Shown here piece by piece: positions 1 to 36,070 of a DNA stretch of 36,070 bases. Both the position numbers and the translations under genes were made by a program. The first letter of the stretch is position 1. Each line of letters begins with the position of its first letter. A model generated the notes under the pieces. That model saw only the letters and a program-made list of their open reading frames with translations, was not told the origin of the DNA and did not search any database. This DNA comes from Campylobacterota bacterium (GTDB taxonomy: Bacteria; Campylobacterota; Campylobacteria; Campylobacterales; Sulfurovaceae): NCBI GenBank assembly GCA_003252535.1, contig QKDN01000073.1, positions 1 through 36,070 on the forward strand. The letters run 5' to 3'.

Positions 1-246
1 CATTAGTACATACCACTCCATCCATACACCGTTAAAAAACGATTTAATTTTTGGAATGTTTTGCACACCGATATAAAGAGTCTGCTCCTTTTTATTATGA
101 TAGAATTTTGTTATAAATGAATACTCATACATCTCTTTACATATCGCCAATATTTGCTTGATCTCTTCATGATTTTTTTTGGAAAGATTGACCTTCACTG
201 TGTCATAATTCTTTTTTTGGACATATTTGATTTGGTTTAAAATTTC
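1..246 (-). pseudogene. In-frame continuation of the zinc-ribbon ORF
   Basis: Reading on from the TGA at 247-249 in the same frame gives 82 sense codons without a stop to the window edge. The translation looks protein-like (for example KKNYDTVKVNLSKKNHEEI and KEQTLYIGVQNIPKIK). There is no ATG with a ribosome binding site near its beginning; the first in-frame ATG is well inside. It is best read as the C-terminal part of the upstream ORF separated by one nonsense codon, and it runs off the window. A separate downstream gene using an alternative start is possible but less likely. Confidence 0.5.
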
Positions 247-660
247 TCAAAAAAGGGAATAGTTATCACCTAATAAAAGTGCAACTTCATCAAAAAAACC
301 GGTTGTATCAATGGATTCTGTGGTGAATTTTACTTTAATATTCTGATCTTTGAACCATTTTACAATCGGCAGATATCTTTCTTTATGCATCAAACTTTTC
401 GTATTGTGTATATCTATATCGTGTATCGAATTATTTTTTATGATGTCATTGTTCAAATTCTCTATTTTTGTTAGTTTGTTTTCGGTATCTTTGAGCTTGA
501 AATTGAGCTCATGATATCTTTTAAGTATATTCTTTAATACAGGAACCGTATCATATACAGTTACAATATATTCACATTTTGGGCATTTAGCTTTTTTGTT
601 TATGTGTTTGTTATCGACCTCTTGTGTATGATTGCAACCTTTACAAAGAAAAATAGCCAT
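247..660 (-). CDS. Zinc-ribbon protein, frame interrupted by TGA
   Basis: A 137-residue ORF with an N-terminal zinc ribbon: CKGC at about residues 6-9 and CPKC at about 26-29 form two CxxC knuckles. Residues 45-70 are charged and may form a short coiled coil. The start is supported by AAGGGG six bases before the ATG. The stop at 247-249 is a TGA, but the same frame then stays open to the window edge, so this is probably the first part of a longer protein, or a gene broken by a nonsense mutation. The DNA is very AT-rich compared with polA next door, which suggests acquired DNA. I do not recognise the family; the ribbon suggests nucleic-acid or protein binding, but function is unknown. Confidence 0.6.
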   Translation of the reverse strand: MAIFLCKGCNHTQEVDNKHINKKAKCPKCEYIVTVYDTVPVLKNILKRYHELNFKLKDTENKLTKIENLNNDIIKNNSIHDIDIHNTKSLMHKERYLPIVKWFKDQNIKVKFTTESIDTTGFFDEVALLLGDNYSLF

Positions 661-771
661 TTAAACCCCTTGCGGCTCAAGTAATAATTTCTGAAATTCA
701 GCAATAATCTTATCACAAATAAATCAGTTTTAACTTGTATTTATTCCAATATAAAAAACATTAGAGTTTCT

Positions 772-813
772 GTAGGCTGGAACAAATGGTGGGCTGGCAA
801 GCCCACCCTACGG
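772..813. repeat. REP-like palindrome, GGCA loop
   Basis: An 8-bp perfect stem, GGTGGGCT (788-795) and AGCCCACC (800-807), closes a GGCA loop and is followed by CTACGG. A GTAGG at 772-776 can pair with CCTAC at 807-811. The same design with other stem bases recurs at 9928-9951, 10010-10033, 31292-31315 and 31374-31397. Confidence 0.75.
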
Positions 814-836
814 ACGATTGGAATGTTGTTTTTTGT

Positions 837-926
837 GTAGGTCGGGGTGCTTGACCCCGACGCGTATGGGCATACAGCAGCCGTTGTGTTTGCAGGATAG
901 TGTCGGGATCGAGTATCCCGACCTAC
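837..926. repeat. Inverted pair of REP-like palindromes
   Basis: Two hairpins face each other. The left is GTAG followed by stem GTCGGGGT (841-848) and ACCCCGAC (854-861). The right is stem GTCGGGAT (902-909) and ATCCCGAC (915-922) followed by CTAC (923-926). The GTAG and CTAC tetranucleotides lie on the outer sides, as in a BIME-type REP pair. The block lies downstream of the polA 3' end. Together with the palindrome at 772-813 it fills the non-coding stretch 661-973, in which I see no gene. Confidence 0.7.
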
Positions 927-973
927 GGATGTGGTGCATATTCTGCCCACCCCGCACACCAAACAACCCAAAA

Positions 974-3661
974 CTACTTCAGCTCTCCCCAGTTGTCGCC
1001 GACGCTGACGGAGCACTCCAACGGTACGCCGAGCTCGACGATGTTCTCCATGATCTCCCTGAGCCTGATCCTGGCAGCTTCTACTGCATCCTCCCTCACT
1101 TCGAAGATGAGTTCATCGTGTATCTGGAGGAGCATCGTGACGCCGTCTATGGCGGCCCGGTTGATCTCGAGCATCGCCATCTTGATGAGGTCTGCTGCGG
1201 TACCCTGGAAGATAGTGTTGACCGATTCCCTCTGGAACGCTGCCTTTTGCATCGCGTTGGCGCTCTCGTAGTCGAATATCCTGCGCCTGCCGCTGATCGT
1301 CTCGACATACCCCTGTATCCTGGCCCTCTCCTGTACCTCTTCGAGGAAGCGTTTGACGGTAGGGAACGAGGCGAAGTAACTCTCTATGATGCTCTTGGCC
1401 TCGGCTGTGGTGATCCCGAGCTCGTCGGAGAGCTTACGGCTCCCCATGCCGTAGAGGAGGCCGAAGTTGACCGATTTGGCGAAGTTCCTCTTCTCCCTGG
1501 CCTGCTCTTCACCGAAGAGCTTCGTAGCGGTGGCAAGGTGGATGTCATGCCCCTCTTTGAAGGCCTGGATGAGTACGGCATCGCCGCTGTAGTGCGCCAG
1601 CAGACGCAGCTCGATCTGCGAGTAGTCGATGCTCATGAGCTTGTGACCCTCTTTGGCGATGAAGGCTTCGCGGACGCTCCGTCCGAGCTCCGTCCTGACA
1701 GGGATGTTCTGGAGGTTGGGGTCCTTGGAGCTGAGTCTCCCCGTGGCGGTGCCCGTCTGGAGGAAGGAGGTGTAGATACGGCTGTGTTCGTCGTGTTTGG
1801 CGAGCTTGAGCAGCGGAGTGATGTAGGTCGAGAGTATCTTCTGGTGGGCGCGGTACTCGAGTATCCTGTCGATGACAGGGTGCTCGTGGGCGAGGGAGGT
1901 GAGGACGCTCTCGTCGGTGCTGTAGCCGCTCTTGGTCTTCTTGCCCCCTTTGAGCCCCAGGGTCTCGAAGAGGATGACACCCAGCTGCTGCGTCGATTTG
2001 ATATTGAACTGTGTCCCGGCGAGCTCGTATATCTCTGCCGTGAGGGACTCGAGGGTATGGGAGAGGGTGTGTTCGAGCTCCTTGAGCCTTTTCTGGTCGA
2101 CCTTGATCCCCACGCTCTCCATCCCGATGAGGGTATTGATAAAGGGGTATTCGATTCGGTGCGCTTCGTCGATCAGGTGTTCGAATCCCTGCTCCCGGAT
2201 CGTTTTGCTCAGAGAGAGGTAGAGGAGCCGTGTCATCCATGCGTCCTCAGCGGCGTAGAACGATGCTTCGCCGATATCGACGCACGAGAAATCCTCACCT
2301 TTTTTGACCAGTGCGCTGAAGGGCTTCATCTCGTAGTTGAAGTAGCGTTTGGCGAGGGTGTCAAGCCCCACTTTGTGCCCGGGATTGATGAGCCATGCGA
2401 GGATCATCGTGTCTCCTTCGGGGATAAGCGGCTCGAAACCGTAGCGGTTGTAGAGGAGAGAGAGGTCGAACTTGAGGTTCTGCCCGACTATTTTGGCGGC
2501 AAAGAGCTGCCTGATGGCATAGAGCGCATCGGCAAGGGAGACCTGATCGCCGACACCCAGGTAACTGTGGGCTACAGGGACATAGTAGGCCTTATCATTG
2601 GCGAGGGCGAAGCTGAACCCCACCATATCGGCGCTCCTGGTATCGAGTCCCGTCGTCTCGGTATCGAACGCCACGAGGGTCTCCGGGGTGATCTCCCCGA
2701 CTATACCGAAGAGTTTCTCGCGTGTATCGAGGGTGACCGCTTCGAATGTCAGTGTTGCGGCAGCCGGTGCAGGTTTCGAGGCTGGGGCGATCTTCTTGCT
2801 CTCATCACCGTTGAGGGCTTTTTTGAGCGCCTGGCGCATCTCGTAGCGTTCGAACTCCTCTGCGAGACAGCGGAGATAGTTCTTCTCCTCGAACCTGAAA
2901 CGTTCGAAATCGATATCGTCATAGACATCGCTCCTCATCGTCACCAGTTCGCGTGACATAAAGGCGGAATCCTTGTATTCGAGGAGGAGGTTCTGTATCC
3001 TTGGTGTTCCTGCCTTGTCGATATTGTCATAGAGATTTTCGAGGGTGCCGAACTCGTTGATGAGTTTGGCGGCTCCTTTGATCCCGATCCCTTTGACGCC
3101 GGGGATATTGTCCGAGGTATCGCCGACGATAGCCTGGAAGTTGGTGAAGTCTGTGGGGCGCACGCCGAACTTCGCTATACACTCCTCCTCGGTGACATCA
3201 TGCTTCTTGACCGTATCGACCATGACCACTTTACCGTCGTCGATGAGCTGGTAGAGGTCCTTGTCGTGTGAAACGATCCGTACTTTCATCCCCTTCTCTT
3301 TGGCGAGCCTGGTGACAGTGGTGATGATATCATCGGCTTCGTAGAGATCCTCGCTGAGGTTGGCAAAACCCATCTTCTCGATCCACTCGATGGCGATCGG
3401 GAGCTGTTTGACAAGGTCTTCGGGCGCGGGTGGACGGTGCGCCTTGTATTCGCTGAAAAGATCGTTGCGGAAGGTCTTCCCCTTGCTGTCGAGCGCGAAG
3501 ACGATATAGTCGGTGGAGTGGTCGCGGTGGAGGTTGTCGATGAGGTTGATGAATCCCGTCAGCAGCCCTGTGGGGAAACCTTCGGAGTTCTTCAGCGGCG
3601 GGAGGGCGAAGTAGGAGCGGAAGAAAAATCCGAACGTATCGATGATGGTAACTGTTTTCAT
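974..3661 (-). CDS. polA: DNA polymerase I
   Basis: Full-length family A polymerase (895 aa) for Okazaki fragment processing and gap repair. Residues 1 to about 290 are the 5'-nuclease, with a helix-hairpin-helix stretch around GDTSDNIPGVKGIG. About 320-490 is a 3'-5' exonuclease that appears catalytically intact: FDTETTGL (Exo I, D near 331), GQNLKFD (Exo II) and YAAEDAW (Exo III). The polymerase domain fills the rest, with motif A DYSQIELR near 675, motif B KSVNFGLLYG, and motif C HDE near 848. AAGGAATCC precedes the ATG. The gene stands alone, divergent from the membrane-protein pair, and its leader holds an 11-bp inverted repeat. A long open frame on the opposite strand (818-2956) is a codon-bias shadow. 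Confidence 0.98.
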   Translation of the reverse strand: MKTVTIIDTFGFFFRSYFALPPLKNSEGFPTGLLTGFINLIDNLHRDHSTDYIVFALDSKGKTFRNDLFSEYKAHRPPAPEDLVKQLPIAIEWIEKMGFANLSEDLYEADDIITTVTRLAKEKGMKVRIVSHDKDLYQLIDDGKVVMVDTVKKHDVTEEECIAKFGVRPTDFTNFQAIVGDTSDNIPGVKGIGIKGAAKLINEFGTLENLYDNIDKAGTPRIQNLLLEYKDSAFMSRELVTMRSDVYDDIDFERFRFEEKNYLRCLAEEFERYEMRQALKKALNGDESKKIAPASKPAPAAATLTFEAVTLDTREKLFGIVGEITPETLVAFDTETTGLDTRSADMVGFSFALANDKAYYVPVAHSYLGVGDQVSLADALYAIRQLFAAKIVGQNLKFDLSLLYNRYGFEPLIPEGDTMILAWLINPGHKVGLDTLAKRYFNYEMKPFSALVKKGEDFSCVDIGEASFYAAEDAWMTRLLYLSLSKTIREQGFEHLIDEAHRIEYPFINTLIGMESVGIKVDQKRLKELEHTLSHTLESLTAEIYELAGTQFNIKSTQQLGVILFETLGLKGGKKTKSGYSTDESVLTSLAHEHPVIDRILEYRAHQKILSTYITPLLKLAKHDEHSRIYTSFLQTGTATGRLSSKDPNLQNIPVRTELGRSVREAFIAKEGHKLMSIDYSQIELRLLAHYSGDAVLIQAFKEGHDIHLATATKLFGEEQAREKRNFAKSVNFGLLYGMGSRKLSDELGITTAEAKSIIESYFASFPTVKRFLEEVQERARIQGYVETISGRRRIFDYESANAMQKAAFQRESVNTIFQGTAADLIKMAMLEINRAAIDGVTMLLQIHDELIFEVREDAVEAARIRLREIMENIVELGVPLECSVSVGDNWGELK

Positions 3662-3673
3662 AGGATTCCTTGG

Positions 3674-3703
3674 CCCAAATGTTTGTAATTCGAAACATTT
3701 GGG
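3674..3703. promoter_or_regulatory. 11-bp dyad upstream of polA
   Basis: CCCAAATGTTT (3674-3684) and AAACATTTGGG (3693-3703) form a perfect 11-bp inverted repeat around an 8-base spacer. It begins 13 bases upstream of the polA start codon, directly before its ribosome binding site. It could be an operator or a hairpin in the polA 5' leader. Confidence 0.6.
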
Positions 3704-3747
3704 ATATTATAAATATAATTGACATAATTTGTTCAAATATTCTTTTT

Positions 3748-3777
3748 AAACAATTTTATTTCGATAAAATTATACAC
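3748..3777 (+). promoter_or_regulatory. Putative promoter block, copy 1
   Basis: AAACAATTTT (3748-3757) is followed by a 19-base block beginning TTTCGATAAAATTATA (3759-3777) with a -10-like TTATAC. An equivalent pair of blocks (AAACAATTTT at 4323-4332 and a 15/19 match at 4344-4362) lies upstream of the paralogous gene, at a similar distance from its start. Promoter function is inferred from position and conservation. Confidence 0.45.
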
Positions 3778-3808
3778 TAACAAAATAAACCGTTAAAAAG
3801 GCTTATTC

Positions 3809-4243
3809 ATGTCCACAGGCAATCAATTCCAGAAAGATGCATATTTCGTCCAGGCCGGGGAAGCGCTTGCCGAACAGAAAAAGAAAGAGCGTGAACGTCT
3901 GGAGCGCAAGAGGAAAAAAGAGAACCCGACGGCACATGAATACCTTTTCGAGAAGCGGAGCGTCTCGGACCTGCCGCTGCCCGCGGCAGACAGCGATGTC
4001 GCCATCGGGCTCTATATCCTCTTCGTACCTTATATCACAGGACTTCTCTTTTTGTATTTTCATCTCTTCGGGATGGATTTCGGGAGGATGTATGCCCTGC
4101 GGGAGCAGCACTCGTTCATACTGATCTGGCTGATAGGGTATGAGGTGGTCGCAGGACTGGCTTTGGCGTGGATATTCAAATCGATCCTTTTCAGCCTCTT
4201 CAGGTCACAGCCGGAGGTGCAGAAAAACAGGCACGGTCATTAG
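3809..4243 (+). CDS. Small two-TM membrane protein, copy 1 of tandem pair
   Basis: 144 aa, unrecognised family. Residues 1-40 are a highly charged, probably coiled-coil cytoplasmic segment (QKKKERERLERKRKK). A conserved patch EYLFEKRSVSDLP follows at about 44-56. Two hydrophobic helices come next: about 64-86 (YITGLLFLYFHLF) and about 101-125 (ILIWLIGYEVVAGLALAWIF). The connecting loop carries MDFGRMYALREQH. AAGG lies eight bases before the ATG. The next gene (4397-4840) is a clear paralogue with the same layout. The upstream region has an AT-rich promoter-like block at 3759-3777 that is shared with the second copy. Likely an inner-membrane protein; function unknown. Confidence 0.85.
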   Translation: MSTGNQFQKDAYFVQAGEALAEQKKKERERLERKRKKENPTAHEYLFEKRSVSDLPLPAADSDVAIGLYILFVPYITGLLFLYFHLFGMDFGRMYALREQHSFILIWLIGYEVVAGLALAWIFKSILFSLFRSQPEVQKNRHGH

Positions 4244-4245
4244 TT

Positions 4246-4307
4246 TCATATCTTATGATGTCATATCTTTGAAATGTTGTCATATCTATAACATTCCTAT
4301 CATATTT
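4246..4307. repeat. Direct repeats of TCATATCT
   Basis: TCATATCT occurs at 4246-4253, 4261-4268 and 4280-4287, with a one-base variant TCATATTT at 4300-4307. The steps are 15, 19 and 20 bases. The array sits just after the first membrane-protein gene and upstream of the promoter-like block of the second. It may be a cluster of binding sites or a product of AT-rich sequence. Confidence 0.4.
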
Positions 4308-4343
4308 TCTCTACATTTTTCAAAACAATTTTCTATAAAACTA

Positions 4344-4362
4344 TTTCGCTAGAATTATATAT
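4344..4362 (+). promoter_or_regulatory. Putative promoter block, copy 2
   Basis: Matches the block upstream of the first membrane-protein gene at 15 of 19 positions and contains the -10-like TTATAT. It ends 34 bases before the ATG at 4397; the first copy ends 31 bases before its ATG. Confidence 0.4.
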
Positions 4363-4396
4363 AAAAAATAATCCCGATAACAAAGAAGATTGATCA

Positions 4397-4840
4397 ATGT
4401 CCCTACGCAAAAAATTCGAGAACGATCCATATTTTATAGAAGCTGTCGCTACTGTAGAGCAAAGGATGCAGGAGGAGAAGGAGCGTAAAGAGCGTTTGCG
4501 TAAATTTGAGCGGCCGACGACGAGAGAGTATCTCTTTCAGAGGCGCAGTCTCTCCGATCTCCCTTTCATCCCCGATGCCAACAGTGACCTTGCTATCGCG
4601 GCCTATATCGTACTCATCCCGTACATCACGGGGATACTGTTCCTCTATTTTCATCTTTTTCATATGGATTTCGAGAGGATGTATGACCTGAGGCACCAGC
4701 ACTCGTTCATGCTGATCTGGCTGATAGGGTATGAGGTCGTCGCTGCGATAGCGTTGACGTGGATATTCAAATCGATCATTATGACACTGTTCAATTCAAG
4801 ACCCAGGTCAGAATCTTCCCACAAAAGAGGAAAGCACTAG
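4397..4840 (+). CDS. Small two-TM membrane protein, copy 2 of tandem pair
   Basis: 147 aa, paralogue of the preceding gene. The N-terminal half is charged and diverged (EEKERKERLRKFERP), while the patch EYLFQRRSLSDLP and both membrane helices are nearly unchanged (IPYITGILFLYFHLF; MLIWLIGYEVVAAIALTWIF). The loop MDFERMYDLRHQHSF also matches. The divergence pattern suggests constraint on the membrane region and the loop, with freedom in the cytoplasmic tail. The ribosome binding site is weak (AAGAAG). The gene ends 3 bases from the convergent thiS stop, leaving no space for a separate terminator. Function unknown; the two products could form a hetero-oligomer. Confidence 0.85.
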   Translation: MSLRKKFENDPYFIEAVATVEQRMQEEKERKERLRKFERPTTREYLFQRRSLSDLPFIPDANSDLAIAAYIVLIPYITGILFLYFHLFHMDFERMYDLRHQHSFMLIWLIGYEVVAAIALTWIFKSIIMTLFNSRPRSESSHKRGKH

Positions 4841-4843
4841 GTA

Positions 4844-5044
4844 TCACCCGCCCCCGACGAAGTGGAGCATCTCGACGCGGTCGCCCTCGTTGAGCGTATG
4901 CATATCCCAAGCCTCTTTCTTGACCACCTCCATATTGACGGCGATCGCCATCACCTTGACCTTGATCCCAAGGTCCTCTATGATCTGGGCGAGGGTGATC
5001 CCCTTGCCGTACTCTTTTGTCTCTCCGTTGACCGTGATAATCAT
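4844..5044 (-). CDS. thiS: Sulfur carrier protein ThiS
   Basis: 66-aa ubiquitin-fold sulfur carrier for the thiazole moiety of thiamine. It begins MIITVNGE and ends HFVGGG; the terminal Gly-Gly is adenylated and thiocarboxylated in the ThiS family. The size fits ThiS, and MoaD is normally longer. Its start overlaps the stop of the ankyrin gene by 4 bases (ATGA), so translation is probably coupled and this is the last gene of the operon running from 7806. No thiG, thiF or thiH lies in the window, so the partners must be encoded elsewhere. Confidence 0.9.
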   Translation of the reverse strand: MIITVNGETKEYGKGITLAQIIEDLGIKVKVMAIAVNMEVVKKEAWDMHTLNEGDRVEMLHFVGGG

Positions 5045-5607
5045 TTGGACTCCTTTTCTTCTGATCCGCAGGGAAATTTCGTATAGAGAAGTAATAAACT
5101 GGATACCCCTAAATTCCGCTTAGCGAAGGCCATCTGGCAGGCGGTATGGCCGTTTTGGTTACGCAAATCCACACTTGCGCCGTTATCGAGCATGAACTGC
5201 ACCAGCTTTGTATCGCCTGTGTAGGCTGCCTGATGGAGCGGCGTGATACCGAAGTTGTTCATGATATCCATATCGGCTTCATGGATGATCAGGTAGATCG
5301 CTGTTTCCCTGAGGTTCTGCGCGATTGCATAGTGGAGGGGTGTCTGGCCGTTGCCGTCCTGCACATCGACATCGGCGCCGTTCTCTACGAGTAGCTTCAC
5401 CGTATCGGGCTGCCTGAGCTTCACCGCGATATGGAGCGGCGCGATCCCTGCTTTGGACGGGGATTCTATGAGGTCATGGTCGCTTTTCACAAGCTCTTTG
5501 ATGCGTGTGACATTGCCGTCGTAGATGGCATGGTGGAGCGGTGTCCAGCCGTTGTCCTCGGCGGACAGGGAAAGGAGAATGGCGAGTAGAATGAATAATA
5601 TTCTCAT
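5041..5607 (-). CDS. Exported ankyrin-repeat protein
   Basis: 188 aa. Residues 1-16 (MRILFILLAILLSLSA) look like a Sec signal peptide. About five ankyrin repeats follow, recognisable by GWTPLHHA, GIAPLHIA, GQTPLHYA, GITPLHQA and the degenerate GHTACQMA. A short basic/acidic tail ends the protein. Ankyrin repeats mediate protein-protein contacts, here presumably in the periplasm; the partner is unknown. The ORF overlaps both its neighbours by 4 bases (MidA upstream, thiS downstream). Confidence 0.88.
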   Translation of the reverse strand: MRILFILLAILLSLSAEDNGWTPLHHAIYDGNVTRIKELVKSDHDLIESPSKAGIAPLHIAVKLRQPDTVKLLVENGADVDVQDGNGQTPLHYAIAQNLRETAIYLIIHEADMDIMNNFGITPLHQAAYTGDTKLVQFMLDNGASVDLRNQNGHTACQMAFAKRNLGVSSLLLLYTKFPCGSEEKESK

Positions 5608-6596
5608 GACCGTCTGCTCAGGTGGATCATCTTGAACTTGTCCCCCATCATCGTGGGGGCGATGAGGGTCTTGATCTTGTCGGCTTCGCGCATATAGACT
5701 GTCTGCGTCGTGGTGCGGGCGAACGATTCGAGCATATCGATCAGACCGAAGCGGATCAGGGCTCTGGCCTGCGTCTCGTAGTGGGCGAGGGTGAAGCCCG
5801 CTTCGGCGAAGGCATCGGCGACATGCTCGAAGTTGACATCGTAGGTGATATCGCTCTGAGCGAACTCTTCGCCCAGCTTCACCTCCTCGTCGAAGAGGGG
5901 AAAGGTCTCGTGCTTCTTGTAGATACGTACCGAGAAGTCGTTACGGACATAGTTCTCCCCGTAGTCGAATGTCACGAAATCACAGTTGGGGAGAGCTGCT
6001 GCCATCTCGAGGGCGAACTCTTCGTACCCGACGGCGATCTCACCTTTGACCTGCCGGTACTTCGCGGCCTTCTCCAGGAGCGCGGCGGGGGCATCGACCC
6101 ACGCTACCGTATGGTCGGTGACCTTCGCTATCGCACCGTCCTTGAGCAGCTCGCAGGGGAATGCGTCGAATATCTCGTTGGCGACGACAAAGGCGAATCG
6201 GGGGTTCAGCTCCCCGAGCGATGAGACGATCTCTACGCTCACATCGTCTCCGAACCGTCCGGCGATATACTCCCTCTGCGCCTTCTGCACCTCGGGCTGG
6301 CGCTCTACGATAGCGAACTTCATTTCACCGATGAGCGATGGGTCGCAGGTGTAGAGCCACTGGATCATATCGCAGATGAGATACCCCTGGTGGGCTCCTA
6401 TCTCGACGAGCATCGTATCACGCGGGTATTTTCCCGACCTGATCCCCTCATAGAGGTAGTTGGCGATAGAGCCGCCGAAGAACGCCGATGTGCTGACGGC
6501 GGTATAGAAGTCTCCCCCTTTGCCAATCGCGCCGAACTTTTTGTAGTAGCCCTCCTCGCCGTAGAGCCATTCGTTCATATAGCCGCTAAAGTACAT
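5604..6596 (-). CDS. MidA-family SAM-dependent methyltransferase
   Basis: 330 aa. The N-terminal region GKGGDFYTAVSTSAFFGG and the SAM-binding stretch MLVEIGAHQGYLICD are typical of the MidA/NDUFAF7 family (DUF185). FAFVVANEIFDAFPCELL matches the second conserved block, and FDYGENY matches the family's later motif. The mitochondrial relative NDUFAF7 methylates an arginine in a complex I subunit; the bacterial substrate is not established. It starts inside the end of the TolC-like gene (11-base overlap) and overlaps the ankyrin gene by 4 bases, so all four genes are probably one transcript. Confidence 0.88.
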   Translation of the reverse strand: MYFSGYMNEWLYGEEGYYKKFGAIGKGGDFYTAVSTSAFFGGSIANYLYEGIRSGKYPRDTMLVEIGAHQGYLICDMIQWLYTCDPSLIGEMKFAIVERQPEVQKAQREYIAGRFGDDVSVEIVSSLGELNPRFAFVVANEIFDAFPCELLKDGAIAKVTDHTVAWVDAPAALLEKAAKYRQVKGEIAVGYEEFALEMAAALPNCDFVTFDYGENYVRNDFSVRIYKKHETFPLFDEEVKLGEEFAQSDITYDVNFEHVADAFAEAGFTLAHYETQARALIRFGLIDMLESFARTTTQTVYMREADKIKTLIAPTMMGDKFKMIHLSRRS

Positions 6597-7806
6597 TGGC
6601 GACCTTCGTGTAAAGGAGGAGGAGCTGTATCTGCTTGTCGAGGGTGTGGATCTGCTGGTCGAGCTTCTTGATCTTGAGGGAGTTGTGCATCAGGCGCGAT
6701 TCATGGGCGGTCTTCTCACCTGCTTTTTCGAGGTTCTTCGTGACCGTATAGAGCCTCTGGTAGAGTCTCTCATCCTTTCTGTCGAGGGTGATCTTGCGGT
6801 CGATGATACGGAGGTTGTTGAGGACCATATTGTACTCGAGCTCGACGCTCTTCTCCCTGTCGATCACCTGTGTGGCAGCTTCGAGGTAAGCCATCCTGGA
6901 GGATTCGACATCGTCGAAGGTGTTGATACTGAGCGGCATACTCACCGTCACGCCGTAGGTGTTGTACTCGTCCTTGAGATTGGGATTGGCATAGAGGGGG
7001 TTGGGGTCGCCGTTGATATACTGCGCCTGCACCGAGACCTCGGGGAGGTACTTGCTCATGGTCATCTTGGAGTAGCTGTTCTTCTCTGTCGCGGTGAGCC
7101 TGTCCTTCTGGAGCTCGAGGTTGTTGTTCCTGTACTCATATTTGCCGATGAGCTTGAGCTTGGGCAGGGCGAAGCTCTCGGGGTCGCGGTGGGAGAGCAT
7201 CGCAAAGGAGCTTTTGAGCTTCTGGTACTCTATCTCACTTGCCAGCAGCTCGGTCTCGTCGGCATTTCGTTTGAGGATCGCCTGGTCGAGGAAGCTGCTG
7301 TCGAGGATACCTGCGTTGAAGCTGTCGCTCTTGAGGGTGATATCGATCTCGTCGTTCTGGATGAGGAGTCTGAGCTTGCGTTGCTGGAGCCTGATCTTGC
7401 GCATATTGAAGAGTATCTCGACGGCATTGCCGATCATCTCCCGCTTGAGGAGCTCGATCTGCGCGGCGTTGGCCCCACGGATGGCATTGGCATACTTGAT
7501 GGAGTGGTAGATGCCGCCCGATTTGAAGATCGGCTGGTCGATGGTCACCGAGTAGTTCTCCGTGATGAGTGTTTTGCCCACGAACTGTTCGCTGAAGTTC
7601 TTCTTGTACTGGAGGTGCAGGGGGTTGACCCAGCTCTTTTTGAGCTTGCTCGATTCGAGATCGTTCTGCTCCTCTTTGTATCGGAATATCTCCTTCTTCT
7701 CCGGGGAGAGGATATCGGAGAGAGCGTCTGCATGGAGCAATGAGGCGAGGAGCGCTGTCCCCAGCGATACGCCGAATAATTTGATGAATGTGTTCTTTGA
7801 AACCAT
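6586..7806 (-). CDS. TolC-family outer membrane efflux protein
   Basis: 406 aa. Residues 1 to about 26 form a signal peptide (LFGVSLGTALLASLLHADA). The rest has the long amphipathic helices and short beta segments of TolC-type channels, in two related halves, with a hydrophilic helix-rich C-terminus. TolC-family trimers form the outer-membrane exit duct of efflux pumps or type I secretion. No inner-membrane pump or adaptor is encoded nearby, so its partner lies elsewhere. It is the first gene of the operon continuing to thiS. AAGG lies about ten bases before the ATG. Confidence 0.85.
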   Translation of the reverse strand: MVSKNTFIKLFGVSLGTALLASLLHADALSDILSPEKKEIFRYKEEQNDLESSKLKKSWVNPLHLQYKKNFSEQFVGKTLITENYSVTIDQPIFKSGGIYHSIKYANAIRGANAAQIELLKREMIGNAVEILFNMRKIRLQQRKLRLLIQNDEIDITLKSDSFNAGILDSSFLDQAILKRNADETELLASEIEYQKLKSSFAMLSHRDPESFALPKLKLIGKYEYRNNNLELQKDRLTATEKNSYSKMTMSKYLPEVSVQAQYINGDPNPLYANPNLKDEYNTYGVTVSMPLSINTFDDVESSRMAYLEAATQVIDREKSVELEYNMVLNNLRIIDRKITLDRKDERLYQRLYTVTKNLEKAGEKTAHESRLMHNSLKIKKLDQQIHTLDKQIQLLLLYTKVANVL

Positions 7807-7953
7807 GATCCAAATTACCTTGTGAAAGAATGGTTGCTATTATAGCCGTTTTTTTTGAGAGTAGTTGTTGGTTTGCGCTGCACCTTCGGAAAATAATATT
7901 CGCTTCAACGGAAAGTTTGGATATACTTCGCCCAAAAAAACAAGGTGCCCGTT

Positions 7954-8475
7954 ATGCCCGATGAGAGTGGACCAAAAACAGAGTGCGAATCGCAAAAAAT
8001 GAGCAGGTTCGAGAGGTTTTTCAACTGCGTTCTGAACACAGATCAATTCCTGGAAAAGAAAGCCGATGTGGTACTGATCAAGCTGGTCAATGTGCTGCGG
8101 TATATGTTCATCCTGATCATGATGACCTACCTGGCGTTCTGTCTGGTGAGTCTGGGACACAAGCTCTTCGCATCGATGATCGCCCAGGGTGTGCTCGATT
8201 TCGCCTCGATCAAGACGATCCTGACAGACGGTCTCTTCGTGCTCATCGTCCTGGCGATCGTCAAAACGCTCTTTATCAGGAACGGTTTCGACTACGCCGT
8301 GACCTTCCTGGAGATCACCTTCGTCGTACTGGTGAGGAAGATGATCCTGCTGGAGACCGACCCCTCCGAGACATGGCTCCTGCTGGTGCTCGGCGGCACA
8401 TCGGCGCTCTTCTTCGTGCTCATCGTCTATATCCATATACTCAGGAAAAAGGATGCCGGGGAGAAGGCGGCGTAA
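7954..8475 (+). CDS. PsiE-like four-TM membrane protein
   Basis: 173 aa from ATG 7954; AAGG about seven bases upstream supports this start over the in-frame GTG at 7945. Four hydrophobic helices lie at about residues 45-70, 90-110, 120-137 and 143-163. The stretch FLEITFVVLVRKMILLE between helices resembles the phosphate-starvation-inducible PsiE family, where a basic residue in the third helix is usual. The family role is unknown. An acidic N-terminal segment precedes the first helix. The gene is divergent from the TolC operon and followed by an inverted hairpin pair. Confidence 0.6.
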   Translation: MPDESGPKTECESQKMSRFERFFNCVLNTDQFLEKKADVVLIKLVNVLRYMFILIMMTYLAFCLVSLGHKLFASMIAQGVLDFASIKTILTDGLFVLIVLAIVKTLFIRNGFDYAVTFLEITFVVLVRKMILLETDPSETWLLLVLGGTSALFFVLIVYIHILRKKDAGEKAA

Positions 8476-8488
8476 TGTTGGGTACAAG

Positions 8489-8579
8489 GGTGGAAGAATT
8501 CCACCAATTTCTCCAGATTCTGGGATAGTTACTGCAATCAGGAACAAAAGGTAGAATTCTTCCACCCTACGGATTGCAG
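8489..8579. repeat. Inverted pair of hairpins after the PsiE-like gene
   Basis: The left copy is GGTGGAA (8489-8495) and TTCCACC (8499-8505). The right copy is GGTAGAA (8550-8556) and TTCCACC (8560-8566, one G:A mismatch) followed by CTAC (8567-8570). Read on opposite strands, the two stems are nearly the same sequence. CTGCAATC (8532-8539) and GATTGCAG (8572-8579) add an outer inverted repeat around the right copy. This fills the gap 8476-8584. Confidence 0.65.
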
Positions 8580-8584
8580 GTCGT

Positions 8585-8977
8585 TTATGCGAGTGAGAAA
8601 TTTGCAAAAGCCCCTTCGACATTGAGAACGCTTTTGTATTTGGTATTGGTGAGTCGGACGGCTCCGGTCGCCAGATCGCACACTGCGATACGGAAGCTCG
8701 CTCCCATGTAGGGCTCGACGATACAGATGATCTTCCCGTCGAGCTTGCGTGTGGTGTGGACGATCCCCTGAAGGGAGGGGAAAAAATACTGGGGATAGCT
8801 AAGCGGTGTGATCTCGACGATATCCACCGAAGAACTCTTCTCCAGAGTGTTCATGACGATGGAAGCGTCTTCAAAGGTGTCGAACTGAGCGCACCAGTCA
8901 TCGAACCGTTTATTGAAATGTTTTAAATCCTCATCCAAAAAACCACCTGCGGGTGATTGCAAAGCAAATATACTCAT
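8585..8977 (-). CDS. Hypothetical protein
   Basis: 130 aa from ATG 8977, chosen because AAGGGA lies directly upstream (spacing about 3-4). The frame is open further back to 9025 but that extension has no ribosome binding site. No signal peptide or membrane helix is visible. The protein is mixed alpha/beta, with a segment GKIICIVEPYMGASFRIAVCD. I recognise no family. It is a monocistronic gene between a hairpin block and an AT-rich orphan, divergent from the latter. Base composition resembles the core genes. Confidence 0.6.
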   Translation of the reverse strand: MSIFALQSPAGGFLDEDLKHFNKRFDDWCAQFDTFEDASIVMNTLEKSSSVDIVEITPLSYPQYFFPSLQGIVHTTRKLDGKIICIVEPYMGASFRIAVCDLATGAVRLTNTKYKSVLNVEGAFANFSLA

Positions 8978-9223
8978 AATTCCCTTAGTCGAACAATTTG
9001 TGGAATTATACCCTGAATCTCTCAAGATACTCTTCCTTTCTGGAATCGTTTCAATTGTGTGCGAGAATATGTGTATAATGCTTCACAGACTTCGATCAGT
9101 ACCTTTGGTTCTCACATTTTTGTGGGAATCCATACTTGACTCTCAGATGTCAGTCTCGTATACACCCCAAATCAAATTTGGGAGCGAGCCAAAAAAATGA
9201 AACGATATCAACTAGGAAAAATT

Positions 9224-9766
9224 ATGAAAAATGATAAATATATAGCAATTCTCAATAAAGATACTTTTTTGGATACAGTAGAAAAAGGTATTGTTGAATG
9301 CATAAATAATCTTTGTATATCAAATGAGTATAATAAAATTTATGCTTTTTTGATTGTTACAGATTTTGGAAATGGTAATATTTGGTTTGAAATTATTGCC
9401 GATGATCAAGAAACAATAGAGTTGGCACATGAACTTAATAATCAATTCAATTTTAATAATAAACAAGATATATCAGCTTTTTTGGATCAGTATAGTGGCT
9501 TACAGGTTGATGAGGAATACGCCCCAATATTCAATACTACTTATTATGCTGATAAGAGACTACATGATAAATTTCGTGAAGTATTTGATATTATGTTTCA
9601 AGATATTAACAATAATGACACAGAGTTGGATATTGTAATGAATCAATTTGAAGAATATATTCATAATGAACTTAGACTCATTTTAGAAAAACTAAAAGTC
9701 AATAATAACTTTGTATGTCATCATTTTGATAATAATCTTCTATTGATTGTCAGAAGTCACTCATAA
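9224..9766 (+). CDS. AT-rich hypothetical protein
   Basis: 180 aa from ATG 9224, which has AGGAAA six bases upstream; the in-frame ATG at 9197 has no such signal. The protein is acidic and rich in Asn and Asp, without signal peptide or membrane helix. Notable segments are FLIVTDFGNGNIWFEII (about 45-62) and an Asp/Asn-rich C-terminal half. The DNA is much more AT-rich than its neighbours and uses AT-ending codons, suggesting transfer. Non-coding DNA with palindromes follows it (9767-10066). Small soluble proteins of this kind often turn out to be immunity or stress proteins, but nothing here proves it. Confidence 0.6.
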   Translation: MKNDKYIAILNKDTFLDTVEKGIVECINNLCISNEYNKIYAFLIVTDFGNGNIWFEIIADDQETIELAHELNNQFNFNNKQDISAFLDQYSGLQVDEEYAPIFNTTYYADKRLHDKFREVFDIMFQDINNNDTELDIVMNQFEEYIHNELRLILEKLKVNNNFVCHHFDNNLLLIVRSHS

Positions 9767-9778
9767 GTAATATTTCGC

Positions 9779-9862
9779 CCTCGTTAGTATAAGCTCCAAG
9801 CTTGGGAATGCCTACTTCGATCTGAAGTCCAGTAAATATGAGAACCACCGCTGGTTGGTGGT
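9779..9862. repeat. Degenerate palindrome cluster
   Basis: Three small palindromes in a row: CCAAGCTTGG (9796-9805); ACTTC/GAAGT (9814-9828) with CTAC at 9812-9815; and ACCACC/GGTGGT (9844-9849 and 9857-9862). On the minus strand the first reads as the right part of a CATTCCCAAGCTTGG...ACGAG element, related to a piece at 31243-31271. Confidence 0.5.
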
Positions 9863-9927
9863 GAGTCATCACAGGTAGATATCGTTTGAGAGACGATGGG
9901 AAGTATAAATCATTTGTCTCATCCCGC

Positions 9928-10033
9928 GTAGGGTGCGCTTGCCAGCGCACCAAAAACGACGCATATATTTGTTTTCCAAATTGTGCGGTTGTTGTTGATC
10001 GGAATAAAAGGTGTGCTGGCAAGCACACCCTAC
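9928..10033. repeat. Inverted pair of REP-like hairpins, GGCA loop family
   Basis: The left copy is GTAG (9928-9931), GGTGCGCT (9932-9939), loop TGCC and AGCGCACC (9944-9951). The right copy is GGTGTGCT (10010-10017), loop GGCA, AGCACACC (10022-10029) and CTAC (10030-10033). The two lie in opposite orientation. Together with the cluster at 9779-9862 they occupy the 300-base gap 9767-10066; I see no gene there. Confidence 0.75.
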
Positions 10034-10066
10034 GGCAAAACCAAAAGAAACAGGATAATGTAAAAG

Positions 10067-11605
10067 CTAGATATTCACCGCCACCTTATACGACGGGTCG
10101 TCCTCTTCCCATGTGCAGTGGGGGCCGGCGTTCTTGAGTATCTGTTTGCAGTCCTTGCTCAGGTGGCGTAGGGTGAGGGATTTGCCCGCCTCTTCGTACT
10201 TTTTGGTCAGGGCATCGATCGCTTCGACACCCGATGCGTCCATCACGCGGGCGTTCTTGAAGTCTATGACGACCTTCTGGGGGTCGTTGTCGATATCGAA
10301 ATTGTCCGGGAAGAGGGTGACGGAGCCGAAGAAGAGCGGGCCGTCGAGCTCATAGACTTTGGCTCCTTCTGCGTCGACAGAGCTTCTGGCGTAGATACGG
10401 GCGTGCTTCCATGCGAAGACGAGGGCGGAGATGATGACGCCCGAGATCACCGCGATGGCGAGGTCGGCGAAGATCGTGATCACCGTGACCGCCACCATGA
10501 CGAAAGCGTCGCTGCGGGGCATGTGCCGCAGATGGGAGAAGCTGCTCCACTCGAATGTCCCGATGCTCACCATGAACATGATCCCGACGAGTACCCCGAC
10601 AGGGATGATATTGAGCACATCGGTGAGGGAGGCGACGAGTACCATCAGACCGACTGCCCCCACGAGGGAGGAGAGACGGCCGAGACCGCCCGAAGTGTAG
10701 TTGATGATGGACTGGCCGATCATCGCGCACCCTGCCATCGCGCCGAAGCAGCCGCAGGTGACATTGCCGACACCCTGGGCGATACACTCCTTGTTGCCGC
10801 TGCCGCGCGTGCCGCTCATCTCGTCGAGGACGGCGAGGGTGAGGAGCGACTCGATGAGACCCACCATGGCAGAGATCACAGCGTAGGGGAGTACCATTTC
10901 GATCGCTTCGAGGCTGAAGATCGTCTCGGGGATATGCGGCGTGGGGAGCTGCCCCTTGAACGCGCTGAGGTTGGCAAGCTCGCCGATGAGGATCGTATCG
11001 GTCTTGAGCAGGTAGACCACGATGGTCAGGAGTACGATGGAGACGAGACCCGCCGGGACGGCTTTGGTCACCCTGGGGAGGAAGAACATGATCGCCATCG
11101 TCACGGCGACGATAGCATAAATCTGCCAACCCTGTCCCGCGAAGAACTTGAACTGCGCCATAGCTATGACGATCGCCAGGCCGTTCACGAAGCCGTAGAT
11201 GGCGGGGAGGGGGACGAGACGGATGAACTTGCCGAGTTTGAGCACCCCGAAGAGTATCTGGATGAGCCCGGCGATAATGGCGGCGAGGAAGATATATTCA
11301 AGCACCGCCGTGGCGAGTGCGTCGCCGCTGAGTCCCTGAGCCGAGAGCATCGCCCCCGCTTCGACGGCGAGTCCCACGAGGACGACCGCGATCGCCCCAG
11401 TCGCGCCACTGATCATCCCCGGCTTGCCCCCGATGAGGGCGGTGACGGCACCGAGGATGAAGGCGGTATAGAGCCCCACGATAGGGCTGATGCCGACGAT
11501 GAACGAAAAGGCGATCGCTTCGGGGACGAGGGCGACGGCTACGACGAGACCCGAGAGGATATCGTTCTTGATATTGTCGGTTTTGTAGTTGGAGAGAGTG
11601 AACAT
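10067..11605 (-). CDS. SulP-family anion transporter with STAS domain
   Basis: 512 aa. Residues about 15-400 hold the SulP membrane core with roughly 10-14 helices; SGLVVAVALVPEAIAFSFI and MISGATGAIAVVLVGLA are characteristic blocks. Residues about 415-505 form a cytoplasmic STAS domain (VVIDFKNARVMDASGVEAID). SulP proteins move sulfate, bicarbonate or other anions, usually with sodium or protons; the substrate cannot be read from the sequence. The gene is monocistronic, ends close to a REP-like pair and begins close to two further palindromes. Confidence 0.93.
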   Translation of the reverse strand: MFTLSNYKTDNIKNDILSGLVVAVALVPEAIAFSFIVGISPIVGLYTAFILGAVTALIGGKPGMISGATGAIAVVLVGLAVEAGAMLSAQGLSGDALATAVLEYIFLAAIIAGLIQILFGVLKLGKFIRLVPLPAIYGFVNGLAIVIAMAQFKFFAGQGWQIYAIVAVTMAIMFFLPRVTKAVPAGLVSIVLLTIVVYLLKTDTILIGELANLSAFKGQLPTPHIPETIFSLEAIEMVLPYAVISAMVGLIESLLTLAVLDEMSGTRGSGNKECIAQGVGNVTCGCFGAMAGCAMIGQSIINYTSGGLGRLSSLVGAVGLMVLVASLTDVLNIIPVGVLVGIMFMVSIGTFEWSSFSHLRHMPRSDAFVMVAVTVITIFADLAIAVISGVIISALVFAWKHARIYARSSVDAEGAKVYELDGPLFFGSVTLFPDNFDIDNDPQKVVIDFKNARVMDASGVEAIDALTKKYEEAGKSLTLRHLSKDCKQILKNAGPHCTWEEDDPSYKVAVNI

Positions 11606-11658
11606 AAAGATTCCTTGGTCATTTGCAGGTGCTGCGATTACGGTAAGGTTTTTGGGAA

Positions 11659-11718
11659 CTGAGACTTCAGTCTCAGCTTTTTCAACGAATTGATATTCCG
11701 GTGAGGTTAAAACCTCAC
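11659..11718. repeat. Two tight palindromes upstream of the SulP gene
   Basis: CTGAGACT (11659-11666) and AGTCTCAG (11669-11676), then GTGAGGTT (11701-11708) and AACCTCAC (11711-11718). Each has a perfect 8-bp stem with a 2-base centre. They lack an obvious GTAG head. They lie between the SulP start and the L,D-transpeptidase stop; the rest of 11606-11808 shows nothing. Confidence 0.6.
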
Positions 11719-11808
11719 TTCCTGATCTGTCAATAAATTACCGGGCTTGACTTAATGGGTGTGTCATTTGCAGGTGGAATGGTAGCATATCTTTTTTAAG
11801 GCTGTTGT

Positions 11809-12339
11809 CTAATCCTCGATAATATAGTCATCGTAGAAAGCCGATCTTCTCTCTCGTTCATGCCCTGTATTGCGGGCGTAGCCGTTGTCGTTTCTATCCC
11901 GGCGGCTGCGCTCGGAGTAGGTATCCCTCTCGGGGGCAAAGCCGTAGACTTCGACCCTGGTGCCTACTTTTGCCCATTTCCAGAGCTTCTGTGCGAAGCC
12001 GTTCTGCATACGGATACAGCCGTGGGATGCGGGATAGTCCGGGACGACCCCGAGGTGCATGGCGATCCCCGAATAAGAGAGACGGAGCATATAGTTCATC
12101 TTGGCTCCCCCTTTGGGCTTGGGCCAGATATTGGACACATGGCGCTGCTTCTTCTCGAGTATCGTGTAGTCCCCTTCCGGGGTGGGGTGCTGGGGGACTC
12201 CCGAAGAGATACGGCCGCTCATGACGAGCTCGTCGTTATCGTAGGCGTAGGCCATCTGTTCGCCCAGATCGACGGAGATATATTTGTCAGCCATGAGGCC
12301 GCAGGTGAGGATAATGGTAAGGATCGTTATTCTTTTCAT
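11809..12339 (-). CDS. L,D-transpeptidase (YkuD domain)
   Basis: 176 aa. Residues 1 to about 17 form a signal peptide (ITILTIILTCGLMA). The YkuD catalytic domain follows, with the conserved HLG and SHGCIRM segments; Cys of SHGC is the nucleophile (near residue 110). The C-terminal 40 residues are charged and arginine-rich (ERSRRDRNDNGYARN), unusual as a tail and possibly wall- or nucleic-acid-adherent. Such enzymes make 3-3 peptidoglycan cross-links or trim stem peptides in the periplasm. It is divergent from the methyltransferase gene, with about 48 bases between the starts. Confidence 0.9.
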   Translation of the reverse strand: MKRITILTIILTCGLMADKYISVDLGEQMAYAYDNDELVMSGRISSGVPQHPTPEGDYTILEKKQRHVSNIWPKPKGGAKMNYMLRLSYSGIAMHLGVVPDYPASHGCIRMQNGFAQKLWKWAKVGTRVEVYGFAPERDTYSERSRRDRNDNGYARNTGHERERRSAFYDDYIIED

Positions 12340-12387
12340 GGTATGATTATCCCGAAAAATCGGTTATAAATGACTAAAGGGCAGGGT

Positions 12388-13347
12388 ATGGTGGAGTTTG
12401 ACACGCAAAGTATGTATGAGGTTCATACCATACTTTCCAGGGAGCTTGAGGCGATAGATGAAGGCGGCATCCTGGAGTTCGGGATACCGAACCCCGATAT
12501 GCTCGATGGGAGATACAGCGGCAGTGAGGTGGATGGTGCCGTCTGTCATAGCTGGCATGGATGGAGCGACCTCGCGCACCTCCTCCTGTGCCGTATGCTC
12601 ACCCCTCAGCTCATCGACGATCAGCGGGTCGTAGCGAGATTCCAAAAGCTCAGGGTTACTAATTCGTTCCATACTTCCGGCTCGCAGAACATCGAGGAGC
12701 GATACGGCAGCGGGTCGATATTCTGGGATCTTGCCAAAGGGGGTGAGAGCTCCTATATGGAGGCGTTCGCCCATGCGCTGACACGGGTGGAATGTGACCG
12801 GCGGCAGCGAATCCTTGACCTGGGTATCCACAAGGGGGACGAGTTCGGATTCATCCGCAGCGTCGTGGGTGATGCGGTATTCGATGGAATGGAGCTTGTT
12901 GGGATCGATCACAATGTCGAGGCGATAGAGTACGCACGGGAGAGATTCGGCCCGAATGTCGCGCACCATGCCCATGATATCAATGACCTCGACTCCCTGG
13001 GGCTGGGGAAGTTCGACCTGATCGTGACGATAGGGACGCTTCAGAGTACCAACCTCAATTTCAAAACGCTCCTGATGTCGCTGGTACAGAACTATCTGAG
13101 TCATGACGGGGCGATCATCATCGGGTTCACCAACTGCCGCTGGATAGACGGGGAGATGATCTACGGAGCGAAGATGCCCAATTCCGTCCATTCAGATATG
13201 TCGCAGGTGATCAAGGATATCTATTTCTGCAAGAAATACCTTCAGCAGCACAAGTTCAGGGTGACGGTATCGGGCAAGGAATATCTCTTTTTGAGCGCTA
13301 CAAAAATAGGAATTCAAGGGCATCTCTCGAACCTGTCCCAAAAGTGA
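12388..13347 (+). CDS. Class I SAM-dependent methyltransferase
   Basis: 319 aa from ATG 12388, preferred over ATG 12370 because AAAGGG lies upstream at suitable spacing. RILDLGIHKGDEF (about 150-162) is the glycine-rich SAM motif I, MELVGIDHNVEAIEYA the post-I acidic loop, and FDLIVTIGTLQST the motif II/III region. The N-terminal 140 residues form an extra domain with no clear match, including CHSWHGWSDLAHLL. The substrate is unknown. The stop codon TGA (13345-13347) lies inside the left arm of the large hairpin at 13338-13420. Confidence 0.75.
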   Translation: MVEFDTQSMYEVHTILSRELEAIDEGGILEFGIPNPDMLDGRYSGSEVDGAVCHSWHGWSDLAHLLLCRMLTPQLIDDQRVVARFQKLRVTNSFHTSGSQNIEERYGSGSIFWDLAKGGESSYMEAFAHALTRVECDRRQRILDLGIHKGDEFGFIRSVVGDAVFDGMELVGIDHNVEAIEYARERFGPNVAHHAHDINDLDSLGLGKFDLIVTIGTLQSTNLNFKTLLMSLVQNYLSHDGAIIIGFTNCRWIDGEMIYGAKMPNSVHSDMSQVIKDIYFCKKYLQQHKFRVTVSGKEYLFLSATKIGIQGHLSNLSQK

Positions 13348-13420
13348 GCGTTCCTGCACCATGCGAACGCAAGCGCCCACTTCATGGGTTTGGCGCATGG
13401 CTTGTCACGCTCACTTTTGG
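13338..13420. terminator. Nested hairpin, possible terminator or structured element
   Basis: The outer stem is 14 perfect base pairs, CCAAAAGTGAGCGT (13338-13351) with ACGCTCACTTTTGG (13407-13420). Inside are a 7-bp stem, CCATGCG (13359-13365) with CGCATGG (13394-13400), and CCCA (13376-13379) with TGGG (13385-13388). Fifteen bases later comes TTTTT (13433-13437). It may terminate the methyltransferase transcript, protect its 3' end, or be a small mobile palindrome. Confidence 0.65.
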
Positions 13421-13462
13421 AATACGAAATAGTTTTTAGAGGTGTCCTTAAGCCAAAAACCT

Positions 13463-13468
13463 TATAAT
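13463..13468 (+). promoter_or_regulatory. Putative -10 box for the M23 peptidase gene
   Basis: TATAAT lies 26 bases upstream of the ATG at 13495. No good -35 box is visible. TTTTGGAGAAAC just before the ATG supplies the ribosome binding site. Confidence 0.5.
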
Positions 13469-13494
13469 CTGCGCGACAGTATTTTGGAGAAACA

Positions 13495-14463
13495 ATGAAA
13501 GACCGATTGATAATAACCATAAGCGATATCCACGGCTCAAAGCAGTACACCGTCCACGAGATGATCAAGCAGGCAGTCTGGTGGGTAGTGATGGGGATAT
13601 TGCTCATCGCATTCGCAACCTATATCTATATATCGATGATCCATAAAAAGCTTTCCGATCTTGATGAAAAGCTCATAACAGTTCAGCAAAAGAGTCTCGA
13701 GCTTGAGAAGATCAATGGTGAGTTGATTACCAAGAACACGGCACTTGAACAGGGGATCAGGGAGAGGAGCGAAAAGCTCGCCTCGATCGACAGCAAGCTC
13801 AAAGAGGTCGAAGAGATCATCGGTATAGGACCTGATATCAATGCAAGTATCGAAGAGCGTCTCGAAGATACCAAGAATGTCCAGGAGGAGAAGCTTGCAG
13901 AGGTAGAGAAGAACAAGGAGCAGATGCTCGAAGAGGCGAAAGTGACCGCGATCCAGGCGGCATTCCTCTCCAAGAGCATCCCCAGCGGCAAGTTCCTGAA
14001 TTATCGCCGGATATCGAGCAAATTCGGCTACCGTATCCACCCTGTGACCAACAAGCAGAGCTTCCATGCGGGGCTCGACCTCTCGGCGCCTATGGGAACT
14101 CCCATCTATGCACCCGCCGACGGTACGGTCGAGTATGCGGATGTCAAGGGGGCGTACGGCAATTTCCTCCTCATCTCCCATTCGTACGGGTTCAAGACTG
14201 CCTACGGTCACCTGAGCAAATACGCCGTCAAAAGGGGTGATTTCGTTTCCAAAGGTGATGTGATCGCCTATGTCGGGAGCACTGGCAGGAGTACGGGACC
14301 GCATCTCCACTATGAGATCAGGTACCTCAACCAGTGGCTCGATCCCAAGAACTTCATGATGTGGGATACTGAAGATGTCAATGTGATGAAAGAGAGGGTT
14401 GCCAAGGTCAACTGGAACCAGATTTTGCGCCAAATCCAAAAAACGATCGATCTGGTCCATTGA
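13495..14463 (+). CDS. M23 peptidase, Csd1-like, membrane anchored
   Basis: 322 aa. Residues 1-25 are cytoplasmic; a membrane helix spans about 27-48 (WWVVMGILLIAFATYIYIS). A coiled coil follows at about 50-150 (charged heptads such as LDEKLITVQQKSLELEKI). The M23 domain occupies about 170-300, with zinc ligands in FHAGLDLS (H and D near 191-195) and in GPHLHYE (near 270). M23 enzymes of this type are D,D-endopeptidases that trim peptidoglycan cross-links. In Helicobacter pylori the csd1 and csd2 peptidases flank the bactofilin ccmA and set helical shape; here one M23 gene precedes one bactofilin gene. TTGGAG precedes the start. Confidence 0.92.
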   Translation: MKDRLIITISDIHGSKQYTVHEMIKQAVWWVVMGILLIAFATYIYISMIHKKLSDLDEKLITVQQKSLELEKINGELITKNTALEQGIRERSEKLASIDSKLKEVEEIIGIGPDINASIEERLEDTKNVQEEKLAEVEKNKEQMLEEAKVTAIQAAFLSKSIPSGKFLNYRRISSKFGYRIHPVTNKQSFHAGLDLSAPMGTPIYAPADGTVEYADVKGAYGNFLLISHSYGFKTAYGHLSKYAVKRGDFVSKGDVIAYVGSTGRSTGPHLHYEIRYLNQWLDPKNFMMWDTEDVNVMKERVAKVNWNQILRQIQKTIDLVH

Positions 14464-14536
14464 TCCCACACAACTCTTAAATGTTTTTTAGATATCATTT
14501 GAGAGATTAAATTTCATATATAGAAGAGGTGATTAC

Positions 14537-15196
14537 ATGGCATTTTTCGGCAGCAGCGAACCAAAACAAACAGGCTCAAGCACTACAAAAAGCAATAGCA
14601 TCAGCTCGGCTACCATCGTAACGGCGGGTACAGAGCTCGTAGGTTCGATGAAAGGGAATGACAGTGTCCATATCGACGGTACGGTCAAAGGTGATATCAT
14701 CGTCAACAATATGGTCGTCATCGGCAAGAGCGGTATCGTCGACGGTATCGTCAAGGCGCAGAAAGTAATGATCAGCGGCGAGCTTCGCGGCTCTATCGAA
14801 TGTGACGATCTCGAGATCATGCAGACAGGCAAAGTAAGCGACGACATCAAAGCCAAATCGATCATCCTCGACGGCCAGGTAGAAGGACTTGTGATCGCCG
14901 ATAACTCTATCCATGTCACGTTCAACGGCAATGTAGCCGCCAAGAAGATCAAGAGCCAGAGGGTCATGGTAGACGGTACAGTGAAGGGCGATGTCGTAGC
15001 GACAGAGCTTCTTGAGATAGGTTCCAAAGGGTACGTTGAAGGTTCTATCACCGTCAAGAACATCAAGACCCACGAGGGTGGAAGGATCATCGGTTCGATG
15101 GCTACCTATATGGAAGCGATCAAAGAAGCTGCGGCACCGGCTCCTGAGGCTCAGGCAGCAGAGCCAAAAGCTGAAGACCTTATGAAATTTGACTAA
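14537..15196 (+). CDS. Bactofilin (CcmA-like), apparently two repeats
   Basis: 219 aa. Residues about 30-185 carry the glycine/valine-rich beta-helix typical of bactofilins (HIDGTVKGDIIVNNMVVIG; ISGELRGSIECDDLEI). The pattern IDGTVKGDI is echoed at about 140-155 by VDGTVKGDVVATELLEIGS, so the protein looks like two bactofilin units in tandem, longer than the usual 110-150 residues. N-terminal (serine/threonine-rich) and C-terminal (alanine/glutamate/proline-rich) tails flank the core. Bactofilins polymerise into cytoskeletal filaments without nucleotide. The gene follows the M23 peptidase by 73 bases, with GAGGTG before its ATG. It probably positions that enzyme. Confidence 0.93.
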   Translation: MAFFGSSEPKQTGSSTTKSNSISSATIVTAGTELVGSMKGNDSVHIDGTVKGDIIVNNMVVIGKSGIVDGIVKAQKVMISGELRGSIECDDLEIMQTGKVSDDIKAKSIILDGQVEGLVIADNSIHVTFNGNVAAKKIKSQRVMVDGTVKGDVVATELLEIGSKGYVEGSITVKNIKTHEGGRIIGSMATYMEAIKEAAAPAPEAQAAEPKAEDLMKFD

Positions 15197-15220
15197 TATA
15201 CCGGGCGGGGAAAGATCGAT

Positions 15221-16141
15221 ATGAGTATCATCTTTGGCCCCGTCAACTCCCGCAGATTCGGCAGCTCCCTCGGAGTCGACCTCTCTCCCCATACTAAACA
15301 ATGCAATTTCGACTGTCTCTACTGTGAGCTCGATGCAGCGAAGACCGTAGAGAGCTACAGCGATATCATCACTGTCGATGAGATCATAGCAGAACTCACT
15401 ACTGCGCTCTCCCGCTACAGTGACATCGATGTCATCACTCTCACTGCCAATGGCGAACCGACACTCTATCCCCATCTCACGGAGCTCATAGAGAAGATCA
15501 AAGAGATCAAAGGGGACAAGCGGCTCATCATCCTCTCCAACGGCAGTACCATAGCGCAGAAAAGCGTGCAGGATGCGCTGATACAGCTCGACATGGTCAA
15601 GCTCTCGTTCGACTGCGCCACACCGAGCTGTCTCAAAAAGCTCGACCGAGCCCACAAGGACATCTCGATCGGGGATATCATGGAGGGGATGGCAGAGTTC
15701 GGCGGGAGATACGGCGGTGAGCTCGTGATAGAGATACTCCTGGTCAAGAACCTCAATGACAACGAGGAGAACATCCGGGGGCTCAACGAGTTTCTCCTCC
15801 GCCTCCGGCCGACCCGTATCGATCTCGGTACGATCGACAGACCACCTGCGTATGATGTCAAAGCGCTTGACTACCATGAGCTCTACGCCATCGCGCAGCA
15901 GTTCGATCCGTCGCTCCCGGTCTATATCGCATCACGAAAAAATGTCAATATCGCCAGAGCTTCACACAGCGACGAAGAGATACTGATGATGCTCTCCCGT
16001 CGCCCTTTGACCCCTGAAGATACCCGATTGCTCTTTGATGATGCGACGATTTCGAGGCTCGAAGGGCTCTTGAATGCCCATAAAATCGAGAAAGTACAAA
16101 AAAATCAATTATTTTTTTACAAAATCGTCAAAACCCCTTGA
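15221..16141 (+). CDS. Radical SAM protein (COG0731-like)
   Basis: 306 aa. CNFDCLYCE (about 28-36) is the CxxxCxxC motif that binds the 4Fe-4S cluster for S-adenosylmethionine cleavage. TLTANGEPTLYPHL is the glycine-containing SAM-binding strand that follows, and IILSNGS the next. The protein resembles the wybutosine-biosynthesis-like radical SAM group, which is widespread in bacteria with unknown reaction. Residues about 250-300 may form a small winged-helix-like domain (LLFDDATISRLEGLLNAHKIE). It follows bactofilin by 24 bases with GGGGAAAG before the ATG. Its TGA stop overlaps the -35 box of the tRNA promoter. Confidence 0.85.
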   Translation: MSIIFGPVNSRRFGSSLGVDLSPHTKQCNFDCLYCELDAAKTVESYSDIITVDEIIAELTTALSRYSDIDVITLTANGEPTLYPHLTELIEKIKEIKGDKRLIILSNGSTIAQKSVQDALIQLDMVKLSFDCATPSCLKKLDRAHKDISIGDIMEGMAEFGGRYGGELVIEILLVKNLNDNEENIRGLNEFLLRLRPTRIDLGTIDRPPAYDVKALDYHELYAIAQQFDPSLPVYIASRKNVNIARASHSDEEILMMLSRRPLTPEDTRLLFDDATISRLEGLLNAHKIEKVQKNQLFFYKIVKTP

Positions 16142-16166
16142 CAAATGGCAAAGAATACACTATAAT
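16138..16166 (+). promoter_or_regulatory. Consensus sigma-70 promoter for tRNA-Asn
   Basis: TTGACA (16138-16143) and TATAAT (16161-16166) are both perfect consensus hexamers with a 17-base spacer. The start of transcription would be near 16173, about 29 bases before the tRNA. The -35 box overlaps the TGA stop (16139-16141) of the radical SAM gene. Confidence 0.9.
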
Positions 16167-16201
16167 GCCACCACGAAACAAGCAAAGGTTTCACAAAAGA
16201 T

Positions 16202-16276
<75 letters not shown>

Positions 16277-16339
16277 CTCCTCAATAAAATTATCCTCACG
16301 AATTTTAATCAAATATAAAATTTCTCCTTTAGATCATCT

Positions 16340-16373
16340 GTAGCGGTACCTTGTGTACGGTTACGGATTTTTT
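16340..16373 (+). terminator. Rho-independent terminator after tRNA-Asn
   Basis: GTAGCGGTAC (16340-16349) pairs with GTACGGTTAC (16355-16364) around a CTTGT loop, with one G-T pair and one mismatch. GGA and a run of six T (16368-16373) follow. It lies 64 bases after the tRNA CCA. The rest of 16277-16440 is AT-rich with nothing recognisable. Confidence 0.6.
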
Positions 16374-16440
16374 CTGTTTCATTAAACCCTTTTCAGATTT
16401 CAAGCCGCCAGGGTCTATCGGCAGCCAGGTAAGCCATGTA

Positions 16441-17004
16441 CTAGCCGAAGAGTTTTTTCATAGCGCCGAAGAACATTTTCATCAGACCCCTGTCTTCGAG
16501 CAGACCCGCAATATATTCATCATACGAGAGCCCTTTGGACTCAAGAAAATCAAGAAGATACTTCCGTGATCCTTCCATCCCCGATTCAGCCTCGATCTCG
16601 AGTAATTTGGCATAGATCGGCTGTAATGTTTCTACCGCCTGTCTCGGGGCGGCTTTCCGGAAAGCTGTGTAGCTGATGATATTGTTGGTGAGTCGGTCCT
16701 TTTTGGACTCGAACTCGGTGTAGACCCAGTAGTACCTGCCATCCTTGGCCAGGTTTTTGACTACAGCTACCATCTGTTGACCTGTCTGTATCCTCTCCCA
16801 CATAAGTTTGAAGAGAATTTTAGGCATATCGGGATGCCGTATGATGTTGTGTGGTTTTCCAATGAGCTCGGCTTGTTTGTAGCCGGAAATCTCGACGAAA
16901 TAGTCATTGCCGTAGGTGATGATACCTTTTGGGTCTGTTTTGCTTACGATATAGCGTTTCGTATCGAGGCTGATCTCTTTGTTGGTGGGTTGAGGCTGTT
17001 GCAT
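16441..17004 (-). CDS. Soluble PAS-domain protein, Aer/CetB type
   Basis: 187 aa from ATG 17004, chosen because AAAGGAG lies seven bases upstream; an upstream in-frame ATG at 17037 has no signal. Residues about 15-125 form one PAS domain. NIIRHPDMPKILFKLMW is the signature of the FAD-binding PAS of Aer and CetB energy-taxis proteins, and KDGRYYWVYTEF completes the domain. There is no HAMP, no signalling domain and no membrane helix. The C-terminal 60 residues are helical and end MKMFFGAMKKLFG. CetB-type proteins work with a separate chemoreceptor partner. It is divergent from the CZB-like gene at 17128. Confidence 0.8.
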   Translation of the reverse strand: MQQPQPTNKEISLDTKRYIVSKTDPKGIITYGNDYFVEISGYKQAELIGKPHNIIRHPDMPKILFKLMWERIQTGQQMVAVVKNLAKDGRYYWVYTEFESKKDRLTNNIISYTAFRKAAPRQAVETLQPIYAKLLEIEAESGMEGSRKYLLDFLESKGLSYDEYIAGLLEDRGLMKMFFGAMKKLFG

Positions 17005-17086
17005 GAGATACTCCTTTCGTTCCGGATATTTTAGCACATTTTACAAAAGTTTGAATTTGCATGATAATTAATTAAATTAAAATATT

Positions 17087-17095
17087 TGGTATAAT
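17087..17095 (+). promoter_or_regulatory. Extended -10 promoter for the CZB-like gene
   Basis: TGGTATAAT is an extended -10 element with a perfect TATAAT (17090-17095), 33 bases before the ATG at 17128. The upstream sequence is A/T tracts without a consensus -35, as is common in Campylobacterota. Confidence 0.65.
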
Positions 17096-17127
17096 ACTTT
17101 TAAATATATTGAGCGAGCGAAGATTCC

Positions 17128-17589
17128 ATGACAAAAGCAGAGTTGCTAAACGATATCAAGAAATACAATTCCACCCACGACAATCGTCTGAAAATAATAG
17201 AAAATACGATCAGAGGGATCAATGGAGATAGCAACAGTTCATGTGTAAAACTCTCGGATTGTTCCATAGATATCTGGATGCGTCAGAATGAGCAGCTGCT
17301 CATCAAGGTATTCGACCCTGCATTGGTCAATGAACTCTATCTCTACCATGAAGAGTGGCATGATGAGAGTGCAAGGATATGTGAAGTATCGGCAAACCAT
17401 CATAAGAAAAATTCCGGCCTCTTCAAAAAGCTCCTGGGCACCAAGGATATGAAGATGCAGGGGGGTGAGCGGGATATGGCATTGGCATATCTTGATCATC
17501 TGAAGGAACTGACCGGCAAGATCGGCAAGATATTCGACAAAATGCAGAAAAGGGTCGCCGCGATGCCGGAAGAGATGTTTCCGGGATGA
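17128..17589 (+). CDS. Soluble protein with a CZB-like zinc-binding domain
   Basis: 153 aa without signal peptide or membrane helix. H17, C45, H74 and H78 reproduce the 3His/1Cys zinc site of chemoreceptor zinc-binding (CZB) domains; E. coli DgcZ uses H22, C52, H79 and H83. The local context DCSIDIWM and LYLYHEEWHDE also fits the CZB pattern (C..[x]W, HxxxH). CZB domains sense zinc or hypochlorous acid and are usually fused to chemoreceptors or diguanylate cyclases. Here the domain is followed only by a basic linker (about 90-110) and a helical tail. The gene is divergent from the PAS protein. The assignment is from my own pattern matching. Confidence 0.55.
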   Translation: MTKAELLNDIKKYNSTHDNRLKIIENTIRGINGDSNSSCVKLSDCSIDIWMRQNEQLLIKVFDPALVNELYLYHEEWHDESARICEVSANHHKKNSGLFKKLLGTKDMKMQGGERDMALAYLDHLKELTGKIGKIFDKMQKRVAAMPEEMFPG

Positions 17590-17604
17590 TCGATGTCCCG
17601 GAAA
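17578..17604. terminator. Hairpin between convergent genes
   Basis: TTTCCGGGA (17578-17586) and TCCCGGAAA (17596-17604) form a perfect 9-bp stem. The loop TGATCGATG starts with the stop codon of the CZB-like gene. It lies 11 bases before the end of the convergent thioesterase gene. There is no T tract on either side, so it may be a transcript-end stabiliser or a weak two-way terminator. Confidence 0.45.
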
Positions 17605-17615
17605 TATGAATCGAA

Positions 17616-17999
17616 TTAGCCGAGAACATGTCCGTTGAGGACGAAAGCGGTGAAAACCCCCTCGAAGACGAGTATATCGTCGACATACCCTTTGACATCG
17701 ACCTCCCTCTTTTTCCCTTTCTCTTCGCTCACTTCGGCCTTGAGGATGACCGCTTCGCCGACAGTGACAGGGTAGAGGAACTTGTTCGACGATCCGCCGA
17801 GCACTACGAAGGGGTCATTGACCGCACACATCGCAGCATAATCGGCAGCGCCGAAGACAAACCCACCGTGCACGAGACCTTTGGCATCGGCTGCCATAGC
17901 GCGGGTGGTATGGAGGAGTACTTCGGCATAGCCGGTATCGAGGCGTGTCACCTTGCCGCAGAGCGAGGGTTCGATAGAGAGATGTGTATTTTGTTGCAT
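17616..17999 (-). CDS. Hotdog-fold thioesterase, PaaI-like
   Basis: 127 aa, the usual length for a single hotdog domain. LVHGGFVFGAADYAAMCAVN (about 42-61) is the HGG segment on the central helix, which shapes the active site in PaaI/YbgC-type enzymes. The following beta strands hold FLYPVTVGEAVILKAEV and REVDVKGYV. These enzymes hydrolyse acyl-CoA or related thioesters in the cytoplasm; the substrate is unknown. It is the only gene on its transcript, divergent from the DUF2238 gene and convergent with the CZB-like gene. Confidence 0.82.
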   Translation of the reverse strand: MQQNTHLSIEPSLCGKVTRLDTGYAEVLLHTTRAMAADAKGLVHGGFVFGAADYAAMCAVNDPFVVLGGSSNKFLYPVTVGEAVILKAEVSEEKGKKREVDVKGYVDDILVFEGVFTAFVLNGHVLG

Positions 18000-18026
18000 G
18001 GCGCATCCCTTTTGTATTTTGAGATT

Positions 18027-18035
18027 TGATATAAT
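18027..18035 (+). promoter_or_regulatory. Extended -10 promoter for the DUF2238 gene
   Basis: TGATATAAT contains TATAAT (18030-18035) with the extended TGn, 27 bases before the ATG at 18062. GAGGAG directly precedes the start codon. Confidence 0.6.
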
Positions 18036-18061
18036 AGCCTAAATATAATGAGGAGAAGCCG

Positions 18062-18676
18062 ATGGCAAGATCACACAGGATACTCTATGCCATCTACATC
18101 GTGGTCTGGGCGGTCATGGCAGTCAACCCGAAGTATCGTGATGACTGGCTGCTGGAGAACCTGCTGGTCTTCATCTCCTTCCCGCTGCTCCTTTGGCTCG
18201 ATACCCGCCGACCGCTCAGCTTTATGACACTTTTCTCTGTACTGATCTTCGCTTCGCTCCATTCGCTCGGATCGCATTTCACCTATGCAGAGATGGAGTA
18301 TTTCGATGTGGTAACACAGTTCTTCGGTTTCGAGAGAAACCATTTCGACCGGGTCGTCCATTTCCTCTTCGGCGCTCTGCTCTTCGGTCTCTTTTTCGAG
18401 ATCGCTGCGAATTCGGTACGGGGGTACAGGAGCGCCATGGCGGCTGGCCTGATGTTCATCGTTTCGATATCGGGTGTCTACGAGGTGGTCGAGTGGATCG
18501 TAGCGGCGGTACTCCACCCGGAGCTCAGGATCGCCTTCATGGGAGCGCAGGGTGATGTATGGGACGCACAGAAGGACATGGGGCTCGCACTGCTCGGAGC
18601 GCTGATAAACCTTCTTTTTTACCGCTACTATGAGAGGCTCTTCACTGACTGTACAGAGAAAGGGGAGATACGCTAA
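18062..18676 (+). CDS. DUF2238 (YjdF-like) inner membrane protein
   Basis: 204 aa with about five or six hydrophobic helices (about 8-22, 33-48, 56-72, 97-115, 124-150 and 175-190). The segment MGAQGDVWDAQKDMGLALLG near 160-179 is the hallmark of the YjdF/DUF2238 family. HFDRVVHFLFG and GVYEVVEWIV are further family blocks with polar residues inside membrane helices, suggesting a conserved membrane active or binding site. Function is unknown. It ends 9 bases before the convergent cyclase gene. Confidence 0.85.
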   Translation: MARSHRILYAIYIVVWAVMAVNPKYRDDWLLENLLVFISFPLLLWLDTRRPLSFMTLFSVLIFASLHSLGSHFTYAEMEYFDVVTQFFGFERNHFDRVVHFLFGALLFGLFFEIAANSVRGYRSAMAAGLMFIVSISGVYEVVEWIVAAVLHPELRIAFMGAQGDVWDAQKDMGLALLGALINLLFYRYYERLFTDCTEKGEIR

Positions 18677-18685
18677 CAGTATATA

Positions 18686-19540
18686 TCAGGTTTTCCCATG
18701 CCAGATCTTGTATGCTATATTGTTCTTTTCTTTATTTTTTACGGAATACATCAGATCGTCGGCCACTTTGACAGCTTCTTTGATATCATTGGGTATCTCC
18801 TCGAATGTCACGACACCGACACTGAAGGTGACCGGCCAATGCCTGTTGTCCATGCTTTTTTGCAGGAGAGAGCTTGCTTTGTGAAATGCATGTTTGGCAT
18901 CCTCCAGCGTGGTTTCAGGTAAAAGACATGCAAATTCATCCCCGCCAAGTCTTGCTACAGTATCGGATTGCCTCAGGGAGGAGCGCAGACAACCGGCCAC
19001 TTCGATCAGCACTTTGTCACCCCTAGCATGTCCGTATGTATCATTGATATTCTTGAAATCATCAATATCGATGTATGCCAGGGAAAAGACATGACCGTAT
19101 CTTTGTGATCGTACCAGCTCATTGGCAAGCTCGACATAAAAACTCCTGGAGCTACAGGCTCCGGTGAGATAGTCGGTATCAGCCGCCTCTACTTCGATCC
19201 TGTGGACATTCCGAAAGTTGGTAATGAGAAAAGCCGCGGTACTATAAGCGAACGCATACGGCACCCCATAATACAATATTAACTCGATCCCGAAAGGATG
19301 TTGAAATACCAACGAGCGTATGAGGATCAGGATCATAGTTGAGATCAATGCCAGTAAGATACCGGTTTTATCTGACCCATACCAGCTGGCGATGAGTATC
19401 GGAAAAATGTAAAACGGCTCCAGTACAAAGGACCGTCCGACAATTCCATATACAATACTCAAGACAAAAATAGACAGCAACGACAGGAGCCATATATTTT
19501 CCGACGAGCGATGATCCAGTATATGAAATATGGTTTTCAT
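18686..19540 (-). CDS. Membrane diguanylate cyclase (GGDEF)
   Basis: 284 aa from ATG 19540, preferred because GGAG lies nine bases upstream; ATG 19555 is in frame but lacks a signal. About residues 15-120 hold four or five membrane helices forming a small membrane sensor domain. The GGDEF domain covers about 125-284. RLGGDEFACLL is the intact catalytic motif, DIDDFKNINDTYGH the metal-binding region, and RQSD before it an allosteric I-site (RxxD). The protein should make cyclic di-GMP from GTP with product inhibition. It is a single gene with AT-rich codon use, convergent with DUF2238. Confidence 0.9.
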   Translation of the reverse strand: MKTIFHILDHRSSENIWLLSLLSIFVLSIVYGIVGRSFVLEPFYIFPILIASWYGSDKTGILLALISTMILILIRSLVFQHPFGIELILYYGVPYAFAYSTAAFLITNFRNVHRIEVEAADTDYLTGACSSRSFYVELANELVRSQRYGHVFSLAYIDIDDFKNINDTYGHARGDKVLIEVAGCLRSSLRQSDTVARLGGDEFACLLPETTLEDAKHAFHKASSLLQKSMDNRHWPVTFSVGVVTFEEIPNDIKEAVKVADDLMYSVKNKEKNNIAYKIWHGKT

Positions 19541-19671
19541 AACATTCCACTCCATATATTACCGATATAGTACATTCTTTCCATACAAGTCCTTCCGCCT
19601 ATACGGGCACTTGGTTACCTATTGTACTGATATGCGTGCACAATGTCAAGGATGCAGGGTCGGATCAACGG

Positions 19672-20238
19672 CTAGAGCAGATGCCCCAGCTGCTCTTTTT
19701 TGGTCTTGAGATAGTTTTCGTTGTAGGGGTTGGCTTCGATCCTGATCGGGAGGCGTTCGACGATCTCGACGCCGTGGAGGCTTTCGATCTTGCGTGGGTT
19801 GTTGGTGAGGAGCCTGAGCCGGTCGATACCAAAGTGGGCGAGGATGAACTCTACGATCTCGTAGGTGCGCTCATCGGCTGAGAAGCCGAGCTGGTGGTTG
19901 GCAGCGACGGTATCGAAACCCTTGTCCTGGAGGGCGTAGGCGTTGACCTTGTTGAGGAGGCCGATATTGCGCCCTTCCTGGCGGTGGTAGATCACCATTC
20001 CACCTTCGCGTGAGATGAGGTCGAGTGCGTAGTTGAGCTGTTCGCCGCAGTCGCATTTGACAGAGCCCAGCGCGTCGCCGGTAAGGCATTCGGAGTGGAC
20101 GCGGACGATGGGGGTCTCGGGGAGCTCGTCGGTGAATATGGCAAGATGCTCTTTATCGCCCTCCTTGAAGGCCTGTATCTTGAATATTCCGTGTTTGGTA
20201 GGCAGTGTTGCGATCTGGGAAATGGCGATATTTTTCAT
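19672..20238 (-). CDS. ribA: GTP cyclohydrolase II
   Basis: 188 aa from ATG 20238 (MKNIAISQ). The enzyme opens the imidazole ring of GTP as the first step of riboflavin synthesis. SECLTGDALGSVKCDCGEQL (about 50-69) holds the three cysteine zinc ligands. YHRQEGRNIGLLNKVNAYAL and LTNNPRKIESL are further family signatures, the latter binding the substrate. It is a stand-alone ribA with no DHBP synthase fusion, of normal length. It is divergent from hemB with about 100 bases between. Confidence 0.95.
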   Translation of the reverse strand: MKNIAISQIATLPTKHGIFKIQAFKEGDKEHLAIFTDELPETPIVRVHSECLTGDALGSVKCDCGEQLNYALDLISREGGMVIYHRQEGRNIGLLNKVNAYALQDKGFDTVAANHQLGFSADERTYEIVEFILAHFGIDRLRLLTNNPRKIESLHGVEIVERLPIRIEANPYNENYLKTKKEQLGHLL

Positions 20239-20338
20239 AGCGCGCATTATACTTCATAAGTGCTAAGTCCTAAGTGTCGGCGTGCTATTTTTAGTACACT
20301 TGGGGTACAATACAATTACTTTTAGCCAAAGGTACGAT

Positions 20339-21313
20339 ATGTTCAAACGATTCAGACGCAAACGATACAACCCCGTCCTCAGAGACCTGCTCCAGGAGAC
20401 CCACCTGCGGGTCGAAGACTTCATCTACCCGCTCTTCATCAAGCCCGGCAGCGGCATCAAAGAAGAGGTCGCCTCCATGCCCGATGTCTACCAGATGAGC
20501 ATCGACGAGATGATCAAAGAGTGCGAGACGCTCAAATCGCTCGGCATCTACTCCATCATCCTCTTCGGTATCCCTGCGACCAAGGACAGCGTAGGTTCGG
20601 ACGCCCTCTGTGATCACGGTATCATCGCCGAGGCGATCCGTGCGGTCAAGAAAGCGCACCCCGATATGTTCGTCGTCAGCGACCTGTGCTTCTGCGAATA
20701 CACCGACCACGGCCACTGCGGTGTCCTCGACCCGGTGCTCCACACGGTGGACAACGATATCACCCTCGCCAACCTCGGCCTCCAGGCGCAGGTGCACGCG
20801 AGGGCGGGTGTAGATATGATCGCCCCGAGCGGTATGATGGACGGGATGATCACGGCGATTCGCGAAGGGCTTGACAGCGGCGGGTTCGAGCATATCCCCA
20901 TCATGAGCTACTCGAGCAAGTTCGCTTCGGCCTATTACGGTCCGTTTCGCGATGTGGCAGAATCGGCTCCGAGCTTCGGGGACAGACGAAGCTACCAGAT
21001 GAACCCCGCCAACCGCAACGAAGCGATCCTCGAGAGTCTCGCGGACGAGGAGGAGGGGGCGGATATCCTGATGGTCAAGCCCGCGCTTGCCTATCTCGAT
21101 ATCATCCGCGATGTCAAGAACCACTCCAAGCTCCCTCTCGCCTGCTACAATGTCTCCGGCGAGTACTCGATGCTCAAGATGGCGGGGAGAGCCGGTGTGA
21201 TCGACTACGACCGCGTGATGATGGAGACGCTCATCGCGTTCAAGAGAGCGGGTGCCGATATCATCATCACCTACCATGCCAAAGAGGCTGCAAAGATACT
21301 CAGAGGCGCATGA
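20339..21313 (+). CDS. hemB: Delta-aminolevulinic acid dehydratase (porphobilinogen synthase)
   Basis: 324 aa from ATG 20339; AAAGG sits seven bases upstream, while the frame's earlier ATG at 20282 gives a non-conserved extension. The enzyme joins two 5-aminolevulinate molecules into porphobilinogen for heme and other tetrapyrroles. DLCFCEYTDHGHCG holds the cysteine zinc site, so it is a zinc-dependent type. SYSSKFASAYYGPFR and LMVKPALAYLD contain the two active-site lysines, the second forming the Schiff base. It overlaps gmhB by 4 bases (ATGA), so translation is probably coupled. Confidence 0.97.
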   Translation: MFKRFRRKRYNPVLRDLLQETHLRVEDFIYPLFIKPGSGIKEEVASMPDVYQMSIDEMIKECETLKSLGIYSIILFGIPATKDSVGSDALCDHGIIAEAIRAVKKAHPDMFVVSDLCFCEYTDHGHCGVLDPVLHTVDNDITLANLGLQAQVHARAGVDMIAPSGMMDGMITAIREGLDSGGFEHIPIMSYSSKFASAYYGPFRDVAESAPSFGDRRSYQMNPANRNEAILESLADEEEGADILMVKPALAYLDIIRDVKNHSKLPLACYNVSGEYSMLKMAGRAGVIDYDRVMMETLIAFKRAGADIIITYHAKEAAKILRGA

Positions 21314-21861
21314 GGGTGACCAAAGCGCTCTTCCTCGATCGTGATGGGATCGTCAATGTCGATCATGGTTATGTCTACAGGAAAGAGGATTTTCAGTTCG
21401 TCGACGGCATATTCGAGCTGTGCAGACTTTTTGCCGCAGAAGGTTTCGATATATTCGTCGTCACCAACCAGTCTGGGATCGGCAGGGGATACTATACCCT
21501 CGGGGATTTTCTCACCCTGAGTGAGTGGATGGTAGAGCAGTTCGTAGCCAAAGGTGTGAAGATAGAGCGGATATACTACTGCCCTCACAGCCCCGAAGAG
21601 GATTGCCGCTGCCGCAAACCGGGACCGGGGATGATCGAACAGGCTCTCAAAGAGCGGGAGATCGATCTCATCTCCTCGTGGCTGATAGGCGACAAACACA
21701 GTGATATAGAGCTTGCAGAGGGTGCAGGAATAGGCAAAAGCGTTTTTATCGGCAGTCGCAAGGATGCGGACGCTACCTACAGTTTCCCTGCGCTTAGAGA
21801 GCTCTATCACTATCTCTCCAAACGAAAAGAATTATTGAAGGATGACCATGACCCCCTATAG
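21310..21861 (+). CDS. gmhB: D-glycero-D-manno-heptose-1,7-bisphosphate 7-phosphatase
   Basis: 183 aa HAD-family phosphatase for ADP-heptose synthesis (lipooligosaccharide core). [12 protein letters not shown] is the catalytic HAD motif I with the aspartate nucleophile and acid-base. [11 protein letters not shown] is motif [16 protein letters not shown] is the cysteine-histidine zinc loop specific to Gmh[12 protein letters not shown] is motif IV. The start overlaps the hemB stop, and the end overlaps gmhA. Confidence 0.95.
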
Positions 21862-22426
21862 CATTTCTGACACGATCAAAGCAGAGTTCGAATCACACCT
21901 GAAGGCGATAGAGGATACCATCGAAAAGCTGCAACCGAGTACTGTCGAGGGAGCGATGATGATGGTGGAGACTCTCAGAACAGGCAACAAGATTCTGCTC
22001 TGCGGCAACGGCGGTTCGGCGGCGGATGCACAGCATATCGCCGCGGAACTTACCGGCAGGTACAAGGCGGAGCGCAGGGGGCTCCCGGCTATCGCCCTCA
22101 CGACGGATACCTCGGCACTGACGGCCATCGGCAACGATTACGGTTATGAGCGGGTATTCGACAGGCAGCTCGAGGCACTGGCGAGGGAGGGGGACCTCCT
22201 TGTAGGTATCTCTACCAGCGGCAATTCGGAGAATGTGATCCGTGCACTTGGTCTGGCCCGTGAGCTCGGGTGCAGGACACTGGGATTCAGCGGCCGCGAC
22301 GGCGGAGCGATGAACGGACTGTGCGACCTCAACATCGTGGTCCCTTCGGACAATACACCCCGGATACAGGAGATGCATATCCTTATCGCCCACACAATGT
22401 GTCAGGTGATCGATGATATGATCTGA
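21848..22426 (+). CDS. gmhA: Phosphoheptose isomerase
   Basis: 192 aa SIS-domain enzyme converting sedoheptulose 7-phosphate to D-glycero-D-manno-heptose 7-phosphate, the first step of ADP-heptose synthesis. [19 protein letters not shown] is the phosphate-binding signature and [15 protein letters not shown] the second SIS block; E and H near the C-terminus ([10 protein letters not shown]) are catalytic residues of the family. ATG 21848 has AAGG six bases upstream; ATG 21842 abuts that signal. It overlaps gmhB by 14 bases. hldE and hldD are not in the window. Confidence 0.95.
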
Positions 22427-22450
22427 AAAGAGTGAAGATGCGGACAGGTC

Positions 22451-25327
22451 ATGAAAGATAAGAACTGGGCTATTGTACTATCGGCAGTATTTCTGATCGT
22501 CACGGCTGCTGCTGCCTGGCTCAATGTCAGCTACAAGAAGTACCAGAACGAGATCAATACTGAAAAAATATACAATAAGATCAGTGCCGCTCTTGTCAAA
22601 AAAGTCCAGACCCTGATAGAAGAGAAGAAGAACGCGACACTGACCATCTCCCTCGCCCTCGCACAGGACCATCTGCTCAAAGATGCGCTCACAGGCAATC
22701 TCGATATACGCACAGATCTTGAAAACTTCTCCCTGAAGCTTCGTGAAGAGACAGATTTCAAGAATGTATGGTTCCAGCTCGTCGACAGGAACGGGACGGT
22801 CGTATCGAGAAGCTGGAGCAGCGAGCGGGGTGACGATATCTTCAAGGTCCGCTCTTTCAAAGATATCACAAAGGTCCATACCTCTATCGATGTGGACAAA
22901 TACGACCTCTCCTTCCGTGCATTCGTCCCCCTTTTCGATGATGAAGAACATTTCCTCGGCTTCCTGGAGACGATCACACACTTCAACTCGATCGCGAAAA
23001 AGATCGACCAGGAGGGGTTTCGGTCGATCATAGTCGTGGACAAGGTCTACAGCAGGCAACTGATATACCCCTTCAGCGGTTACTTCGCCGACGAGTATTA
23101 TATAGCCAATAAAAATATAGAGTACGGTATCATAGATCATATCAGGGAGCACAGCGGCATAGCCGAATTCCTGGACTACAAGAGTAGCTACAGGATCGAT
23201 CACGATTACCTGATCGTCCACTATACCCTCTTTGATCAGAACAACAAACCGATGGCTTATATGCTGATGTTCCAGGAGCTTGGGCAGATCGATACCTCGT
23301 CGATCAGGAATATGAATCTTTTCGTCGATATATTCACACTGTTCGGGCTGGCAGCGCTGGGACTGCTCCTGGTACTGCTCTACAACAGGCACGGCAGGGC
23401 TTCCGAGAGCACTGTCAGCACAACAAGATACATCATCCTCTTTTCGATACTTTTCGCTTCGGTATCTCTTGTCTTCTATACGATCCTTGCCATCAGCTAT
23501 AAAAAGGAGAAAGAGGAGTTTTACAAACAGCACAATTTCGCCGTCTCCAAAGAGATGGACGTCATCAGGGAAAAATACAAAGTAATTGCCTCTTTTATGT
23601 ATCAGACGATCATTGACCATGCGGAGATCATACCGATCATGCAGGATGCATACGGCGATACCGTGACGAAAGAGAACGCCAGAAAAAGACTCTATTCACT
23701 CCTGGTAAGACACTACAGATACTTTGTTTCCAAAGGAATCCGGCAGCTCCATTTCCACCTGAAGAACAACGAAAGTTTTCTGAGGTTCCACAGGCCCGGC
23801 AGATACGGTGACAATCTCACCGGTATCCGTCAGACGGTCGAATGGGTCAATACCAACCATCTCCCGGTCGAAGGGTTCGAGGAGGGGAGGATATACAACG
23901 GTTTCCGGTATGTATTCCCCATCACTGACGGGAACAGCAGTACCATGAAACACCTGGGGAGTGTCGAGACCTCTTTCAGTGCCACATCGTTCATCCGGGA
24001 ATTTGGCCGTCTCTACAATGCCAAACTTGGATTTGTCATAGACAAGCATGTCGTCGATAATAAGGTGTTTACCAATGAACGGACCAATTATGTGATGAGC
24101 CCCATGAGCGATTTCTACTATGAGGGGAGTACCAAAGAGGAGCTTGAGCGTGAGTTCAGGCATATCGAGACACAGAAGCTCGATCATATCCAGCTGGCAG
24201 AGGTGGATCGCAGGATCTACAAAGGGGAGATATTTACCGTTTCATCATCTGATGAAAAGACTCTCTTTACGTTCATACCCCTCCACAATCCCGTCACAGG
24301 CAAGGTCGTAGCAGCTATCATCCTGCAAACACAGAACAATACGCTGCTGACGCATAAATATAACTATATCATCATCTTCATCATTGGGATCGTCCTGTTC
24401 CTGCTTGCGACGATATTCGTCTATCGGGAGTATCTCTCCAAGATACTCCTGAGAAATCTTTCTCTCAAGACCAGGAGGATTCTCGATACACAAAAATCCA
24501 TTATCGTTATCACCAACGGCAGGGAGATATACGATGTCAATAAGCGATTCCTGGATTTCTTCGGCTATGGAACTCTCCAAGATTTCAAAAAAGACTATAA
24601 ATGTGTCTGCCATCTTTTCATAGAGCATGGGAAGTATTTCGACCTGCGTGATGTCCCCGAGGGGACAAGCTGGGTCGAGTACCTCCAGCATATCCCAGAC
24701 AAGGACAGGGTAGTGCTCATCCGTGACAAAAGCGGCATCGAATACAGTATGGCGATCTCCTATGACTACTATGAGAACGAATACTACGTCGTGACCTTCA
24801 ATGATGTCAGCGGCACGATACAGGAGCGCAATATGCTCCAGAACAAGGTGATGGCAGACCCGCTGACCGGGGCGTACAACAGGGAGTTCTTCAATTCAAA
24901 TATCGAGAGGATCATCTACGAGACCGAAAAGCATTCGATGATGCTTGGTATCATCTATTTCGATATTGACCATTTCAAGCGCGTGAATGATACATACGGG
25001 CATGATGTGGGGGACTATGTCCTCAGGGAACTGGTCAAAAGGGTCAAGGAGTCTGTCCGGGAGAGTGATTACCTGATACGTTGGGGCGGTGAAGAGTTCA
25101 TCATCCTGATATCGGTAGATACCAACAGGGAGGTCAGGAGAGCTGCAGAGCATCTGCGGTCGATGATCGAACACCTGAAGCTTGAGCATATAGGAAGAGC
25201 CACCTGTAGTTTCGGGACGACGCTCTTCGACTACAAGCATGAAGATGTCCATTCGGCCATCAAACGGGCCGATGATGCGCTCTATCTCTCAAAAACCAAC
25301 GGCAGGAACAGGGTGACGGTAGGGTAG
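22451..25327 (+). CDS. Two-sensor transmembrane diguanylate cyclase
   Basis: 958 aa. TM1 at about 7-27 is followed by a first periplasmic sensor of about 250 residues, dCACHE-like. Two more helices lie near 288-308 and 325-348. A second periplasmic region, about 350-632, contains HFHLKNNESFLRFHRPGRYG, typical of the dCache_3 double sensory domain. TM4 is near 635-655, a PAS-like domain near 680-785, and a GGDEF domain near 795-958. RWGGEEF (near 878) is intact, with a RESD I-site upstream, so the protein should produce cyclic di-GMP under feedback. The ATG lies 24 bases after gmhA; AGG is a weak ribosome site. A paired stem with glmS closes its 3' end. Confidence 0.9.
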   Translation: MKDKNWAIVLSAVFLIVTAAAAWLNVSYKKYQNEINTEKIYNKISAALVKKVQTLIEEKKNATLTISLALAQDHLLKDALTGNLDIRTDLENFSLKLREETDFKNVWFQLVDRNGTVVSRSWSSERGDDIFKVRSFKDITKVHTSIDVDKYDLSFRAFVPLFDDEEHFLGFLETITHFNSIAKKIDQEGFRSIIVVDKVYSRQLIYPFSGYFADEYYIANKNIEYGIIDHIREHSGIAEFLDYKSSYRIDHDYLIVHYTLFDQNNKPMAYMLMFQELGQIDTSSIRNMNLFVDIFTLFGLAALGLLLVLLYNRHGRASESTVSTTRYIILFSILFASVSLVFYTILAISYKKEKEEFYKQHNFAVSKEMDVIREKYKVIASFMYQTIIDHAEIIPIMQDAYGDTVTKENARKRLYSLLVRHYRYFVSKGIRQLHFHLKNNESFLRFHRPGRYGDNLTGIRQTVEWVNTNHLPVEGFEEGRIYNGFRYVFPITDGNSSTMKHLGSVETSFSATSFIREFGRLYNAKLGFVIDKHVVDNKVFTNERTNYVMSPMSDFYYEGSTKEELEREFRHIETQKLDHIQLAEVDRRIYKGEIFTVSSSDEKTLFTFIPLHNPVTGKVVAAIILQTQNNTLLTHKYNYIIIFIIGIVLFLLATIFVYREYLSKILLRNLSLKTRRILDTQKSIIVITNGREIYDVNKRFLDFFGYGTLQDFKKDYKCVCHLFIEHGKYFDLRDVPEGTSWVEYLQHIPDKDRVVLIRDKSGIEYSMAISYDYYENEYYVVTFNDVSGTIQERNMLQNKVMADPLTGAYNREFFNSNIERIIYETEKHSMMLGIIYFDIDHFKRVNDTYGHDVGDYVLRELVKRVKESVRESDYLIRWGGEEFIILISVDTNREVRRAAEHLRSMIEHLKLEHIGRATCSFGTTLFDYKHEDVHSAIKRADDALYLSKTNGRNRVTVG

Positions 25328-25346
25328 ATTCCTACTCCACCGTCAC
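25313..25346. terminator. Bidirectional terminator-like stem spanning both stop codons
   Basis: GTGACGGT (25313-25320) pairs with ACCGTCAC (25339-25346), and GTAG (25324-25327) with CTAC (25332-25335) around an ATTC loop. Between the two stems AGG faces TCC with one A-C mismatch. The stop codons of both convergent genes (TAG at 25325-25327 and, on the minus strand, at 25332-25334) lie in the inner stem. TTTT follows on the plus side only (25349-25352). Confidence 0.6.
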
Positions 25347-27140
25347 GCTTTTGGCGAGGTTTCGCGGCATATCGACATCGTTGCCGAGGCGAATGGATAT
25401 CTCAAGGGCGAGGAGCTGGGTGACTACCATCATCTCGAAAAATTCGAGCATCGGGTGGGTCGCATGGTCGGTCTGTATGAAGTCGTCCGCGAGTTCGAAC
25501 GGGAGCGGCGAGATGGATAGGATCGTCGCGTCACGGGCGCTGAGCTCCTCGACATTGCTCTTGATCTTGTCGTAGTGCGAGGTCTGCGGCATGAGGGCGA
25601 TCGTGAAGAGCTCGGCATCGGCGAGGGCGATAGGACCGTGCTTCATTTCACCTGCCGGATAACCCTCGGCATGGAGGTAGCTGATCTCCTTGAGCTTGAG
25701 CGCCCCTTCGAGTGCGAGCGGATAGAAGATATCCCGTCCGATGTAGAAGAAGCCGTGGCCGTGGAGGTAACGCTTGGAGAGGCGGGTGATCTTGCCGTGA
25801 AGCTTGTCACTGATGATGAGACTTTTCGGTACCTGGAGCATCGCGGTTATCTCTTCGCTGAACTTCTCGTCACTGATCGTACCCCTCTCTTTGGCAAATT
25901 TGAGCGACAGCATCCAGAGTACCATCATCTGGGTAGCGAATGCCTTGGTGCTGGCGACCCCTTTTTCGATCCCCGCACGGGTGAGGATAGCCGCATCGCT
26001 TTCCCGTACGATGGATGAGTTGTCCATATTGCAGATAGTGAGGCTTTTGAGACCGGCTTTTTTTGCCATTTTGAGCGCTTCGAGGGTGTCTGCCGTCTCA
26101 CCGCTCTGGGAGATGGTGATGAAGAGAGTGTCAGGATCAAGCAGTGGCTCTTTGTACCTGAACTCGCTTGCGATCTCGACACTGCATCTCATTTTGGCAA
26201 GTCTTTCGAAAAGGTAGCTTGAGGCAAGAGCAGCATGGTAGCTGGTACCGCAGGCACATATCTTGATCGAGGTGATCCCTTCGAGAGACAGTGAGCTGAG
26301 CTCCTCGAACTTGATACCGTTCGCCGAAGCACGGCCGATCATCGTATCGCTTACGACGGTGCTCTGCTCGTATATCTCCTTCTCCATGAAGAAGCGGTAG
26401 CCCTCTTTCTGTGCCATTGCCTTGTTTGTGACAAGGGGCTTTTTATTGATCTCTTTCGAGCCGTTGCTGTCGAAGAGTTTCACATCGCCCGGTCTGGCAT
26501 ACCCGTATTCGCCGTCATTGAGGTAGCACACCTCATGCGCTTTGCCGATGATAGGTGTATCGGAGGATGCGAAATAGACATCGTTACTGTCGAACCCGAT
26601 AAGCATCGGCGAACCATTCTTTGCGAAGAAGATCGTATCGCTCTGGGCCTCTGTGATGAGGAGGATGGCGAAAGCACCCTCGAGTCTCTGTATGGTCTTC
26701 TGGAAAGCGTCGAAGGAGTTGAGACCGCTGTTGTGATATTTTTCGAAGAGGTGTACGATTGTCTCCGTATCTGTCTGGCTGAGGAAGACGAATCCTTCGT
26801 CGCTGAGCTCCTGTTTGAGCTCCTGGTAATTCTCGATGATGCCGTTATGGACGACATAGCTGTACTTGCCCAGGTGCGGGTGGGCATTGAGTTCTGTAGG
26901 TTTGCCGTGGGTTGCCCAGCGTGTATGGCCGATAGAGATACCAAATCCGTCGGAATTGTACTCTTTGGTCTTTTCTCTGAGGTTGACCAGTTTCCCTACG
27001 GCTTTGAAGTTCTGAAGCTTGTGATCTTCGATGACAGCCATCCCTGCCGAATCGTAGCCACGGTATTCCAGTTCCTGCAAGCCGTCAAGGATGATCTCTT
27101 TTTTCTCTTTTGGTCCGATATATCCGACGATACCACACAT
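25332..27140 (-). CDS. glmS: Glutamine-fructose-6-phosphate aminotransferase
   Basis: 602 aa. It makes glucosamine 6-phosphate, the first step to UDP-GlcNAc for peptidoglycan and lipid A. The mature N-terminus is Cys2 (MCGIVGYIG), the glutaminase nucleophile, in a class II amidotransferase domain of about 230 residues. Two SIS domains follow (CGTSYHAALASSYLFE and SQSGETADTLEA in the first). EGALKLKEISYLHAEGYPAG is the sugar-phosphate region of the second, and the protein ends NLAKSVTVE as usual. Its ATG directly abuts the glnD stop with no gap. No glmS ribozyme is seen upstream, as expected outside Firmicutes. Confidence 0.97.
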   Translation of the reverse strand: MCGIVGYIGPKEKKEIILDGLQELEYRGYDSAGMAVIEDHKLQNFKAVGKLVNLREKTKEYNSDGFGISIGHTRWATHGKPTELNAHPHLGKYSYVVHNGIIENYQELKQELSDEGFVFLSQTDTETIVHLFEKYHNSGLNSFDAFQKTIQRLEGAFAILLITEAQSDTIFFAKNGSPMLIGFDSNDVYFASSDTPIIGKAHEVCYLNDGEYGYARPGDVKLFDSNGSKEINKKPLVTNKAMAQKEGYRFFMEKEIYEQSTVVSDTMIGRASANGIKFEELSSLSLEGITSIKICACGTSYHAALASSYLFERLAKMRCSVEIASEFRYKEPLLDPDTLFITISQSGETADTLEALKMAKKAGLKSLTICNMDNSSIVRESDAAILTRAGIEKGVASTKAFATQMMVLWMLSLKFAKERGTISDEKFSEEITAMLQVPKSLIISDKLHGKITRLSKRYLHGHGFFYIGRDIFYPLALEGALKLKEISYLHAEGYPAGEMKHGPIALADAELFTIALMPQTSHYDKIKSNVEELSARDATILSISPLPFELADDFIQTDHATHPMLEFFEMMVVTQLLALEISIRLGNDVDMPRNLAKSVTVE

Positions 27141-29621
27141 TTATTCTTCCTTAGTCGACAGTTTTTTGATTATTGTATCAATATTATGGCAAAAGTTTCC
27201 ATTCTTTTCGATGAGGAAGAGGTCCTGGACCCTGTTCCTGAAAGTATGGATCTTGGCAGTGGCGATATCGATCCCCAGTTCATCGAACATAGAGATGAGA
27301 TAGGACATCAGCCCCCTCTGGTCGACCGTATTGAGGGTCATCTTGGCATAGTTCCTGGAGTGGTTGCAGTCGAACGTGACACACGAGTCGCTGATATTCG
27401 GAGAAGGTATCTTGACCGTCCTTCCAGGCTCGAAAGACTCTCTGATGTACTCTTTGATGATAGGTATCTCATCATCGAGGACGTTTTCGCTGAAGTCTAT
27501 CCTGAAGTATTTCAGTTCGTCGAAGAGCTTGAAGATATCCATGTTGACGAGGTTGAGCCTGGCGAGTTTGCCCAGGAGGTAGCCGATATTGAACGGGTCT
27601 TTGCGGATCACTTCGATAGTGAGGAAATCACGGTTGTGTATCTCATAGATATAGCTCTCCACCTCAAGCGCTACATGGGAGATATTGAGTATCTGTTCGG
27701 GACGGTAGCGGAGGAAGAGGAGGTTCGATGGGATCGAAAGTATCTTCTTCTGGGCCGATTTCGGCAGAGTATTGAAACTCTCAAGCTTCCTGAGACTGTT
27801 CTCTTTCTTTATCCGTCTGGCTGTCTCATCGAGTATCTCCCCATGCTCAAGTGATTCGAGGGCACTTGTATAAAGATTGTGAAGCAGTCTGGCGTTGAAA
27901 GTGTTGTAGACTCCTTTGTTGACCGCGCTCATGTCCGCATAGGTGAGGATATAGATCAGGTCGAGCATCCTTTTGGTCTGGAAACGCGAAGCGAACTTGA
28001 GGATCACCTTTTCGTTGTAGAGGTCTTCTGTCTGTGCCGTCGAGCTCATAAGGGTATGGTAGGTGATGAGCGCAACGCCATTGTCGATCGCGTTCTCATC
28101 GTAGCCGAGCTGTTTGGCATAGAGTCTGAAGAGGGCGGCCCCTACAAGCGAATGGTCCTTTTGGCGTCCTTTCCCGGCATCATGGAGGAACGCAACGAGT
28201 TTCAGCAGCTCTTTATCCTTCGGGCTCAGGGTTTCATAGAGCTCTGCGATGAACGGGCTGTCGATATGTTCGAGAGTATACAAGGTCTGGAGCAGGTGGG
28301 TATCGACAGAATACTGATGGTAGCCGTCAAACTGCGGGAGGTTGATCACCTTGCGCAGGATCGTCATCAGGAACCCAAGGCGGTGAGCATCCCACAGTGT
28401 CCTCAGGATCGAGTGTGCATGCGGCTGGCGGAAGATGTCGCGTATCTGTGCATAGTATCCCTGCGAGAGTCTTTTGGGCTTGGAGGCATTCTTGATCCGG
28501 TAGAGGAGCGGGTGGGAGACGACGAACTCTTCGTTCGCTTCCCGGTTGAGGTATTTGATGAATCCGAGCAGGGTATTGGTCTCTTCGGACGGTTCGGAGA
28601 GTATCTTTTTGTCGCTCTGGAGCGGTATGATGCCGTATTCCCTGCACAGAGTGTCAAGCCAGATAAGACTGTAGAAACGGATGATCGTGAGGTTTTCCTG
28701 TACTTTCCTGGCAAATCTCATATGAGCCGTTGTATTGGCATGGTACCCCAGGTATTGTGCTACAGCCGGGATGAGCTCGAGCCTGAGCTGATCGACCTTC
28801 TTGCCCGCGGCAAGGTGCAGCGCCGATCGGACACGGAAGAGGAACTCCAGCGCTATGCGGAAATCCCTGTAGTCCTCGGGTTTGACGATATGCTCCGGGA
28901 GGTCCCGGATACGATCGACATTGTAGTGTACTTTGCCGATCCAGTAGACGAGATTGGCATCTCTGAAGCCCCCTTCACCCTCTTTGAGGTTCGGCTCCAT
29001 CGTCAGGGGGTTCCTGATATGCATGAGCTGTTGCTCGTGCAGCTTCTGCCTGATATACTCCTGCGGATCGTCGTGTCTGATCGAATCGATGGCATTCTGT
29101 GTCTCTACCCAGAGGTATCTCGAGCCCTCGAGGAACCTCGATTCGATCAGGGCGGTCTTGATCGTGATATCAGTACGGGAAACTTCGAGGAGCTCCTCGA
29201 CATTGTGTACCCTGTGTCCGAGCTTCATGCCGCTGTCCCAGATGAGATAGAGTATCTTTTCTATGATCTCCTTTGCATTGTATCCGGGGACATCTTTGTA
29301 GACGATCAGCAGGTCGATATCGGAATAGACACACAGCTGCTCCCTGCCGTAGCTGCCGAGTGCGACCAGGGTGACAGGAAGGGAGTTCTTCATCGGTTGA
29401 TAGTGTTTGAACATACTGTGGAGGGCTATCTTGTAGATGAGCTTGATGATCGAGTCGATCTTGCGCGTATGTCTGAGGAAGAAATCCTTGCCACCTGATG
29501 TCGCAAATGTCTCTTCAAGTGTTTTGAAATATTCTGCGATGTCCGTTTTGAGTATCTTGGCCATCTTGAAGTCATCGCCGTTCTGATAGAGGAGTTCGTC
29601 TATTTTTTCTTTGGTGGTCAT
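27141..29621 (-). CDS. glnD: PII uridylyltransferase / uridylyl-removing enzyme
   Basis: 826 aa from ATG 29621, chosen because AAGGA precedes it and the 32 extra codons to 29717 have no such signal. VALGSYGREQLCVYSDIDLL (about 85-105) is the nucleotidyltransferase motif with the catalytic DxD. HDAGKGRQKDHS is the HD domain metal site that removes UMP. Two ACT-like domains near the C-terminus (IEVIRKDPFNIGYLLGKLA; MTLNTVDQRGLMSYLISMF) sense glutamine. It controls PII signalling in nitrogen assimilation. glmS follows without a gap, tying a glutamine sensor to a glutamine consumer. glnB is not in the window. Confidence 0.93.
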   Translation of the reverse strand: MTTKEKIDELLYQNGDDFKMAKILKTDIAEYFKTLEETFATSGGKDFFLRHTRKIDSIIKLIYKIALHSMFKHYQPMKNSLPVTLVALGSYGREQLCVYSDIDLLIVYKDVPGYNAKEIIEKILYLIWDSGMKLGHRVHNVEELLEVSRTDITIKTALIESRFLEGSRYLWVETQNAIDSIRHDDPQEYIRQKLHEQQLMHIRNPLTMEPNLKEGEGGFRDANLVYWIGKVHYNVDRIRDLPEHIVKPEDYRDFRIALEFLFRVRSALHLAAGKKVDQLRLELIPAVAQYLGYHANTTAHMRFARKVQENLTIIRFYSLIWLDTLCREYGIIPLQSDKKILSEPSEETNTLLGFIKYLNREANEEFVVSHPLLYRIKNASKPKRLSQGYYAQIRDIFRQPHAHSILRTLWDAHRLGFLMTILRKVINLPQFDGYHQYSVDTHLLQTLYTLEHIDSPFIAELYETLSPKDKELLKLVAFLHDAGKGRQKDHSLVGAALFRLYAKQLGYDENAIDNGVALITYHTLMSSTAQTEDLYNEKVILKFASRFQTKRMLDLIYILTYADMSAVNKGVYNTFNARLLHNLYTSALESLEHGEILDETARRIKKENSLRKLESFNTLPKSAQKKILSIPSNLLFLRYRPEQILNISHVALEVESYIYEIHNRDFLTIEVIRKDPFNIGYLLGKLARLNLVNMDIFKLFDELKYFRIDFSENVLDDEIPIIKEYIRESFEPGRTVKIPSPNISDSCVTFDCNHSRNYAKMTLNTVDQRGLMSYLISMFDELGIDIATAKIHTFRNRVQDLFLIEKNGNFCHNIDTIIKKLSTKEE

Positions 29622-29655
29622 GATATTCCTTGCAGCTGGGAGTACAGTTATCAGA

Positions 29656-29661
29656 ATTATA
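29656..29661 (-). promoter_or_regulatory. Extended -10 promoter for glnD
   Basis: On the minus strand TGCTATAAT provides an extended -10 element, 34 bases before the glnD ATG. No consensus -35 is visible upstream. Confidence 0.55.
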
Positions 29662-29742
29662 GCAGATTCTTGTGGAGAGTCGGGAGAATCAGGGGTTGGT
29701 GAGTTGAACATACACATCTGTCAGAAGTCAAAGGGATCACCC

Positions 29743-29772
29743 TTGACATCTATTACTAATTAGTAGTATAAT
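29743..29772 (+). promoter_or_regulatory. Consensus promoter with a palindrome in the spacer
   Basis: TTGACA (29743-29748) and TATAAT (29767-29772) are perfect hexamers with an 18-base spacer. The spacer contains the perfect 12-base palindrome TACTAATTAGTA (29754-29765), which ends one base before the -10. A repressor bound there would block the promoter. An 88-base leader leads to the ATG at 29861. Confidence 0.7.
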
Positions 29773-29860
29773 CCGTATAAGTCATTTGGAAAAATGTAGA
29801 CAAGATGCAAAATCTAAAATTTATAAGATTACTGCTTATAGAAATACAAAAGGATAACAG

Positions 29861-30358
29861 ATGATATTGATATTTCTCTCGAGTCTCAATGAGAACAGGA
29901 AACTGGCCCGGATACTGCAAGAGCAGCTTGTAGAGATGGGGCAGACCTGTGCTCTTGTCGACCTGGTCGAACTCGACCTCCCGCTCTATACATCCGAGAG
30001 GGAAGAGCGCCAGGGTATCCCTCCGGCTATCTATGAACTGACGGCTCAAATGCAAAAGGCACAAGGCTATCTCTTCGTCGTGCCTGAGTACAACTACTCC
30101 ATCCCTCCTGTACTGACCAATGCCATCGCATGGATATCACGCAGTGACAGCGACTTCCGCTCCAACTTCACCAACAGATACATCCAGCTTGCGACACACA
30201 GCGGCAGCGGCGGCAGCGACGTGATGAACGCCATGCGTACACAGTTCACCCGTCTGGGTGCGATCGTGATGCCGCGCGAGATCATCACCAATCTCAAGAC
30301 CCCGTTGCGACCGCAAAGCTCAGAGAGGATTCTCCACGATTTTATCTCAAGCATCTAA
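29861..30358 (+). CDS. NAD(P)H-dependent FMN reductase-like flavoprotein
   Basis: 165 aa flavodoxin-like protein. LIFLSSLNENRKLARILQE is the N-terminal phosphate loop region and VVPEYNYSIPPVLTNAIAW (about 73-92) the FMN-binding signature of the FMN_red family. Such enzymes reduce flavins, quinones, azo compounds or metals in the cytoplasm. The substrate cannot be read from the sequence. The gene has a strong promoter with an operator-like palindrome, consistent with induction by a signal such as a quinone or oxidant. It converges on the lipoprotein gene. Confidence 0.88.
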   Translation: MILIFLSSLNENRKLARILQEQLVEMGQTCALVDLVELDLPLYTSEREERQGIPPAIYELTAQMQKAQGYLFVVPEYNYSIPPVLTNAIAWISRSDSDFRSNFTNRYIQLATHSGSGGSDVMNAMRTQFTRLGAIVMPREIITNLKTPLRPQSSERILHDFISSI

Positions 30359-30387
30359 AAGGGCGACACTTCACAGGCTGGATTGAG

Positions 30388-30954
30388 TCACTTCAATTTC
30401 AGTATCGCCTGAGGCGGCATCTCCCCGCTGATAATATTTGCTACATCGACCAGGAAGGCACTCTTGCTGCGATACTTGCGTACACCGTAGTTGTAGTGGT
30501 TTCCGTCGGCTCCCCAGGCAGCTGCTGCTCCGATGTAGCCTTGATGGTCGAGATCGATGGTCTTTTCGTATGTTATATACTGCGGCTGCCCCTTGCTCTC
30601 AGTGATAAATGCATAGTAGCAGTTCAGTGTCTCCTTCGGCTTGGGGAAAGTGATCAGTACGCCGTCCGGCTGCTTGATCTTTTCAACCTTGATACCGTTG
30701 GCATATTTTTTGGATACGATCTCCGTAGCAGCCGAGCGTGTCCTCGTGAGATCGTTACGGGCCAGTTCTTCGAGGTATTTGCCTTTGGACTGGTAGGTCC
30801 ACTGCGGCAGTATTCGATGGTGCAACAAGTAGACCCGTTTGCCTTCGGGGATCTCCTTCGTCACGGATGCTTCGGGCTGTGGTGCCACCCCGCTGTTCGG
30901 CGTGCATGCCGTGATGGTCAGCACCGCGACCATCAGCTGTATCAACTTCCACAT
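30388..30954 (-). CDS. Hypothetical lipoprotein
   Basis: 188 aa from ATG 30954 (MWKLIQL), chosen because AAGGAGGAG lies just upstream; the frame extends to 31020 but without a signal. Residues 1-17 form a lipoprotein signal peptide ending LTITAC, with Cys near 17 as the lipidation site. A proline-rich linker follows (NSGVAPQPEASVTKEIPEG). The rest is soluble, with no family that I recognise. It would sit in the outer-membrane or periplasmic face. It is monocistronic, with a palindrome-rich gap upstream. Confidence 0.65.
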   Translation of the reverse strand: MWKLIQLMVAVLTITACTPNSGVAPQPEASVTKEIPEGKRVYLLHHRILPQWTYQSKGKYLEELARNDLTRTRSAATEIVSKKYANGIKVEKIKQPDGVLITFPKPKETLNCYYAFITESKGQPQYITYEKTIDLDHQGYIGAAAAWGADGNHYNYGVRKYRSKSAFLVDVANIISGEMPPQAILKLK

Positions 30955-31045
30955 ATTACTCCTCCTTGTCGTTCGATCTATGAGTTCAAAAAGTCTAGCA
31001 TAAAAAGTGACAAATACCAAACCGTATTTCTGATCGTTTGACGAA

Positions 31046-31111
31046 TCGCCGAGGTTACTGCACTCTCCACAAATACTGGCAGATCGGTAACTGGAATCGG
31101 CGACTTCAGTC
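31046..31111. repeat. Imperfect long hairpin and small palindrome
   Basis: TCGCCGA (31046-31052) and GTTAC (31054-31058) face GTAAC (31087-31091) and TCGGCGA (31097-31103). The adjoining GACTTCAGTC (31102-31111) is a separate small palindrome. They lie in the gap 31021-31416 upstream of the lipoprotein gene. Confidence 0.45.
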
Positions 31112-31242
31112 CCGCGAAATGTACGGCGGCGGAGTGGTGATTTTGATAGATATTTTTTTTGGGGTTTAAGGGGAAAGTGTCAATCTTGGTGGTAGAGTGT
31201 TTGTTAAATGACTTTGTTTAGTCGGTAGGCATTTCAAAGTAT

Positions 31243-31271
31243 GCATCTCAGGCAGGGAGCTTGGGAACGAG
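31243..31271. repeat. Fragment of a GGGAACGAG-type palindrome
   Basis: Contains GGGAGCTTGGGAACGAG. On the minus strand the region at 9779-9813 reads as a related, differently decayed piece of the same palindrome. Neither copy forms the full stem. Confidence 0.4.
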
Positions 31272-31291
31272 TGTGAAGATTCTCCATTTTC

Positions 31292-31397
31292 GTAGGGTGT
31301 GCTGGCAAGCACACCGATAATTACGCACATAATGATTTATCAAATTGCATGATTTCAGTCAATTGGAGCAAATGGTGCGCTGGCAAGCGCACCCTAC
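31292..31397. repeat. REP-like hairpin pair, GGCA loop family
   Basis: The left copy is GTAG (31292-31295), GGTGTGCT (31296-31303), loop GGCA and AGCACACC (31308-31315). The right copy is GGTGCGCT (31374-31381), loop GGCA, AGCGCACC (31386-31393) and CTAC (31394-31397). The GTAG and CTAC are outermost, but both loops read GGCA on the plus strand. No gene is seen in 31021-31416. Confidence 0.75.
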
Positions 31398-31416
31398 GCG
31401 GGGACGGAACAGACGA

Positions 31417-33015
31417 TCAGTGTGCGCCGAAGGTCTCGATATACTCTTCGTAGTTCCCTTCGAAGTCGGTGATCGTGCCGTCGTCGTTGAGTCTGATGAT
31501 ACGGTTGGCGAAGGCGTCGATGAGCTCACGGTCGTGGGTGACGCAGATGACGCCGCCCTGGTAGTTGTGGAGCGCTTCGCCGAGGGCTACGATCGCTTCG
31601 AGGTCGAGGTGGTTGTTTGGCTCGTCGAGGACGAGGAAGTTGGCGCTGTCCATCATCATCTTGCTCATCATGACGCGGTGTTTCTCACCACCCGAGCAGG
31701 CGCTCACGAGTTTCTTCTGATCTTCGCCGCTGAAGAGCATCCTTCCGAGGGTCTTGCGGATCTCGTCGATATGCCACTTGGGATCGAAGCCCTGTATCCA
31801 CTGCGGGAGCTCGATATCGCCCGTCACCATTTCGGTGGTGTTTTGAGGGAAGTAGCTCGTGGTGATCGTCTGACCCCAGTTGAAGCTGCCGCCGTCCTTT
31901 TCGAGCTTGCCCATGAGGATCTCGAGGAGGGTGGTCTTACCCGCGCCGTTGGAGCCGATGAGGGCGATCTTGTCCTCTTTGTTGACCTTGAAGCTGACAT
32001 TCTCGAGCACTTTCTCATCACCGTAGTTTTTGGAGATGTCGATCACTTCGAGGACTTCGTTGCCGATATCGCGGTGGGGCTTGAACATGATAGACGGGTC
32101 GCGGCGGCTTGAGACCTTGATCTCTGCTATATCGAGCTTCTCGAGCTGCTTCTGGCGGCTGGTCGCCTGCTTGGCCTTCGAGGCGTTGGCGGAGAACCTG
32201 GCGATGAACTTCTCCAGTTCCTCTTTCTCTTTGAGCGCTTTGTTCCTGTCTGTCTGCGCCTGCTTGGCGATGAGGTTGGCAGCGATGTACCAGTCGTCGT
32301 AGTTGCCCGTGAACTCCCTGATGGTCGAGAAGTCGAGGTCGAGGATATGGGTGACGACGCCGTTGAGGAAGTGTCTGTCGTGCGAGATGACGATCATGAC
32401 ACCCTCGTGTCTCTTGAGCTCGTTCTCGAGCCAGCCGATCGTCTCGATATCGAGGTTGTTGGTAGGTTCGTCGAGGAGGAGGATATCGGGCTTGAGGAAG
32501 AGTACCTGAGCGAGGAGGATCTTGAATTTGTCGCCGCCGGTGAGCGAGCTCATGAGGTCGTCGTGCTGATCAGCCGGGAATCCAAGCGCTTCGAGGAGCT
32601 TCTCGATCTTGACATCGCTCTCGTAGGTCGGGTCTTCGTCGGCGCAGATCATCTCGAGCTCTGCGAGGCGGTTGTTGACCGCGTCATCGTCGAAGTTTCC
32701 TTCCATGTAGAGTATCTCTTTCTCTTTCTGGGCGTCGTAGAGTCTTTTGTTGCCGTAGAGTACCGCATCGCGGAGGGTATACTCCTCGAATGCGTACTGG
32801 TTCTGCCCGAGCATCCCCAGTCTCGCCCCCGGCTGTATCTGTATCTCGCCGTCTGTGGGTTCGAGCTGCCCTGCGAGCATCTTCATCAGGGTCGATTTGC
32901 CTGCGCCGTTCGCGCCGATGAGACCGTATCGCTTCCCTTTGTCGAATGTGATGGTGATCTTGTCAAAAAGGACTCTTTTGCCGTATCTTTGTGTCAGATT
33001 GACTGTGCTTAACAT
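31417..33015 (-). CDS. ybiT: ABC-F ATPase, YbiT-type
   Basis: 532 aa with two ABC ATPase domains and no membrane part. The first has Walker A GANGAGKST, Walker B LLLDEPTNNLD and the altered signature LTGGDKFK. The second has GSNGAGKTT, signature CSGGEKHR and Walker B VLDEPNNHLD. The linker between them contains RFSANASKAKQATSRQKQL, which closely matches E. coli YbiT. ABC-F proteins bind the ribosomal E site and relieve stalled translation. AAGGAAAATCC precedes the ATG. It is monocistronic. Confidence 0.9.
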   Translation of the reverse strand: MLSTVNLTQRYGKRVLFDKITITFDKGKRYGLIGANGAGKSTLMKMLAGQLEPTDGEIQIQPGARLGMLGQNQYAFEEYTLRDAVLYGNKRLYDAQKEKEILYMEGNFDDDAVNNRLAELEMICADEDPTYESDVKIEKLLEALGFPADQHDDLMSSLTGGDKFKILLAQVLFLKPDILLLDEPTNNLDIETIGWLENELKRHEGVMIVISHDRHFLNGVVTHILDLDFSTIREFTGNYDDWYIAANLIAKQAQTDRNKALKEKEELEKFIARFSANASKAKQATSRQKQLEKLDIAEIKVSSRRDPSIMFKPHRDIGNEVLEVIDISKNYGDEKVLENVSFKVNKEDKIALIGSNGAGKTTLLEILMGKLEKDGGSFNWGQTITTSYFPQNTTEMVTGDIELPQWIQGFDPKWHIDEIRKTLGRMLFSGEDQKKLVSACSGGEKHRVMMSKMMMDSANFLVLDEPNNHLDLEAIVALGEALHNYQGGVICVTHDRELIDAFANRIIRLNDDGTITDFEGNYEEYIETFGAH

Positions 33016-33118
33016 GGATTTTCCTTGAATTGTGTATAGATATGTGTCAGAGAATATATTTTTTGTATTCTAGCAAAATGAGCTAAAAGGAGACCGATGC
33101 AACGCAAACTACTTTGGG

Positions 33119-33124
33119 TATAAT
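33119..33124 (+). promoter_or_regulatory. -10 box for the DJ-1 family gene
   Basis: TATAAT lies 19 bases before the ATG at 33144. AAAAGGAG is the ribosome binding site. No consensus -35 is visible. Confidence 0.5.
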
Positions 33125-33143
33125 AGGGCAAAAAGGAGTAATC

Positions 33144-33698
33144 ATGGCAAAAGTACTGGTTCCGCTCGCAACAGGGTTCGAGGAGATTGAGGCGGTTTCG
33201 ATGATCGATATCATGCGCAGGGGCGGCATCGAAGTGACCGCAGCATACCTCGACAAAGAGCTGGTCAAAGGCGCCAACGGCATCACGATCAAGGCCGATG
33301 TCTCCATCGACGATATCGATGCTGATAGCTTCGATATGATCGCGCTCCCGGGAGGGTGGGGCGGCACCTATATCCTCGCGGACGATGCGAGGGTGCAATC
33401 ATTGCTCAAATCCTACAGCAGCGGCGGCAAGTATGTCGCGGCGATGTGCGCCGCCCCCTATGCCCTCCATCTAGCCGGAGTGCTCAGCGATAGCTACACC
33501 TGCTACCCCTCGACCGAAGAGAAGATCGGGAGGACAGAGGGGTATACCCCCGACCGGAAGGTCGTGGTCGACGGCAGGGTCATCACCTCCCGCGGCCCCG
33601 GCACGGCGATCTGCTACGCTCTCGCCATCGTCAGGGAGCTGATGGGAGATGCGAACTACAATGCCGTCAGAAGCGGGACGCTTAGCGAGCATTGTTAG
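33144..33698 (+). CDS. DJ-1/PfpI family protein
   Basis: 184 aa from ATG 33144 (MAKVLVPLATGFEEIEA), chosen for AAAAGGAG upstream; the frame extends back to 33114 without a signal. The family glutamate lies in GFEEIEA, and the nucleophile elbow cysteine is in VAAMCAAPYAL (about C100), the position of human DJ-1 C106. ALPGGWGGTYIL is the glycine-rich strand-turn. YajL/DJ-1 type proteins protect against oxidative and carbonyl stress; the activity here is not proved. It has its own -10 box and is followed by a toxin-antitoxin pair. Confidence 0.88.
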   Translation: MAKVLVPLATGFEEIEAVSMIDIMRRGGIEVTAAYLDKELVKGANGITIKADVSIDDIDADSFDMIALPGGWGGTYILADDARVQSLLKSYSSGGKYVAAMCAAPYALHLAGVLSDSYTCYPSTEEKIGRTEGYTPDRKVVVDGRVITSRGPGTAICYALAIVRELMGDANYNAVRSGTLSEHC

Positions 33699-33719
33699 AT
33701 TTTAAACCGGATGAATTTA

Positions 33720-33728
33720 TGATACAAT
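33720..33728 (+). promoter_or_regulatory. Extended -10 promoter for the toxin-antitoxin pair
   Basis: TGATACAAT has the extended TGn and a one-base variant of TATAAT, 31 bases before the ATG at 33760. AGGAGGGA is the ribosome binding site. Confidence 0.5.
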
Positions 33729-33759
33729 AGTTCAAACGGCAAAATAGGAGGGAGTAGTG

Positions 33760-33978
33760 ATGAAGCAACTACGGGTAGATATAAAAGATGAGTATTTTGC
33801 TATGTTTATGAGACTGGTCTCAGCGATGCCGAAAGACACTGTCTATATCAAAAATGATATCGAGGATGAACTCGGAAGGAGAATCGCGGAGATACAGGAG
33901 GGGCAATATCTTGATGATGATACTCTCTGGACAAATATAGACAACTTCACTTCGCAATACAATGCAGATAAAGTATAG
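33760..33978 (+). CDS. Putative antitoxin of a type II TA pair
   Basis: 72 aa, acidic, from ATG 33760 with AGGAGGGA upstream (an in-frame GTG lies at 33757). KQLRVDIKDEYFAMFMRLV is followed by a charged helical C-terminus. The small acidic protein ahead of a RelE/ParE-like toxin is the usual antitoxin layout. I do not recognise a DNA-binding domain family. Its end overlaps the toxin start by 17 bases, giving coupled translation. Confidence 0.65.
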   Translation: MKQLRVDIKDEYFAMFMRLVSAMPKDTVYIKNDIEDELGRRIAEIQEGQYLDDDTLWTNIDNFTSQYNADKV

Positions 33979-34246
33979 CGTACGATTTGAAGCGGAGTTG
34001 AAAGAGATATTTGTCTTCATAGCTGCCGATTCTTTCGTCCATGCCCAGGACTTTGTAGATACGCTTAAGTCGAAGATCAAAGATATACCTGCCATGCCAT
34101 ATGCCCATCGCAGATCGCTCAAAGTCCGCGACAGCAGCATAAGAGAGCTGGTTTTCAATGGATATGTCATACCATACAAGATCGAAAAAGATTCGATCCT
34201 GATACTCGGGATATTCGGCTCGAATATGTGGGAATACAGGTCATAA
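33962..34246 (+). CDS. RelE/ParE-family toxin
   Basis: 94 aa, the usual length. MQIKYSVRFEAELKEIFVFI is the N-terminal strand and helix, MPYAHRRSLKV the middle segment, and RELVFNGYVIPYKIEKD the C-terminal strands that mark the RelE/ParE fold. RelE types cleave mRNA on the ribosome, ParE types poison gyrase; this cannot be told from the sequence. ATG 33962 overlaps the antitoxin end. It ends 7 bases before pcm. Confidence 0.8.
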   Translation: MQIKYSVRFEAELKEIFVFIAADSFVHAQDFVDTLKSKIKDIPAMPYAHRRSLKVRDSSIRELVFNGYVIPYKIEKDSILILGIFGSNMWEYRS

Positions 34247-34253
34247 ATAACCA

Positions 34254-34874
34254 ATGAATACTCTCTCCACCCTCATCACCTCCATCATCCGAAACGGCAT
34301 CCTCAGGACTCCCCATATCATCGAAGCGTTCTATCAGATCGACAGGATCGATTTCGTCCCGGCTGATATGCGCGAACACACCTACGAGGATATCCCGCTC
34401 CCCATAGGTCACGGGCAGACCATCTCACAGCCCTCCACGGTGGCCTTCATGCTCGAACACCTCATGCCACAATCTGGTCAGAGGATACTCGATATCGGTA
34501 CGGGCTCGGGATGGACGACGGCTCTACTGTGCCGTATCGTGGGAGAGGAGGGGCGCGTGAGGGGTTTTGAGCGGGTGAAAGCCCTCGTAGAGATGGGACG
34601 CGACAATCTTGCCAGATATTCCCACAGTTCCAACTGCACGATAGAGAAGGCCACCGCAGCGCTCGGGGCACCCGGAGAGAAGTTCGACCGTATCCTCGTC
34701 TCCGCCGCCGCAGAGGAACTCCCCCTCACTCTTGTCGATCAGCTCGCCATCGGCGGCAGGCTGGTCATCCCCGTACAGCACTCCATCGAGATCATCACCA
34801 AAGTGAGCGAGGATGATATCAGGAGCGAGAGCATCTATGGCTTTCGTTTCGTGCCGCTGCTCTACAACGACTGA
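34254..34874 (+). CDS. pcm: Protein-L-isoaspartate O-methyltransferase
   Basis: 206 aa. The enzyme methylates L-isoaspartyl residues in damaged proteins, starting their repair. IPLPIGHGQTISQPSTVAFM is the unique Pcm signature. ILDIGTGSGWTTALL is the SAM-binding motif I. FDRILVSAAAEELPLTLVDQ and IGGRLVIPV complete the fold. No clear ribosome binding site precedes the ATG, 7 bases after the toxin stop, so translation may be coupled to the toxin. The order DJ-1, TA pair, pcm suggests that the TA pair was inserted into a protein-repair neighbourhood. Confidence 0.93.
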   Translation: MNTLSTLITSIIRNGILRTPHIIEAFYQIDRIDFVPADMREHTYEDIPLPIGHGQTISQPSTVAFMLEHLMPQSGQRILDIGTGSGWTTALLCRIVGEEGRVRGFERVKALVEMGRDNLARYSHSSNCTIEKATAALGAPGEKFDRILVSAAAEELPLTLVDQLAIGGRLVIPVQHSIEIITKVSEDDIRSESIYGFRFVPLLYND

Positions 34875-35019
34875 AAAGTCTGTGTTTTATCACAAATTAC
34901 AGCGTTCAAATGCGATGCTCAATATACAAACATACCATTGTACATATTTTAAGTAATAAACAAATATAATCTTACAAATTTAAATATTAATATATATATA
35001 GTATCTTTGGGAGATAAAG

Positions 35020-36070
35020 ATGGTAAAACATATCATACGATGGCTGGTTTGGATGGTGTTGGTGCAAGTGTGGGCTTTGGGAGCTACTTCGCTGGGAAAT
35101 GGCTTCTACCTCGCCGATAACAATGTCACCATCACCTGTGATGCAGCCTTATCAGGCAGCAGCTCCACGATCGCCAATCCGCTCAATGGCAAATTCTATA
35201 CCAAGATCTCTTCAAAAGATGATATCAGAGAGATCAACGCCGCAGGAACTGTGAACGCAACCAATGCCTGTACCTCTGGGATCACGAATATGGCGTCTTG
35301 GTTTTACAATAAGAGTTTCTTTGATGAAGATATTTCACATTGGGACACAAGTATGGTTATTAATATGGAGGCCATGTTTAATGGTGCAAGATACTTCGAC
35401 CAACCCATCGGGAGTTGGGATACAAGTAGCGTGACGAATATGAGTAATATGTTTAGCGGTGCAAGTTACTTCGAACAACCCATCGGGAGTTGGGATACAA
35501 GTAGCGTGACGAATATGAGTAATATGTTTAGCGGTGTAAGTTACTTCGACCAACCCATCGGGAGTTGGGATACAAGTAGCGTGACGAATATGAGTAATAT
35601 GTTTAACGGTGCAAGATACTTCGACCAACCCATCGGGAGTTGGGATACAAGTAGCGTGACGAATATGAGTAATATGTTTAACGGTGCAGAATACTTCAAC
35701 CAAAATATCGGTGATTGGAATACAAGTAGCGTGACGGATATGAGTAATATGTTTAACGCTGCAAATTACTTCGACCAAAATATCGGTGATTGGGATACAA
35801 GTAGCGTGACGGATATGAGTAATATGTTTAACGGTGCAAATTACTTCGACCAACCCATCGGGAGTTGGGATACAAGCAGTGTGACCAATATGGACAATAT
35901 GTTTGATGGTAACACCATTTTATCGATTCTCAATGAGTGTCTTATCGTCCAGAGCTGGGACAAGAATGAAACCCAGGCCAATGCAATGTACATTACGGGA
36001 GACAGCAGCAGCTTTAGCTTCTCTCGATGCTCTCCCACCTCGCTGGATAAAAATATCGCCATCAGCGAAG
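35020..36070 (+). CDS. Secreted BspA-like repeat protein, partial
   Basis: The ORF starts at ATG 35020 with GGGAGATAAAG before it and is still open at the window edge (350 codons). Residues 1 to about 21 look like a Sec signal peptide ([20 protein letters not shown]). About 85 residues follow with two cysteines (TITCDAAL and NACTSGI). From about residue 108 a 25-residue unit, [19 protein letters not shown]-type, is repeated about eight times; this is the DUF285/BspA surface-repeat pattern (S-x-V-T-N-M-x-x-M-F). After the repeats the sequence changes ([19 protein letters not shown]). The protein is probably extracellular or surface bound, for adhesion or protein contact. The AT-rich upstream region 34875-35019 shows no recognisable element. 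Confidence 0.9.
35341..35910 (+). repeat. 75-bp in-frame tandem repeats
   Basis: Units begin with TGGGAYACAAG at 35341, 35416, 35491, 35566, 35641, 35716, 35791 and 35866, exactly 75 bases apart. The first unit is diverged and the last is partial. Each encodes 25 residues, so copy changes would keep the frame. Confidence 0.95.

Follow-up and report, generated by a model that had tools for sequence, protein, structure and literature searches.

Genes and Features at the Locus

The window, i.e., the whole stretch of 36,070 nucleotides analyzed here, contains two small genes transcribed away from each other and separated by a short AT-rich region. The preliminary description had placed two divergent reading frames here, and both were confirmed in the sequence. 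It had also listed four residues, H17, C45, H74, and H78, in one of the products, and these are present exactly as described. The following features were recognized:

16441..17004, minus strand: stand-alone Aer/CetB-type PAS protein, 187 aa (Pfam match, match to the Aer PAS domain, and start taken from the set of homologues), with a PAS core at residues 19-118, a long helix at 121-156, and a C-terminal amphipathic helix at 172-186
17005..17127, no strand: shared divergent promoter region, AT-rich, 123 bp (sigma-70-like sites on both strands)
17128..17589, plus strand: CZB-family protein of 153 aa, stand-alone and four-helical, whose candidate Zn ligands are H17, C45, H74, and H78 (sequence, relatives, hhalign, and AF2 model)

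The intergenic region contains promoter-like sites at positions 17040-17068 on the plus strand and 17067-17038 on the minus strand, both being consensus matches only. In total, 7 promoter-like sites were found in the scanned stretch, vs. 2.6 expected.

Stand-Alone Aer-Type PAS Protein

The listed start of the PAS gene is a GTG at position 17037, but homologues favor the ATG at position 17004, which yields a protein of 187 aa. This protein is soluble and has one PAS domain, found above the cut-off in both Pfam and NCBIfam (PAS_3, 6.2e-11). The best match for a profile of 24 PAS orthologues was the structure of the Escherichia coli Aer PAS domain (8dik, E = 9.6e-32). In the AF2 model (pLDDT 89), the PAS core is followed by the long helix and by an amphipathic C-terminal helix of low confidence.

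In Aer, the flavin is contacted by H53, R57, W70, N85, and R115 (PMC9668731), which correspond to H52, R56, W69, N84, and R116 of the PAS protein. Residues H52, R56, W69, and N84 are unchanged in all 45 PAS partners of the paired loci described below, and R116 is unchanged in all 44 rows aligned at this position. Together with the match to 8dik, this invariant pocket upholds the earlier assignment of the protein to the Aer/CetB type. The PAS protein is predicted from these residues to bind FAD, as Aer and CetB2 do.

Other stand-alone PAS proteins of this type were also found. A related gene, encoding a protein of ~174 aa, lies inside nitrous-oxide reductase (nos)-looking clusters, between nosY-like and nosL/nosD-like genes (L083, L084, L130, L131, L133, and L134). 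Flavobacterium and its relatives also have genes for stand-alone Aer-type PAS proteins (L149-L175), which again suggests roles other than chemotaxis.

CZB-Family Protein

The 153-aa protein had been described as CZB-like, with a search against PF13682 proposed as the check. This search gave nothing for the protein itself: it has no match at E ≤ 1 to any Pfam or NCBIfam family, PF13682 included. It has no further domain and no fused output domain, unlike the HOCl-sensing CZB domains of TlpD and DgcZ. A first scan of the genome contigs with this protein gave no match. A family of ~150-aa proteins was retrieved with it as the query among 397 Campylobacterota genomes. PF13682 is matched by 23 of the 31 relatives paired with a PAS gene (best E-value 7.3e-11), several of them over the curated cut-off in the whole-genome search, and by all 18 stand-alone relatives that do not adjoin a PAS gene. 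The paired and unpaired groups align with each other at E = 1.7e-38 in a profile-profile comparison (hhalign). Because the relatives match PF13682 and the two groups align, the 153-aa protein is classified by homology as a CZB-family member, albeit a divergent one; its CZB-like identity is thus borne out through its relatives.

The AF2 model of the protein (pLDDT 87) is a confident four-helix bundle, but fold searches do not distinguish it from generic bundles of helices. The best solved matches in VIA-align are generic helical bundles with Z of 13.3 or less, and the DosC middle domain scores 10.2. Foldseek with the model gave no match at E ≤ 0.001, and a sequence profile search of the PDB with the CZB alignment gave chance matches only.

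A third CZB-like group, of ~190 aa, was also found (L120:4098-4670 in G000 C8; L215-L220). In these proteins the zinc cysteine is replaced by serine, and most of them have a C-terminal tyrosine/glycine/arginine motif (e.g., YFYGTRGRG). Genes of this group adjoin nifH genes in two genomes.

Distribution of the Pair and Fate of the Zinc Ligands

Divergent pairs of PAS and CZB genes were found at 45 distinct loci, which come from 40 Campylobacterota genomes belonging to 12 genera and 5 families plus four MAG contigs that carry the label Sulfurimonas, Helicobacteraceae, or Sulfurovaceae. All the loci are head-to-head, with a median gap of 103 bp. Such divergent pairing is far above chance, and the two genes are therefore conserved neighbors.

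The preliminary description had proposed that the pair forms a split redox and zinc/hypochlorous acid sensing unit feeding chemoreceptors or a nearby cyclase. The conserved divergent pair of stand-alone PAS and CZB proteins stands; a common role in sensing zinc or hypochlorous acid is not supported, and neither is the feeding of chemoreceptors. All four ligands are present in 26 of the 45 paired CZB proteins, and at least one is lost in the other 19. All or nearly all of the ligands are gone in the paired proteins of the genus g23, and the losses fall on several separate branches of the tree. The PAS partners of the ligand-poor proteins keep the flavin pocket. In the unpaired stand-alone CZB group, the four ligands are kept in most members. 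Since the pair and its flavin pocket persist even though 19 of 45 partners lack the full set of ligands, zinc or hypochlorous acid sensing does not appear to be the reason why the pair is kept throughout, or a function common to all pairs. The window's copy, with its ligands intact, may nevertheless sense zinc or hypochlorous acid.

These counts also bear on a reading in which the pair is a split sensor of zinc/hypochlorous acid and redox state, with the Cys45-Zn site of the CZB protein as the primary input, the PAS protein as the second one, and no involvement of chemoreceptors. The complete site in the window protein and in more than half of the paired proteins agrees with it, and HOCl sensing has been reported for the CZB domains of TlpD and DgcZ (PMC6715182, PMC8262984). 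The ligand losses, nearly total in g23, speak against it, the more so as the 3His/1Cys motif is described as ubiquitous in CZB domains (Perkins et al., PMC8262984). We regard this explanation as unlikely.

Genomic Context and Phylogeny of the Pair

The pair directly adjoins the ribA-hemB genes in several Sulfurimonas-like genomes, and in the window ribA-hemB lies ~2-3 kb from the pair, which suggests that the site by ribA-hemB is the ancestral position. The gene neighborhood is different in other families. On the tree, the paired CZB proteins are separated from the unpaired ones, with 4 label changes vs. 25 in shuffles. The unpaired rows placed among the paired proteins number three: the first sits close to the start of a contig, the next is an additional CZB protein beside the same PAS gene, and the last belongs to the genome G211, in which both genes are kept at separate places. 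In the genome G009 (L114:6593-8115), a PAS gene is flanked by CZB genes on both sides. Some genomes have a PAS orthologue without a CZB neighbor (L041, L047, L069, and L071). The median pairwise identity is 62% for the PAS proteins vs. 25% for their CZB partners; the CZB partner changes fast and the PAS protein slowly. The PAS orthologues without a CZB neighbor and the fast divergence of the CZB partner both weigh against the reading of the two genes as one signaling unit that is favored below.

Conservation of the pair could come from a shared promoter and co-expression alone. Two independent genes held together by a bidirectional promoter, for example a redox-regulated one, with products that are not partners, would fit the head-to-head arrangement and short gap seen at all loci, as well as the PAS orthologues that have no CZB neighbor. 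However, the pairing outlasts changed surroundings across five families, it goes with a single CZB group and not with CZB-only proteins at large, and G211 keeps both genes though they are separated. Hence, an explanation by the promoter alone seems improbable, slightly more so than the zinc-centered one.

Chemotaxis Genes in Genomes with the Pair

No MCPsignal, CheW, or flagellin domain was found by the domain search of the window genome, which is 99.95% complete. Among the 40 genomes with the pair, CheW is present in 20, and both CheW and flagellin are absent from the other 20. The latter comprise all seven genomes of the window's family, four genomes of the genus g50, and nine genomes of the genus g23. 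CetB-type PAS proteins are halves of bipartite chemoreceptors and work with MCPs (PMC2628428, PMC12442639). In the window genome the cognate MCP (CetA) of such a receptor is absent, as no MCPsignal domain is encoded there. With none of the three domains present, the pair cannot feed chemoreceptors in this genome; its output there is not chemotaxis, and the earlier proposal is refuted for the window genome.

In other Campylobacterota, Aer-type PAS genes overlap or abut genes for MCPs with a C-terminal CZB domain (L171, L176, L177, L179, L183, L186, L188, and L196). Two further loci, L181 (Campylobacter concisus) and L192, have this arrangement too, but there the tail of the PAS-adjoining MCP no longer matches CZB. 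These operonic genes were considered as support for PAS-CZB contact and dropped: eight genomes of motile relatives have ~65 CZB matches in larger frames vs. ~126 MCPsignal matches, so that roughly half of the MCPs carry CZB tails and the link does not clearly exceed background. On a contig assigned to Candidatus Gracilibacteria by binning (L135), an MCP gene and a PAS gene form a pair similar to those of Sulfurospirillum and Sulfurovum; this assignment is probably a binning error.

A further reading takes the divergent pair as the sensory half of an energy-taxis receptor of the CetAB type that docks on an MCP encoded elsewhere. In its favor are the known work of CetB-type proteins with MCPs, the operonic PAS paralogues, eight of them beside MCPs with a C-terminal CZB domain, and the CheW genes in half of the genomes. 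It is refuted for the window genome by its lack of MCPsignal, burdened by the 20 genomes without CheW and flagellin and by the background of CZB-tailed MCPs, and, although possible in motile relatives, very improbable overall.

Possible Link to c-di-GMP

Three fused CZB domains were found in the window genome, all on GGDEF-EAL or CZB-GGDEF-EAL proteins, along with 48 GGDEF matches. As a CZB domain has been found to control a cyclase (PMC8262984), these findings point, with low confidence, to c-di-GMP as the likeliest output in the window genome. Two GGDEF proteins are encoded near the pair: a predicted membrane-GGDEF protein (18686-19555, minus strand) and a dCache-PAS-GGDEF protein (22451-25327, plus strand). 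Neither is a constant neighbor elsewhere. A nearby cyclase as the constant partner was rejected, since the gene adjoining the pair varies between loci, and the earlier suggestion that the pair feeds such a cyclase is left weak. By motif, a GGDEF gene is adjacent to the pair at 5 of the 45 loci, and genomes of the non-motile genus g23 have 1-3 GGDEF matches each, with weak ones only in two genomes. Given these low numbers, an output through c-di-GMP cannot be general.

Proposed Role of the Pair

Because the pair is kept even in lineages without genes for swimming or chemotaxis, it is probably a signaling pair with another output. We therefore favor, as a probable though by no means certain reading, that the two genes form one conserved signaling unit in which an FAD-containing PAS redox sensor acts through a CZB-fold partner on a non-chemotaxis output. 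The PAS protein would bind FAD, the cofactor suggested by its pocket residues, and report the cell's redox or energy state. It would pass this state to the CZB-fold protein by direct contact, as the gene pairing suggests, and the four-helix CZB-type bundle would serve as an adaptor or partner and not as an obligatory zinc sensor. In the window genome, where the zinc site is intact, binding of Zn2+ or of an oxidant at Cys45 may be a second input. The output in the window genome is other than chemotaxis, and the likeliest target there may be the c-di-GMP enzymes, the only proteins of this genome with a fused CZB domain.

A broader proposal, more tentative and somewhat short of even, is that the pair is a chemotaxis-independent redox module, with the CZB fold dedicated to partnering a stand-alone Aer-type FAD-PAS protein and with a dispensable zinc site. 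In at least two Campylobacterota lineages, presumably the window's family and g23, this module would have outlived chemotaxis, which was lost completely, and it would drive another output. No description of the PAS-CZB conserved pair, or of its persistence without chemotaxis, was found in the open-access papers searched. CetB-type PAS proteins have so far been understood only as parts of chemoreceptors, and Aer-type redox sensing may have non-taxis outputs. The conserved pair gives the orphan CZB-only proteins and the orphan CetB-type PAS proteins a candidate partner each, and the natural zinc-less variants allow asking whether CZB folds signal without zinc.

Comparison with Known Systems

The closest parallel for the PAS domain is that of E. 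coli Aer (8dik), whose flavin-contact residues are the same as those invariant in the PAS protein. Unlike Aer, the PAS protein has no HAMP/MCP fusion and has a C-terminal helical extension. CetB and CetB2, which act with CetA in the energy-taxis receptors of Campylobacter jejuni and Magnetospirillum, are likewise small soluble PAS proteins of the Aer FAD type, with no output domain and an adjacent partner gene. In contrast to these systems, a CZB-fold protein takes the place of the MCP as partner at the window locus, the two genes are divergent and not co-transcribed, and some of the genomes with pairs of this type have no chemotaxis genes.

Among CZB sequences, 27.1% belong to a known subgroup of CZB-only proteins, to which no function has been assigned (Perkins et al. 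2021, PMC8262984). The window protein resembles them in being stand-alone and in having a complete 3His/1Cys site, but the group to which it belongs is tied to a PAS gene and has lost zinc ligands in 19 of 45 members. The DosC middle domain (PF21118, 4zvc), found in a diguanylate cyclase, is a four-helix bundle, as is the model of the window protein, and is CZB-like according to Pfam. Its Z of 10.2 to the CZB model is within the usual range for helical bundles and so not decisive, and, unlike the window protein, it is fused within the cyclase.
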